A stretch of DNA of 58,085 nucleotides from Bdellovibrionales bacterium (GTDB lineage: Bacteria > Bdellovibrionota > Bdellovibrionia > Bdellovibrionales > JAGQZY01), in contig JAGQZY010000006.1 of assembly GCA_020435205.1 (NCBI GenBank), forward strand, positions 1 to 58,085, in the 5' to 3' direction. Shown here one piece after another: positions 1 to 58,085 of this stretch. Position numbers and translations under genes: made by a program. How positions within the stretch are numbered: position 1 is the stretch's first letter; each line of letters opens with the position of its first letter. Under the pieces are notes generated by a model. The model searched no databases, was not told the origin of the DNA, and saw only the letters and a list, made by a program, of their open reading frames with translations.

Positions 1-666
1 TTCTTTTTTGATTTCGTCGTAAGCAAACCCCTCTCCACCCACTAAAACAAGCTCAACATCCTTCTGAATAGCTGCCAATTGGTTAAAGGCACGAACCACA
101 CCAACAACATTTTTTCGCAACTCTAAACGGCCACTAAAGAGGAAGTATGGTTTTTCTGTAACCTTTCGATCGCGGCTTGCCGAGCTATCGATCAAATGAT
201 CACAACCATAGGGGATAATGTGAACTTTACCGGCAAATTTAGGGAAGCGCGTGAGAAACTCATTATGCACAGAGGTGCTGGGAACAATGATGGCATCCGG
301 CCCTTTATAGAGCTCTTCCTGCAGAAACTCTTGCTGGCGCTGACAGTCTCTGGGCTTGTAGATTTTCTCTCTGTACATACCCAGATGATGAATGGTTAAA
401 ACTTTTTTAAATTTATCACTTTCCGAAAATAGAGCAGAGTCCGTTCCATGGATGACGGAATCTTTACTCGCAAATAAACTCCGAAAAGGTTTTGCCCCAT
501 GGCCCGTATGAGCTTCAATTTGATTTTCCTTGAAAGCACCCTTGCGGTAATTCATTTGCAGATCAGCGCCCAAACCACGCAACACTCGAAACAGGTTCTT
601 GGTATAGACTCCTGCCGTGTACAAATCGGTTGGCATTAAAGGTGTGGCATCAAGAAGAACTTTCAT
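1..666 (-). CDS. Glycosyltransferase, GT4/GT1 family (partial, 3' end outside window)
   Basis: The 222 visible residues begin MKVLLDATPLM and are the N-terminal part of a GT-B fold glycosyltransferase. The first Rossmann half is followed by the linker reading KPYFLFSGRLELRKN and then VLVGGEGFAYDEI, typical of GT4 enzymes that move a sugar from a nucleotide donor to a lipid-linked or polysaccharide acceptor at the inner membrane. The donor-binding EGxG/Ex7E region lies beyond the edge. The start is 3 bases after the manC stop, so it is the last visible gene of the wecA-like/metF/manC operon. It resembles the glycosyltransferase at 47346-48401 in several blocks, so the two are probably paralogues. 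Donor and acceptor cannot be deduced. Confidence 0.9.
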   Translation of the reverse strand, partial: MKVLLDATPLMPTDLYTAGVYTKNLFRVLRGLGADLQMNYRKGAFKENQIEAHTGHGAKPFRSLFASKDSVIHGTDSALFSESDKFKKVLTIHHLGMYREKIYKPRDCQRQQEFLQEELYKGPDAIIVPSTSVHNEFLTRFPKFAGKVHIIPYGCDHLIDSSASRDRKVTEKPYFLFSGRLELRKNVVGVVRAFNQLAAIQKDVELVLVGGEGFAYDEIKKE

Positions 667-669
667 GAA

Positions 670-2058
670 CTAATTCCTATTGTAGTCGTCTTGATATCTT
701 ACAATATCATCCTCTCCAAAGTAACTGCCTTGTTGCACTTCAACAAACTTTAAGGACTTGTCACTAGTATTATGCATTCGGTGCTTGGCACCTTGAGGAA
801 TCTGCACGACAGAGCCCGCTCTCACCGCGATGCTCTCGTCATTAAGGATCACTTCACCCTCTCCTTCAACAATCACCCAAATCTCTGACCTCTTGGCATG
901 AGATTGGTAAGAAAGTTGTTGGCGAGGCGAAACCTCTATGACCTTTGTCTTAAAAGACTCTTCCTCCCACAAGTTTCTATACATCCCCCAAGGGCGGTAC
1001 TCAAACACATGCTCGGTGGCAAGCATCGGGCGATCAGCCTTCACTTTTTCCAAAAGAGGTTTTACGTCTTGGCCCTTACCTTTTGGACTGACAAATAAAA
1101 CATCTTCGGTTTCAACGATCACTAAGTCGTTAACTCCACTCACTGCGATGGTTTTACCAAGACGGGAGTAGGCAAAATTTCCTCGGGCCTGGTATTCATA
1201 TAGATTGGACTGGTTATTGAGCTTGCTTTGATCTTTAATTTCGGCCACATCATCCCAAGACCCCAAATCACTCCAACCAATATCACAAGGTATATTCACC
1301 TGATTGGTGATATGCTCCATGATTCCATAATCCAGGCTTTCCGACTCTACTTGGGAATACACGTCACCCAAATTAGAGAGATCACTTTTCAAATGATCAA
1401 AGGCTTTCCACATTTGGGGCATATGCTTAACAAAAGCATCAATCATGGTCTGCGCTTTAAAAACAAACATCCCCGAATTCCAGTGAAAACAACCCTGCGT
1501 GATATATTTTTCTGCTGTTTCTTGGTTAGGCTTTTCGTGAAAAGCTTTTACCTGTAGAGCCTTTAATGCCCCCTCACTCAAAAAAGTTTCACTCGTCGTC
1601 TCAATATAACCATATCCTGTCGCGGGGTGAGTGGCCTCAATGCCAATGGTGACCACTTGCCCTTTTTCTGCACATTGCGAAGCCAAAGCAAGAACTTTGG
1701 CGAAAGTCTCCGCCTTGTCCACCCAATGATCAGAAGGGAAAATACCAACAATTTCCTCGCTTCGCTTTTGTAACTGCAAATGTCGACAAACTAGGGCCAC
1801 GGCTGGGGCCGTGTTCTTTCCTACGGGTTCGTAAAAGCACTGCCCTAAATTAAGGGCTAAATCCCGATTGGATTTCTCGGTAAGGACACGCATGGGCTCA
1901 CCCGTACAAACCTGAACTTCACCAAAAGCTTTTAATCTCTTCACTGTCTGCACAAATAAGGATTCTTTGAACACATCACAAAACTGTTTGGGAAGTTGCG
2001 TGCGCGAAGCTGGCCAAAGCCGAGTTCCCGAGCCGCCAGAAAGGATGGTTAAAATCAT
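670..2058 (-). CDS. manC: Mannose-1-phosphate guanylyltransferase / mannose-6-phosphate isomerase (ManC/AlgA type)
   Basis: This cytoplasmic enzyme makes GDP-mannose from mannose-1-phosphate and GTP; its C-terminal domain is of the type that interconverts fructose-6-P and mannose-6-P. At residues 8-16 lies the pyrophosphorylase signature GGSGTRLWP. A C-terminal cupin at about 350-455 contains YQSHAKRSEIWVIVEGEGEV and IPQGAKHRMHN, matching the type II phosphomannose isomerase domain. The 461 residues are normal for the bifunctional family. The ATG at 2058 was chosen over an upstream in-frame codon because it overlaps the metF stop as ATGA and has AAAGGA upstream. GDP-mannose would feed mannose, fucose or related sugars in the neighbouring glycan genes. 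Whether the isomerase half is active cannot be told. Confidence 0.95.
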   Translation of the reverse strand: MILTILSGGSGTRLWPASRTQLPKQFCDVFKESLFVQTVKRLKAFGEVQVCTGEPMRVLTEKSNRDLALNLGQCFYEPVGKNTAPAVALVCRHLQLQKRSEEIVGIFPSDHWVDKAETFAKVLALASQCAEKGQVVTIGIEATHPATGYGYIETTSETFLSEGALKALQVKAFHEKPNQETAEKYITQGCFHWNSGMFVFKAQTMIDAFVKHMPQMWKAFDHLKSDLSNLGDVYSQVESESLDYGIMEHITNQVNIPCDIGWSDLGSWDDVAEIKDQSKLNNQSNLYEYQARGNFAYSRLGKTIAVSGVNDLVIVETEDVLFVSPKGKGQDVKPLLEKVKADRPMLATEHVFEYRPWGMYRNLWEEESFKTKVIEVSPRQQLSYQSHAKRSEIWVIVEGEGEVILNDESIAVRAGSVVQIPQGAKHRMHNTSDKSLKFVEVQQGSYFGEDDIVRYQDDYNRN

Positions 2059-3011
2059 TTGTATTTTCCTTTTAAAATCTTCATGGCCATCTGACAAAGC
2101 TCAATATCACTGAGAACAAAAATGTGAACTCCGGGAGCGCCATGCTCCTGCATTCTTTCCACCAGCTCTACAAAAGGCTCGAGAACGGATTCATCAAAAA
2201 CCCCTTTGCCGTGCTCAGCGGGAAGTTTTTTAATAAACCAATCAGGAACTTGGCAACCAAAACGTTCTTTCATGATTTTAGCTTGAGCTTGGGATCGTAA
2301 AATGCGCACACCGGGTAGGATGGGCGCCTTAATGCCCTCTTTACTCAGCATGTGGCAAAACTCACCATAAATATCAGGATCAAAAATCATTTGAGTGATC
2401 CCATATTCGGCACCCTCTAGGAATTTAATTTTAGAAAATTCCAATCGCTCTTTTGGGTCGGGATGCTCTGGGTAAACAGCGGCTCCAATAGAAAAATCAG
2501 TGGGCTCCCTTTGCGTGACCTTGTAGCCTTTGCGCTCCAAAAACTCACCCTGATTCATTTTGCGAATCTGTTGGATCAACTCGTAGGCAAACGAATACCC
2601 CCCCTCCGTCGGAGTCCATTCTGTCTCCCCCATGGGCGGGTCCCCACGCAATGCCAGGATATTGCGAATGCCAAAGTAATGATGATCGACAAGAAGGTTT
2701 TCAATGTCCTGAGGGGTCAAATCTCGACAGGTAAAATGGGCAATACATGGCTTAGTAAAATGATCTTTGATGGTTTGAGCAATCGGCAAAGATCCACCCC
2801 GCAGACTACCACCAGCCCCCTTGGTCACCGATAAAAAATCAACACCGCTATCAACGATGGCAGAAAGGGTGCCCATCGTTTTATGCGGGTCCATTCCATT
2901 TCGAGGAGGGATCATTTCTGCGGATAGGGTGAAGGGTTTGCTATGGAGGACATCCGTGATCTTAATATCAACAGTGTAACCAAGAGTCGATTTTGCAATT
3001 TCGCTTTTCAT
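2055..3011 (-). CDS. metF: Methylenetetrahydrofolate reductase family protein (MetF-like)
   Basis: This is a TIM-barrel flavoenzyme of the 5,10-methylene-THF reductase family (318 residues), which makes 5-methyl-THF for methionine synthesis. Visible motifs are SAEMIPPR with the catalytic-type Glu32, SVTKGAGGSLRGG, and ILALRGDPP with Asp124, which contacts the flavin in known family members. The ATG at 3011 has AAGGA six bases upstream; an in-frame TTG two codons earlier would leave no room for that site. It overlaps manC by ATGA and follows the wecA-like gene by 9 bases, so it is probably co-transcribed with polysaccharide genes, an odd setting for a folate enzyme. No metH or metE is visible nearby. 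Confidence 0.92.
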   Translation of the reverse strand: MKSEIAKSTLGYTVDIKITDVLHSKPFTLSAEMIPPRNGMDPHKTMGTLSAIVDSGVDFLSVTKGAGGSLRGGSLPIAQTIKDHFTKPCIAHFTCRDLTPQDIENLLVDHHYFGIRNILALRGDPPMGETEWTPTEGGYSFAYELIQQIRKMNQGEFLERKGYKVTQREPTDFSIGAAVYPEHPDPKERLEFSKIKFLEGAEYGITQMIFDPDIYGEFCHMLSKEGIKAPILPGVRILRSQAQAKIMKERFGCQVPDWFIKKLPAEHGKGVFDESVLEPFVELVERMQEHGAPGVHIFVLSDIELCQMAMKILKGKYK

Positions 3012-3020
3012 GAACAATCC

Positions 3021-4034
3021 TTAATCTCTACCTGCACCCATAGCGAATTCAAATGCCAACAGAGGTGCATAGGCCAGGCAGACGATGAGCATTCCCCAAC
3101 CATCGTAAATTGAAGCCAAATTGGCAAGCGGGAAGAGCCATAAAATCATCACCAACCCATAAAAAGTGGCCACTTTGCTGTGGGGCCAGCCCCTGGCGAT
3201 GAGCTTATGGAAGGCAAACTGCTGGTGACCAGCAAATATATTCTGTCTGCGCACGGCCCTCATGATGAGGGTGAAGGTTGGATCCATGATAAAAAATCCA
3301 AAAATAATGATGTGAGAGTAAAAAGAGATATTGGCCTGGATCTTACACTGCAGGGCAAGAGCTGCAAATAGAAAGCCCAGAAAGTAGGCCCCGGTGTCCC
3401 CCATAAAGACTGTAGCGCTCCCCCAATTGTAATATAGAAACCCACTCACTGTGTAGGCGAGCAGACAGTAGATAAGGGCATAGGCGGGCGCCCCGTGATA
3501 ATAGGAAATAGCAGCCAGAAGTAGGGCCCCAATCACCGTTCCGCTAGCGGCAAGTCCATTCGCTCCATCCATAAAATTATAAAGGTTGATAAACCAGGCG
3601 ATGAACAACAAACAAAAAGCCATCACGACCCAGTAATTTGCGGGCAAAAAAGAAATGGAGACTTCCAGCTGAAAGCCCTTGGTAACTAAGGCCAAGATGA
3701 TTATTGCGACCACAAACTGAATGAGCAGCCTCGGTAAGGGCGGCAGACTGAACCGATCATCCATCCACCCGACTAAAAAAACGAGAGGACCACCAAACAA
3801 TAAAGGTGAAGTTAGGTCGTTATAACGTGGAGTAAAGATGTACATGAAAAGCAAAATCATGGTGAAGACAAAGAAAAAGGCCAACCCTCCACCCTTTGGA
3901 ATAGGGTGGTCATGGGAACTCCTCGCAACAGGATTATCAATCATACCGATCCAATCAGCATTCTTTATCAACCATCGCGTGAGAAACAAACAGCTGGCAA
4001 AAGCAACAGAGCCAACAATACTAAAGGTGAGCAC
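3021..4034 (-). CDS. Undecaprenyl-phosphate sugar-1-phosphate transferase, WecA/TagO/MraY family
   Basis: This polytopic inner-membrane enzyme of the PNPT superfamily transfers a sugar-1-phosphate from a UDP-sugar to undecaprenyl phosphate, starting O-antigen, capsule or similar glycans. About ten hydrophobic segments are present. The key acidic loops are Asp92-Asp93 in GWMDDRFSLPP, NFMDGANGLA at 153-162 and FMGDTG with Asp213, plus a late His-containing loop HQQFAFHKL. The length fits WecA/TagO better than MraY. The GTG at 4034 was chosen because GGGAGG lies just upstream; a TTG six codons earlier has no ribosome binding site. It appears to be the first gene of the operon running down to position 1. 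The sugar (GlcNAc or another) is not determined. Confidence 0.9.
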   Translation of the reverse strand: MLTFSIVGSVAFASCLFLTRWLIKNADWIGMIDNPVARSSHDHPIPKGGGLAFFFVFTMILLFMYIFTPRYNDLTSPLLFGGPLVFLVGWMDDRFSLPPLPRLLIQFVVAIIILALVTKGFQLEVSISFLPANYWVVMAFCLLFIAWFINLYNFMDGANGLAASGTVIGALLLAAISYYHGAPAYALIYCLLAYTVSGFLYYNWGSATVFMGDTGAYFLGFLFAALALQCKIQANISFYSHIIIFGFFIMDPTFTLIMRAVRRQNIFAGHQQFAFHKLIARGWPHSKVATFYGLVMILWLFPLANLASIYDGWGMLIVCLAYAPLLAFEFAMGAGRD

Positions 4035-4212
4035 GAGTCCTCCCAGAGACAAATGTTATCATCAACAGGCTCGAGAATGAATTAACGCAATGCTTTATAT
4101 AGCTGAAATTTTTTGAACATCATTTTTTTTTACAAGGGGATCTTATACACTCTAAACATTACAAGATGAAGCCAATTGCCACGGAATTGGGCACAGAAAA
4201 TCAAAGGACATC

Positions 4213-6045
4213 ATGATTAAACAGCTTCCGCTTTTGTTTTTTTTAATGTGTGCGCTTTTCGCGAATCCCGCAAAAGCGAAAATGGAATACGACGCCAAAA
4301 GAAATGAAGCCGAACTCTATGGCCCCTACGTTAAGTACAATTTCCTAAAACCTCCCTACTCATTTGGCCGCTACATTATCAAAAAAAATGATGTTCGTTT
4401 AGACATCCGCAAACCCCACGGTGGCCTTGCTGACCAAACGGGCGACCAAAGGGCTTTGGTTGCCATGTGGCCCCGTTTCCTTATCGACAGTGGCCGGGTC
4501 AAAATTTACACCACAGATTCCCGTGTTATCGCCGACGAAGCCTTTGCAGAAAAGGATATCGGGCCCGATGAAAAATTTGCTGAATACAGTTTTAAAGACA
4601 AAGCTGTCACCTTTCTGCCCTATTTGGAAAAAGGATTTTTCATCTGTGCAAGCAGTCGAACTCAGGTCTCCGTCATTGAAATTTGCTCGGATCAGCTGAT
4701 CCTTGAAAAAGGGGCCTTTCAGGAAATGGAAAAATCCAAGGCTGTAAAAACCCTACTTAACGGCAAAAAAGTTCCCAAAAATGCCCAAATCAGTTTGGAA
4801 CCCGGCACTCAAATGGAGCTTCTTGTTGAGTTCAAATCTGGATTTAAAATATTTGTTCGCGACATTGTTAAGTCTTTAAAAATCGAAGATCTCGCCATTG
4901 ATCCTCGCGAAAAAAGAATTGGCGTTCTCGGCGCCCCCGGAAAAGTGAAAGAAGTTGCCGTCACCCTCAAGGATAAGTTTTTTGATTTTTTAAAAGAAAA
5001 AAACTATTTCAAAAAGCAACTGGAAGGCACCAGTCAGTGGCCCACCTCCCTCACTGATGCAGAAATGGAGTTCAACCCTTTTCCGGAAACCCATGAAATT
5101 CAGCTTTTTGGATTAGTCCTGAAGAATTTGCCCCCCTCTGACTATTCCTTTGATGTCGATAAAAATTCCAAAGCAGCCACTTATAACTATGTCGTGGACC
5201 TGCCAGGGACCAAAGCCAAAGATGACGTCTTGGTTGCTGACAAGGGGGGCGAACTTTACATTGGCAATGATGGCACAACCTTCCTGTGGAAATTTCCAGC
5301 CCCAATCAAAGGCACAATGAACACCAGCCACTTAGGCTTAAAGAGAAAAGATAAAGTTCATTATTTTTCACGCAGAATCTTTCGTGCTCATCGCGGGTCC
5401 ATATCGGCCCAGGCCGCACTCACAACCAGCGTAACCTTATCCCTTGTCCCCGGTTATTTATTTTCTGGCGATTACTGGTTTGAAAATCCCTTCGGGAACT
5501 GGAAGTGGACCGAACAAAGAGTCGGAATTTCTGCCACCGCCTACGAAACCTTACAGCCCTTTCGAATTAACGAAGATACCAATCGCTACCCAGACCGCTT
5601 CAGTATCTTTACAGGTAATTTTGATTTGCACTATCGCCTATCTCCAGGAGTGCGCCCGGTGCAGCGAAGTTTTGGTGCTTCTCTTCGTGTCCTCAACTAT
5701 TCACTTTTTCGCAGCATCAGCACCGATATGAACCCTCTCTTCATCGGAATTGGTGGTTTCTGGCATACAGCCCCTCAAAAAATTATCGATGATATCTTCA
5801 ATATCGTCCCAATCTTTCGTTACCCAAAATGGATGGAAATTTCTGCCTACTTCTATCCCATGGTGTTGGGGGATTATAGCCTTGGCTTTTCGTTTTCATG
5901 GACAGCGAGGGGGCGAATGTTTTTTGCAAAAGACTGGTATCTTGACGCTTCCTTGAACATCAATAGCATTCAATTTGCACAGCGCTTTGATAAATTTACA
6001 GTTTCAACAGCCCATGGCTCTATTGGCCTTGGCTACCTGTTTTAA
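4213..6045 (+). CDS. Exported protein of unknown function with predicted C-terminal outer-membrane beta-barrel
   Basis: I do not recognise this 610-residue family. A signal peptide occupies about residues 1-22, cleaving after PAKA. Residues 25-390 look soluble and periplasmic, with short beta-rich blocks. From about 395 to the end there are alternating amphipathic strands rich in Tyr, Phe and Trp, and the chain ends in GYLF with a terminal Phe, the usual C-terminal signature for BAM-inserted barrels. The gene is divergent from the wecA-like operon and ends one base before the convergent aminotransferase. Its setting suggests a role at the cell surface, possibly linked to glycan export or anchoring, but this is inference from neighbourhood alone. 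Confidence 0.85.
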   Translation: MIKQLPLLFFLMCALFANPAKAKMEYDAKRNEAELYGPYVKYNFLKPPYSFGRYIIKKNDVRLDIRKPHGGLADQTGDQRALVAMWPRFLIDSGRVKIYTTDSRVIADEAFAEKDIGPDEKFAEYSFKDKAVTFLPYLEKGFFICASSRTQVSVIEICSDQLILEKGAFQEMEKSKAVKTLLNGKKVPKNAQISLEPGTQMELLVEFKSGFKIFVRDIVKSLKIEDLAIDPREKRIGVLGAPGKVKEVAVTLKDKFFDFLKEKNYFKKQLEGTSQWPTSLTDAEMEFNPFPETHEIQLFGLVLKNLPPSDYSFDVDKNSKAATYNYVVDLPGTKAKDDVLVADKGGELYIGNDGTTFLWKFPAPIKGTMNTSHLGLKRKDKVHYFSRRIFRAHRGSISAQAALTTSVTLSLVPGYLFSGDYWFENPFGNWKWTEQRVGISATAYETLQPFRINEDTNRYPDRFSIFTGNFDLHYRLSPGVRPVQRSFGASLRVLNYSLFRSISTDMNPLFIGIGGFWHTAPQKIIDDIFNIVPIFRYPKWMEISAYFYPMVLGDYSLGFSFSWTARGRMFFAKDWYLDASLNINSIQFAQRFDKFTVSTAHGSIGLGYLF

Positions 6046-6046
6046 A

Positions 6047-7147
6047 TTATCCTAAGACCCTTTTGACGCTATTGACAACATGCTCAACGTGGGCCGCCGG
6101 CATGTCCGCGTACAGAGGAAGGCTAATCACCTTTTCACCAATCTCCTCAGTGACCGGAAAGGCCTCTCCGCTCATCCACTTTTTCAATGCCGGCTGCTCG
6201 TGCATCCCTTTGGGATAATGGATAGACGTAGGCACGCCAAGCTCCATCAGTTTCTTTTGGAAATCATCTCTATTTTCTACCAATAAACTGTATTGAGCAT
6301 AAACAGAGTCACGATCGGATTTAATTTTGGGAGTCATCAATCCTTTAAACCCTTGCAAACTTTGGTCATAAACTTTGGCGATTCTTTGCCTCTGTTCAAT
6401 TTCCCAAGGATAGCGCTTAAGCTTAGCCAACAAAATTGCACATTGCATGGTATCGAGACGGCCATTGATTCCCAAGCGCGTGTGATAGTAGCGACTCGGT
6501 TGCCCGTGGTTTCTAACTTCTTGTAGAGCTTGAAAGTCTTCTTCGCTCTGGCAAAAAATGGCTCCACCATCCCCATAACAACCCAAGGGCTTAGCTGGAA
6601 AAAAACTTGTGGCTCCCATGGCACTCAATCCACAACTTTTTTTACCTTTATAGGTGGCGCCAAAACTTTGCGCAGCATCTTCAATGACAAAGAGACCATG
6701 TTTTTCGGCGACTTTATTGATCTCATCCATATCGGCAACCTGTCCAAAAATGGAGACCGGCATGATGGCTTTGGTTTTACTAGTGACCTTAGATTCCAGC
6801 TGCTCAATATCCAAATTGAAGGACTCTTTACAAACATCAACAAGAACAGGCTTAGCGCCGATCAAAGCGATGACCTCAGCCGTAGCAAAAAAGGAGAAAG
6901 CCGTGGTAATCACTTCGTCGCCAGGCCCAATATCGCGAGCCAAAAGAGCCATTAAAAGGGCATCAGTGCCGCTAGCCGCTGTTAAGGCATAGGGGGCGCC
7001 CACGAATTGGGCAAGGGCTCGTTCACACTCCTCGACCTCTGGCCCAAGGATATACTTTCCCTCTGCCATCACCCTCTCTACAGCGGGTTTTAGCTCAGAC
7101 TCCAAAGCTTTATACTGGATGGTCAGGTCCAAATAGGGAATGTTCAT
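6047..7147 (-). CDS. DegT/DnrJ/EryC1/StrS-family sugar aminotransferase
   Basis: This is a PLP-dependent aminotransferase that would add an amino group to a nucleotide-linked keto sugar for surface glycan synthesis. Motifs seen are TAASGTDALLMAL near 56-68 for phosphate binding, VIEDAAQSFGA with Asp157 contacting the pyridine ring, and FFPAKPLGCYGDGG with Lys186 as the Schiff-base lysine. The length of 366 residues is normal, and the sequence resembles WbpE-type enzymes acting on UDP-3-keto sugars. The start has GAGGAGAACCT directly before the ATG. It converges tail to tail with the exported barrel gene with no room for a terminator. Substrate not determined. Confidence 0.93.
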   Translation of the reverse strand: MNIPYLDLTIQYKALESELKPAVERVMAEGKYILGPEVEECERALAQFVGAPYALTAASGTDALLMALLARDIGPGDEVITTAFSFFATAEVIALIGAKPVLVDVCKESFNLDIEQLESKVTSKTKAIMPVSIFGQVADMDEINKVAEKHGLFVIEDAAQSFGATYKGKKSCGLSAMGATSFFPAKPLGCYGDGGAIFCQSEEDFQALQEVRNHGQPSRYYHTRLGINGRLDTMQCAILLAKLKRYPWEIEQRQRIAKVYDQSLQGFKGLMTPKIKSDRDSVYAQYSLLVENRDDFQKKLMELGVPTSIHYPKGMHEQPALKKWMSGEAFPVTEEIGEKVISLPLYADMPAAHVEHVVNSVKRVLG

Positions 7148-7288
7148 AGGTTCTCCTCGGGCTAGAAAGGCCTTGTTTTACCCCGAAATGGGGGGACTTC
7201 CAATGGCCTTCATCTATGTTATGTGGCACTGCGTCCGCACCCAGGATAGTGACCTGACAAAAGCCATGAATAGGCCCACAATAAGCCT

Positions 7289-7813
7289 ATGACTTTACTA
7301 CTTAAACAATTGTTTCAATTCATTAAATTGTTAAACTCAGAAACGGGAGCCTACCAAATTGCAACGGGCGTGGCTATGGGATTTGTGCTTGGGATGACCC
7401 CCATGCTTTCCCTGCAAACCCTACTCGTATTCCTGCTGTTACTGTTCTTTCGAATTCAAATTGGGGCTGCTTTTGTGACCGCTTTCTTTTTTAAATTTGC
7501 AGCTTACTTATTGGATCCGCTTTTTCATCAAGTGGGTCACGCTGTCCTCAGCATGGATTCCTTAAAACCGATTTTTACTAGCCTTTATAACATGCCCATT
7601 GTTCCCTTCACCCGTTTTTACAATACAATCGTGATGGGGTCAGGGGTTGTGGCCTTTGCCCTCTCCCCTTTGGTTTTCTTTTTCAGTCTTTGGTTTGTAA
7701 AAAAATACAGAGAGCTTATCGTGGCGCGTTTTAAAGAGACTCAATTTTTTAAAGCTCTTAAAGCGACGTCTTTCTATAAATGGTATCTAAAATATGACGA
7801 GTACTATGGCTAA
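7289..7813 (+). CDS. TIGR03546/DUF2062-like membrane protein
   Basis: A 174-residue integral membrane protein with three or four hydrophobic segments (about 27-50, 55-72 and 115-140). The N-terminal block YQIATGVAMGFVLGMTP matches the GxxxGxxxGxxP pattern of DUF2062-like proteins and of the family I know as TIGR03546, whose genes usually sit next to a TIGR03545 gene, as here. Function is unknown in the family. There is no Shine-Dalgarno sequence before the ATG, but CTGACA at 7254-7259 and CACAAT at 7277-7282, 17 bases apart, would place transcription start at about the ATG, so a leaderless transcript is possible. The 3' end overlaps the next gene by 8 bases. Confidence 0.82.
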   Translation: MTLLLKQLFQFIKLLNSETGAYQIATGVAMGFVLGMTPMLSLQTLLVFLLLLFFRIQIGAAFVTAFFFKFAAYLLDPLFHQVGHAVLSMDSLKPIFTSLYNMPIVPFTRFYNTIVMGSGVVAFALSPLVFFFSLWFVKKYRELIVARFKETQFFKALKATSFYKWYLKYDEYYG

Positions 7814-9725
7814 AAAAAATAAGAAAAAAGGTCCTCTCCGCTTAGAAGCAATCATCCCGATCACCATTATCTTACTTTTGATCATCGGGTACTTTACCTA
7901 CTTTTTCGACGGCCATCTCCGTCGAGGCATAGAGTACGGAGCCACTTTCGCTCATGGAGCTGAAGTCAACGTGGGTGCTTTGCATACCAGTTTCACTGAA
8001 CCCTCACTGACCATCAGTAAAATCCAAGTGACTGATAAGTCAGATCCCACCCTCAATATCATTGAAATTGGAACTATTAAGTTAAAGCTTCTCTGGGATG
8101 CTCTGCTACGAGCGAAGTTTGTCATTCCTGAATCTTCAGTCCTAGGCATTCAACTCAAAAGTCCTCGTAAACATCCAGGAAGAATCTTGCCTCCCAAACC
8201 ACCTTCTAAAGACAAAGGGATGGTTGCCAAAAGTCTTGATAAAACAGTCGAAGACTTAAAGAAAAAAAATGATGCCAATGTTCTTTCTGACCTATTGGCT
8301 GTCGCTGGCGGAACTGACTACAAAGAGCAATTGAAGAAAATGGAATCAGAACTCAAGTCAGTGGTCCGGGTGAAGGAACTAGAAAAGGAACTCAAAACAA
8401 AAGAGCAAGAGTGGAAAAAGAAAATTGACGCTCTTCCTGACGAAAGCGAAGTTAAACAACTGGTAAAAAAAGTTGAAACCTTCAAGTTGGACACTAGTAA
8501 TCCTAAAAAAATCCAAGAGTCTATTAAACAATTGGATGGGATTTACAAAGAAGCTCGAGATAAATACAAAACTGTCGATGCAGCAAAAAAGGCCTTTGAG
8601 CAAGACTTTAAAACCTACAAAGCCGAATACCAAAACTTGGAAAAACAGGTTCAAAATGACATCCAGGGAATCACACAAAAGCTCAATATCCCCTCTCTTG
8701 ACCCGCAAGAGCTCAGCGCCATGCTTCTTGGTAACATGGTCGCAGGCCAGTTGCAGTCTGTGGAGAAATACAAAAATTTAGCACGTGAATACATGCCAAC
8801 GAAAAAAGCCAAAGATACCACTGCTGAAGAACTCACCCCTCATGAACGCGCTAAAGGGTTAAATTTCAAGTTCCTTACTAAAAAAAGTTACCCTCGTTTT
8901 TGGTTGAAAAAAGCATCGATCAGCTCAAAGTCAAAAGAAGGTGAAGCTGGTGATCTCATGGGAACTCTAGAAAATGTCACTGATGCCCCTAAGCACCTTG
9001 GCTTGCCTGCGACTCTTCATTTCGAAGGAGGATTTCCCAAACAAAATGTCCTCGACGTGGTAGGAGATATTGTCGTTGACCATACCACTGACGAGCCAAA
9101 AGAAACGGCAAAAATAGCCGTTGGTCACTTCCCAGTGCAAAAAAATCACCTATCCAAATCTGGCGATGTGGAGTTTGGCTACAATAAAGCCGATGGCTCT
9201 TCCAACATTGGTGTCATCATCAAAGACCAAAGCATTTCCATGCAAGCCAACAGTCTATTTGATAACGTGGACTATTTTGTCAAAGCAAAATCGCCACAGC
9301 TCCAAGATATTCTAAACTCCATCACTCAAGACCTCAAACAACTGACCCTCAATGTACGTGCTAAGGGCAGCTGGGATGACCTGAGCCTACATATTAACTC
9401 CAATTTAGGCCAAAAGCTACAGCAGGCCATCAAGGCTCAAATCGAAGCCCAAATCAAAAAGGCAAGAAAGCAGGTCGAAGATCATGTGAAAGGGCTTGTT
9501 GATAAAGAAAAAGCCAAAGTTCAAGGGGAGATCAACAAAATAGAGCAACAGTTTGGTGTTTCCCTCAAAAGTCGAGAGGATGCCGTGAACTCGATTAAAG
9601 ATAAAGTTGAGGCCAAAAAGAACGAAGCCATTAATAGTGAAAAGAAAAAAGTTGAAAAGAAGATCGAAAAAGATTTGAAAAAAGAAGCCGAAAAACTCTT
9701 AAAGGGCGTAAAGCTTAAATTCTAA
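7806..9725 (+). CDS. TIGR03545-like protein, membrane-anchored with long coiled coil
   Basis: About 639 residues. A lysine-rich cytoplasmic start is followed by one transmembrane segment (about residues 14-32), an AsmA-like stretch beginning GIEYGATFAHGAEVNVG, and a charged coiled coil from about 130 to 300. A beta-rich middle follows, and the last 110 residues are a very Lys/Glu-rich helix. This arrangement and the pairing with the upstream gene fit TIGR03545, an uncharacterised family known to me as restricted to bacteria with outer membranes. An in-frame ATG at 7794 is the alternative start; 7806 was preferred because the protein then begins MAKKNKKKG, but neither has a good ribosome binding site. 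Probably co-translated with its partner; a role in envelope organisation or lipid traffic is only a guess. Confidence 0.82.
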   Translation: MAKKNKKKGPLRLEAIIPITIILLLIIGYFTYFFDGHLRRGIEYGATFAHGAEVNVGALHTSFTEPSLTISKIQVTDKSDPTLNIIEIGTIKLKLLWDALLRAKFVIPESSVLGIQLKSPRKHPGRILPPKPPSKDKGMVAKSLDKTVEDLKKKNDANVLSDLLAVAGGTDYKEQLKKMESELKSVVRVKELEKELKTKEQEWKKKIDALPDESEVKQLVKKVETFKLDTSNPKKIQESIKQLDGIYKEARDKYKTVDAAKKAFEQDFKTYKAEYQNLEKQVQNDIQGITQKLNIPSLDPQELSAMLLGNMVAGQLQSVEKYKNLAREYMPTKKAKDTTAEELTPHERAKGLNFKFLTKKSYPRFWLKKASISSKSKEGEAGDLMGTLENVTDAPKHLGLPATLHFEGGFPKQNVLDVVGDIVVDHTTDEPKETAKIAVGHFPVQKNHLSKSGDVEFGYNKADGSSNIGVIIKDQSISMQANSLFDNVDYFVKAKSPQLQDILNSITQDLKQLTLNVRAKGSWDDLSLHINSNLGQKLQQAIKAQIEAQIKKARKQVEDHVKGLVDKEKAKVQGEINKIEQQFGVSLKSREDAVNSIKDKVEAKKNEAINSEKKKVEKKIEKDLKKEAEKLLKGVKLKF

Positions 9726-9753
9726 AAAAATAGTGGAGGCCAAACCTCCACTA
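9724..9753 (-). terminator. Intrinsic terminator (distal of a tandem pair) for the 9837-10853 gene
   Basis: Read on the minus strand, TAGTGGAGG pairs with CCTCCACTA around a five-base loop and is followed at once by seven U residues (9724-9730). On the plus strand the flanks are A-runs on both sides, so it is a weak terminator for the upstream plus-strand gene. Confidence 0.75.
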
Positions 9754-9785
9754 AAAAAAGAGCAGTCACGGACATTACCTGCTCT
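9753..9785 (-). terminator. Intrinsic terminator (proximal of a tandem pair)
   Basis: On the minus strand AGAGCAG (9779-9785) pairs with CTGCTCT (9759-9765) across a 13-base loop and is followed by a run of seven U (9753-9759). RNA polymerase leaving the lipoprotein gene meets this one first and the stronger hairpin at 9724-9753 second. Confidence 0.6.
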
Positions 9786-9836
9786 CTTTATCATTGAATT
9801 TATGGCAAGCTGACCACCATAAATCCCCCAAATGAT

Positions 9837-10853
9837 TTACTCTACTGCACAGGCTTGTGGAACGCTGGCAATAAGCTTCAATAACATTTTTTGAAACTCA
9901 GTGTGATTCAATACACGTGCTGCATTCCAACACCCTTGATAACCTTCTTGGGTCAATCCTGATTGATCAGTGATCGCTATGCGCAAGCTAGCGTCACCAA
10001 GGGGAGCCATCATACAGATCACTTCTTGATTTTGAAACTCAATTTTGGCCATGGCGGCAACCATGTCTGCGCTCAGTTTTACATCGCGAAGTTGTCGATG
10101 ACAAAAGATGTTGTCTCCAGACAGCTTTTCTACTCCACTAATTAAGTAACCTTCTTTCCCCTTGCTGACTTTAAAGTCTCGACTCAAATTGCCGGTCTGC
10201 TCGCGAAAATTTCCATTGGAGAAAATTATATTATTCATCATTTTCTCCTCGTAAACCAAAGTTTGAATATCAAGACTCGCAACGGGTTGATCACACTTAC
10301 GCTCACGAATGGATCCAGCAATTCGGTTCACCAAATTACGAATGGCTTCTGCATTTTTAGTTTTAGCATTCGCATACATTAAATTGAGATAGGCAGCGTG
10401 ATCGTCATAGTTTAGTTGAATGGACTCCGAATTCCACCCAATGGGGACAGGCAATGAAGACTCTGATGAAGATGAAACTAAGATGTCTGCATTCTCCTCC
10501 ACACTTTGCTGGGCCTCTACCTCTCTTAGAGAGTGAGAGATTATTTGAGGATTAGATTCTTCCACCAAATTAGCCAAGCGTGCATAAGCTTTTGCTGAAA
10601 CTACAGCTACAGCCTGACAATCTTGAGCTTTCAACGTACCTTTGATTCTACCTCTTTGATTCACTTCCAAAAGTAGATCCATTGAATCGGTAACACTACT
10701 TTCAATGTGTCTATGGAATTGGATGGAGTTCACATCTCCAAGATAAAAACTTTGACCATCAACAGTGGCAACATCGCCATCAAATTGAACCTTACAGTTG
10801 GCGAGCCCTAACGCCAAAATAGAAAAAAGGGCTAACTTAATAAGTGATTTCAT
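9837..10853 (-). CDS. Putative lipoprotein of unknown function
   Basis: The 338-residue product starts MKSLIKLALFSILALGLANC, a lipoprotein signal peptide with Cys20 as the likely lipidation site (lipobox GLANC). The mature part is predicted soluble, contains a Ser/Glu-rich stretch near the middle and six further cysteines that may pair in the periplasm. No known domain was recognised. The ATG at 10853 was preferred to an earlier in-frame start because GAGAGG lies seven bases upstream and the signal peptide begins exactly there. The gene ends before two tandem terminators, so it probably forms its own unit or the last gene of one starting at the regulator upstream at 12440. Confidence 0.8.
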   Translation of the reverse strand: MKSLIKLALFSILALGLANCKVQFDGDVATVDGQSFYLGDVNSIQFHRHIESSVTDSMDLLLEVNQRGRIKGTLKAQDCQAVAVVSAKAYARLANLVEESNPQIISHSLREVEAQQSVEENADILVSSSSESSLPVPIGWNSESIQLNYDDHAAYLNLMYANAKTKNAEAIRNLVNRIAGSIRERKCDQPVASLDIQTLVYEEKMMNNIIFSNGNFREQTGNLSRDFKVSKGKEGYLISGVEKLSGDNIFCHRQLRDVKLSADMVAAMAKIEFQNQEVICMMAPLGDASLRIAITDQSGLTQEGYQGCWNAARVLNHTEFQKMLLKLIASVPQACAVE

Positions 10854-10964
10854 TTTAAACCTCTCTTTTTGAAATTTCCTACACCAATAGGATTCCACAG
10901 AGGCCAAAAGCTTCAAATCCACTTATTCGCAAAACATAAAAAACTTAATAATTTAAGATACTTA

Positions 10965-12440
10965 CTAAGACGCAAGGCTATAATGAGAGTGCTCATCTTT
11001 CTTTATAAGATCAGCTTCCTCCATTTTTTTCAATGCCCGATACCACTGGTGCTGACTGAGAGGGATGACCTCTTGCAACTCCTTCACAGATATCTGATTG
11101 CTGAAACCATTCTTCTTCAGAAGATAAAGCAAAAAATGCTCCTGCGAAGCAAACTCCATGGTTTCATGGACATAAAAAATACAGCCTGGCTTTGGTCGCA
11201 AACGATAACCATGGGGAGTGGTTCTCATTTCAATTTTAATATCATTTTTTTCAATGGCTTCCTGTAGCTTTTCAATAAGCCGATACACTTTTTTGGGGGA
11301 TGTACTCGGGTCGTAAAGTTCATCAGGAAATAAACTATTAAATATGCGCCCAATTGACCACGGTCGATAAAAATCAGAGGCCAACAACATCCATAAACGA
11401 TGTACACCCATACCAAATGGTAAGGGAACATCTTCGACTTTATGCAGATCTATATTGATATCGATAGAATCCTGACTTCGCCCATCCATCCATATAAAAG
11501 AGCCCGGAAGCCTTTCAACCCCGAGATGATTCAAAATGTAGGAACGGAAGCTAGCAAAAGGGGTTCCAAAGTAAACGTAGTTTAGTAGTGAGCGATTATT
11601 AAATATTTTGGCTATTTGCCATTCAAAATCTCGCAGGGTCTCCCAATGACCAAAGCTTCGAATTCTCTTTTTAAACTCTCCAATACGAGGATCAATCTCT
11701 TCGATGTGACCGCTAGCACACTTGGCAACAAGTAGCCACTTCTCTATGAAGAGAGTGGTTTCAACATCTTCACCGTGACAGGCATCATATGCATTTTGCA
11801 AGACTTCAATAGCCTGGCTCATCTTTCCTTGCCGAATCAACATCTGCCCTTCCGTTTCCAAGCAATTCAGTAAAAGATGAGGACTGGTTTCAATGCACTC
11901 CATTTTTACTTTTTGTAGCAAAAGTTCGGCTTTTTGATACTCACTATTTTCGACAAAACAAGAAATTAAATTAACCTTAGCAATCAATTGATCATAGGGT
12001 TTGGTTTCGTCACGGCTTAAAAACTCAATAAAGCAGTCCTGAGAAGATTTGTAGTCCCAGAGGTGCATATGGCAAAACGCCTGATGCAAAAAGCTAGTTG
12101 GATAATGTTCTACTCTTTTAAGAAGATTTAATGCCTGATTAATAAGACCTAATCGCCTTAAACTACTAGCGTATTCAATGGTGTCTTCTGCACTGGCTTC
12201 ATCAGCCCCGTAAACATTTGAATTAAGAATGCGCAAGGCTAAGCGATAGGATCCGGCTCTCCGAGCCAAAGCTGCAAAATCCGCCCGCATTTTCTTAGGA
12301 ATCGATTTAATATCCATAGCCTTGAGGAGACTTTGCGCCTTTTTTACTTCAAAGGATACAATCAGCTTATCAATGTCTTGTCTCAATTCGATATAATTAG
12401 TGATCGCCATCAAACTTCGTTTCGGAATATTTGAAATCAT
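10965..12440 (-). CDS. Repeat-containing protein with C-terminal winged-helix-like domains (possible transcription regulator)
   Basis: Residues 20-330 form helical repeats of TPR character, with recurrent AxxLLKxxxY and AIEVLQNAYDAC-type helices. Residues of about 345-425 resemble an OmpR/PhoB-type winged helix: a helix around RIFNSLFPDELYDPSTSPKK, a recognition-like helix VYRLIEKLQEAIEK and the turn TTPHGYRLRP. The last 60 residues look like a second winged helix (LQEVIPLSQHQWYRALKKMEEADL). Such repeat plus winged-helix proteins usually act as regulators that sense through the repeat domain; no ligand or receiver domain is visible. It is divergent from the lipoprotein at 12556. The start at 12440 lacks a clear ribosome binding site; Met11 (12410) is an alternative. 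Confidence 0.7.
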   Translation of the reverse strand: MISNIPKRSLMAITNYIELRQDIDKLIVSFEVKKAQSLLKAMDIKSIPKKMRADFAALARRAGSYRLALRILNSNVYGADEASAEDTIEYASSLRRLGLINQALNLLKRVEHYPTSFLHQAFCHMHLWDYKSSQDCFIEFLSRDETKPYDQLIAKVNLISCFVENSEYQKAELLLQKVKMECIETSPHLLLNCLETEGQMLIRQGKMSQAIEVLQNAYDACHGEDVETTLFIEKWLLVAKCASGHIEEIDPRIGEFKKRIRSFGHWETLRDFEWQIAKIFNNRSLLNYVYFGTPFASFRSYILNHLGVERLPGSFIWMDGRSQDSIDINIDLHKVEDVPLPFGMGVHRLWMLLASDFYRPWSIGRIFNSLFPDELYDPSTSPKKVYRLIEKLQEAIEKNDIKIEMRTTPHGYRLRPKPGCIFYVHETMEFASQEHFLLYLLKKNGFSNQISVKELQEVIPLSQHQWYRALKKMEEADLIKKDEHSHYSLAS

Positions 12441-12555
12441 AATTTAAGAAAGAATTTACTTTTTTCGCCAGTCCCATATTGAAACGATCCTTATTGGTTT
12501 TTTTGCCAACTGGACGCCGATTAGCGATAATAAAGGCAGTGGGGAGATTCATTTT

Positions 12556-13071
12556 ATGGGGGAATTTAAAAAAATCGTTCTATTGGTATTGGTCTATACA
12601 GCCCCAGTCTTCTTTTTTCAGAACTGTGGCGTTAGTAACTTTACAGCCAACGGAAATGGTTCTCCTCATGAGGGACTAGAAACCGGCGATACTGACATTG
12701 CAATTATCATCGACGACGGTCCCGGCAGAGATGATTCCAGTTCAACTCACCGAATTGATGTTAGCGCACCGGCCTCAAGTCTGCCCCCGCAGGTCTATCT
12801 TCAATGTTATGGTGATGGAAAATTTAGCTCCATAACCTATCAACTCAAGGACAAAGAAGGCCTTTCCCTAGTCTATATCTCCCACAAAAATGGAGTAAAC
12901 ACGATAAGTGTGGCCTACATTGCTGAAGATTTAAAAACCCCAATTGAAGAAAGCATAACTGCAGCTATCACCCTGCACCAACTTCAGAGAAATAGTAATG
13001 AATCGCAAGTCAAAGTGACCTATACAAAGTCAGGGGAAGCGACGTCTTCCGAAACTCTGGACTGCCTATAA
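12556..13071 (+). CDS. Small putative lipoprotein of unknown function
   Basis: A 171-residue protein starting MGEFKKIVLLVLVYTAPVFF, ending the signal peptide in FQNC, a lipobox form I associate with Bdellovibrio lipoproteins; Cys24 would be lipidated. The mature chain is mostly beta-like, begins with an Asn/Gly/Asp-rich linker and has two more cysteines (one near residue 84, one near the C-terminus) that could form a disulfide. GGGGAG lies nine bases before the ATG. It is divergent from the winged-helix regulator and converges with the pseudopilin operon, with about 24 bases between stops. No function can be assigned. Confidence 0.72.
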   Translation: MGEFKKIVLLVLVYTAPVFFFQNCGVSNFTANGNGSPHEGLETGDTDIAIIIDDGPGRDDSSSTHRIDVSAPASSLPPQVYLQCYGDGKFSSITYQLKDKEGLSLVYISHKNGVNTISVAYIAEDLKTPIEESITAAITLHQLQRNSNESQVKVTYTKSGEATSSETLDCL

Positions 13072-13078
13072 ATCTGAT

Positions 13079-13107
13079 AAAATTCTTGCCCACCTTTACT
13101 GGCGGGC
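13079..13107 (-). terminator. Possible weak terminator at the end of the pseudopilin operon
   Basis: On the minus strand GCCCGCC (13101-13107) can pair with GGTGGGC (13088-13094) across six bases, followed by AAGAATTTTA. The hairpin overlaps the stop region of the last gene and the U-run is short and displaced, so this is tentative. Confidence 0.3.
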
Positions 13108-14280
13108 CTGATAGTTTAACTTTGGGGATAGCCAAATATCAAAGATATCACCCTTCTTAAAGTGACCTGACTTATCTTGAAAAACAAAGTGACTTCTTTC
13201 TTTAGCTTTGGCCCGATTACCATAGGTATACTCTTGATTAGATCGATAGTTAAGCGAGATGAATCGAATTCCTTTTTCTGATAGCTTAACAAGTTCGCTG
13301 GGCTCCGAAACTCCATTGCCATTTTTATCTCTCCATAAAACCAACTCATGAAACAACTTGTCTTTGTGATCGATTAATTTATCCATATTTGAATCGAAAC
13401 GAGCTAAATCATCAAACCCATTTTTAAAGCTCTTGCTTTCACCAAAAAGTTCGTGCCCACTATTTATTTTTCCATCTTTATTGGTGTCATGGGCCAAAAA
13501 GTAAATCCTTTCCTTAGCTGATGGCCAATAAAAGGCTGAGGCATCTTCGTTTACAGAAAATGTAGTATGGTTTTCAAAGCTAACATCTAAGAAGCTATCT
13601 TCAATAAATAAGGCCAATGGAGAATAGTACCCACCACAAAATCCATTTTCCCCTGGAAAGTTCGCATAAACCTCAACCTTTCCAGTTTTATTATCTACTT
13701 TCGTTCTCACATCAGCAGATATTGGGCCATTCGCAGCTCTATACTGACCTGTTATAGAATGCTGTACATCCTGTATGAATCGAATATCCCCAATCAACTG
13801 TTCCCTCTGAGACGTCAGCACATTTCCAAACTTGTCGAGTTCCGCTTGCCCAATTTCTAAATCAAGAATATTTACTTTAAGTACATTCCCCACCCCAGAA
13901 GCTAAGGCTGCTGAAATAACTTTGCCATCCTTATCCATTATTTTAACCTTATCGAGGATAGATTCACTGTCTCTTACAACAATTTGCGATGGAAACTCGA
14001 CCTGAATGCTTTGGTAGGCTTCTTTTTCCACCTTGGGCAAATCCACATGCATTGTCACTCGAGTATTCCTCCCAATTGGATTTTTGACTCCACGAAGATT
14101 TCGAGAGTAGCAGGTAGCATAGAGATTAATTTCAAGTCCCGATGTGATGGCCACACTGCCTTTCGCAGACAACACTAAGTCGGTCATGCTCGCACCAGCA
14201 TTGGGGAGCACACTCACTTGCTGAGCCCAGACCGACAAACTAAAAAGACTTATGCTAAAAAATGAAATAAATTGGATCAT
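13096..14280 (-). CDS. Exported protein with three EF-hand-like calcium-binding loops
   Basis: A signal peptide covers about residues 1-19 (cleavage after VWAQ or nearby). The N-terminal 220 residues are beta-rich and unrecognised. Residues 255-345 match a widespread extracellular calcium-binding arrangement: DTNKDGKINSGHELFG at 265-280, DSNMDKLIDHKD at 296-307 and WRDKNGNGVSEPSEL at 316-330, each with the Dx[DN]xDG-type spacing seen in EF-hand or dockerin-like loops. It follows the PilW-like gene by 13 bases with GGAGA before the ATG, so it is the last gene of the pseudopilin operon. By analogy with calcium-binding PilY1 in minor-pilin operons it could act at a pilus or pseudopilus tip; that is inference, as there is no PilY1 sequence likeness that I can see. 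Confidence 0.85.
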   Translation of the reverse strand: MIQFISFFSISLFSLSVWAQQVSVLPNAGASMTDLVLSAKGSVAITSGLEINLYATCYSRNLRGVKNPIGRNTRVTMHVDLPKVEKEAYQSIQVEFPSQIVVRDSESILDKVKIMDKDGKVISAALASGVGNVLKVNILDLEIGQAELDKFGNVLTSQREQLIGDIRFIQDVQHSITGQYRAANGPISADVRTKVDNKTGKVEVYANFPGENGFCGGYYSPLALFIEDSFLDVSFENHTTFSVNEDASAFYWPSAKERIYFLAHDTNKDGKINSGHELFGESKSFKNGFDDLARFDSNMDKLIDHKDKLFHELVLWRDKNGNGVSEPSELVKLSEKGIRFISLNYRSNQEYTYGNRAKAKERSHFVFQDKSGHFKKGDIFDIWLSPKLNYQARQ

Positions 14281-14293
14281 ACAATCTCCTTAA

Positions 14294-15265
14294 TTAGTTT
14301 GTACCAGCTTGGTTATAAATTTGAACATCAACAATATTTGATGTTACGCTCTTCCTGGAAAAAATAACCTTTTCAATGCCAACAGCAACAATACTTGAGC
14401 GCACACCATCTCCTGCGTCAAAAGTTCTACGTAATACATTTTCGTCTTTCCCGTTATATTCTTCTTGATCAAATTCATAAGTAATTATAGCTACAGGCGC
14501 CAAAATCAAAGTTGGAGATCCTCCACCCATAGCGGGAACTTTTCTTAAAAAATCATCTTCTGAACTATAAACTTCTTTCTTTGTCAGAGGGTTTGAATAG
14601 TCAAACCTCACCTTAGCTCCACTCACTGGTGCCAGTCGGTTGCCACCTAGCTGCCCCAGATAGGATGGAATCTTAGGTTGCTGCTCTAAGGAGCAGAACC
14701 CCTTATTAGTTTGTGGGCGTAAAAACACTGGTGAAAATAGATAAAGGTAAGATTGTTCTTTCCAGATCTCTGGATTTTGTTTCGTTACTTGATCGCCATT
14801 ATTTAATGAAATAAAGCTCAATGATCCACTTTTAAAAGGATCTTTACTAGCTGGACCTACACTATAAGCATTGACTGGATTAATAAAGACTGGAATTTCT
14901 CTTTTTGTTGATAAAGCCAAGAAAGTAAATTTCTTTTGTCTAGAATCCTCGGAAAGAATAATTTCTCTTTTTGCTAAGTCTTTTGATTTCGGTGTCGGAC
15001 AACCAGGAAGATATTGAAAGAAATTAAGTCCTGAGTCGTCAACTTGGTAGACATTGTTGAATGATGGCGCAACTTGAATGAGATCCGTCCATAAAAATTT
15101 CATGGCCACTTCTTTATCAAGAATTTTAAGGACTTTTTCTTCTTTGAGGGCTAAAGACTTATTATAAGAATTAAAAAACACCCCCACGCCTGCCATAAGT
15201 ATACTGACAACAGCCAAGGTCATAATAAGTTCGACTAAAGAAAGGCCTTTGTTCCCTTTCATCAT
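14294..15265 (-). CDS. Prepilin-like protein, PilW/GspJ type
   Basis: The N-terminus MMKGNKG followed by LSLVELIMTLAVVSILMAG is a class III signal: prepilin peptidase cleavage after Gly7, Glu at mature position 5, then the hydrophobic helix that packs in the pilus core. The remaining 290 residues are a globular domain with two cysteines near the middle. Size and position after a PilV/GspI-like gene suit a PilW or GspJ minor pseudopilin located at the inner membrane and then in the fibre tip. It overlaps the preceding gene as ATGA and shares the GGAG site. Whether it belongs to a type IV pilus or a type II secretion pseudopilus cannot be told from this window, as no core pilus genes are present. 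Confidence 0.85.
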   Translation of the reverse strand: MMKGNKGLSLVELIMTLAVVSILMAGVGVFFNSYNKSLALKEEKVLKILDKEVAMKFLWTDLIQVAPSFNNVYQVDDSGLNFFQYLPGCPTPKSKDLAKREIILSEDSRQKKFTFLALSTKREIPVFINPVNAYSVGPASKDPFKSGSLSFISLNNGDQVTKQNPEIWKEQSYLYLFSPVFLRPQTNKGFCSLEQQPKIPSYLGQLGGNRLAPVSGAKVRFDYSNPLTKKEVYSSEDDFLRKVPAMGGGSPTLILAPVAIITYEFDQEEYNGKDENVLRRTFDAGDGVRSSIVAVGIEKVIFSRKSVTSNIVDVQIYNQAGTN

Positions 15266-15753
15266 CTAGCTCCAAATATCATGTGATAATCTCTATGGGA
15301 ATTTAATGAATCCGTTTCAATTTCGTAGACTCTTAAAGTCAATTTAAGCAGCCCAGGAGTCGTCGCTATGGGCTCAATAATAAATCCAGCTCGCCCTGGG
15401 CACTTAAGACACTGATCCACTTCGTAGATACCATCTCTATCCCAAGCTAGAGGCATTCTCTCCTTTTTAAGCATAGCTTCTTTCACATTTTCAGGATAAT
15501 TTTTAAAATGAGCCTGGAAAACCTTTGGGTTATTTCGAATAGAGTTAATGAGATTGACAGCTACTTTTTCATTGTAGTTCTTTGATAAAATTCTCTGCAT
15601 GGTTGATTCCATAGAAATCAATACTTGAGCCATGACAACAATAATAATAGAAATTATAGCCATGGCCACAACAGCTTCTATAAGACTACTACCTCTATTG
15701 TTCAGTCGTTTTTGAAAACCAATTTGTTGCTGGTGCTTTTCCACCAAAGTCAT
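15262..15753 (-). CDS. Prepilin-like protein, PilV/GspI type
   Basis: A 163-residue protein with a 21-residue basic leader ending NNRG, then SSLIEAVVAMAIISIIIVVM, giving Gly at -1 and Glu at +5 after prepilin peptidase cleavage. The short globular part has a CLKC motif. Length and leader fit PilV or GspI minor pilins, which with PilW/GspJ and PilX/GspK form the priming tip complex. It overlaps both neighbours by four bases (ATGA at each junction), implying translational coupling and fixed stoichiometry in one operon. Confidence 0.85.
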   Translation of the reverse strand: MTLVEKHQQQIGFQKRLNNRGSSLIEAVVAMAIISIIIVVMAQVLISMESTMQRILSKNYNEKVAVNLINSIRNNPKVFQAHFKNYPENVKEAMLKKERMPLAWDRDGIYEVDQCLKCPGRAGFIIEPIATTPGLLKLTLRVYEIETDSLNSHRDYHMIFGAR

Positions 15754-18464
15754 TGGCTCCCCCTTCCTAGTTCCTTTAAGACAAAGTTCTTAGGCCTAAA
15801 TTTACAACTTGTACGACTGGCTGCCTCATCGATCATGCCACAGTCCGGATCAACGGAGGTCCATGTGAATGGGTTGGCCTTTTCTCTCAAAGAGATGGGG
15901 TGACATCGGTAGTGATTGCTCAAATTTACAATACTGGGGTTGGGATGCCAAATTGGGTCAGGTAGGGTCACACATTCTCCGCCCTTTAAGGGCTTCAATA
16001 TCCCCACCTTTTGCAATTCAAGCACAGCCTGCGGGTGATAGATATTGCTCCACCAGATGCCAGCCCTCAAGGCTGAAGGATCAATGGAAAGGCGATTTGT
16101 CACCACCGTTCCGACAATTTTTAGAGGTTTTGAACGGGGGGCAATGGTAAAGGATTTGCAATTGAGAAACCCCGCCACGAAGGTTGCATCTGGCATGACT
16201 ATGCACCGATTAACAATAGAGCGGACTTTGAAAGAAGGCTTGTCGCCGGCCTCAAGGCGGGTGATATACCAAGTCCCATCAAATGGATCCGCAAAAGTCC
16301 ATGAGTGCACCGTTTGCTCAGAAAATGAGATATCCCAGTTTACAGATTCAAAAGAAAATCCAGAAGCTGGATCCGAGCAACGCACCTCTAGTTCCCCATA
16401 ATTAAAAGCTGTATCGACGGGATCCTCAATAGGTTCCGTGGAATTAGGTGCTATCCAACGATCTTTATGTAAGTGAGTTTTTAAATTAAATTGATCTGAC
16501 CAACGATTAAAATCCAGAGTGATACCTCGTGAATAACCTTTAAAACCCGTGGGCTCTTTAGGATCGTCATAATCGCGAACATCATCACCTTTTTCAGTCC
16601 CCACATCATAGGCAAGTAGACTAATGCGGATATCTTGATCATCAAAAGTTTTTTGATTAGTGAATTGAATATCAAAAGTAGCCTGATTGAATTGAGGAAA
16701 TCCACCCATCATTTTATCTTTTAAAACCAAATCAATTTGAGGTGGATTTCTTTCTTCTTCTAAAGCCCTATTGTAGGTATCTAGATCTCTTTTAGCTTGA
16801 CTGAGTTCCCATTTCTTAGCGTCTATCTCTTTTCGTTCGGACCAAATTTTTGATTCCAGTGAAGAAATTTCTCTTTCCAAATCGGATATCTTGTCCTTGA
16901 GGCTTTCAATGAGGTCTTTATCTTGGTCTTTTTCTTTTTTATGAAACTCATGCTCAAGACGCTCTTTAGCTTCTCTCAAATGCCTTTTTTTGTCATCTAT
17001 GCTTCCTTCAAGAGATTTGATTTCTTGTTGAAGATCCCAAATTGTTCTTTCTAAATTTGAAATCTTATCTTTCGTTTCATTGACCTTTCTTACTGCATTA
17101 TCAACTTGGGTAAAGCGTGGCTGAAAAGACAACTGAGTGTTTTTATGTAGATCAGCTTCCACCCAATGACTACTTCCAATCTTAATCTGCACCCTAGCAA
17201 TAGATTTAGAGTTTTTTGCCGACAAAGTGGGCTTTACCCAAAAAGTCCCCTCTTCTTTAGTAATATCGACTTTAACAGATTTTTGCTCAGTGAAACGATT
17301 CCATAGAGAAAGGCCCAGGTGGACTTTATGCTCTCCTTTCCAAGAGTTTGAGCTGATTTCACGACCAAGAAGGGAGGACCGACTGGTCATGAAGAGATCC
17401 GAAGAGGCCAAAGACATTTTAATACATTTCTCCATAAGGTCAGAGCCAGGAGGTTCGCCAACTAACCTTCCAGACAGATAATCAAGGCCAATGTCTCTAT
17501 TCCCAGTCAGGGTCACACCTCGCTTGAATCCACCAAGGCCTTGAATATCACTATAAAATCTTTCATCCTGCCCCCCATTACTATCTGGCACATAGGGCAG
17601 ATTAGATTTTCTTAAAATTCCGTTCCCCAAAAAAAGATTTTCCGTGAAGGTGACAGGCGAGTATCCACCTGTAGGCAAATGAACAGACCCATTGACAAAA
17701 ACAGGGCTGTCAAAGATCAGCCCCGCATCACTTTCACTCCCTGTGGGAATGGCGGAGTCTCCTTGCTGAGGACCAATACTCTTTCCTAGATGAAGATCAT
17801 TGGCAACCACCAGTGCAAAGGAACTGAGCTCCCTCGGTACAATAAGGGACATTGATTTTAGACGGCTCGTTATGGCTCCACCTAGGGGGCGAATGAGAGA
17901 AGCTTTTATCGATACATAAACTTCTGATCCCTTAGAAAATATCACATCATTCTCAACTCTTTGGATCTCAATAGCTATGCTATCAATTTTTCCTCTTTCG
18001 AGGTGCTCTACAATGGTGTGCAGCGGGTGACTTGAAGTCATATCTTTCAAAGAAATCACACCCTCGATATAACTCAAGTCTACGGGTGCTGAGACTTTGA
18101 TTGGAACCCCTCGACTTCGCATATCGCTAATGGCTTGCAAAGATTTTGAGTTCAAGAGCAATCGTTCAACATTGCGTGGATGGGATAGATCACATTTAGA
18201 GTCCCTTAGCCATGTTTTTGAAAAGCACCAACGCTGCTGAATGGCCGTAGCAGTGTAATCAATAATAGAGTTGAGAACGATATCCTCATCTATGGCGCCT
18301 TGAAAATCTTGACTCATTTTGGCTTGGTTAATGAGATAAAAGCTAAAGTAAGAAACACTCAACCCAACTATGGCCGTGATGGCCGCTAAGTTGAGGAGCA
18401 CTCCGCCCTTTTGTGAGCACCAAACTCTCTTTTTAAAATATGAGCCGCATACGTGATTAAACAA
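15750..18464 (-). CDS. Large PilX/GspK-like membrane-anchored protein with internal coiled coil
   Basis: A 904-residue protein whose start resembles PilX or GspK: a basic leader, QKGG, then a hydrophobic helix (about residues 21-45) without Glu at +5, as in GspK. Residues 60-450 and 580-904 are predicted extracellular and beta-rich with several cysteines. In between, residues 455-575 form a long heptad-like charged coiled coil (Leu, Ile, Glu and Lys rich) that is not usual in minor pilins, and the protein is about three times the size of PilX or GspK. The TTG start at 18464 has AAAGGGGGA eight bases upstream. First gene of the four-gene operon; the function of the coiled-coil insert is unknown. 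Confidence 0.75.
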   Translation of the reverse strand: MFNHVCGSYFKKRVWCSQKGGVLLNLAAITAIVGLSVSYFSFYLINQAKMSQDFQGAIDEDIVLNSIIDYTATAIQQRWCFSKTWLRDSKCDLSHPRNVERLLLNSKSLQAISDMRSRGVPIKVSAPVDLSYIEGVISLKDMTSSHPLHTIVEHLERGKIDSIAIEIQRVENDVIFSKGSEVYVSIKASLIRPLGGAITSRLKSMSLIVPRELSSFALVVANDLHLGKSIGPQQGDSAIPTGSESDAGLIFDSPVFVNGSVHLPTGGYSPVTFTENLFLGNGILRKSNLPYVPDSNGGQDERFYSDIQGLGGFKRGVTLTGNRDIGLDYLSGRLVGEPPGSDLMEKCIKMSLASSDLFMTSRSSLLGREISSNSWKGEHKVHLGLSLWNRFTEQKSVKVDITKEEGTFWVKPTLSAKNSKSIARVQIKIGSSHWVEADLHKNTQLSFQPRFTQVDNAVRKVNETKDKISNLERTIWDLQQEIKSLEGSIDDKKRHLREAKERLEHEFHKKEKDQDKDLIESLKDKISDLEREISSLESKIWSERKEIDAKKWELSQAKRDLDTYNRALEEERNPPQIDLVLKDKMMGGFPQFNQATFDIQFTNQKTFDDQDIRISLLAYDVGTEKGDDVRDYDDPKEPTGFKGYSRGITLDFNRWSDQFNLKTHLHKDRWIAPNSTEPIEDPVDTAFNYGELEVRCSDPASGFSFESVNWDISFSEQTVHSWTFADPFDGTWYITRLEAGDKPSFKVRSIVNRCIVMPDATFVAGFLNCKSFTIAPRSKPLKIVGTVVTNRLSIDPSALRAGIWWSNIYHPQAVLELQKVGILKPLKGGECVTLPDPIWHPNPSIVNLSNHYRCHPISLREKANPFTWTSVDPDCGMIDEAASRTSCKFRPKNFVLKELGRGSQ

Positions 18465-18486
18465 TACTTAGGTCCCCCTTTCTTTC

Positions 18487-18513
18487 CTATCGGAAGCTTG
18501 AAGGGGCTATTTA
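18487..18513 (-). promoter_or_regulatory. Candidate sigma28 (FliA)-type promoter for the pseudopilin operon
   Basis: Minus strand: TAAA (18510-18513), a 15-base spacer, then TCCGATAG (18487-18494), against the FliA consensus TAAA-N15-GCCGATAA. Transcription would begin about 17 bases before the TTG start, leaving a leader just long enough for the AAAGGGGGA ribosome site. The match is six of eight in the -10 box; a chance match is possible. Confidence 0.4.
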
Positions 18514-18632
18514 GTATCTATTTAATTTTTTTAAGGTTTTTATCACTTTAGGACACCGAAAACGTTTCGAAATAAGACAACTCTTTCAAAAAGTAAGACC
18601 GATTGTGATTTAAAGATTCGTATCTTGCTAAC

Positions 18633-19184
18633 CTACAATTGGCCAAAAAACTCGATGGCAGCATCCGTCGCCCAATCTTGGATGCCAATGATTTTTTTCA
18701 CGAGCTTACCTTGGCTATCAAAGATATAACCCTCTGGCAGAGTGTTCACCCCAAAACTCTTGCTAATGCTTTTATCCTTATCGAGAGTAACAATCATATT
18801 CTGCCGATAGCCATCAAAAGCCTCAATAAATTTGCGTACATCCATGACTTCGTCATCATGGGAGAGTGCAAGCAGTACCACCTTTTCAGGGTAGGCATCC
18901 AATAGCTTAATCAAAGAAGGAAATTCATCCACGCAAGGTGTGCACCAAGTGGCCCAAAAACTAATGATTATAATTTTGTCTTTAAAGTCTTTGATGTCAT
19001 AGGCTTTACCCTCAATGGAAGTAAATTTTAAAGGCAGAGCAAAAACACCCTGCTCCTCAAGGGTGTCCATAATTTTATAAGACTCCGGCAATTTATCTTT
19101 AGCAGATTCTGTCGATTCCCAGTATAGGGCTCCGCCGCTGATAACAATTGTTAAAATAATAATGAGTCCAAAAATTTTCTTCAT
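18633..19184 (-). CDS. TlpA/ResA-like thiol-disulfide oxidoreductase
   Basis: A 183-residue membrane-anchored thioredoxin-fold protein: an N-terminal hydrophobic segment at residues 5-22, then a periplasmic domain with the active site WATWCTPC (Cys81 and Cys84). A cis-Pro is likely in VNTLPEGYIF. Such proteins reduce or isomerise disulfides, for example in cytochrome c maturation; partner proteins cannot be named here. The ATG at 19184 with AGAGG just upstream replaces an earlier in-frame codon that has no site. It lies downstream of the rplQ terminator and upstream of the pseudopilin promoter region, so it is probably an independent unit. Confidence 0.88.
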   Translation of the reverse strand: MKKIFGLIIILTIVISGGALYWESTESAKDKLPESYKIMDTLEEQGVFALPLKFTSIEGKAYDIKDFKDKIIIISFWATWCTPCVDEFPSLIKLLDAYPEKVVLLALSHDDEVMDVRKFIEAFDGYRQNMIVTLDKDKSISKSFGVNTLPEGYIFDSQGKLVKKIIGIQDWATDAAIEFFGQL

Positions 19185-19238
19185 ACTGCCTCTTTGAATC
19201 GTTCTACCACAAAGGAAAGACCAAGTCTTTTTGGACAT

Positions 19239-19265
19239 AAAAAAACCTCAACCAAAGGTTGAGGT
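19239..19265 (-). terminator. Strong intrinsic terminator of the ribosomal/rpoA operon
   Basis: Minus strand: ACCTCAACC (19257-19265) pairs perfectly with GGTTGAGGT (19245-19253) around a three-base loop, followed by a U-run (19239-19245). It lies about 30 bases after the rplQ stop and ends the long ribosomal cluster. Confidence 0.88.
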
Positions 19266-19295
19266 CTTTTAAAGCCCAACTCAAAAGCCATCGTC

Positions 19296-19841
19296 TTAGG
19301 CGCGATTGGCTCTTCTGGATTCAGACTGAACCTGGCGAAGATGTTTCTTTTTCTTAGCAGCGGCTTTTTCAGCTTGAGCGGCCAAGTAAGCTTGCTTCTG
19401 TTCAGTAGTCATCTCTTTAGTGGTTTGCTTGCGCTTGCCATCTCTGACTTTCACTTTTGTTGTCTTATCGTCAGTCTTAGCAGGGTTATAATCAACAAAC
19501 TCAATGAATGCCATTGGGGCACCATCACCAGCACGGGCACCCAGTTTTAAAATACGGGTGTAACCACCTGGTCGCTCTTTGAAACGAGGAGAAAGGTCAG
19601 AAATAATCTTCCTAACGGTGTCCTTATTGGGGTAACGAGAAAGCAGTGTACGGGTGGCGTGCAAATCACCTTTGCGTCCCATTGTAATGGCTCGCTCAAC
19701 ATGGCGACGAAGCTCTTTTGCCTTTGGCAAAGTCGTTTTAATTCGCTCATGTTCAACCAATGAAGACACCAAGCCTCTAATCAAGGCCTTTCTGGCTTCT
19801 GGTGATCTGGAAAATCTCTTCACTTGGCTTCGATGTCTCAT
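19296..19841 (-). CDS. rplQ: 50S ribosomal protein L17 with C-terminal extension
   Basis: Residues 1-117 are a standard L17 (MRHRSQVKRFSRSPEARKAL, LVEHERIKTTLPKAKELR, GGYTRILKLGARAGDGAPMA), which sits near the peptide exit tunnel of the 50S subunit. The protein has 181 residues where about 115-130 is common; the extra 60 are Lys/Ala/Gln rich and probably helical. AGGAG precedes the ATG. It follows rpoA, the usual last gene of the alpha operon, and is closed by the terminator at 19239. Confidence 0.97.
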   Translation of the reverse strand: MRHRSQVKRFSRSPEARKALIRGLVSSLVEHERIKTTLPKAKELRRHVERAITMGRKGDLHATRTLLSRYPNKDTVRKIISDLSPRFKERPGGYTRILKLGARAGDGAPMAFIEFVDYNPAKTDDKTTKVKVRDGKRKQTTKEMTTEQKQAYLAAQAEKAAAKKKKHLRQVQSESRRANRA

Positions 19842-19867
19842 GACTCGCTCCTAAATAATCAATTCAC

Positions 19868-20935
19868 TTACTGCTGAGAACCATCTGTTCCAGGAGCGGT
19901 TGCCACGGGGGCTGGCGCTTCTGGGCGAGGGGCATTGGGGTCCCATCCTGGAGGTGGCCATCCTTCGATCTTCATTCCAAGACCGAGGCCCATTCCAGAG
20001 AGGATTTCCTTAATTTCATTCAGCGATTTGCGTCCAAAATTCTTTGTTTTCAACATTTCTGCTTCAGAACGAACAACTAGCTCACCAATGTGGCGGATAT
20101 TTGCATTCTTTAAGCAGTTAGCACTGCGAACAGAAAGCTCAAGGTCATCAACAGAACGGAAAAGATTGTCGTTCAATTGAGTGGATTGAGTTTCGACGCG
20201 CTCTTCTTGTGGAGCCACATCTTCATCAAAATTGATAAAGACCTGCATTTGCTCTTTCATGATTTTAGCAGAAAGGCCAATAGCTTCCTCGGGACGAACA
20301 GAACCATCAGTCCATACTTCCAAAGTCAAAGCATCATAGTCCGTTCTCTGACCCACGCGAGCCGCAGAAACATTGTAATTAACACGCTCAACTGGCGAGT
20401 AAAGAGCATCCATAGCAATGGTTCCAACTCCCAAAGCGTCCTGTTCTTGCTCTTCAGCAGGAACATAACCGCGACCGAAGGTCACTTTAATCTGGGCATC
20501 GAATTTACCATTATCACCAAGGGTAGCAATGTGCTGCTCAGGGTTTAAAACTTGGATTTTATCGTTTCCTTGGATGTCTGCAGCCGTCACTTTTCCAGGG
20601 CCACGCTTTGAGATCGTCAAAACCTGAGGCTCAGAAGTGTACTGCGCAAAACGCACTTCTTTAAGATTCAAAATAATATCGGTAACGTCCTCGATCACAT
20701 CTGTAATCGTTGAAAACTCGTGAAGGACATTTTCAATCCGTACCGCTGAAATCGCAGAACCCATCATCGAGCTCAAAAGCACTCGGCGCATGGAATTCCC
20801 TAGGGTGATTCCATATCCCTTTTCTAGGGGACGAATAGCAAAGCGGCCGTAGCGACTGGTGAGAGAGTCTCTATCAATCTCAAAGGTCTTTGGTTTAATG
20901 AGGTCATGCCAAAATTTATAATAGTGTTCCTGCAT
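19868..20935 (-). CDS. rpoA: RNA polymerase alpha subunit
   Basis: A 355-residue alpha subunit that dimerises to scaffold beta and beta-prime. The N-terminal domain shows [21 protein letters not shown]. The C-terminal domain (about 265-325) has the helix-hairpin-helix region [18 protein letters not shown] and [14 protein letters not shown] that contacts UP elements and activators. A Pro/Ala-rich tail of some 25 residues ([17 protein letters not shown]) extends beyond the domain. The ATG at 20935 was chosen for GGGAG six bases upstream; an upstream in-frame GTG is less likely. rpsD, normally just before rpoA in proteobacteria, is absent. Confidence 0.98.
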
Positions 20936-20956
20936 TCGTAACTCCCTACTCACCTA

Positions 20957-21349
20957 TTAAATTCTACGTCTTTTCGGTGGACGACAACCGTTGTGCGGAA
21001 CCGGAGTGATGTCTCTCATAGAAGTGACTCTCATACCGGCATTAGCTAAGGCACGAATGGCGGGCTCACGACCAGCACCAGGGCCTTTTAAAAATACATC
21101 AACAGAACGCACACCAATTTCCATAGCTTTTTTCGCAGCATCTTCTGCAGTCATCTGGGCTGCAAAAGGAGTTCCACGACGACTGCCTTTGAAACCAATC
21201 GCGCCAGCACTTGACCAGCAAAGAGTGTTTCCAGAAGGATCCGCGATGGTCACAACTGTGTTTCCAAAACCAGCAGAAACAAAACATTTTCCAGCTGGAA
21301 CATTCTTTTTAACTTTTTTCTTAGTTGCTTTTGCTTTTTTAACAGCCAT
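20957..21349 (-). CDS. rpsK: 30S ribosomal protein S11
   Basis: S11 (130 residues) lines the 30S platform near the E site. Recognisable by the lysine-rich start, [22 protein letters not shown], and the C-terminal [22 protein letters not shown]. Lies between rpsM and rpoA in the alpha operon, directly followed by rpoA without the usual rpsD. Confidence 0.98.
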
Positions 21350-21362
21350 ATCCCATTACCTC

Positions 21363-21737
21363 TTAAACAGCCTTTTTCTTGTTGGCTACGGTCTTTTTTG
21401 GACCTTTACGAGTACGGGCATTTGTCTTAGAGGATTGACCTCTAACAGGAAGCCCTTTTCTGTGACGAATTCCACGATAACAACCAAGATCCATTAAACG
21501 TTTGATCGACATGGAAACTTCACGACGAAGATCACCTTCCACTTTGAAATCACCTTCGATGAGGTCACGAAGTTGAGCCACCTCATTATCGGTCAGCTCA
21601 TGAGTTCTTTTACTGGCTGGGAAATTCATTTTTGCGCAAAGACTTTTTGCTCTCTTAGGACCAATTCCATAAAGGTAGGTCAAAGAAATTTCTACTCTCT
21701 TGTTTTTAGGAAGATCGACACCTGCAATACGAGCCAT
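21363..21737 (-). CDS. rpsM: 30S ribosomal protein S13
   Basis: S13 (124 residues) at the 30S head, bridging to L5 and contacting P-site tRNA. Begins [20 protein letters not shown] and contains the helix-turn-helix and [13 protein letters not shown] with a basic tail. Its ATG shares one base with the rpmJ stop (TAATG). Confidence 0.98.
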
Positions 21738-21850
21738 TATCCCTGCCTCTGTTTATGTTTGGGGTTTTCGCAGATCACGCGGATAATCCCCTTTCTTTTT
21801 ATGACTTTACACTTGTTGCACATAGGCTTAACTGATGCGCGAACCTTCAT
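21737..21850 (-). CDS. rpmJ: 50S ribosomal protein L36, zinc-binding form
   Basis: A 37-residue gene that is easy to overlook. It begins [17 protein letters not shown] and ends with [11 protein letters not shown]. Cys11, Cys14, Cys27 and His32 make the C+ (zinc ribbon) type of L36, which stabilises the 23S rRNA near helices 89-97. GAGGTG lies just upstream of the ATG. It lies between adk and rpsM; infA and map, which often sit here, are absent. Confidence 0.96.
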
Positions 21851-21920
21851 TTTTCACCTCATTCTCAAATAAGACCGCAAAACTTAACACCGCTAGGTGT
21901 AATTCGTCCAGCCTTTTTCC

Positions 21921-22559
21921 CTATAAATAGGGCTTAATTCGAGAAAAAACAGAGTCGGTATCACCAAGTCCGTCAATCTCAATGTAGAGTCCCTTCTGTT
22001 GATAATATTCCTTGAGAGGCTCTGTACTCTTTGCATAGGCCTCTAGACGGGTCGCAATGACATCCTCGCTGTCATCCTTCCGTTGGTAGGTTTCCCCTCC
22101 GCAGCGGTCACAAATGCCCTCTTTAGCTGTAGGAGCGCTTTTTACGTGGTAAACGGCGCCACAATCTTTGCATAGCCGACGACCAGTCAAACGCTCCATG
22201 AGAACCTGCTTAGGCACCTCTAGGAAAAGGGCATGCTGAATGGGGCTTACCCCCATTTCAGAGATGAGCTCTTCCAAAGCCTCAGCTTGTGGAGATGTTC
22301 GAGGAAATCCGTCAAATATAAAGTCACCCTCTTTGTTGGCGTCGAGAACCTCGCGAACCAGGCCGATGGTGATGGAATCTGGAACTAGCTGACCATTATC
22401 CACATAGCCCTTGGCTTCGATACCCAATGGGGTCTTGTTTTTCATTGCCGCACGGAAGAGGTCACCAGTGCTAATATGGGTCTTTTTACCCTCTTTTACC
22501 ATGCGCTCCGATTGAGTTCCCTTGCCAGCCCCTGGGGGACCAAAAAGCACAATACTCAA
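21921..22559 (-). CDS. adk: Adenylate kinase, zinc-LID type
   Basis: This enzyme interconverts ATP plus AMP with two ADP. P-loop GPPGAGKGT at residues 7-15, DGFPRT at 83-88 in the AMP site, and a long LID with Cys130, Cys133, Cys150 and Cys153 that would bind structural zinc (common in Gram-positives and some proteobacteria). 212 residues, normal. The start is TTG, overlapping the secY stop as TTGA, with GGAGGG seven bases upstream, so expression is coupled to secY. Confidence 0.97.
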   Translation of the reverse strand: MSIVLFGPPGAGKGTQSERMVKEGKKTHISTGDLFRAAMKNKTPLGIEAKGYVDNGQLVPDSITIGLVREVLDANKEGDFIFDGFPRTSPQAEALEELISEMGVSPIQHALFLEVPKQVLMERLTGRRLCKDCGAVYHVKSAPTAKEGICDRCGGETYQRKDDSEDVIATRLEAYAKSTEPLKEYYQQKGLYIEIDGLGDTDSVFSRIKPYL

Positions 22560-23887
22560 AAGTGAACCCTCCGCCGACGAGGCTTCTGGGCCGCCTTAAT
22601 CATGGCTTCATAGCGATAGGCATTGACCTTATCAATCATTTGGAGGGCAACACCCACAAGAATCAAAAGGCTCGTGCCACCAAAGTAAAAGGGAACATTG
22701 ATACGAGCGATAAGAATTGTCGGAAGAATACAAACGGCACTTAGGTAGACAGCACCCGCAACGTTAATGCGTTCCATAACTTTTGTGATGTAATCAGCTG
22801 TGCTTTTACCAGCGCGAATCCCAGGGATGAACTTTCCTGCTTTTTTCAAATTATCGGCCATCTCGTGAGGTGGGAAAACAATTTCTGTGTAGAAGAAGCA
22901 AAAGAAAACAATCAAGCCAACAAAAAGAATATTGTAAAGGCCACCACCCGTTGGGCTCAATGGATTCATGTAATCCTGCAGAACCTGCACCCATCCAGCA
23001 TCAGTGAAACTAGAGAGCGTGGCTGGAAACATCAAAAGTGAACTTGCAAAAATAGGAGGAATCACCCCTGATAAATTGATCTTCAATGGAAGGTAAGAGC
23101 CCATCACTTGTGGAGGTTGCTTACCACCACCCTTTTGCGAAACGTGAATGGGCAATCGACGTTGAGCCACTTCCATATAAATAATAAAGGCGACCACAGC
23201 CACCATGAAAGCGACTAGCATAAGAGCCAAAAGACCATTGATTTGGTTGTTGCTCACCAAGGTCCAAAGGCCCATGGCACCAGACGGAATGCCTGCGGCA
23301 ATCCCCGCGTAAATGATGAGACTTGCCCCTTCACCAATTCCACGTTCAGAAATCTGCTCACCAAGCCACATGATAAAACAAGTGCCCGCCACCAAAGTCA
23401 CAATAGTCATGACTTGGAAGGGCACTATACCCACTTGCGGATAGTAAAGAGCTTCACCATTAGGACCACTTTGACCCATCAACCAACTGGAGATGGCGTA
23501 ACCTTGAACCAAAGCTAAAATCACTGTGCTCCAACGAGTGTACTGGGTTATCTTTTTTTGCCCGTGCTGGCCTTCTTTTTTTAGGTTTTCTAGATAAGGA
23601 ATGGTGGCTGTCAAAAGTTGAAAAATAATCGAAGCCGAAATGTAGGGCATGATCCCAAGAGCAAAAACGCTGAACTGGTTCAGAGCTCCACCGGTGAAGG
23701 TATTGAATAATCCAAACAACCCCCCTTGGTTTTCAAAGAAGGATTTAACCACCTCACCATTGATCCCTGGCGTGGGGACATGAACCCCAAGCCTGTAAAT
23801 CAATAAGCAAAATAATGTGAAAAAAAGACGACGACGTAAGTCCTCATTTTGAACCAAACTCTCTGCTGATGCTGTCGTTGTTGCCAC
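22556..23887 (-). CDS. secY: Preprotein translocase subunit SecY
   Basis: SecY (443 residues) forms the membrane channel for Sec-dependent export together with SecE and SecG. Ten hydrophobic segments are visible, with the plug region FNTFTGGALNQFSVFALGIMP and the cytosolic loop ADYITKVMERI near the C-terminus. GTG start sharing one base with the rplO TAG stop, and TTGA overlap with adk. Its partner secE is at 48949. Confidence 0.98.
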   Translation of the reverse strand: MATTTASAESLVQNEDLRRRLFFTLFCLLIYRLGVHVPTPGINGEVVKSFFENQGGLFGLFNTFTGGALNQFSVFALGIMPYISASIIFQLLTATIPYLENLKKEGQHGQKKITQYTRWSTVILALVQGYAISSWLMGQSGPNGEALYYPQVGIVPFQVMTIVTLVAGTCFIMWLGEQISERGIGEGASLIIYAGIAAGIPSGAMGLWTLVSNNQINGLLALMLVAFMVAVVAFIIYMEVAQRRLPIHVSQKGGGKQPPQVMGSYLPLKINLSGVIPPIFASSLLMFPATLSSFTDAGWVQVLQDYMNPLSPTGGGLYNILFVGLIVFFCFFYTEIVFPPHEMADNLKKAGKFIPGIRAGKSTADYITKVMERINVAGAVYLSAVCILPTILIARINVPFYFGGTSLLILVGVALQMIDKVNAYRYEAMIKAAQKPRRRRVHF

Positions 23888-24324
23888 TAGATGACCTCTG
23901 CTGTCCCACCGGCTTTTTCAATTTCCTTTTTAGCAGCTTCACTAAACTTATGAGCTTTGACAGTGAGAGACTTTTCTAATTTCCCATTGGCCAAAATCTT
24001 AAGTTTATCTGATTTTGAAAGAAGACCCATCTCGGTGAGTGTTTGTGGGCTCACTTCTCCATCAAACTTATTCAACTGCTGGAGATTGATGATAGCATAG
24101 TTGTTTTTGAAGTCTGTATTTTTAAAGCCAATTTTTGGCATACGACGAATCAATGGAGTCTGACCACCCTCAAAACCTCGGCGAACTTTACCACCAGAGC
24201 GCGCTTTTTGACCTTTGTGGCCTTTTCCAGCGGTTCCGCCCCAGTTGGATCCGTCTCCACGTCCCACTCGCTTTTTCTTGTGCGTCGCTCCTTTGTTCGG
24301 AGCCAGTTCAGATAGCAAACTCAT
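23887..24324 (-). CDS. rplO: 50S ribosomal protein L15
   Basis: L15 (145 residues), a late assembly protein of the 50S. Typical glycine-rich start [20 protein letters not shown] and [23 protein letters not shown] lies six bases before the ATG. Stands between rpmD and secY as in most bacteria and overlaps secY by one base. Confidence 0.98.
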
Positions 24325-24325
24325 T

Positions 24326-24511
24326 TTAATTCTCCACTTTCACTTCTAGCAGGTGTTGAACTTTCATAATTTGGCCGCGGGTTGCTGGGTGATCGGCAAC
24401 CACAACTTCAGACTCACGCTTTTTAAGACCCAAACAACGGACAGCGTCCTTTTGGGCTTGGGTGCAGCCAATTAGGCTTCTTTTTAATTTAACTCGAAAT
24501 TGCTTAGCCAT
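24326..24511 (-). CDS. rpmD: 50S ribosomal protein L30
   Basis: Small L30 (61 residues): [49 protein letters not shown]. One base separates its stop from the rplO start region, and GAGG precedes the ATG. Position between rpsE and rplO is standard. Confidence 0.97.
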
Positions 24512-24536
24512 ATCTAACCTCGTCTACGCCTACTTA

Positions 24537-25001
24537 TTATTTAAAGGTGCTGATAAACTCTTCACCTTGGAGCTGAGCAAGACCATCAATCGTCGCCCGC
24601 ACAGCATTGTGGGGATTTCTTGTACCCACACATTTAGTTAAAATATCTTTCACTCCAACAGACTCAAGGATCGCTCGAACCGGTCCACCAGCAATAACGC
24701 CTGTTCCTTGAGCAGCGGGTCTCATGATCACACGAGCGGCCCCAAACTCACCAACCACTTCGTGAGCGATGGTGCGACCTTCCACAAGAGGAAACTGGAT
24801 AAAACCTTTTTTAGCACTGCGAGAAGCTTTTCCGATGGCCTCTGGCACTTCGCCAGCTTTTCCTGTTCCATAACCAACACTTCCATGGCCATTTCCAACC
24901 ACAACAAGGGCTGAGAATGAGAAACGACGTCCCCCTTTGACCACTTTCGCCACACGCTTAATCGAAACCACTCTTTCTTCGTATTCTGGTGTCTCTTGCA
25001 T
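24537..25001 (-). CDS. rpsE: 30S ribosomal protein S5
   Basis: S5 (154 residues) at the mRNA entry and decoding-fidelity region. Motifs: [39 protein letters not shown], and [13 protein letters not shown]. The ATG at 25001 with GGAGA upstream is preferred to the TTG one codon earlier. Confidence 0.98.
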
Positions 25002-25010
25002 CAAATTCTC

Positions 25011-25379
25011 CTAAACCTGTAATCCGGCTTCTCTGGCTCCATCAGCCAAAGACTTAATACGTCCATGGTAGTAGTAGCCACTGCGATCAAATACCGCTTT
25101 GGTAATATTTTTTTGTTTTGCCTTTTCAGCGATCAATTTACCCACTTCAAAAGCGGCATCTTTCCCTGTTTTTTCGATTTTATCTTGTAAAGTCGAGGCG
25201 CTCACAAGCGTCTGTCCCGTACTATCGTCAATCATTTGCGCAAAAATATTTTTTGCACTTTTGTAAACGCAAAGACGAGGTCTTTCTTGGTCGCCCGCAA
25301 TCTTCTTGCGAATTCTAAGACGCTTTTTCGTTCTTAGCTTCTTCTTGTCATCCCACTTTTTCTTGATGGTCACACGCAT
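25011..25379 (-). CDS. rplR: 50S ribosomal protein L18
   Basis: L18 (122 residues) binds 5S rRNA. Basic N-terminus, [20 protein letters not shown], and the end [20 protein letters not shown] with AREAGL are typical. GAGG precedes the ATG. Between rplF and rpsE as expected. Confidence 0.98.
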
Positions 25380-25390
25380 TTTAAAACCTC

Positions 25391-25933
25391 TTATTTACCA
25401 GCCGACTTTCCTTCTTTACGTCGGATCACTTCATCACTATAGCGCACACCCTTACCTAAGAAAGGCTCAGGTGGACGGAAATTTCTAATTTTAGCAGCCA
25501 CTTGCCCAACAAGCTCCTTGCTGGCGCCTGTAATGATCACAGTGGTTTGCTTCTCAACTTTAATGTCGATGCCATCAGGAATTGGAAACTTAATGGGATG
25601 ACTATATCCCAAGGAAAGCTCCAAAGTCTTACCTGAGGTAGAGGCTCTATAACCCACACCATTAAGAATGAGTGATTTGGTAAATCCCTCAGTCACTCCA
25701 GTCACTGCGTTTTGCACGAGTGAACGATAAAGACCATGAAGAGAACGAGCCTTTTGCGAGTCGTCCTTTCTCTCGATGAAGATCTTGTTGTCTTCGATTC
25801 TAGCCTTCACTTCTGGGCGCATAGCCACAGTCAACGTATTGTTACCGGCTTTAACAACAACTTCGTTGTTGCCAGTAATATTTACGTTAACCTTACTGTC
25901 AAATTCTACTGGATACTTACCAATTCGTGACAT
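25391..25933 (-). CDS. rplF: 50S ribosomal protein L6
   Basis: L6 (180 residues), near the sarcin-ricin loop. Start [19 protein letters not shown] and the C-terminal signature [15 protein letters not shown] are standard. AGGTGA lies close before the ATG. Confidence 0.98.
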
Positions 25934-25940
25934 CTCTCAC

Positions 25941-26330
25941 CTACCAAACAACACAAAGTAGTTCGCCACCAAGATTACTTTCCTTGGCCTTTCCACCACT
26001 CATGATTCCTTTACTTGTACTTAATATGGAAAGCCCGTAGCCCTCACGAATATTGGGGATTTCCTTTGCTTTCACATAATAACGACGGCTGGGTTTGCTA
26101 TAACGCTGAATCTTGTGGATTTTAGGTTTTCCACCAGCTTCATAGGAAAGATAAACTCTCATCATCCCCTGTTTGCCGTCTTTAACGACTTTAAAACTGT
26201 TAATGTAACTTGTTTCCTGCAAAACCTGCGCAATCCCTTGTCTCACGTTGGAGGCAGGAATATCGACCTTTTCATGGCCGGCAGCGTGGGCATTTCGAAT
26301 TCTTGTTAAAAAATCACCAATAGTATCCAC
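25941..26330 (-). CDS. rpsH: 30S ribosomal protein S8
   Basis: S8 (129 residues) binds the central domain of 16S rRNA; in E. coli it also represses the spc operon. MDTIGDFLTRIRNAHAAGHE and the end LSTSKGIMSGGKAKE are diagnostic. GTG start with GGAG six bases upstream. Whether S8 feedback operates here is unclear: its usual target, the rplX-rplE junction, is changed because rplX is missing. Confidence 0.98.
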   Translation of the reverse strand: MDTIGDFLTRIRNAHAAGHEKVDIPASNVRQGIAQVLQETSYINSFKVVKDGKQGMMRVYLSYEAGGKPKIHKIQRYSKPSRRYYVKAKEIPNIREGYGLSILSTSKGIMSGGKAKESNLGGELLCVVW

Positions 26331-26340
26331 TCTCTACTCC

Positions 26341-26526
26341 TTACCAGCTCGATTTGGTCACGCCGGGGATCATCCCTTTGTTAGCTAATGTTCGAAAACA
26401 AATCCGGCAAACCTGGAATTTTCTCATAAATCCACGGGGACGGCCACAAAGCTTGCAGCGATGATATCCTCTCACTTTGAATCTTGGCTGCTTCTCAGCC
26501 TTAATTATCATTGCCCGACGAGCCAC
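26341..26526 (-). CDS. rpsN: 30S ribosomal protein S14, zinc (type Z) form
   Basis: The short S14 (61 residues) with a zinc ribbon [20 protein letters not shown]: two CxxC pairs (Cys24, Cys27, Cys40 and Cys43). The longer non-zinc form is common in Gammaproteobacteria, so this helps place the lineage elsewhere. GTG start with GGAGG four bases upstream. Confidence 0.98.
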
Positions 26527-26534
26527 AATTCCTC

Positions 26535-27074
26535 CTACTTCCTAAAGGGAAAACCAAACGCTTCCAGCAAGGCTTTCCCCTGGGTATCATCCTTTGCTGA
26601 TGTACAAATCGAAATATTCATTCCGCGGACTTTGTCCACTTTGTCATAGTTAATTTCTGGAAAAATAATCTGTTCTTTAAGACCCATATTATAGTTTCCA
26701 CGACCATCAAAACCCTTAGCAGAAAGACCACGAAAGTCTCGCACACGAGGAAGAGCCACTGAAACTAAGCGATCAAAGAAGGCCCACATTCTGTCGCCAC
26801 GAAGGGTGACTGTCACTCCGAGAGGCATACCCTCGCGCAACTTAAAGTTAGCAAGAGACTTTTTAGCCTTGGTAATGACGGCCTTTTGACCGGAAATGGC
26901 TGACAGCTCCTCGGCAGCAGTGTTGAGAACTTTGGAGTTCTGCACAGCCTCAGGAAGACAGCTACTAATCACAATCTTCTCAATCTTAGGAATCTGCATG
27001 GCATTTTTAAGGGCCAGGCTCTTCATCAAGCTTGGAGAGATTTCTTCTTTATATTTCCCATATAAGCGATTCAC
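26535..27074 (-). CDS. rplE: 50S ribosomal protein L5
   Basis: L5 (179 residues) of the central protuberance, binding 5S rRNA and contacting the P-site t[35 protein letters not shown], and [16 protein letters not shown] match. GTG start with AGAGG upstream. Only 11 bases separate it from rplN; the gene rplX, normally between them, is missing. Confidence 0.98.
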
Positions 27075-27085
27075 TTTAACACCTC

Positions 27086-27454
27086 TTACAAAACCTCAGG
27101 AGCCAAGGAAATGATCTTAACAAATGCCTTTGCTCTGAGCTCTCTCGCCACTGGTCCAAAAATACGGGTTCCAACGGGTTCTTTATTCTGGTTCACTAAA
27201 ACGGCAGCGTTGTCATCGAAACGAATATAGCTTCCATCAGGACGACGAATGCTCTTTTTGGTTCGAACAATCACAGCCTTTGCCACATCACCTTTCTTCA
27301 CTTTGGAAGTGGGAAGAGCTGACTTAATGGAAACAACAACAATATCACCAATACTGGCCGTTCTTCTTTTTGATCCACCAAGCACCTTGATACACTGGAC
27401 TTCTTTAGCTCCAGAGTTATCAGCCACTTTCATGCGGGTTTGCATTTGAATCAT
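27086..27454 (-). CDS. rplN: 50S ribosomal protein L14
   Basis: L14 (122 residues), at the subunit interface. [34 protein letters not shown] and [12 protein letters not shown] are typical. ATGA overlap with rpsQ and GGAG upstream. The protein has no extra domain that could stand in for the missing L24. Confidence 0.98.
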
Positions 27455-27729
27455 TGTGCAGCTCCTGTTTTCCCAGCTTCAACAATTTCAGCTAGTTTCC
27501 AACGTTTCGTTTTGCTCAATGCGCGAGATTCAATGATCTTCACAGTATCACCAGTCTTTGCCGTGTTACCTTCATCGTGGGCTTTAAAAACCGACGTTTT
27601 GCGCACATATTTTTTATATTTAGGATGCTTAACCAAGCGGTAGATCTGAACAGTGATGGTTTTATCCATCTTATCACTGATCACCTGCCCAATCACTTCG
27701 TTACGACGACCTCGTTTTGTTTCTGCCAT
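27451..27729 (-). CDS. rpsQ: 30S ribosomal protein S17
   Basis: S17 (92 residues), an early 16S binder of OB fold: [40 protein letters not shown], and [13 protein letters not shown]. Two stacked GAGG sites precede the ATG. Standard place between rpmC and rplN. Confidence 0.98.
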
Positions 27730-27737
27730 CCTCTACC

Positions 27738-27932
27738 TCAGTTTGCCTTGCTATTCACAGTCATAGCGGTTTTTAAGCGAGCCACATCACGACGAAGTTT
27801 TCGAATCATAATAGGGTCTGTCATCTGCCCCATGGCGTTTTTCATTTTAGCCTCGAACATCTTCGTTTTGATCTCTCGGATCTTCTTATTAATTTCCACA
27901 GTGGAAAGGTTTTTTAAATCTTCATATTTCAT
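27738..27932 (-). CDS. rpmC: 50S ribosomal protein L29
   Basis: L29 (64 residues), two helices beside the exit tunnel and the signal recognition particle contact. MKYEDLKNLSTVEINKKI and RKLRRDVARLKT match. The ATG at 27932 has GGAGG six bases upstream (inside the end of rplP), so earlier in-frame starts reaching into rplP were rejected. Confidence 0.97.
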   Translation of the reverse strand: MKYEDLKNLSTVEINKKIREIKTKMFEAKMKNAMGQMTDPIMIRKLRRDVARLKTAMTVNSKAN

Positions 27933-27933
27933 C

Positions 27934-28350
27934 TTAGGCCTCCGGCTCCCGAGAAACGAACTTAGTTTTGAAAGGCATTTTGTAACCAGCAAGGCGGAAG
28001 GCCTCTTGGGCTTGCTCACGAGTTACGCCGTTAATTTCAAACAAAATTGTTCCGGGCTTAACAACGGCAGCCCAATATTCCGGACTCCCTTTTCCTTTAC
28101 CCATACGCACTTCAGCAGGTTTTTTCGTGATTGGCTTATGAGGGAAAACTCGAATCCACACTTTACCACCACGCTTAACACTACGGCTAATAGCAATACG
28201 ACCGGCTTCAATTTGTCGAGCGGTCAACCAACCATCGCCTTGAGCCTGCAGACCAAAGTCTCCAAAAGCCACAGAACTACCACGAGTAGCAAATCCCTTG
28301 CGACGGCCCTTGTGCTGTCTTCTCCATTTGACTCTTTTAGGACTTAACAC
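27934..28350 (-). CDS. rplP: 50S ribosomal protein L16
   Basis: L16 (138 residues) organises the A-site side of the peptidyl transferase region. With the GTG at 28350 the protein begins [19 protein letters not shown], the family start, and GGAGG lies six bases upstream; an earlier ATG would add 22 unrelated residues. It overlaps rpsC by 14 bases. Confidence 0.97.
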
Positions 28351-29002
28351 GACCAGCCTCCTCAACTTCCTTCGCAGAAAGGACATCACCCTTGTAAATC
28401 CAAACCTTAAGGCCAATGATTCCGTAGGTGGTCAAAGCTTCTGCTGTACCATAATCAATGTCTGCTCGGAGTGTATGAAGAGGTACAGACTTTTCGTTGT
28501 ACCATTCTGTACGAGCGATTTCGGCTCCGTCTAAACGACCCGAAACTTGAACTTTGATTCCGCGAACTCCACCGCGAACAGCGGCCGCAATGGCTTTTTT
28601 AAGGGCTCGTCTCCATGAAACACGCTTTTCCAACTGAAGAGCGATATTTTCAGCCACAAGTTGAGCATCCACGTCAGGCTTACGAACTTCTTGAATATTT
28701 ACAAACACTTCATTGGGAGTCATCTTTTGGAGATCCGCCTTTAGAGCATCAATCCCCGCACCCTTTTTTCCGATCACTACGCCGGGACGGGCTGTAGAGA
28801 TAAGAACCTTGAGTTTGTTCGCTGCGCGTTCCATTTCAATCTTTGCAACGCCAGCATGCTTGAGACGCTTTTTGATGTAGTCACGAAGTTTTAAATCTTC
28901 ATGCAGCTGATCAGCGTATAGTTTGCCCTGAGCAAACCAACGGCTATCCCAACTTCTAATAACGCCAACTCTTAAACCAATTGGATTAACCTTCTGTCCC
29001 AC
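28337..29002 (-). CDS. rpsC: 30S ribosomal protein S3
   Basis: S3 (221 residues) at the mRNA entry tunnel, with a KH domain containing [17 protein letters not shown] and the C-terminal [28 protein letters not shown] and [13 protein letters not shown] start ([10 protein letters not shown]) with AGGG upstream. Confidence 0.98.
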
Positions 29003-29008
29003 GAAGCC

Positions 29009-29341
29009 CTACCTTTCATCCAATACCAAGCTAATGTGGCTTGATTTCTTTTTAATAACAAATGCACGACCTTGCGCGCGAGGCTGGTACCTTTTCATGA
29101 AAGGCCCTTTATCCACCATAATTTCTTTAACGTAGAGGTTATCTACATCGATCACCTGCTTTTGATCAGCGTTAGCAACCGCTGACTCAACCAGCTTTTT
29201 AATGATTTCAGCAGGCTTTTTGTTTTCATAGGATAGGATTCGAATGGCATCGTTCACCGATTTCCCACGAATCATGTTGGCAACCAATCTTGCTTTTTGC
29301 TCACCAACTCTTACAAATTTAGCACTGGCTTTTACTTCCAT
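29009..29341 (-). CDS. rplV: 50S ribosomal protein L22
   Basis: L22 (110 residues), whose beta-hairpin lines the peptide exit tunnel and influences macrolide sensitivity. KARLVANMIRGKSVNDAIRIL, and the end region FMKRYQPRAQGRAFVIKKKSSHI match. No alteration visible in the loop that would suggest macrolide resistance. Confidence 0.98.
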   Translation of the reverse strand: MEVKASAKFVRVGEQKARLVANMIRGKSVNDAIRILSYENKKPAEIIKKLVESAVANADQKQVIDVDNLYVKEIMVDKGPFMKRYQPRAQGRAFVIKKKSSHISLVLDER

Positions 29342-29353
29342 CGTTCACCTAAC

Positions 29354-29623
29354 CTATTTTTTCTTCTTGTCCGCGTGTCCATGGAAGGTGCGAGTTAATG
29401 CAAACTCACCCAACTTATGGCCAATCATGTTTTCATTGACGTAAACAGGAACAAACTTGCGCCCATTGTGAACGGCAAAAGTTAACCCAATCATGTCGGG
29501 GACAATTGTCGAGCGACGAGACCATGTTTTAATAGCCTTTTTGTCGCCGCTTTCACTGGCCGCCACCACTTTTTTGTACAAGTGATCGTCTACAAATGGT
29601 CCTTTTTTCATTGAGCGTGCCAC
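29354..29623 (-). CDS. rpsS: 30S ribosomal protein S19
   Basis: S19 (89 residues) of the 30S head: [37 protein letters not shown] and [16 protein letters not shown] start with GGAGA upstream; between rplB and rplV as usual. Confidence 0.98.
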
Positions 29624-29633
29624 TTATGTCTCC

Positions 29634-30458
29634 TTACTTACTCTTACGTCGTTTAATGATAAAGCGGTCTGTTCCTTTGTTATTGCGGGTGCGATGACCT
29701 TTACAAGGCTTGCCCCAAGGAGTGGTTGGGTGATTTCCCTTACCACGACCTTCACCACCACCCATAGGGTGATCGATGGGGTTCATTGCCATACCGCGAA
29801 CACTTGGACGCTTTCCACGCCAACGGTTTCGTCCAGCTTTACCAATTGTGATGTTTTCGTTATCTGTGTTTCCAACTTGACCGACAGTGGCGCGACACTC
29901 AGCGAGCACCTCGCGCACTTCGCTTGAAGGAAGTTTGATCTGAGCAAATTTACCCACTCGGCCAACTAATGTCGCCTCAGTTCCAGCTCCACGACAAAGC
30001 TGGCCACCCTTTCCAGGGCGAAGCTCCACATTGTGAATGATTGTACCCACCGGCATCTCTGAAAGACGCAAGCTATTTCCGGGTTTAATATCTGCTTTCG
30101 CACTGGAAACCACAGTATCGCCAACCTTTAAACCCACTGGAGCCAAGATATAAGACTTTTCTCCGTCCTTATAGTGAAGGAGAGCAATACGACAAGAGCG
30201 GTTGGGATCGTATTCAATGGCAACCACAGTAGCAGGAACTTCTAGCTTGGTGCGCTTGAAGTCAATCAAACGATATTTACGCTTATGACCACCACCTTGA
30301 TGACGAATGGTGATTTGACCGTGGTTATTACGAGCACCCTTTCTTTTGAGAGGAGCCGTCAACGACTTTTCGGGCTTTGTCTTGGTGATTTCCGCAAAGT
30401 CATAGCCAGTCATTCCACGACGGCCAGGGCTTGTTGGATTAAACTTTTTCACTCCCAT
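29634..30458 (-). CDS. rplB: 50S ribosomal protein L2
   Basis: L2 (274 residues) is needed for subunit joining and peptidyl transfer. [36 protein letters not shown], and the C-terminal [19 protein letters not shown] with the functionally important His are intact. GGAG precedes the ATG; two bases from rplW. Confidence 0.98.
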
Positions 30459-30460
30459 TC

Positions 30461-30739
30461 TTAAGCTCCTTCAAAAATTGAAATGGTTTGGCCTTCAACC
30501 AATTTAACAAAAGCTTTCTTTTTGTATTTTGGTGGGCCAAATCTAGCATGCTTCTTCAACCACTTGGTTCTGTAAACCAAGGTACGAACGTCTTTTACTT
30601 TCACATCAAAAGCTTTCTCAACAGCATTACGAATATCCGTTTTGGTCGCATCGCGAGTGACTTCAAATACATAGGTGCCGTACTCGCCATAAGCCGTGGA
30701 TTTTTCAGTCAAAAGTGGTTTTTTAATAATGTCATACAT
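30461..30739 (-). CDS. rplW: 50S ribosomal protein L23
   Basis: L23 (92 residues), docking site for trigger factor and SRP at the tunnel exit: [33 protein letters not shown], and GPPKYKKAFVKL-like end. The ATG at 30739 shares a base with the rplD TGA stop, which decides the start against an earlier in-frame GTG. Confidence 0.97.
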
Positions 30740-31365
30740 CACTGCACCCCACACTTTTTGCTGATTTCTTCAAGAGAACTCTTGGAAATCACTAAATTGT
30801 CATATTTCAAAACATCGTAAACATTGAGACCAGAAACAGTATTGTAGCGGAATGTAGAGAGGTTGTTAGTGGCTCTTGCAAACTTTTCATCCTTACCAGA
30901 GTCAATAAGAAGAGCTTTGCTCAGACCAAAATCTTTTAAGCGAGAAGCCATCTCTTTGGTTTTTCCGTCTGCGGAGGTCATATCGTCCACAACAAAAAGT
31001 CGCCCTTCCTTATATAAGTAAGAGAGAGCGCTTCTAAGACCCTTTTGACGAGTCTTTTTGTTAACTGAAAAAGAATAGTCTCTGGGGTGGGGTCCATGAG
31101 CCACAGCACCACCACGAAGAAGGTGGGAGCGAAGGTTACCCTGGCGAGCTTGGCCGGTACCTTTTTGCTTATAAGGTTTTTTACTACTTCCGCTCACTTC
31201 GCCACGACTTTTTGTGTTGTGAGTACCAGCACGACGACTAGCCAACTGCCAGCGCACGAGAGTATGAAGAATATCCTTGCGGACTTCATCATTAACCAAC
31301 TGATCAGGAACTTCTACTTCTCCTGACTTTTTCTTTTTCCAATCGAGTACTTCAAGCTTTGCCAT
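30739..31365 (-). CDS. rplD: 50S ribosomal protein L4
   Basis: L4 (208 residues). Its long loop KSRGEVSGSSKKPYKQKGTG with ARQGNLRSHLLRGGAVAHGP reaches the exit tunnel; in E. coli L4 autoregulates the S10 operon. ATG at 31365 preferred over a TTG two codons upstream. One-base overlap with rplW. Confidence 0.98.
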   Translation of the reverse strand: MAKLEVLDWKKKKSGEVEVPDQLVNDEVRKDILHTLVRWQLASRRAGTHNTKSRGEVSGSSKKPYKQKGTGQARQGNLRSHLLRGGAVAHGPHPRDYSFSVNKKTRQKGLRSALSYLYKEGRLFVVDDMTSADGKTKEMASRLKDFGLSKALLIDSGKDEKFARATNNLSTFRYNTVSGLNVYDVLKYDNLVISKSSLEEISKKCGVQ

Positions 31366-31381
31366 TTTCAAACACCGTCGT

Positions 31382-32107
31382 TTATTGCTTTAGCAGTTGA
31401 ACCAAACTATTTCTTGCTCCAGGTACAGGGCCTTTAACTAAAAGAAGTCCCTCATCTGATTGCACTTCAACAATTTCTACATTTTTTACAGTCACTTGTT
31501 CATCACCAAAATGACCGGGTAATTTCTTGCCGGGCATAATTCGACCTGGCCAAGTTCTGTTACCAACCGAACCAGGCTGGCGATGGAAGGTTGAACCGTG
31601 AGCCGCAGGACCCCCACCAAAATTCCATCTTTTTAAAACTCCCGAAAATCCTCGGCCCTTAGACTGACCAGTAATCTTTACTTTTTGGCCCTTTTCAAAA
31701 GTGTCTACAGTCACTTCTTGACCAATTTGGACACCCTCAGGAACTTCGCCACGAATTTCGCGACAAAAAGTAGCACCTGTTTTTGAGCCCGTACTTTTAA
31801 TGTGACCCTTTTCAGCAGCTGAAACACTTTTTTCTTTTCTTTCGAGAAGAGAAATTTGAACAGCATCGTAATTGTCTTTTTCTTTTGTTTTTACTTGAGT
31901 CACTGTCCAAGGCTTGACCTGAAGAACCGTTACAGGGATCTGAACCCCTTCCTCAGAGTAAACTTGACCCATTCCCAATTTGAACGCGAACATTCCGTTA
32001 AGAATGACATCCTGACTAGGAGCTGCGGTGTCGGTAGTCTCTTCTGTCGCTGCAGTTTCTGCAGCTTGGTCGACAACTTCTTCTGTGTTTTTTGTATCTT
32101 CACTCAT
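31382..32107 (-). CDS. rplC: 50S ribosomal protein L3 with N-terminal acidic extension
   Basis: The body from about residue 39 (MFAFKLGMGQVYSEEG) is a normal L3, with QSKGRGFSGVLKRWNFGGGPA and GSVGNRTWPGRIMPGKKLPGH near the peptidyl transferase centre. It is preceded by about 38 residues rich in Glu, Asp, Thr and Ala. GGAG six bases before the ATG at 32107 supports that the extension is translated; Met39 has only a weak site. Between rpsJ and rplD as usual. Confidence 0.97.
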   Translation of the reverse strand: MSEDTKNTEEVVDQAAETAATEETTDTAAPSQDVILNGMFAFKLGMGQVYSEEGVQIPVTVLQVKPWTVTQVKTKEKDNYDAVQISLLERKEKSVSAAEKGHIKSTGSKTGATFCREIRGEVPEGVQIGQEVTVDTFEKGQKVKITGQSKGRGFSGVLKRWNFGGGPAAHGSTFHRQPGSVGNRTWPGRIMPGKKLPGHFGDEQVTVKNVEIVEVQSDEGLLLVKGPVPGARNSLVQLLKQ

Positions 32108-32110
32108 TGT

Positions 32111-32428
32111 TTACTCCGCCGACAGTTTAATCTCTACATCAACACCAGCAGAAAGATCTAACTTCATAAGTTGATCAATCGTTTGTTGTGTGGGTTCTAA
32201 AATATCTAACAGTCTTTTGTGTGTTCTGATTTCAAATTGCTCACGAGACTTTTTATCAACGTGTGGAGAACGTAAAACTGTATAACGATTCAGACGAGTG
32301 GGAAGAGGAATCGGCCCAGCGATACGCGCTCCTGTTCGTCGAGCCGTATCCACTATCTCACGAGTCGATTGGTCCAATAATTTGTGATCAAATGCCTTCA
32401 ATCGTATACGAATTTTTTGACTCTGCAT
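32111..32428 (-). CDS. rpsJ: 30S ribosomal protein S10
   Basis: S10 (105 residues), also known as NusE in antitermination with NusB and Nus[41 protein letters not shown] and [12 protein letters not shown] are typical. GAGGCG precedes the ATG. First gene of the S10 cluster, 172 bases after fusA, with a promoter-like sequence in that gap. Confidence 0.98.
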
Positions 32429-32531
32429 TTTCTTAACGCCTCTTTAAATTATTAAAACTATTAGCAAAATTGCCATATGCAAGTCACCGGAAACCGGCTC
32501 CACGCCTTGGTTTTAGCAATATAGACCGGCG

Positions 32532-32561
32532 AGTATGCACTTTTGAGCCCTGTGTTGTCAA
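32532..32561 (-). promoter_or_regulatory. Candidate sigma70 promoter for the S10 cluster
   Basis: Minus strand: TTGACA (32556-32561), an 18-base spacer and CATACT (32532-32537), about 100 bases before the rpsJ start. The leader between has the inverted repeat CCGG-AAA-CCGG. A promoter here would uncouple the S10 cluster from fusA. Confidence 0.55.
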
Positions 32562-32600
32562 AGGACTTTCAGAAATTTAGTTAGAAAAATCGAAGACTTC

Positions 32601-34697
32601 TTAGATTCGGCCCATCTTCTGCAAAAGCTCGCTTTGAACCTTTGCGGGCATCAAGGAATACTGGGCAAATTTCATCACAAACGTCCCTCGCCCCTGGGTC
32701 AGGGATCGCAAATCCGTGGCGTAGCCAAAAAGCTCAGCCAGGGGTGCTTCGGCCTCTACGGCCTGTAAATGGCCTTTGGCGTGGGTTGCGATGACTTTCC
32801 CTCGCCTGGAGTTGATGTCACCGATCACATTCCCCAAAAACTCATCGGGGCAAACCACCTCTAAGAAAAAGACAGGTTCCATCAATTCGGCTTTGGTGGC
32901 CCGCAAGGCCTCCCGCAGCGCAATGGAGCTCGCAATTTGGAAGGCGGCCTCATGGGCGGACTCATCCTCATACTGAATATCTTTGATGGTCACCTTGACC
33001 CCAAGAACGGGATAACCTGCAACCACCCCATTTTCCAAGGCTTCTTGGCAGCCCTTGATAGCCGCTTGCTTATAGTTCGATGGAAATCCCTCGGGAAGCT
33101 GGGTTATAACTAGGTTCCCCTCACCCCCATCCCACTTCTCGACGGAGACTTTGGCGGTCGCCGCCTGGAGCTTACCAGCCACTTCTCGCTCAAAACGCTT
33201 GGAAGCCAACGCACTCCCCGTCACCGTTTCTCGGTAGGAAACCTGAGGTTTGCCCACATTCACGTCCACCTTGAACTCCCGACGGAGCCGATCCACTAGA
33301 ATCTCTAGATGGAGCTCGCCCATGCCTGATAACAAAAGCTGACCCGTTTCTGGGTCCGTGCGCAGAGCACTGGAGGGATCTTCTTGGATAAGCCTTTCTA
33401 AGCTTTCCATCATTTTTCCCTGTTGGGCAGAGGACTTCGCTTCAATCACCACCGCAATGACGGGGTCAGGAAACTGAATCGATTCCAAAACCACAGCATG
33501 GGAGGTTTCACAGAGTGTATCCCCAGTCGCCGTAAATTTGAGTCCAACGACAGCACCTATATCCCCCGCCTTAAGTTCTTTGAGCTCTTCACGAGAATTG
33601 GCATGCATTCGCACTAACCTGGTGATCCGTTCCTTTTTATTTTGTCGGGGATTAAACAGCTGAGTTCCCGCCTTAATCACACCCGAATAGACTCGCACAT
33701 AGGTAAGAGACCCAGCAAAACTATCACTGGCAACCTTAAAAGCCAGAGCTACAGGAGATGCATCAAACTCTGTTTTACAAACCACTTCCTTGTCTTCTTT
33801 TTTAGCATCATGACCAAGGATGTCTGGTCTATCTAAGGGGCTCGGAAGAAAACCAATAATGGCATCAAGCAGTGGCTGAACCCCTTTATTTTTAAAAGAG
33901 CTCCCACAGAAGACAGGGGTGACTTTTAAAGTGAGAGTGCAATCCCTTAAAATCTCTCTGAGTTGAGATTCGGCAATCTTTTCCCCACCCAGGTAGGCTT
34001 CTGCCAAATCATCATCGAAATCTGATAAAGCTTCTATAAGCTGCTCGCGACAAGCATTGTACTCATCCTGCAAATCACTGGGAACATCCCGAGTCTCAAA
34101 TTCTTCACCTTTACCCTCGCCACTCCAAATGAGAGCTTTACCAGAAATGAGGTCAATCACACCGGTAAACTCATCTTCTTTGCCAATGGGAATTTGAACC
34201 TTGACTGGGGTGGCCGCCAGCTTTTCGCGAATGGTGTCCACGCTCATATCAAAGTCAGCACCCACACGGTCCATTTTATTAATAAAACAGATGCGCGGCA
34301 CTCCGTAACGATCGGCCTGTCTCCAAACCGTTTCCGACTGCGGCTCAACACCGTTAACCGCATCAAAAACGGCGACAGCCCCATCAAGCACACGTAAGCT
34401 TCTCTCGACCTCGATTGTAAAATCCACGTGCCCAGGGGTATCAATAATATTGATGCGATGATCTTTCCAGAATGTGGTTGTTGCAGCAGAGGTGATAGTG
34501 ATTCCCCTCTCTTGCTCTTGCTCCATCCAATCCATGGTGGCTTCACCCTCATGGACCTCACCCATTTTATAGTTTTTCCCTGAGTAGTAAAGAATGCGTT
34601 CGGTGGTTGTCGTCTTGCCAGCGTCAATATGGGCCATAATCCCAATATTGCGGGTAAAAGCTAACTCCTCAATTTTCTGTGGATCAGCGACTGACAT
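32601..34697 (-). CDS. fusA: Translation elongation factor G
   Basis: EF-G (698 residues) is the GTPase driving tRNA-mRNA translocation and ribosome recycling. G1 AHIDAGKT at 22-29, G3 DTPGH at 86-90, G4 NKMD at 140-143, switch [13 protein letters not shown], domain IV tip [17 protein letters not shown]. All domains present. Only a distant AAGG precedes the ATG. A terminator-like hairpin separates it from rpsG, so expression may be partly independent of the str promoter. Confidence 0.98.
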
Positions 34698-34739
34698 AGT
34701 GATCTTTTACCTTAGCCCCAAAATTTTGGCGAGCCTTTT

Positions 34740-34777
34740 CAAAAAAACAAAAGGCACAACCCGGAAGGTCATGCCTT
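34740..34777 (-). terminator. Intrinsic terminator or attenuator between rpsG and fusA
   Basis: Minus strand: AAGGCA (34772-34777) pairs with TGCCTT (34751-34756), with an inner ACC/GGT helix, and is followed by UUUUGUUUUUUU (about 34741-34752). The fusA start lies 43 bases further on, after the perfect palindrome CCAAAATTTTGG (34718-34729). Confidence 0.65.
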
Positions 34778-34801
34778 AAAATAATCATCGAATTTATAAT
34801 A

Positions 34802-35275
34802 TTACCAGTTGTAGTGAGAGAAGGCGCGGTTAGCTTCTGCCATTCTATGCACGTCTTCTTTCTTTTTAATAGAGTTGCCACGGTTGTTAAATGCATCGGC
34901 GATTTCGTTAGCTACACGAGCAGCCATATCCTTTTCACCACGCTCACGAGAGTAAGTGGTCAACCAGCGAAGAGCCAAAGTAATGCGACGGCTTGGGCGA
35001 ACATCTACAGGAACTTGATAAGTGGCGCCACCAACTCGGCGAGAACGCACTTCTAATTGAGGCTTGATATTTTCTACAGCTTTTTTGAAAACCTGAAGAG
35101 GCTCCTCTCCTGCAACCTTTCCTTTGAGCTGCTCAAAAGAATCATAAACGATTTTTTGGGCAATACTTTTTTTACCATCCAACATGATCTTGTTTACGAA
35201 TTTAGCGACCAAAACATCATTAAAGATGGGATCGGGTGCAACTTCTCTTTTGTAATTACCTTTTCTACGTGACAT
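34802..35275 (-). CDS. rpsG: 30S ribosomal protein S7
   Basis: S7 (157 residues) nucleates the 30S head and regulates the str operon in E. coli. [37 protein letters not shown], and the C-terminal [24 protein letters not shown] before the ATG. Lies between rpsL and fusA. Confidence 0.98.
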
Positions 35276-35288
35276 TCTTTTCCTCTAA

Positions 35289-35663
35289 TTAGCTTTTTGG
35301 TCTCTTTGCACCGTATTTGGAACGACCGCGTAAACGGTTTTGCACCCCTTGAGTATCCAACACACCACGAACAATGTGATAACGACAACCTGGCAAGTCT
35401 TTTACACGACCGCCACGAATCAAAACCACACTATGCTCTTGAAGGTTGTGACCAATTCCAGGGATATAAGAGATCACCTCGTAACCATTGGAAAGACGAA
35501 CCTTAGCCACCTTACGAAGAGCCGAGTTCGGCTTTTTGGGAGTTGTTGTATAAACACGAGTACAAACTCCACGTCTTTGAGGACATTTCGTCAAAGCTGG
35601 CGAGCTGCTTCTCGCTTTCTTCATCTTGCGTTCACTGCGAATCAACTGGTTAATCGTTGGCAT
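35289..35663 (-). CDS. rpsL: 30S ribosomal protein S12
   Basis: S12 (124 residues) at the decoding centre. [20 protein letters not shown] keeps the lysine of the PKKPNSA loop, and [18 protein letters not shown] keeps the second key lysine, so the streptomycin-sensitive wild-type residues are present. GGGAG precedes the ATG. First gene of the str cluster, following rpoC. Confidence 0.98.
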
Positions 35664-35688
35664 TATTCTCCCAAATCATAGTTATAAG

Positions 35689-35723
35689 GCGGCAAAACTA
35701 TACAGAATCTGCCGCTCCGTCAA
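35689..35723 (-). promoter_or_regulatory. Candidate str (rpsL) promoter within an inverted repeat
   Basis: Minus strand: TTGACG (35718-35723), 15-base spacer, TATAGT (35697-35702), shorter than the usual 16-18. The inverted repeat GCGGCA...TGCCGC (35710-35715 with 35690-35695) encloses the -10 box. No other terminator is visible between rpoC and rpsL, so readthrough from rpoBC is also likely. Confidence 0.4.
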
Positions 35724-35735
35724 GTCATACTTCAA

Positions 35736-38700
35736 TTACACATGGGATGGGCGGCTGCCAGCTTCGCCAGCGGCTCCCATTCCCGGTAGGGCTGATAAAC
35801 CCTCTTCTTCGGACTCCTCAACCTCAATTCCCCACTTTTTATAGGTAGATAGGCCTGTTCCCGCAGGAATCAAGCGACCCATAATAATGTTTTCTTTGAG
35901 GCCAGTAAGGGTATCCGTTTTTGAGTGAACAGCCGCATTGGTGAGGACTTTTGTGGTCTCCTGGAAGGAGGCCGCAGAAATCCAACTGTCAGTACTCAGT
36001 GAAACCTTAGTGATTCCAAGGAGTAGCGACTCAAAAGTGGCTTCCTGGCCACCCTCTTTGCGAGCTCGTTCGTTCTCTTCTTCGAAGTGGTATTTCTCCA
36101 CTTGCTCACCAACAAGGAGACGAGTGTCGCCCACATCGGTTACGGTCACTTTTCTCAACATTTGGCGAACGATGGTCTCGATGTGCTTATCGTTGATGGT
36201 CACACCTTGAAGCCTGTAAACTTCTTGAATTTCATTCACTAAGTAAGCAGCAAGCTCTTTTTCACCAAGAACTTTAAGAACGTCGTGAGGATTGGTCGGA
36301 CCATCCATAAGAGCTTCACCAGCTTTCACAAATTCACCTTCACGAACCGCCACGTGCTTTCCTTTTGGAATAAGATATTCCATTTGCTCACCCACGTCAG
36401 GGGTTACAATCACACGTTGCTTTCCTTTTACGTCCTTACCAAAAGTCACATAACCATCAATTTCAGAGACAATGGCTGCTTCTTTTGGAGTTCGAGCTTC
36501 AAATAGCTCAGCCACCCGTGGAAGACCACCAGTAATATCTTTGGTTTTTGAAGTCTCTCTGTGAATCTTCGCCAGAATGTCACCCGAGTGCACGTCAGCA
36601 CCATCACTGACTAGAAGTTGTGCGCCCACAGGAATGACGTACCTGGCTGGGATGTCACGTCCTGGAAGCTTCTGCGATTCACCATTGGCATCATTAATAT
36701 AAACCGTCGGCTTCTTAGGATCCGTTCCCTTAGCTTCCGTAATCACCTTCGTTGCAAAACCTGTCACAGGGTCAATCTGTTCAATGACAGTTTGTCCTTC
36801 AATAACATCTTCAAACTTAGCAACACCAGATACGTCAGCTACGATTGGGTTTGAGTATGGATCCCACTCGGCAAGCTTCATACCTTTAGTGACTTTATCA
36901 CCATCTTTGGCATTCAAAATCGTACCATAAACAAGCTTGAAGTTTTCACGCTCACGGCCAGACTCATCAACAACAATCGCCGAGCCGTTACGGTTAAGAA
37001 CAACAAGCTTTCCTTGTTTGTTTTCAACAAATTGAACCCCATCAAGTTTTAGAGTTCCATCGTGACGGCAAGTGTGAACAGACTGTTCAACCGCACGAGA
37101 AGCTGTACCACCTAAGTGGAAAGTTCTCATGGTGAGCTGAGTTCCTGGTTCCCCAATGGACTGAGCTGCAATAATTCCTACAGCTTCACCAATGTTGACC
37201 ATATTACCGCGAGCTAAATCACGACCGTAACATGTAATACAAACACCACGTTGAGTTTTACAGGTGAGAACAGAACGAATAGACACTTTGTCCACTGCTG
37301 AGGAGTCAATTTCTTTAACGTGACGCTCTTTCACTTCTTCGCCCGCAGCGACAATCACACGGTCATCTTTAGGATCGATAACATCCTCACGAACAATGCG
37401 ACCAAGAACACGATCGCCAATAGGATGAACAACCTCGCCACCTTCAACGATAGGCTCAATCTCAATACCATCATTGGTGCCGCAGTCGATCTCAGTGACC
37501 ACTACATCCTGAGCCACATCCACCAAACGACGAGTCAAGTAACCTGAGTTCGCCGTCTTCAAAGCGGTATCGGCAAGACCCTTACGAGCACCGTGGGTAG
37601 AAATGAAGTACTGAAGAACGGAAAGACCTTCACGGAAGTTCGCGGTAATGGGCGTCTCAATAATTTCACCAGAAGGCTTGGCCATAAGGCCGCGCATTCC
37701 AGCCAGCTGTCTAAGCTGGGCCGCAGAACCACGAGCACCAGAATCCGCCATAATAAAAATAGAGTTGAAGGACGCATCGGTGACTTTTTCACCCTTAACT
37801 TCAAAGTCTTGGGTTTCAATTCCCGCCTGCATTTGCTTAGCAACTTTGTCACCAGTTTGCGCCCAAATATCCACAACCTTGTTATAGCGCTCACCATCGG
37901 TGATCAAACCTTCATCGTACTGGGCTTGAATCTCAGCGACCTGCTTTTCAGCATCGTTAAGAAGGTCATTTTTATTATCTGGGATCACCATGTCATCAAG
38001 ACAAATAGAAATCCCAGCTTTTGTTGAATGTTGAAAGCCCATGCCCATGATTCTGTCAGCCATGATAGCCGTCGCTTTGGCGCCAGCTAGACGGAAGCAG
38101 TTGTCAATGAGGTTTGCCAGTTCTTTTTTAGTCATCACACGGTTGACGTGAGTAAAAGGAACTTGTTTAGGGATCAAATCACTAAGGAGTGAACGCCCCA
38201 CTGAAGTCTCTTGCAACTTACCATGAATGCGAACCTTACAAGCGGCTTGCAGATCAATGGTCCCCGTTTCGTAAGCAAAAATCACTTCTGAAGTGCTACT
38301 GAAAACGCGGCCAGAACCTTTGGCACCAGGGCGAATACGGGTCATCCAATAAAGCCCAAGAACGATATCCTGAGTAGGATTGATGATGGGCTTACCACTG
38401 GCAGGACTCAAGATGTTGTTGGTCGACATCATCAACACGCGAGCTTCGACCTGCGCCTCTACAGACAGAGGAACGTGAACCGCCATTTGGTCACCATCAA
38501 AGTCGGCGTTAAAAGCTGTACAGACAAGAGGGTGAAGCTGAATTGCCTTTCCTTCGTGAAGGACAGGTTCGAAAGCTTGGATCCCCAAGCGGTGAAGAGT
38601 TGGAGCACGGTTCAAAAGAACGGGGTGCTCTTTCACCACGTCGGCAAGGATATCCCACACCTCAACAGTTTCAGATTCCACCATTCGCTTGGCTTGTTTG

Positions 38701-39881
38701 ATAGTTGACGTGAAGCCTTGCTCTTCAAGTTTGTTATAAATGAAAGGTTTAAAAAGCTCGAGGGCCATCTTTTTAGGAAGACCACACTGATGGAGCCTCA
38801 GAGTCGGCCCAACCACGATCACAGAACGGCCCGAATAATCCACACGCTTACCAAGAAGGTTTTGACGGAAACGACCTTGCTTACCTTTGAGCATGTCACT
38901 CAATGAACGAAGAGGACGTTTGTTGGGACCAGTAAACGTTTTACCGCGGCGACCATTATCAAGAAGGGCGTCAACGGCTTCTTGCAACATACGTTTTTCG
39001 TTACGAATAATAATGTCAGGGGCGTTAAGCTCCTGCAATCTTTTGAGACGATTGTTTCTATTGATCACACGACGATAAAGGTCGTTCAGATCAGAAGTGG
39101 CAAAACGGCCACCATCCAAAGGAACGAGAGGACGAAGATCTGGCGGAATCACGGGGAGAGCATCTAACATCATCCACTCAGGCTTGTTGATAGAACCTTG
39201 GAAGGCCTCAACGATCTTAAGACGCTTAGTCAGCTTCTTGATTTGAGCTTCAGACTTGGTTTCCTTGAGATCCATGCGCAGTTTACGCGAAAGGTATTCA
39301 GGATCCACTTTGCGAAGAATGTCGCGAATGGCCTCACCACCCATCGCCGCTTTGAAGTTTGGACCAAACTCATTAAGAGCATTTTGATAGGCCTCTTCCG
39401 TGAGCACAGCCCCCTCTTCGAGGTCAGTTTCCATAGGATCTGTCACGATATAGGCTTCACAATAAAGAACCTTCTCGACCTCTTTAAGAGTCAAATCGAT
39501 GAGGTTACCAATACGGCTAGGAAGGGAACGCAAGAACCAGATGTGAGCCACAGGAGAAGCCAACTCAATGTGCCCCATGCGCTCACGACGCACTTTGGAT
39601 TGGGTCACTTCCACACCACACTTCTCACAAACGACACCGCGATACTTCATTCGCTTGTACTTGCCACAAAGACATTCGTAATCCTTCACAGGACCAAAAA
39701 TCTTGGCACAGAACAAACCATCGCGCTCGGGCTTGAAAGTTCGATAGTTAATGGTCTCTGGCTTCTTCACTTCGCCATGGGACCAAGAACGAATCATCTC
39801 TGGCGACGCAATTGAAATGCGTACGGCATCAAATGACAATGGATCTTTTGGTTTATCAAAAAAGTTTAATAAGTCCTTCAA
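35736..39881 (-). CDS. rpoC: RNA polymerase beta-prime subunit
   Basis: Beta-prime (1381 residues) of the core RNA polymerase. N-terminal zinc ribbon with Cys70, Cys72, Cys85 and Cys88 (CLCGKYK, CEKCG), catalytic [12 protein letters not shown] near residues 460-470 holding the active-site magnesium, bridge-helix/trigger-loop region [20 protein letters not shown], and a second zinc site [13 protein letters not shown] near 875. TTG start with GGAG six bases upstream. Unsplit and of ordinary proteobacterial length. 33 bases after rpoB. Confidence 0.98.
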
Positions 39882-39914
39882 GATGAACTCCTCATCAATA
39901 TTTAAAAATCAAAA

Positions 39915-42900
39915 TCACTGTTCAATAAAATCTTCTTCAACACCCACGATGTCCTCGTCGCTGTCAGATAATAAACCTGACTCAACAAGTTCAACGTTGA
40001 GACCTAAACTCTGCAGTTCTTTAACCAATACATTAAAGGATTCTGGTAAACCTGGCTCAAGGATGTTTTCACCTTTGACAATACTTTCATACATACGCGT
40101 TCTCCCTGCGACGTCATCCGACTTCACAGTGAGGAACTCTTGTAGAGAGTATGCTGCGCCATAAGCCTCAATGGCCCAGACCTCCATCTCTCCAAGTCTT
40201 TGGCCACCAAACTGGGCTTTACCACCAAGAGGCTGCTGAGAAACAAGAGAGTATGGTCCAATGGAGCGTGCGTGAATCTTCTCTTCCACCAAGTGGTGAA
40301 GCTTCAGCATGTACATGATCCCCACTGTCACAGGGTTTTCAAAAACTTCCCCGGTACGACCATCAAAGAGAATCATTTGTCCACTGGTCGGCATTTCTGC
40401 CTTTTCAAGAAGACCCTTCACTTCGCTCTCTTTGGCCCCATCAAAAACAGGAGAAGCCAAGTGAACTCCATGCTTAACGACTTTGATCATCTTTTTAAGA
40501 GAATCTTCGTCGGCAGAGTCGATCTTCTTTGAAATTTCCGTGTCATCAAAAGTTTGCTTGAGGGCGGTACGAGCACGCTCAGCTTGGAAGTTATTCAACT
40601 GCTCTTGCAACTGAACCCCCAAGTAGCGGGCAGCAAGACCCAAGTGAACCTCAAGAATCTGACCGATGTTCATACGAGAAGGTACGCCCAGAGGGTTAAG
40701 CACCATATCGACCGGTGTTCCATCAGCCAAATAAGGCATGCTTTCCACGGGAAGGATTTTTGAGACCACACCCTTGTTACCATGGCGGCCGGCAAACTTA
40801 TCACCCACCTGCAGTTTACGTTTAATAGCCACATAAACTTTCACCATTTTGATAACGCCAGGAGGAAGTTCATCACCCTTCTTCAGGCGATCCACTTTCT
40901 CGTCAAAAACGAGTTTAATGGCGTCAAGTTGATTGCGAGCCTTATCCACGACGCGAGACACTTGATACTCAAGCTCTTGCTCAAGAGGAATATATGAAAG
41001 AAGCTCAAAAGCAATACTTTCAAGATCCTCCAAGGCAATCACCTGCCCCTTTTCAAGAAGCTTTTCACTTCCATCTTCATTCAAAAGAGCACCGCTGGTT
41101 TTTTTACCAATCAAGATGTCCTTAAGTTCTTCGATGGCGTTGTTTTTAATAACGTTTTGTTCCACGTCGAAATCTTTTTGGATCTTCTTACGCTTTTCCT
41201 CGATGATGGACTGCAAGCGAACGTCGCGATCCACACCTTCACGGCTATAAACCTGAGCATCGATCACAGTACCGGTCACACCCGAAGGCACGCGAAGTGA
41301 GGTGTCTTTTACATCACCGGCTTTTTCACCGAAAATGGCGCGAAGAAGTTTCTCTTCAGGAGAAAGCTGAGTCTCGCCTTTGGGAGTCACCTTACCAACA
41401 AGAATGTTGCCAGGCTTCACTTCAGCACCAATGCGAATCACACCCGATTCATCGAGATCTTTAAGGGCTTCTTCACCAACATTGGCAATATCACGAGTGA
41501 TCTCTTCTTTGCCAAGTTTAGTGTCACGAGCAATACACTCGAACTCTTCAACGTGAATAGATGTGTAAACATCGTCACGAATCAAACGCTCTGAGATAAG
41601 AATAGAGTCCTCGAAGTTGTAACCCATCCAAGGAGTGAAGGCGACGAGAATATTTTGACCAAGAGCCAGCTCACCGTACTCTGTCGAAGGACCATCTGCA
41701 ATAATGTCACCCTTCTTCACACGATCATCCTTGGCCACGATGGGCTTTTGGTTGAAACAAGTATTTTGGTTGGTTCTTTGATATTTTGTTAAGTTGTAAA
41801 TGTCGACGTTAGCGCCAAGACCTCCGCCTTTGGCTAAACGACGAACCACGATACGAGAGGCATCCACTTGCTCAACAATCCCGTCGTTCATAGCTACAAC
41901 ACTGGTTCCAGAGTCGCGAGCCACAAGCTTTTCAACACCCGTCCCCACCAGTGGAGAGCGAGAGCGCAGACAAGGCACTGCCTGACGTTGCATGTTCGAT
42001 CCCATCAAGGCACGGTTGGCGTCATCGTGCTCAAGGAAAGGAATCAAAGAAGCTGCTATCGAAACCAACTGACTGGGTGACACATCCATAAGGGTCACTT
42101 TTTCAACCGGGTTGGTTTGATAGTCTCCGTTGCAACGGGTAGTGAGCTGCTCAGCATCGAGTGAAGCCGCGCCCTCACGAGTGGCCGGAGCAATGTGATG
42201 ATCCGTCTCTTCAAGAGCGGAAAGATAAGTCACATCCCCTTCAACCTCTTTGTTATTTACTTTCAAATAAGGGGTCTCAATAAAGCCATGGTTGTTGATG
42301 CGAGCATAGGTGGCTAGTGACGCAATCAAACCAATGTTTGGACCTTCTGGAGTTTCAATAGGACAGATACGTCCGTAGTGGGTGGGGTGAACGTCACGAA
42401 CTTCAAAGCCCGCACGATCACGAGTCAAACCGCCTGGTCCAAGAGCCGACAAACGACGTTTGTGAGTGATCTCAGAAAGTGGATTGGTTTGATCCATAAA
42501 CTGAGAGAGCTGAGAAGAGCCAAAGAATTCTTTGACCACAGCATTCACGGGTTTCGCGTTCACTAGATCATGAGGCATCATGGTTTCAACATCTTGCAGA
42601 CTCATTCTTTCACGAATGGCTCTTTCCATACGAACCAGACCGATGCGGTATTGGTTCTCAAGAAGTTCACCCACAGAGCGAACGCGACGGTTACCCAAGT
42701 GGTCGATATCGTCCACGTTACCCTTACCATTACGTAGGTTAACTAACGTGCGAACCACCTCAAGGATGTCTTTTTCAGTCAAAGTGCGGTGTTCAACCGG
42801 ACACTCATCAAAGGAAATGTTAAAACGGTGATTAATTTTTAATCGGCCCACTTCAGACAGATCATAAGTTTCAGCATCAAAGAAGAGGCGATGGAAAAAG

Positions 42901-44081
42901 TTAGTCGCAGCCTCAATGGTTGGTGGCTCACCAGGACGTAAGCGCTTGTAAATCTCAAGAAGCGCTTCTTCTTTGGTTTCAATTTTATCAATAAGGAGTG
43001 TGTTTCTGAGGTAAGGTCCTACAGCCAAACCATCAAAGAAAATCAAGTCTATGGACTTCAATTTCAAAGCGTCAATGGCATCAAGGACATCAGGAGTCAC
43101 TTCCGTGTTTACATCAGCAATAATTTCGCCTGTGGTCTCATTAATAATAGGACGGGCGACCACTTTACCCATAAGGTCTTCAGAGCTAAGAGTGAGCTCG
43201 GTTAAGCCAATTTCTTTTACCTTGCGAACAGCTGCGCGAGTGATTCGGCGACCCGCGCGAACAATCACGTCTCCTGTTTTAGGATCAAGAATATCAACGA
43301 TGGCTCTTTGGCCTGCCACTTTATCCACGTCAAATGGACGAAGGTACTCACCTTTTTTGCCCACCTTCACAGTGTCGATGTCGTGATAGTACTCAAGGAT
43401 CTGTTGATCGTCATAGCCAAGGGCTTTTAAGACGATGGTCGCAGGAAATTTACGGCGCCGATCGATACGCACATAAAGAAGGTCTTTCTGATCAAATTCA
43501 AAGTCGAGCCAAGAACCACGGTAAGGAATCACTCGAGCGGAGTAGAGGAACTTACCAGAAGTACTTCCTTTACCACCATCATGATCAAAGAACACACCTG
43601 GAGAGCGATGAAGCTGGGATACAACCACACGCTCCGTTCCATTCACAATGAAAGAACCGTTTTTGGTCATCAATGGGATTTCACCCAGGTAGACCTCTTG
43701 CTCTTTCACATCACGAATGCTGCGCGCTTCCGTTTCTTCGTCCACATCAAAAACAATCAAACGCAACGTCACCTTAACGGGGGCTGCGTAAGTCATGCCT
43801 CTTTGGCGACACTCCTCAACGTCATACTTAGGTGGTTCAAGCACATAGCTTACGAATTCCAAGCTCGACGTGTTGTTGAAGTCGCTGATTGGGAAAACGG
43901 AACGAAACACCCCGTTGAGCCCCGTGTCATCCCTGCGGTCAGCATCCATATCCTTCTGCAAGAAGCTTTCATAGGATTGCTTCTGCATCTCGATAAGATT
44001 GGGAATATCAATAGCGACATTGTTCTGAGAAAAAGATTTCCGTATGCGGACATTCGAAGCAGTAACCGGGCTGGTTGCCAT
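39915..44081 (-). CDS. rpoB: RNA polymerase beta subunit
   Basis: Beta (1388 residues). The rifampicin pocket reads [19 protein letters not shown] with [13 protein letters not shown], the sensitive wild-type form. Also present are [10 protein letters not shown], the catalytic-site loops [15 protein letters not shown] and the C-terminal [22 protein letters not shown] upstream of the ATG. Preceded by a hairpin after rplL that may adjust the ratio of polymerase to ribosomal protein. Confidence 0.98.
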
Positions 44082-44116
44082 TTCGTCTCCTTATTAAATA
44101 TTGATCACAAACACCC

Positions 44117-44142
44117 ATAGGGAAGGCACTGGCCTTCCCTAT
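44117..44142 (-). promoter_or_regulatory. Hairpin in the rplL-rpoB junction (attenuator or RNase III site)
   Basis: ATAGGGAAGG (44117-44126) is perfectly complementary to CCTTCCCTAT (44133-44142) with a six-base loop. On the minus strand it is followed by GGGUGUUUG, a poor U-run, so partial termination or RNA processing, both known at this junction in E. coli, are the likely roles. Confidence 0.6.
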
Positions 44143-44180
44143 TTCATTAAAAACACAAGACTTTAAGGTAAGTTGTATAC

Positions 44181-44561
44181 TTACTTAATTTCAACTTTTG
44201 CACCAGCTTTTTCTAGGGCTTCCTTAATTTTATCAGCTTCTTCTTTAGGAACGCCTTCTTTTACTGGCTTTGGAGCGCCTTCAACTAGATCCTTAGCCTC
44301 TTTAAGACCTAATCCAGTGATAGTACGAACCTCTTTAATCACGTTGATCTTTTTGTCGCCAGCGCTGGCCAAGATCACGTCAAATTCAGTCTTCTCTTCA
44401 GCGGCAGCACCACCACCAGCAGCGCCACCCACAGCCGCTACAGCCACAGGAGCAGCAGCAGAAACGCCCCACTTCTCTTCTAGTTCTTTAACAAGATCAG
44501 CAATTTCCATTACTGACATATTTGACAAGAAATCGATTACTTCTTCTTTATTTAAAGCCAT
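44181..44561 (-). CDS. rplL: 50S ribosomal protein L7/L12
   Basis: The stalk protein L12 (126 residues), recruiting translation GTPases. N-terminal dimer domain (1-31), Ala/Gly/Val hinge (about 35-55) and a C-terminal domain [20 protein letters not shown] with [23 protein letters not shown] before the ATG. Confidence 0.98.
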
Positions 44562-44602
44562 TTTATTACTCCATTTTTTATAAATTAATTTTCAAATTTA
44601 AA

Positions 44603-45130
44603 TTATTCACTCTTTGTATCTTTGTAAGCATTCATCACATTCAGGAACCCACTTGGTACCGCATTCATGACGCGAACCATATTTGTTGCAGGTGCCAGCA
44701 TGACGCTAAGTAGCTGTGCGCGTAGCTCGTCTTTTCCGGGCAGAGTGGCAAGATATTTAATCTTAGCCGCATCTAGCTTCTTCCCTTCCATCACCCCAGT
44801 TTTCAGCTTGAGTTTTTCAACCTCTTTGCTGAATTCCGAAAGGGCTTTTGCTGAAGCGCTCGCGTCTTCATAGGCAAAAACCAGGGCATTGGTGCCAACA
44901 AACTCACCCTCAAGGGCCGCATCGGCCTCAGGGTGCTCTTTGAATGCCAAGCGAGCCAGAGTGTTTCTGACCACTTTCATCTCTGAGTTGACTCTACGGA
45001 GGTTCTTGCGCAGTTCAGTGACCTGCTCAACATCCATTCCGATAAAGTCCACAACAAAGGTGGCTTTGGCACGGGAAAGATTATCGGAAAGCTTACTAAT
45101 ACGCTCGGCTTTTTCAGCACGTGTAAGCAT
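44603..45130 (-). CDS. rplJ: 50S ribosomal protein L10
   Basis: L10 (175 residues) anchors the L12 dimers to the 23S GTPase centre. MLTRAEKAERISKLSDNLSR, VTELRKNLRRVNSEMKVVRN and LKTGVMEGKKLDAAKIK match. GAGGAGG lies nine bases before the ATG. Probably feedback-regulated through the leader at 45131-45243. Confidence 0.97.
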   Translation of the reverse strand: MLTRAEKAERISKLSDNLSRAKATFVVDFIGMDVEQVTELRKNLRRVNSEMKVVRNTLARLAFKEHPEADAALEGEFVGTNALVFAYEDASASAKALSEFSKEVEKLKLKTGVMEGKKLDAAKIKYLATLPGKDELRAQLLSVMLAPATNMVRVMNAVPSGFLNVMNAYKDTKSE

Positions 45131-45243
45131 CGCTTTTCCTCCTCTTTCTATGTAAGGGCGATCTTTAGAGTTCGACTCCGTATCTCAATAGGCGACAAGC
45201 ATTAAACCCCACATGGGTACCTATAGTCTTCGATCGCGGTTTT
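45131..45243 (-). promoter_or_regulatory. L10-type ribosomal protein leader
   Basis: The 113-base rplA-rplJ gap contains, on the minus strand, the conserved-looking element GAAGACTATAGGTACC (about 45217-45232), resembling the AGAC-N-GUAGGU element of L10 leaders. GCGATC (45232-45237) can pair with GATCGC (45158-45163) to close the structure. In known cases the L10-L12 complex binds here to repress rplJL translation. Confidence 0.75.
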
Positions 45244-45948
45244 CTATTTTAATTTTGCAGCAACGTTACTCACATCAATGGCAATCCCAGGACCCATTGT
45301 GCTTGAAACGCTCATTTGTCTTAAATATACGCCTTTGCTGGAAGACGGCTTTGCCTTTTGTAAGGCGTGAACCAAGCTCATGAAGTTCTCTTGGAGCTTC
45401 TCAGGCCCCATGGACTTCTTGCCAATCCCAGCATGTACAATTCCTGCTTTTTCAACGCGAAAGCTGCACTTTCCTTTTTTCTCGGCGGTGACAGCGTCAC
45501 CCACATTCATGGTGACCGTACCCACTTTAGGGTTAGGCATTAGACCGCGAGGGCCAAGAATTTTGGCCACTTTGGAAACCGTCGCCATCATATCAGGAGT
45601 GGCAATGGCTTTATCAAAGTCCATCCATCCACCTTTGATTTTTTCAACGAGATCATCCGCACCAACAAAGTCAGCTCCGGCATCGGTGGCTTCTTTTTCT
45701 TTAGGGCCTTTAGCAAAAACCAAAACACGAACGGTTTTACCAATCCCATTAGGAAGGGCCACAGAACCGCGCACCTGCTGGTCACTTTGCTTAGGGTCAA
45801 CACCCAAACGAATGGACACATCCACAGTTTCATCAAACTTCGCGGTGGAAGTTTGGTCTACCAACTGGAAGGCCTCTTCAACGGTGTACTTTTTTGTAGA
45901 GTCAATTTTTTCGTTATTTGCTTTCATTCGCTTTGCTAATTTACCCAT
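45244..45948 (-). CDS. rplA: 50S ribosomal protein L1
   Basis: L1 (234 residues), the mobile stalk for E-site tRNA release and, in E. coli, repressor of rpl[50 protein letters not shown] are diagnostic. The ATG at 45948 with GAGGA four bases upstream is preferred to the TTG five codons earlier that lies inside the rplK end. Confidence 0.97.
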
Positions 45949-45955
45949 GATGTCC

Positions 45956-46381
45956 TCAGCCAATCACTTCTACGCCCATGCTTTTGCAAGTACCAACAAC
46001 TTGGTTCACTGCACTCTCAAGGGTGATACAGTTTAAATCTGGAAGTTTTGTTTCTGCGATTTTCTTCACGTCATCCATTTTGATTTTTGCCACTTTGTCT
46101 TTTTGAGGCATCTTGGATCCACTTTTCAACTTACAAGCTTCTTTAATCAAAACTGATGTTGGAGGCGTTTTTGTGATGAAAGTGAAGGAACGATCTTGAT
46201 AGACCGTGATCACGACCGGGATAATGGTGTTGCCCGCTTGTTGAGTTTTTGCATTGAATTGCTTGCAAAAATCCATAATGTTAACACCATGTTGACCGAG
46301 AGCCGGGCCAACAGGGGGCGCAGGATTCGCCTTACCGGCGGGAATTTGCAATTTAATCATACCAGTGACTTTCTTAGCCAT
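45956..46381 (-). CDS. rplK: 50S ribosomal protein L11
   Basis: L11 (141 residues) of the GTPase-associated centre and thiostrepton site. [39 protein letters not shown] and the end [24 protein letters not shown] precedes the ATG. The gene upstream is an FkbM-like methyltransferase instead of nusG, so rplK probably has its own promoter. Confidence 0.98.
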
Positions 46382-46415
46382 TTGCGCGCTCCAATCCAGA
46401 ACAGTGAAATGACAC

Positions 46416-46444
46416 GATATAGTCGATTTTTAAAGGTCGAGCAA
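46416..46444 (-). promoter_or_regulatory. Possible promoter for rplKAJL-rpoBC
   Basis: Minus strand: TTGCTC (46439-46444), 17-base spacer, TATATC (46416-46421), 35 bases before the rplK ATG. Three and four matches to the sigma70 boxes respectively; plausible because nusG is separated from rplK by other genes. Confidence 0.4.
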
Positions 46445-46469
46445 GGGAAAATGGTGAAATCCCTAGGAC

Positions 46470-47273
46470 TTATTTACCTCGAAGGCCACTGAGCCAGCGG
46501 CGAATCAAGAAGCGAGGTCGGACATGCTCGTAACGGATAAAGTCGTCTCCCGCGTTTAATGGAACCGCATAGAGATTTTTGGCTTCCACGTCCTCAGATC
46601 GAACATAATAGACGTTCGCCCCATCAAAGTAGACTTGCTCGTAACCTTGTTCCATCAGAAGGTGCTGCCAGTGACCATCCACCCGCTCCGTCCCCTTGAC
46701 CTCTGCCGCTTCGATCACCACGAGGCGGGGTTTGTATTTTTTAAAGTTAAACCCCCGAAGGACAAGCTCTTCAGCACCTTCCACATCAATTTTTAAAAAA
46801 TCAATGTTTTCAACCTGATAACTTTCGCAAAGGTCGTTGAGAGAACGGCTCTTCATAGGCCGCTTTTCCAAAGTCAGTCCCCGGTAAACCTCATCCTGGC
46901 TGGGCTCACCAATAAAGGAAATTTTGGGATCTTCTTTAACAAAGAAGTAGTCCACCTCACCCTCGGCATCTGAAATTGCACAACAAAGATTTATATCTCG
47001 GGGACGATCCTGCTGCAAAAGCTTATGGTAGGCTTGATTAGGCTCCACATTAATCCCACGCCAACCCCGGTCGTAAAACATTTTGGTAACGGAATCCTTT
47101 TTTGGATGCGCCGCGCCAATATCAATATAAAAGCCGACTCCTTTTTTCGCAAAAAGGCGGTCAATCAGCACATCCTCAAAATTCTGGGCAAACGACACTT
47201 TCATGGAAAAATCAAAATAGGTGGCCGAGCCTTTCCAGGCAACCCATTTTTTCTCCAGTGACCAAGGCTTCAA
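46470..47273 (-). CDS. FkbM-family methyltransferase
   Basis: A 267-residue SAM-dependent methyltransferase of the FkbM type, which often O-methylates sugars in glycans or natural products. SAM motif FYIDIGAA at 48-55, INVEPNQ at 74-80, and FLKIDVEGAEELVLRGF around 159-175 are typical. TTG start with AAGGA seven bases upstream; a shorter protein from Met24 is possible but without a site. It is divergent from the glycosyltransferase at 47346 and lies between nusG and rplK, an unusual location. The acceptor is unknown. Confidence 0.88.
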   Translation of the reverse strand: MKPWSLEKKWVAWKGSATYFDFSMKVSFAQNFEDVLIDRLFAKKGVGFYIDIGAAHPKKDSVTKMFYDRGWRGINVEPNQAYHKLLQQDRPRDINLCCAISDAEGEVDYFFVKEDPKISFIGEPSQDEVYRGLTLEKRPMKSRSLNDLCESYQVENIDFLKIDVEGAEELVLRGFNFKKYKPRLVVIEAAEVKGTERVDGHWQHLLMEQGYEQVYFDGANVYYVRSEDVEAKNLYAVPLNAGDDFIRYEHVRPRFLIRRWLSGLRGK

Positions 47274-47345
47274 TGACTCTTCCTTTCTAATCCATTAAAA
47301 CTGAAAAGGCTTTACCCATTTGTTTTATTTAAAAAGGATTGGAAT

Positions 47346-48401
47346 TTGAACCCTGTAACTGTCGATGTGACTTGCCTGATTCGAAGCGAGCTCACCGGTA
47401 TTGGTAATTACTGCTACCAGCTCATGCGTGCTCTACATAATGAGGGGCAAGCCACAAGTTACGTGCGCAAGTTCAGCCGCAGGGATCCCCACCATTTTAT
47501 TGAAAAATGGACGGGCGAATCGGCGAAGGCTTACATCCCCTACCTCAGTGATTTGACTACGAAACACAAAGGTATTTTTCACGGACCCGACTTTAAAATG
47601 ATCGTCAGTCCCCTCTGGAAAAGAGTAGTCACCATTCATGATTTAGCCGTGTTTCACCCAGAATGGCTTGATCCCAATTTTTGTGAAAGTGGTCAGAAAA
47701 AAATGGCGAACGTCATCCGTAAAAATCCCGATGCCATTATTGTCGCCACGGACTTTGTTGCCAAAGAGCTTGTTGAGTATTTTCCAAAAATGGAAGGGAA
47801 AGTGCACAGCATTTTTCATGGAGGAGACCACTTGCTTCCCGTCGATGAAAGTGAAAGCTTTGCTTTTCATGAAAAGCCATACTTTCTTTACGTAGGCACC
47901 ATTGAAAAACGAAAAAATCTACAAAATATCCTCCCCGCTTTTGAAAAGTTTGTGGAAAAGAATCCTGAGTTTCAACTTTGGATTGTCGGTGGTGATGGCT
48001 ATGGCGCTAAAGACATTCATCGTCTTTTGTTGCCTATGGAAGCTAAGGGTTACATCAAACGCTTGGGTTATGTTAATAACAAAAAGCTAAAAGCCCTCTA
48101 CCAAAACGCCAAAGGTTTGATCTACCCCTCGGTCTACGAGGGGTACGGGATTCCCTTGATGGAGGCCATGTCCCTCGGTTGTCCGGTGGTCACTAGCCAC
48201 TATGGTTCCGTCAATGAGGTTGCTGGCGATGGCGCCCTCAAGGTCGATCCGCTTTCACAAAATGAAATTGAAACGGCCATAGAAACTTTAGCTTTTACTA
48301 ATCAAAGTGAACGTATCGCAAAGGCGCGCTCTCGCGCACAAAAGTACACTTGGCAGAACTCTGCCAAGGAACATATCAAAGTCTATAAAAGTTTAATGTA
48401 G
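47346..48401 (+). CDS. Glycosyltransferase, GT4 family
   Basis: A complete GT-B glycosyltransferase of 351 residues: acceptor-side GIGNYCYQLMRAL, linker KPYFLYVGTIEKRKNLQNIL, and donor-site YEGYGIPLMEAMSLGCPVV (about 264-282) with the Ex7E pair. It would act on the cytoplasmic face of the inner membrane in glycan assembly. The TTG start has AAGGA seven bases upstream. It is the only plus-strand gene between 19296 and 53806, ends three bases from the convergent nusG stop, and resembles the truncated enzyme at 1-666. Confidence 0.92.
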   Translation: MNPVTVDVTCLIRSELTGIGNYCYQLMRALHNEGQATSYVRKFSRRDPHHFIEKWTGESAKAYIPYLSDLTTKHKGIFHGPDFKMIVSPLWKRVVTIHDLAVFHPEWLDPNFCESGQKKMANVIRKNPDAIIVATDFVAKELVEYFPKMEGKVHSIFHGGDHLLPVDESESFAFHEKPYFLYVGTIEKRKNLQNILPAFEKFVEKNPEFQLWIVGGDGYGAKDIHRLLLPMEAKGYIKRLGYVNNKKLKALYQNAKGLIYPSVYEGYGIPLMEAMSLGCPVVTSHYGSVNEVAGDGALKVDPLSQNEIETAIETLAFTNQSERIAKARSRAQKYTWQNSAKEHIKVYKSLM

Positions 48402-48404
48402 GGA

Positions 48405-48938
48405 CTAGTTCTTCTCTACCTGTACAAAATCTAATTCGACAGGGGTTGGACGACCGAAAATGCTGACGGAGACCTTAACCTTTGCCTTCTCTTCGTTGAT
48501 CTCTTCCACAACACCATTAAAGTTGCTGAAAGGACCATCGATGACTGTTACGGCATCACCTAAGTTGAAGGAAATGTGCGGCTTTGGCTTCTCGGCGCCA
48601 AGAACCATTTGCTGAGTGACCTTCTCGACTTCGGTTTCAGGAACGGCTTGTGGCTTATCACCACCAATAAAGCCAGTCACTTTGGAGCTGTCTTTTACAA
48701 GGTGCCAAGTTTTATCATTCATCACCATTTGCACAAAGATATAACCTGGGAAAAACTTACGAGCTCGGGTTTGCTTTTTACCCTTCACTAACTGAACCAC
48801 ATTTTCAGAGGGAACAAGAATGTCGCCAAAAAACTCTTGCATGTTCAAGGTGTTAATACGCTCTTCGATGGCGGCTTTGGCCGTGTGTTCGCAGCTTGTA
48901 CGGGTATTAACAATGTACCACTTCTTTTCTGTATCCAC
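48405..48938 (-). CDS. nusG: Transcription elongation and antitermination factor NusG
   Basis: NusG (177 residues). The NGN domain (KKWYIVNTRTSCEHTAKAAI, KFFPGYIFVQM, VTGFIGG) binds the polymerase clamp; the KOW domain (NLGDAVTVIDGPFSNFNGVV) binds Rho or S10. GTG start with GGAG six bases upstream. Follows secE by 10 bases; downstream lies a convergent glycosyltransferase instead of rplK. Confidence 0.98.
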   Translation of the reverse strand: MDTEKKWYIVNTRTSCEHTAKAAIEERINTLNMQEFFGDILVPSENVVQLVKGKKQTRARKFFPGYIFVQMVMNDKTWHLVKDSSKVTGFIGGDKPQAVPETEVEKVTQQMVLGAEKPKPHISFNLGDAVTVIDGPFSNFNGVVEEINEEKAKVKVSVSIFGRPTPVELDFVQVEKN

Positions 48939-48948
48939 CGAGAACTCC

Positions 48949-49332
48949 TTAGCTCATTCCAATGATGAATTGAATAATTTGGCCAGAAAGAAAATCAAAG
49001 ATGCCGAGGATAATGCCTGACAATATCATAAAAACACAAACCACAATGGTCATAGCTGTGGTGTCTTTGCGTGAAGGCCAAACAACTTTGCTCACTTCAA
49101 TAATCACTTCATGGGCCCACTGACGCATTTTTTTAGAAAAGGTCATGTAAACAAAAAAGCCAATCCCCAATCCGATGGGAAGACCATGGCGAACCACTTC
49201 AGAATCGGTAAAGCGAGCAAATGTCCCAGACCAGTTGGACAAAAGGGCCACCAAAACGCGTACGATGTAACCGACCATAAAGGCCCCACAAACGTAACCA
49301 ACCATCATGACTTTATTGACTGTCTTTTCCAT
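48949..49332 (-). CDS. secE: Preprotein translocase subunit SecE
   Basis: SecE (127 residues) with three predicted membrane segments (about 8-32, 49-66 and 93-122), like the long E. coli form; the conserved part is the amphipathic helix and HEVIIEVSKVVWPSRKDTT before the last segment. It stabilises SecY. No strong ribosome binding site is seen. Between tRNA-Trp and nusG. Confidence 0.95.
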   Translation of the reverse strand: MEKTVNKVMMVGYVCGAFMVGYIVRVLVALLSNWSGTFARFTDSEVVRHGLPIGLGIGFFVYMTFSKKMRQWAHEVIIEVSKVVWPSRKDTTAMTIVVCVFMILSGIILGIFDFLSGQIIQFIIGMS

Positions 49333-49355
49333 AAAAAGCCTTCACATCCTTAAAA

Positions 49356-49431
49356 TGGCAGGGCAGGAGGGACTCGAACCCCCAACCAACGGATTTGGAG
49401 TCCGTTACTCTACCAATTGAGCCACTGCCCT
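49356..49431 (-). tRNA. tRNA-Trp (anticodon CCA)
   Basis: A 76-base cloverleaf: acceptor AGGGCAG/CTGCCCT, anticodon loop CTCCAAA giving CCA, T-loop GGTTCGAGTCC, and an encoded 3' CCA. It lies between the tuf terminator and secE. A -10-like GATACT sits nine bases before its 5' end but no good -35 box is visible, so it may depend on readthrough. Confidence 0.96.
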
Positions 49432-49457
49432 ACTCCAAAAGTATCGATAACCATTAA

Positions 49458-49491
49458 CAAAAAAAGGCCCCTGTGGCTAGGGACCTTTTTT
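49458..49491 (-). terminator. Intrinsic terminator after tuf
   Basis: AAAAAAGG and CCCT pair with AGGG and CCTTTTTT around a short loop; read on the minus strand the stem ends in a run of seven U. The A/U-flanked stem would work in both directions. Likely limits transcription from tuf into tRNA-Trp and secE. Confidence 0.8.
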
Positions 49492-49514
49492 CTAATTTCC
49501 GATTTTACTGAAAA

Positions 49515-50705
49515 TTATTCAATAATTTCAGTAACAACACCGGCACCCACTGTACGTCCACCCTCGCGGATCGCAAAGCGAAGCTCTTTTTCCATGGCGA
49601 TGGGGCAGATAAGCTCAACGCTCATTTCTACTTGGTCACCAGGCATAACCATTTCAACGCCTTCTTTAAGCTGACAAACACCAGTCACGTCAGTTGTACG
49701 GAAGTAGAACTGAGGACGGTAGTTGGTGAAGAATGGAGTGTGACGTCCGCCTTCTTCTTTTGTCAAAATATAGGCTTCACATTTGAATTTTTGGTGAGGC
49801 TTGATGGTGCCAGGAGCAGCCAAAACTTGACCTCTTTCCACTTCTTCTTTTTTAGTACCACGAAGTAAACAACCAGCGTTGTCACCAGCCATACCTTCAT
49901 CAAGAAGCTTACGGAACATTTCAATACCCGTCACAGTGGTCTTAGTGGTTGGCTTAATACCAACGATTTCCACTTCGTCGCCCACTTTAATTTTACCGCG
50001 CTCAATACGGCCAGTAACAACAGTTCCACGACCAGAAATAGAGAACACGTCCTCGATAGGCATAAGGAAAGTTTTGTCCACGTCGCGCTCAGGCTCAGGA
50101 ACTGTGGCGTCCACAGCATCCATAAGCTTCATGATGGCTTCTTCACCCATAGGTCCTTTGTCACCTTCAAGAGCTTTTAGAGCAGAACCACGAACGATTG
50201 GAATATCGTCGCCAGGGAACTCGTATTTGTTAAGAAGTTCACGAATCTCAAGCTCAACAAGCTCAAGAAGTTCTTCATCGTCAACTTGGTCACATTTGTT
50301 CAAGAAAACAACGAGAGCTGGAACACCCACCTGACGGGCAAGAAGGATGTGCTCACGGGTTTGAGGCATAGGACCATCTGCTGCAGAAACCACAAGGATT
50401 CCACCGTCCATTTGAGCAGCACCAGTGATCATGTTTTTCACGTAGTCGGCGTGTCCAGGACAGTCAACGTGAGCATAGTGACGGTTAGCCGTTTCATACT
50501 CAACGTGAGCTGTAGAGATAGTGATCCCTCTTTCACGCTCTTCAGGGGCTTTATCAATGTCAGCGTAGTTCATGGCTTGAGCTCCGCCCTTTTCGGAAAG
50601 AACCTTAGTGATGGCGGCCGTTAATGTTGTTTTACCATGGTCAACGTGGCCGACAGTTCCGATGTTCACATGGGGTTTACTCCGAGAAAATTTCTCTTTT
50701 GACAT
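49515..50705 (-). CDS. tuf: Translation elongation factor Tu
   Basis: EF-Tu (396 residues) delivers aminoacyl-tRNA to the ribosome. GHVDHGKT at 19-26, [24 protein letters not shown] and the domain II-III sequences are complete. TAGGAGG lies seven bases before the ATG after a leader of about 100 bases from tRNA-Thr. Only tuf copy in this window; the str cluster has none. Confidence 0.99.
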
Positions 50706-50805
50706 GACTTCGCCTCCTAAAAAGCAATACTTACTTGGTTAAGTTTGTAATTAAACAATCTCTTTATATATATCATCAACAAAAATCAACTCCAGAGCAC
50801 ACAAA

Positions 50806-50880
50806 TGGTGCTGATGGTGAGAATCGAACTCACGACCTCACCCTTACCAAGGGTGTGCTCTACCCCTGAGCCACATCAGC
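50806..50880 (-). tRNA. tRNA-Thr (anticodon GGU)
   Basis: A 75-base cloverleaf with acceptor GCTGATG/CATCAGC, anticodon loop TTGGTAA giving GGU, and an encoded 3' CCA. Ten bases from tRNA-Gly; last tRNA before tuf, equivalent in place to E. coli thrT. Confidence 0.96.
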
Positions 50881-50890
50881 ACGGAAAAAT

Positions 50891-50967
50891 TGGAGCGGGA
50901 GACGGGTCTCGAACCCGCAACCCTCAGCTTGGAAGGCTGATACTCTAGCCAATTGAGCTACTCCCGC
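50891..50967 (-). tRNA. tRNA-Gly (anticodon UCC)
   Basis: A 77-base cloverleaf with acceptor GCGGGAG/CTCCCGC, discriminator U, anticodon loop CTTCCAA giving UCC, and an encoded CCA. Equivalent in place to E. coli glyT. Confidence 0.96.
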
Positions 50968-51017
50968 CCGTTAACACCCTTCACTAGAAAGAGCGGAAAG
51001 GTTTCCCTTTCAAAAAA

Positions 51018-51102
51018 TGGTGGAGAGAGGAGGATTCGAACCTCCGAAGGCTAGGCCAGCAGATTTACAGTCTGCCCTCGTTGACCGCTTGAGTATCTCT
51101 CC
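51018..51102 (-). tRNA. tRNA-Tyr (anticodon GUA)
   Basis: An 85-base class II tRNA with a long variable arm, acceptor GGAGAGA/TCTCTCC, anticodon loop CTGTAAA giving GUA, and an encoded CCA. Equivalent in place to E. coli tyrU. Confidence 0.96.
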
Positions 51103-51121
51103 AGTGGTATGCTCTGAGCTA

Positions 51122-51148
51122 TTCAGCCTCTAATAAACAGGGGCTGAA
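51122..51148 (-). other. Hairpin in the spacer between tRNA-Thr(UGU) and tRNA-Tyr
   Basis: TTCAGCCTCT (51122-51131) pairs with AGGGGCTGAA (51139-51148) apart from one mismatch. No U-run follows on the minus strand, so it is more likely a processing or folding element of the tRNA precursor than a terminator. Confidence 0.45.
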
Positions 51149-51212
51149 AGCAAATTTTTTGTCCCCCGCAATAGCGAAACCCGACTGGAGTTATGGAACC
51201 CATAGTCATGGA

Positions 51213-51288
51213 TGGTGCTGAATGAGGGACTCGAACCCCCAACCTACTGATTACAAATCAGTTGCTCTACCAATTGAGCTAATTCAGC
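51213..51288 (-). tRNA. tRNA-Thr (anticodon UGU)
   Basis: A 76-base cloverleaf with acceptor GCTGAAT/ATTCAGC, anticodon loop TTTGTAA giving UGU, and an encoded CCA. First gene of the tRNA-tuf cluster, equivalent in place to E. coli thrU. Confidence 0.96.
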
Positions 51289-51316
51289 TCACAATCGCTG
51301 AAGACTGTAAGGGCTG

Positions 51317-51345
51317 GTCTTAAATAAGGGGGTGTTTGAAGTCAA
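51317..51345 (-). promoter_or_regulatory. Candidate promoter of the tRNA-tuf operon
   Basis: Minus strand: TTGACT (51340-51345), 17-base spacer, TAAGAC (51317-51322), about 28 bases before the first tRNA. The -35 box is five of six to consensus, the -10 box only three of six. A GC-rich stretch expected of stringent promoters is not obvious. Confidence 0.4.
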
Positions 51346-51353
51346 CTTTAATC

Positions 51354-52085
51354 CTAAAGAAAACGGGATCTTGCAGCCTCGTAGACACAGAGTGCGAAAG
51401 CCACAGAAGCATTATAACTGGAGCCACTTTCGGCCTGTGGAATGCGAATCAATTGATCGCAAAAACCCTGAGTCGAAGATCTCATCCCCGCCCCTTCCGA
51501 GCCAACGATTATCACAGATTTTTCAGCAAATTGGGTTTGGGGAAGGCTCTGTTTACCAGCCTCAGCAAGGCCGTAAATCCAATAGCCCTTTTCTTTGAAC
51601 CAGCTGATCTGGGATTGGAACTGAATGGACTCCACGGGAACATGCTCAGCCCCTCCGCTGGCCACTTTGCAGACCACAGGCGTCAGGTCAACACTGCGAT
51701 TTTTAGGGATAAAAAGGCCATCCACTTCCAGGAGCCAAGCTGTGCGCAAGATGGCCCCCAAGTTATGGGGATCGGTAATGCCATCAAGCATTACAACCAG
51801 GCTCGAATCCCTGTCTGCAGATTCATCGGACCAACGAGGTCGATCGTTTAGGGCTACCGCCACTCCTTGGTGACCCTCGGCAATAGAATTTAAAAATTTC
51901 CCACCCTTGGTTTTCACTGGAAGCTTTTGCTTACTGCAAAGTTTCTCCAAGGCCTCGTGATCCCTGGCTTTGGTGTCCTGGATGATCACCTCAAGAACCC
52001 AAGACGGGTTTTGCAAAATAGCCTCTTTACAGGCATGGGTGCCAATCACCCAACGCAGAGGTTCCTTATTTTTTTTCGGTCTCAA
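51354..52085 (-). CDS. rlmB: TrmH/SpoU-family rRNA (guanosine-2'-O-)methyltransferase, RlmB-like
   Basis: A SPOUT-class methyltransferase of about 243 residues, in which RlmB modifies the ribose of G2251 in 23S rRNA. An N-terminal substrate-binding domain (WVIGTHACKEAI) is followed by the trefoil-knot domain with LDGITDPHNLGAILRTA, IVGSEGAGM and IPQAESGSSYNASVA; the last block usually reads SLNVSVA, so SYNASVA is a small variation. The TTG at 52085 overlaps the proS stop as TTGA and has GGAG eight bases upstream; a GTG at 52112 is the alternative. Exact rRNA target is inferred from family only. Confidence 0.88.
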   Translation of the reverse strand: MRPKKNKEPLRWVIGTHACKEAILQNPSWVLEVIIQDTKARDHEALEKLCSKQKLPVKTKGGKFLNSIAEGHQGVAVALNDRPRWSDESADRDSSLVVMLDGITDPHNLGAILRTAWLLEVDGLFIPKNRSVDLTPVVCKVASGGAEHVPVESIQFQSQISWFKEKGYWIYGLAEAGKQSLPQTQFAEKSVIIVGSEGAGMRSSTQGFCDQLIRIPQAESGSSYNASVAFALCVYEAARSRFL

Positions 52086-53806
52086 AAGCAAAGCTCCAAA
52101 AGGCTCAAGCACTGATTGTACACGCGATCCGCTGGCACAACATGCTTTTGCTTTTTCTTGCGCTCAAAAACTTCGATCTCCCCTTTGTCCATGCCTCGCT
52201 TGCCAACGACGACTCGCAAAGGAAATCCAAGAAGGTCCGCATCTTTAAATTTAATTCCAGGGCGCTCAGCGCGATCGTCGACAAATACGTCCACACCTGA
52301 GGACTCCAAATCTTTGACCAGTTTTTCTGTCCACTGGCTGAGTTCCGAATCTTCAGGATCTAATAGACAAACATGAACAGAAAATGGAGCGACACTTTTC
52401 GGCCACATCATCCCATCTTCATCATGGCTTTGCTCAACAATGGCCTGAAGGCTACGAGTGACACCAATTCCATAACAGCCCATTTCCACTGTCTGACTTT
52501 TACCATTCTCATCGAGAAACTGTAGGCCCATGGGTTCAGCATACTTAGTACCAAGATAAAAAATGTGTCCCACTTCAATGCCCCGTTTTTCAGTGAGTGG
52601 TTTTCCACATTGAGGGCAATCATCACCTGCCGTTGCCTGGGAAATATCAGCATCCAATGTCACTTGGAAATCACGGCCAGGAACCACATTCTTGAGATGG
52701 AAGTCATCTTCATTGGCTCCAACAACAAAACTTTCAAGCTGATTCAAGAGAGGGTCCATAACCACTTGGGTTGTGATACCCACAGGTCCACAACTTCCGG
52801 ATGCGGCACCAGTGAGTTTTTTCACCTCCGCATCCGACAAGGGTTCTACTTCAGCAACCGCCCCGAGAATGGTTTTGACCTTAATTAAATTCACTTCGCG
52901 ACTCCCTGGAAGAAGCAAAGTCGCGTCCATCCAATCCCCTTGCGCATTTTGATATTTTACAAAAAAGGTTTTCACCAATTGGTTTGCATCAAGCTTTAGG
53001 GCTTTGGCCAAATCCTCAATAGACCTCAAGCCTGGGGTCGAGAATTTTTCCATGGGGGCTTCTGACCAGGACTCTGTGCCCTGCTTTTTGGTAACTACCG
53101 GGGCCACCTCAGTGTTGGCGGAATAACCACAATCATTACACAGAAGAACATGGTCCATACCGTGGTCAGCAACCACTTGAAACTCGTGGGAGAGGTCACC
53201 ACCAATGGCCCCAGAATCCGCTTGCACCACCGTGAACTCAACACCAAGACGATTAAAGATTTCCATATAGGCTTTGCGCATGCCCTCATAAGACTGAAGA
53301 GCCCCATCCTTGTTCGCATCAAAGGAGTAAGCATCCTTCATGATGAACTCTCTCCCTCGCATAAGACCAAAACGGGGGCGGATTTCATCTCTATACTTAG
53401 TTTGAATCTGGTAGATATTGGTGGGCAGATCTCGGTAGCTTTGCAGGTCATTTTTTACAAAGTCCACAATGACCTCTTCATGGGTCGCCCCCAGGCAAAA
53501 ATCATGTTGGTTTTTGTTTTTAAATTTAAGGAGCTCCGTCATATGGGGCCAGCGGCCGGAAAGCTGCCACAGGGAGGCCGGCTGAACCATGGGCATGAGG
53601 ATTTCATGGCAACCCGCCTTTCCCAGCTCCTCACGCAGGATACCCTCGAACTTTCGAATGGATCTGAGCAATAAAAAGCCATAGCTGAATATGCCTGGGG
53701 CCAACTTTTTAATCATGCCCGAGCGAACCAATAGGCGGTGGCTCTCCATCTCGGCATCGGCGGGGTTTTCACGCAGGGTTTTCAGGGTGATTTGCGACCA
53801 TTTCAT
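52082..53806 (-). CDS. proS: Prolyl-tRNA synthetase (bacterial type with editing domain)
   Basis: A class II synthetase of 574 residues charging tRNA-Pro. The catalytic core shows MVQPASLWQLSGRW, the motif 2 region YQIQTKYRDEIRPRFGLMRGREFIMKD-like block and the motif 3 region MGCYGIGVTRSLQAIVEQ; between them (about 225-405) lies the YbaK-like editing insert that clears Ala-tRNA-Pro. The C-terminal anticodon-binding domain contains LGFPLRVVVGKRG. Coupled to the downstream methyltransferase by a TTGA overlap. Confidence 0.97.
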   Translation of the reverse strand: MKWSQITLKTLRENPADAEMESHRLLVRSGMIKKLAPGIFSYGFLLLRSIRKFEGILREELGKAGCHEILMPMVQPASLWQLSGRWPHMTELLKFKNKNQHDFCLGATHEEVIVDFVKNDLQSYRDLPTNIYQIQTKYRDEIRPRFGLMRGREFIMKDAYSFDANKDGALQSYEGMRKAYMEIFNRLGVEFTVVQADSGAIGGDLSHEFQVVADHGMDHVLLCNDCGYSANTEVAPVVTKKQGTESWSEAPMEKFSTPGLRSIEDLAKALKLDANQLVKTFFVKYQNAQGDWMDATLLLPGSREVNLIKVKTILGAVAEVEPLSDAEVKKLTGAASGSCGPVGITTQVVMDPLLNQLESFVVGANEDDFHLKNVVPGRDFQVTLDADISQATAGDDCPQCGKPLTEKRGIEVGHIFYLGTKYAEPMGLQFLDENGKSQTVEMGCYGIGVTRSLQAIVEQSHDEDGMMWPKSVAPFSVHVCLLDPEDSELSQWTEKLVKDLESSGVDVFVDDRAERPGIKFKDADLLGFPLRVVVGKRGMDKGEIEVFERKKKQKHVVPADRVYNQCLSLLELCF

Positions 53807-54004
53807 GGGACTTATCCTTCTCGAATCACTGTCATAAAGGGGCCACTTTAACTCAGTTTGCTAGCGGAGACTAGCCCAGCACGAGCCTGTAATCTTTTCC
53901 ATAGACACATGGCGTTGAAAGTCGTAAAAGAAGGCCAATTCTTAAGTAACAAATACAACCAATATTAATAATTTTACGGACAGTTTTTTATAAGGGGTAC
54001 AAAA

Positions 54005-54688
54005 ATGAGGATGTTCATTGTTATCACAATGATTTTTGCGGGACTGAGCTCTTATGGCGCTCCCACCAGCCAAGATACAAACCAACTACTGGACTCACTC
54101 TACGAGAGTGGCGCTGTGGTTGAACCGGAAGCGGGCGAAGAGGAAGCCAACTTTCTTGATCAATTCAATCCTAACTCGCCAGATGCTGAGGCCTTACTCG
54201 ACGCTATGGAAGCCAATGATGACTTTGCTTTTATCGAAGATTTAGCTGCAGGCAACTTACCTGTTGTAAAAGCTTCCTTGGGTGGTCAATCCATCAAAAT
54301 TATTGTGGATAAATCTGAACAGACTCTTTACTTTTACATGAACGGCAAGCACATGGACTCTTGGTTGGTTTCTACTGCAAGAAGCCCCTTTTCTACGCCC
54401 ACAGGAACATGGAATCCAGTCCCTGGTCGAATTTACACTAAGTACTCTTCAACCAAGTACCCCGGCGGAAGTTGGAAGGGCCTAGGCAACATGCCTTATG
54501 CTATCTTTTTCTATAGAGGCTTTGCCCTTCATGGTACCACAGCAGGAAACATTCCTAAATTGGGACGTCCCGCCTCTCATGGTTGCGTGCGTATGCACCC
54601 TAATAACGCCAAATACTTAAACGGAGTCGTCAAAGATGCCGTTCGCACCTATGGCTATAGCAGTGTTGTGATCCAAGTTCGTAAATAA
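54005..54688 (+). CDS. L,D-transpeptidase (YkuD domain)
   Basis: A 227-residue exported protein: signal peptide about 1-18, an acidic linker (20-85) rich in Glu, Asp and Ala, then a YkuD catalytic domain from about 95. The active-site signature is ALHGTTAGNIPKLGRPASHG with CVRM following; His176 and Cys194 are the likely catalytic pair. Such enzymes form 3-3 peptidoglycan cross-links or attach proteins to the wall in the periplasm. AGGGG lies seven bases before the ATG and a strong terminator follows, so it is a single-gene unit. Confidence 0.93.
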   Translation: MRMFIVITMIFAGLSSYGAPTSQDTNQLLDSLYESGAVVEPEAGEEEANFLDQFNPNSPDAEALLDAMEANDDFAFIEDLAAGNLPVVKASLGGQSIKIIVDKSEQTLYFYMNGKHMDSWLVSTARSPFSTPTGTWNPVPGRIYTKYSSTKYPGGSWKGLGNMPYAIFFYRGFALHGTTAGNIPKLGRPASHGCVRMHPNNAKYLNGVVKDAVRTYGYSSVVIQVRK

Positions 54689-54715
54689 TTGAATTTGGTA
54701 AAATAACGTCCTTAT

Positions 54716-54748
54716 AAAAGCGCTCCTCAGGAGCGCTTTTTTATTTTT
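54716..54748 (+). terminator. Intrinsic terminator after the L,D-transpeptidase gene
   Basis: AAAAGCGCTCC (54716-54726) and GGAGCGCTTTT (54730-54740) form a perfect 11-base-pair stem with a three-base loop, followed by TTATTTTT. Confidence 0.9.
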
Positions 54749-54787
54749 CGGTTGAGCTCACCCCCAATCAGAGTTACAGCTTATCCC

Positions 54788-55291
54788 ATGAAACTGCGTA
54801 AAGCCGTCTATGCTGGAAGTTTTGACCCCCTCACCAATGGTCATCGCTGGGTCATTGAAAGAGCTGTTAAGCTTTTTGATGAAGTCATCATTGCCATTGG
54901 AGTGAATCCAGATAAAAACTATTTTCTTTCTGCAGAAGAACGCCAATCCCATATTCAGTCAGTCATTGAAAGCATGGAAAAATTGGACTGCAAGGTCACT
55001 GTTGAGGTGATTGGCAATCAATACCTTGCGAAGTTTGCTCATAACGAAGGTGCTAGCTGTTTGATTCGCGGGATTCGCTCGGAAGGGGACTTTAGTTATG
55101 AGTATGCCATGGCCCAAGCCAACCGCAGCCTTGCGCCCGATATTGAATCCATCTATTTGATGCCTCCGCCCGCGCTGGCCCAGGTTTCTTCATCCCTAGT
55201 CAAATCACTAATTGGCCCGGAAGGTTGGCAAGATCTGGTGAAACAATATGTGCCAGACGAAGTCTTCCAATCTCTGATCTCAAAAAACTAG
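54788..55291 (+). CDS. coaD: Phosphopantetheine adenylyltransferase
   Basis: A 167-residue enzyme of coenzyme A synthesis, joining ATP and 4'-phosphopantetheine to dephospho-CoA. AGSFDPLTNGHRWVIERA carries the TxGH nucleotidyl motif; GASCLIRGIRSEGDFSYEY and VSSSLVKSL complete the family pattern. The ATG at 54788 was chosen from protein homology; an upstream TTG would start next to the terminator. The stop shares the four-base palindrome CTAG with the convergent regulator gene. Confidence 0.95.
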   Translation: MKLRKAVYAGSFDPLTNGHRWVIERAVKLFDEVIIAIGVNPDKNYFLSAEERQSHIQSVIESMEKLDCKVTVEVIGNQYLAKFAHNEGASCLIRGIRSEGDFSYEYAMAQANRSLAPDIESIYLMPPPALAQVSSSLVKSLIGPEGWQDLVKQYVPDEVFQSLISKN

Positions 55292-56655
55292 CTTTCTAAT
55301 TCGATGCCAAAGTTCTTGATCTTGCGATGAAGATAAGAGCGCTCCAGGCCAATGGCTTCTGCCGTTTTAGAAATATTACCGTTATGCTCGTTAATTTTGC
55401 GAACAATGTATTCTTTTTCGAATTGGGCACGGGCTTCCCGAAAGCTACCAATCTCGGTGAAGGCACCACCGCCTTCGCCTTGATTAAGGCCAGCAAAGGT
55501 CAAATCATGGACGTCCACCACTTCTTCTGGAGTGAGAATGTAAATCCGCTCAACAAAGTTTTTGATTTCACGGACATTTCCGGGCCAGTCGTGCTTTACT
55601 AATTCTTTAAGAGCCTTGGCTGAAAATTTCTTCTCTGGATAGCCCCCACTCAGGCAAGACTTCTCGCTGAAATGGAAAATCAATGGCTCAATATCCTCCC
55701 TGCGGTCTTTAAGAGGAGGAATTTCAAAAGGAACCACATGGAGACGGTAATAAAGATCTTCACGAAACAGGCCTCTTTCAACGAGAGACTTTAAATCCTT
55801 GGTCGTGGCTGCAATGACCCGCACATCCAAGTCCACTTGCTTAGTTCCGCCGACCCTTTGAATCTTTTGGTCCTCAAGATATTTTAAAAGCTTGGCTTGC
55901 ACAGCCATCGGAAGGTGGTCCACATCATCTAAAAATAATGTACCACCATCAGCAAAATCAAAGCTCCCTTTGCGCTCATCCGTACTACCAATCACACTCC
56001 CCTTCTCGTAACCAAAGAGCTCACCTTCAATAAGGTCTTCCGTCATATGGGCGCATTTAAAATCGACAAAAGATTGGCCAGCGCGCTGGCTGAGGTAATG
56101 AATATTTACGGCGACAAGCTCTTTACCAACCCCGGGCTCCCCTTGCACAAGGACCCAAGAGTTTGTTGGCGCAACTTTGGCGATCAGTTCCTTGACCTTT
56201 TTAGCACTGGCCGAATTACCCACAATGGCTATATTTTGGCGAAGTTTATTGAGGAGACTGCGCTTCTCGACACGGATTTTTTGTAAATCGAGAACATTTT
56301 TCAAGAGAATAATCACTTTATCCATCGACACTGGTTTTTCGACAAAGTCCCAAGCACCAAGCTTAGTCGCTTCCACAGCAGTTTCAATGGTCCCATGGCC
56401 TGACATCATGATGATCTCGGGGCGATCGGGCCACGAGGCCACTTCACGCATCAAATCCATTCCGTCTTTATCCCCCGGCATCCAAATATCAAGTAGGACG
56501 ACATCAGGCTTAAAATTTTGGATTTTCTGCAAACCCACTTCTGCGTTTTCCGCAGAGTCTACAATAAAGCCCTCATCTGCTAACGAAGCGGAAAGAACCT
56601 CGCGAATGGGGCGTTCATCGTCAATAACCAAAATTCTTTCTTTTTTAAATTCCAC
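55288..56655 (-). CDS. NtrC/NtrX-family response regulator with degenerate sigma54-contact motif
   Basis: A 455-residue regulator with a receiver domain (1-120, phosphorylatable Asp56 in LLDIWMP and Lys107), an AAA+ domain (about 142-375) with Walker A GEPGVGKE at 172-179, and a Fis-type helix-turn-helix at the C-terminus (ISKTAEAIGLERSYLHRKI). The family loop GAFTGA is replaced by GSVIGS at 219-224, and Walker B reads LFLDD where LFLDE is usual (Asp244). These changes suggest it does not remodel sigma54 polymerase in the classical way. GTG start with AGGAG eight bases upstream. Follows the kinase gene by 27 bases. Closest class by overall look is NtrX. Confidence 0.9.
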   Translation of the reverse strand: MEFKKERILVIDDERPIREVLSASLADEGFIVDSAENAEVGLQKIQNFKPDVVLLDIWMPGDKDGMDLMREVASWPDRPEIIMMSGHGTIETAVEATKLGAWDFVEKPVSMDKVIILLKNVLDLQKIRVEKRSLLNKLRQNIAIVGNSASAKKVKELIAKVAPTNSWVLVQGEPGVGKELVAVNIHYLSQRAGQSFVDFKCAHMTEDLIEGELFGYEKGSVIGSTDERKGSFDFADGGTLFLDDVDHLPMAVQAKLLKYLEDQKIQRVGGTKQVDLDVRVIAATTKDLKSLVERGLFREDLYYRLHVVPFEIPPLKDRREDIEPLIFHFSEKSCLSGGYPEKKFSAKALKELVKHDWPGNVREIKNFVERIYILTPEEVVDVHDLTFAGLNQGEGGGAFTEIGSFREARAQFEKEYIVRKINEHNGNISKTAEAIGLERSYLHRKIKNFGIELES

Positions 56656-56682
56656 GATAATGGCTCCTAAAACCTCGCTAGA

Positions 56683-58085
56683 TTACTCCGTTGTGTAAGG
56701 AAGCTCAATCTGTACCTGTAATCCCTGGGGTTGGTTGGCGGCGAGTCGAACATAGCCGTTGTGATCTTCGATGATTTTTTTAACGATGGTCAACCCTAAT
56801 CCCGATCCTCCGGGGTGCTTGGAGTAGTAGGGCTCGAACATGCGCTCCATCTCCTCCTCGCTGACCTCCCGTCCATTATCTATGATGGTGAGAGTCACAA
56901 CACCCCGCTCTGGGTCCAAAAGGGTCTCGATGCGAATTTCGGGGGATTGATTGCCAGAACTCGCATTGACAGCATTCTCCACCAAATTAAAAACAGCCCT
57001 CTTAATTTGCTCTAGATCAAAATAAAAGGCTTTGATTTGATTATCAAACTGGCCACTAAAGCGGATTTGCCTATGCGCTTGCTCGTAGAGAAATAAAACT
57101 TTCTCGGCCATATCGTTGAGGTTTGAAAGTCTCGGGCGAGTTTCTGGCATACGAGCAAATTGGCTAAACTCATTAATTAAATATTTAAGAGAATCTGTTT
57201 GCTCAATAATCATGTTGGTGCAGGCAGTGAACGCCGGGTCGGTGATGTCGTTGGAAAACTTTTTCTGCAATCGCTGTGCGGATAATTTAATAGGTGTCAG
57301 TGGGTTTTTGACCTCGTGGGCGATTCTTCGTGCAACCTCTTTCCAGGCGGCCGCTCTTTGCGCTTGAAAAACGTCAGAGAGATCATCAAAGGCCACCACT
57401 CGCCCCAGATCTTCTCCATTCTCACCAGCAAGAGTTGACACCTTAAGCATAGAAGGCACACTGGACTGACCACGATCCAACAATATCTGCTTCTCAACAG
57501 TATTCAGTCGGTGGGTACGCATTTTTAAAACCATTTGTCGATAAAGCCGAAAGTATTTTTCATCCAATACCTCGTCTACGCTTTTATTAATATACTCCAA
57601 AGGATTGATACTCAAAATTTTGGCGGCCTTATCATTGATCATAGTGATGCGATCTTGGGCGTCCAAAGAAATCACCCCCGTGTTCACATTGGAAAGCACC
57701 ACGTGCATATAACGTCGTCTTTGATCAAGCTCTTTCAACGTGACCTTAAGGCTATCATTAGCCTCCATGGTTTCTTTGCGCGAGCGATCCAAAGCCTCCA
57801 CCATGGAATTAAAGTTTGTCGCCAACCGCTTAACCTCTGTTTCTCCAGAATCAATTTCCACCCGTTGATAATTTCCCTCAGCCACTTTTTGTGTCGCTTT
57901 CCCTAAAGTTTCCAAGGCCGATGACAAGTGTTTTGCCATATAAAGACCAAACCAAGCCGAACAAAAGAGAATCATCAGAGTCATGAGAATAAGAACAATC
58001 ACGTAAATGGATTTGAGTGGATATTGAAGGGCGTTGGATCCCTTCATCTCCTCATAAGCCAACGAAACATCATTCATTTTTGAAA
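56683..58085 (-). CDS. NtrY-like sensor histidine kinase (partial, 5' end outside window)
   Basis: The visible part has a membrane segment (near 57940-58000), HAMP (around LSSALETLGKATQKVAEGNY), a PAS domain (VLSNVNTGVISLDAQDRI), then HisKA with the phosphorylated His at 57316-57318 in ARRIAHEVKNPLTPIKLSAQ and an HATPase domain with N box LVENAVNAS and G2 box GGSGLGL. The first ATG at 58077 is unlikely to be the true start, as the frame stays open to the edge and NtrY proteins have more membrane and periplasmic sequence. The G1 box reads IDNGREV where DNGxG is expected. It would phosphorylate the adjacent regulator. Confidence 0.92.
   Translation of the reverse strand, partial: SKMNDVSLAYEEMKGSNALQYPLKSIYVIVLILMTLMILFCSAWFGLYMAKHLSSALETLGKATQKVAEGNYQRVEIDSGETEVKRLATNFNSMVEALDRSRKETMEANDSLKVTLKELDQRRRYMHVVLSNVNTGVISLDAQDRITMINDKAAKILSINPLEYINKSVDEVLDEKYFRLYRQMVLKMRTHRLNTVEKQILLDRGQSSVPSMLKVSTLAGENGEDLGRVVAFDDLSDVFQAQRAAAWKEVARRIAHEVKNPLTPIKLSAQRLQKKFSNDITDPAFTACTNMIIEQTDSLKYLINEFSQFARMPETRPRLSNLNDMAEKVLFLYEQAHRQIRFSGQFDNQIKAFYFDLEQIKRAVFNLVENAVNASSGNQSPEIRIETLLDPERGVVTLTIIDNGREVSEEEMERMFEPYYSKHPGGSGLGLTIVKKIIEDHNGYVRLAANQPQGLQVQIELPYTTE

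What the first reader, a model, noticed from the sequence alone, without database searches (positions are those of the whole stretch)
13096..18464. Four-gene pseudopilin operon ending in an exported protein with EF-hand-like loops
Three genes encode prepilin-like proteins (a very large PilX/GspK-like one with a 120-residue coiled-coil insert, a PilV/GspI-like one and a PilW/GspJ-like one), coupled by ATGA overlaps, and the fourth encodes a secreted protein with three calcium-type loops at residues 265-330. The layout mirrors minor-pilin operons that carry calcium-binding PilY1, yet the fourth protein is not PilY1-like by eye and the first is about three times the normal size. This could be a separate tip complex for adhesion or surface (prey) recognition. 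Protein features are seen in the sequence; the tip-adhesin idea is inference.
Basis: partly seen in the sequence, partly recalled or inferred. Interest (0 to 1): 0.65.

Follow-up and report, generated by a model that had tools for sequence, protein, structure and literature searches.

The report
Calcium-module pilus-tip operon of Bdellovibrio-like bacteria
Four linked genes, kept together across Bdellovibrio-like bacteria, probably build the tip of a type IV pilus-like fibre: three pilin-like proteins carry a fourth protein built on a calcium-folded module known from self-cutting bacterial proteins, here without its cutting residue, and disrupting a related gene in Bdellovibrio stops it attaching to prey.

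Summary
The four-gene operon is real. P2 and P3 carry prepilin motifs. P1 (904 aa) has a pilin-type N-terminal helix, lacks Glu5, and carries a coiled-coil hairpin. [quoted passage not shown] Its scissile Asp is replaced by Ser in nearly all homologues, while the Pro, the Trp pair and the second EF loop are kept.

Of 88 full-length P4 genes in 60 genomes of the phylum, 87 lie beside P1; the exception is on a 4.9-kb contig. B. bacteriovorus HD100 carries two copies, which I identify as Bd2209-Bd2212 and Bd2723-Bd2726. Published work models each as a four-protein complex (ipTM about 0.84-0.85). A Bd2210 (P3) transposon mutant fails to attach to prey. The order has no detectable PilY1.

Best reading: an interchangeable minor-pilin tip complex capped by a calcium-folded pseudo-SPM protein that works like PilY1 but is unrelated to it. 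Tip location, choice of pilus, calcium binding and ligand are inferred. The complex was already predicted in HD100; I found no pilin-tip or SPM reading of it in the papers searched.

The parts
15750..18464 (-). P1, 904 aa: giant PilX/GspK-position minor pilin, the likely hub of the complex
   Evidence: start site; model with N-terminal helix 22-76; homologues in 38 genomes of the order; +5 residue never Glu (0 of 47)
18405..18464 (-). P1 prepilin-type leader, 20 aa, predicted cleavage QKG|GVLLN (no Glu5)
   Evidence: sequence; same pattern in homologues
18237..18401 (-). P1 pilin alpha-1 helix (residues 22-76)
   Evidence: AlphaFold model
16749..17102 (-). P1 antiparallel coiled-coil hairpin (residues 455-572), variable insert, missing in some homologues
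   Evidence: structural matches only to coiled coils; alignment
15262..15753 (-). P2, 163 aa: PilV/GspI-type minor pilin (Glu5 present)
   Evidence: N_methyl E=1.3e-5; PilV TIGR02523 E=3.8e-7, below cut-off; Glu5 in 50 of 50
14294..15265 (-). P3, 323 aa: PilW/GspJ-position minor pilin (Glu5 present)
   Evidence: N_methyl E=2e-5; TIGR02532 over cut-off; Glu5 in 49 of 49
13096..14280 (-). P4, 394 aa: exported non-pilin cap protein with SPM-like C-terminal domain
   Evidence: found with P1 in 87 of 88 cases
14224..14280 (-). P4 Sec-type signal peptide (residues 1-19, by eye)
   Evidence: sequence; low-confidence N terminus in the model
13651..14160 (-). P4 N-terminal beta-sandwich domain (residues 41-210), weakly like Ig/CnaB-type domains of Gram-positive pilins
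   Evidence: best Z 5.7, weak
13111..13620 (-). P4 SPM-like domain (residues 221-390), homologous to the FrpC self-processing module
   Evidence: profile E=1.8e-26; Foldseek E=7.7e-10; Z=20.0 over 157 residues
13618..13623 (-). Ser220-Pro221, at the place of FrpC Asp414-Pro415 (scissile bond)
   Evidence: structural alignment with 6SJX starts at model residue 218 = chain -2; Ser in 49 of 51, Pro in 51 of 51
13453..13488 (-). EF-hand-like loop 1 (residues 265-276)
   Evidence: alignment; counterpart of FrpC D462-E474 (PMC7078468)
13360..13395 (-). EF-hand-like loop 2 (residues 296-307), ligand positions invariant
   Evidence: D296, N298, D300, D307 in 53 of 53
13294..13329 (-). EF-hand-like loop 3 (residues 318-329)
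   Evidence: counterpart of FrpC D521-E532

Best explanation
The operon encodes one tip cassette of a type IV pilus-like filament. P1, P2 and P3 are cut by a prepilin peptidase, and their N-terminal helices form the bundle that starts the filament. P1 lacks Glu5, so it sits at the very end, where PilX or GspK sits. P1's large exported part holds P4, a Sec-exported protein that is not a pilin. P4 folds around calcium once outside the cytosol, through a domain descended from the FrpC self-processing module that has lost the residue needed for self-cleavage, so it acts as a rigid calcium-dependent cap or adhesin. In Bdellovibrio such cassettes are needed to attach to prey. Shown here: gene linkage, pilin features, SPM homology, loss of the Asp, homology to the HD100 operons. 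Taken from papers: predicted four-protein complex, mutant phenotypes. Inferred: tip position, use by the type IVa pilus, calcium binding, prey as the ligand, same role in the window's organism.
For: Pilin features: N_methyl in P2 and P3; helix 22-76 after the cleavage site in P1; Glu5 in P2 50/50 and P3 49/49, but in P1 0/47. SPM. Near-obligate linkage: 63/64 and 24/24 full-length P4 beside P1; all four genes in 55 of 60 retrieved operons, the other five being cut by the fetched stretch or contig. P1-P4 divergence is strongly correlated (Mantel r 0.88-0.94). HD100 operons: gene lengths 384/325/162/901 and 414/328/153/995 and identities 39.14/36.56/41.36% agree with PMC12034629 Table 3. That paper gives predicted complexes (ipTM 0.852 and 0.837) with the P1 homologue as hub, and attack-phase expression. 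Bd2210::tn: no attachment, killing or rounding; Bd2726 required (PMC6561027). PilY1 not detected in 141 genomes of the order, but found in 5/5 positive controls, although PilO is in 125/141. The genome's T2SS has its own GspGHIJK, so this set is extra.
Against: No evidence here shows location at a pilus tip, calcium binding or adhesion. P1 matches no pilin family, and its fold search was swamped by the coiled coil. Some relatives with type IVa pili lack the operon (the same-genus genome G072, and G008 in the Bdellovibrio genus), so it is not a general requirement for the pilus. In the window genome the operon lies apart from all pilus machinery genes. In P4 of the window, loop 1 ends in His and loop 2 has Lys for the usual Gly, so calcium affinity may be low. 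Correlated divergence partly reflects shared descent.
Confidence: 0.6

Rival explanations
1. The complex is the tip of the Tad (type IVb/c, Kil-like) pilus, as the KilL-KilM-KilN Tips are in Myxococcus, rather than of the type IVa pilus.
For: Herrou et al. 2025 (PMC12075869) show interchangeable Tad tips with one giant pilin (KilN) in a predator, and report a structural analogue in B. bacteriovorus, not named in the main text. The window genome has a Tad-like system. Tad genes matter for attachment too (TadC, PMC6561027).
Against: P2 and P3 have type IVa/T2SS-style leaders (N_methyl), whereas the genome's Tad locus holds its own short pilin-like genes. The Kil Tips consist of three pilins and no SPM protein. 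A Tad marker search was too insensitive to test co-occurrence.
Confidence: 0.2
2. It is an accessory type II secretion pseudopilus tip, or P4 is a secreted effector that leaves through it, rather than a surface adhesin.
For: P1 sits at the GspK position (large, no Glu5); P2/P3 resemble GspI/GspJ about as well as PilV/PilW in some members.
Against: The genome encodes a T2SS with its own GspG, H, I, J and K. P4 is tied to P1 almost without exception, and the published HD100 models place the P4 homologue in the complex with P1.
Confidence: 0.1
3. The SPM-like domain still does calcium-triggered covalent chemistry and fixes the tip to prey or to P1.
For: The whole SPM frame is kept: Pro in 51/51, W316 in 53/53, D381 in 50/50 where aligned. 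One operon homologue (L055) has Asp-Pro.
Against: In FrpC the anhydride comes from the Asp residue (PMC7078468); here that residue is Ser in 49 of 51.
Confidence: 0.04
4. The complex is mainly a surface sensor that signals prey contact, with adhesion secondary.
For: The P1 homologue Bd2726 is listed among putative cyclic-di-GMP binders that are needed for predation (PMC6561027). PilY1 is also reported to sense surfaces in Pseudomonas (papers listed).
Against: Bd2210::tn already fails at attachment. No sensor domain was found in the operon's proteins.
Confidence: 0.06

Closest known systems
Bd2209-Bd2212 and Bd2723-Bd2726 of Bdellovibrio bacteriovorus HD100 (PMC12034629, PMC6561027)
   Same: Same gene order, sizes and homologous proteins (27-35% identity to the window's proteins).
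   Different: Published as predicted complexes of mostly hypothetical proteins; the text searches found no statement about a pilin tip, calcium or SPM.
Minor pilin-PilY1 tip complexes of type IVa pili (Pseudomonas, Myxococcus; PMC7541494)
   Same: Minor-pilin genes linked to a gene for an exported, calcium-type non-pilin protein.
   Different: P4 has no PilY1 domain; it is 394 aa with an SPM fold; P1 is far larger than PilX.
FrpC self-processing module of Neisseria meningitidis (PDB 6SJW/6SJX; PMC7078468)
   Same: Same fold, three EF-like loops, Trp pair and Pro at the cleavage point.
   Different: Scissile Asp replaced by Ser; no large RTX protein around it; Sec-type signal and pilin operon instead.
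KilLMN Tips of the Myxococcus Kil (Tad) pilus (PMC12075869)
   Same: Several paralogous cassettes per genome, one giant pilin per cassette, role in predation.
   Different: Three pilins only, TadEFG-type, no fourth SPM protein; not found outside myxobacteria by sequence.

Membership tests
Type IV pilus minor-pilin (priming/tip) complex | Prepilin leader and hydrophobic N-terminal helix in each minor pilin | tested here: met
   P2, P3 N_methyl over cut-off; P1 leader by eye plus helix 22-76
Type IV pilus minor-pilin (priming/tip) complex | Glu5 in the ordinary subunits, missing in the tip-most one (GspK/PilX position; rule from general knowledge) | tested here: met
   P2 50/50, P3 49/49, P1 0/47
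Type IV pilus minor-pilin (priming/tip) complex | Located at the pilus tip and able to prime assembly | not testable with these tools
   needs labelled pili and deletion strains
PilY1 | T4P_PilY1 domain (PF05567) | tested here: not met
   no hit for P4; 0 of 141 genomes of the order, 5 of 5 positive controls
FrpC-type SPM | SPM fold | tested here: met
FrpC-type SPM | Three EF-hand-like loops, Trp pair (W451/W519) and Pro415 | tested here: met
   W252 52/53, W316 53/53, P221 51/51, loop residues
FrpC-type SPM | Scissile Asp414 (self-processing activity) | tested here: not met
   Ser in 49 of 51; so an SPM-fold relative, not an active SPM by sequence
FrpC-type SPM | Sits in a large RTX protein | tested here: not met
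   394 aa, Pfam scan shows only sub-threshold EF-hand hits
GspK (T2SS) | T2SSK / NF037980 profile match | tested here: not met
   P1 has no such hit among those listed; the genome's real GspK lies elsewhere
KilLMN / TadEFG Tips | TadE/F/G-type pilins coded with the Tad machinery | tested here: inconclusive
   no TadE/F/G hit in the family scans of P1-P3; Kil sequences themselves not compared
HD100 Bd2209-2212 / Bd2723-2726 complexes | Homologous four-gene operon | tested here: met

The most novel reading that the evidence does not exclude
In much of the phylum that includes Bdellovibrio, a self-cleaving calcium module was turned into a non-cleaving calcium-folded cap that replaces PilY1 at the tip of predation pili, and lineages keep one to four interchangeable versions of this cassette to recognise different prey.
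Probability: 0.35. Interest if true: 0.75.

Novelty: new variant of a known kind. Interest (0 to 1): 0.58.

Why it matters
How Bdellovibrio recognises and grips prey is an open question. This gives two published predation-linked 'hypothetical protein' complexes a concrete identity, a pilus-tip cassette with a calcium-folded SPM relative as cap, and makes specific tests possible. It also extends the SPM fold, described as exclusive to a subset of RTX proteins (PMC7078468), to pilin-operon proteins where the cleavage residue is lost but the frame is kept.

Tried and rejected
PilY1 reading of P4: rejected. Core T2SS tip: rejected because the genome has its own GspGHIJK. Generic EF-hand protein: replaced by SPM. 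P1 fold search: swamped by the coiled-coil hairpin, so nothing can be said about the rest. P4 N-terminal domain: best Z 5.7, too weak to name. PF13629 as Tad marker: misses the window genome's own CpaC-like secretin, uninformative. PF03934 as GspK marker: misses the window genome's own GspK, low sensitivity. PilO presence: nearly universal in the order, does not discriminate. The search for related loci with the 32-row alignment failed; repeated with 13 closer sequences. Apparent P4 genes without P1 (L053, L056, L058) were cut by the fetched stretch or contig; two were resolved with longer stretches. The upstream thioredoxin-like gene (18633-19238) is not treated as part of the system because the loci inspected have other genes there.
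Full report
What is there. Four minus-strand ORFs form a tight cluster: P1 18464-15750 (904 aa), P2 15753-15262 (163 aa), P3 15265-14294 (323 aa), P4 14280-13096 (394 aa). P1/P2 and P2/P3 overlap by 4 nt; P3/P4 are separated by 13 nt. The same 4-nt overlaps are the commonest arrangement among 51 distinct complete operons (29 and 30 of 51). P1's TTG start has AAGGGGG about 9 nt upstream.

Pilin features. P2 and P3 pass Pfam's N_methyl cut-off. P2's nearest named family is PilV (E=3.8e-7, below the curated cut-off); P3 matches only the generic prepilin signal. Scans of 33 P2 and 34 P3 homologues gave the same picture. P1 matches no pilin family, but it has a 20-residue leader ending QKG|G, and an AlphaFold model (14 sequences, mean pLDDT 73.6) with one helix from 22 to 76, a helical hairpin at 455-572 and several beta-rich regions. 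Position +5 after the cleavage site is Glu in all readable P2 (50/50) and P3 (49/49) and in no readable P1 (0/47). From general knowledge, lack of Glu5 marks the tip-most subunit (GspK). The coiled-coil insert is variable and missing in some homologues, so it is an accessory arm.

P4. No Pfam or NCBIfam family is reached. A profile of 32 homologues finds the FrpC self-processing module (PDB 6SJW) at E=1.8e-26. The model of P4 matches 6SJW by Foldseek at E=7.7e-10, with nothing other than the two FrpC entries below 0.06, and by VIA-align at Z=20.0, rmsd 3.0, 157 residues, residues 221-390. The alignment to the precursor structure places Ser220-Pro221 on Asp414-Pro415. According to PMC7078468, the SPM is disordered without calcium, folds on binding four calcium ions, and forms an anhydride at Asp414. 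Among operon-type homologues, Ser stands at that place in 49 of 51, Pro in 51 of 51, the two structural Trp in 52/53 and 53/53, loop-2 ligands in 53/53, and the counterpart of D579 in 50/50 where aligned. So the calcium-folded frame is kept and the self-cleaving residue is lost. The fourth calcium site of FrpC also looks degenerate. Two cysteines, C57 and C215, are invariant in the 32-sequence alignment and may form a disulfide (inference).

Distribution. In 141 genomes of the order, 64 full-length P4 genes occur in 37 genomes; 63 have P1 within 8 kb on the same strand, and the exception is on a 4.9-kb contig. Eight have P4 in front of P1. Copy number is one to four per genome. In a wider sample of the phylum, 24 of 24 further P4 genes (23 genomes) are beside P1. 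Outside the phylum only the C-terminal domain was seen, in other proteins. The domain alone also occurs in other proteins of the window's genome. Distances among P1, P2, P3 and P4 are strongly correlated (Mantel r 0.88-0.94; permutations at most 0.25), though this partly reflects common descent.

Link to known genes. Genome G004 has the length 3,782,950, which I recognise as that of HD100. Its two operons give proteins of 384/325/162/901 and 414/328/153/995 aa (with alternative starts for two) and identities of 39.14, 36.56 and 41.36%, the values in Table 3 of PMC12034629 for Bd2723-2726 and Bd2209-2212. That paper reports predicted four-protein complexes (ipTM 0.837 and 0.852) with the largest protein as hub, attack-phase expression, and predation loss for Bd2210, Bd2211, Bd2212 and Bd2723 insertions; Bd2209 carries the gene name frpC there, and a text search found no mention of calcium or of a pilin tip. 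In PMC6561027 the Bd2210::tn mutant is negative for attachment, killing and rounding, with attachment confirmed by microscopy, and Bd2726 is required.

Which filament. The window genome has a T2SS with its own GspG-K, type IVa pilus genes PilB, PilT, PilM, PilN, PilO and a secretin, and a Tad-like system. The operon is therefore not the core T2SS tip. PilY1 was not found in 141 genomes of the order, although 5 of 5 positive controls rang, and PilO is present in 125 of 141. This fits P4 taking PilY1's place on the type IVa pilus. A Tad tip like the Kil Tips of Myxococcus (PMC12075869) is the main rival and could not be excluded; the Tad marker used was too insensitive.

Mechanism and confidence. 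Most likely P1-P3 prime a filament and carry P4 at its end; P4 folds when it meets calcium outside the cytosol and forms a stiff surface for binding. Tip location, calcium binding and ligand are inferred. Novelty lies in the SPM identity, the lost Asp, the near-obligate linkage across the phylum and the tip reading; the operon itself and its importance in HD100 were already reported.

Noticed in passing
L198:5432-8082 (G000 C156): A second pilin pair in the window genome: a 585-aa PilX-like protein with a HYDIN-type Ig-like domain and a 304-aa PilW-like protein, possibly another tip cassette.
   Followed up: partly
L073:4404-8579 (G072, same genus): A 1391-aa coiled-coil protein with an SPM-like domain (Ser-Pro) in a relative that lacks the operon.
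   Followed up: partly
L065, L066: Tandem duplicates of the four-gene operon, one behind the other, in two Bdellovibrio-genus genomes.
   Followed up: no
L084:2287-4518: A 743-aa protein with an SPM-like domain encoded just upstream of an operon copy.
   Followed up: no
L055:2968-4215: The one operon-type homologue with Asp-Pro at the scissile position, after a short insertion (CGSTVLPPSSDPL).
   Followed up: no
window 18633-19238: Thioredoxin-like (ResA/TlpA-type) gene directly upstream on the same strand; P1 and P4 have conserved cysteines, but the neighbour is not kept in relatives.
   Followed up: partly
G008 and G018 (Bdellovibrio-genus genomes): Two genomes of the genus lack P1 and full-length P4 although they have type IVa pilus genes; their prey range would be a useful comparison.
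   Followed up: no
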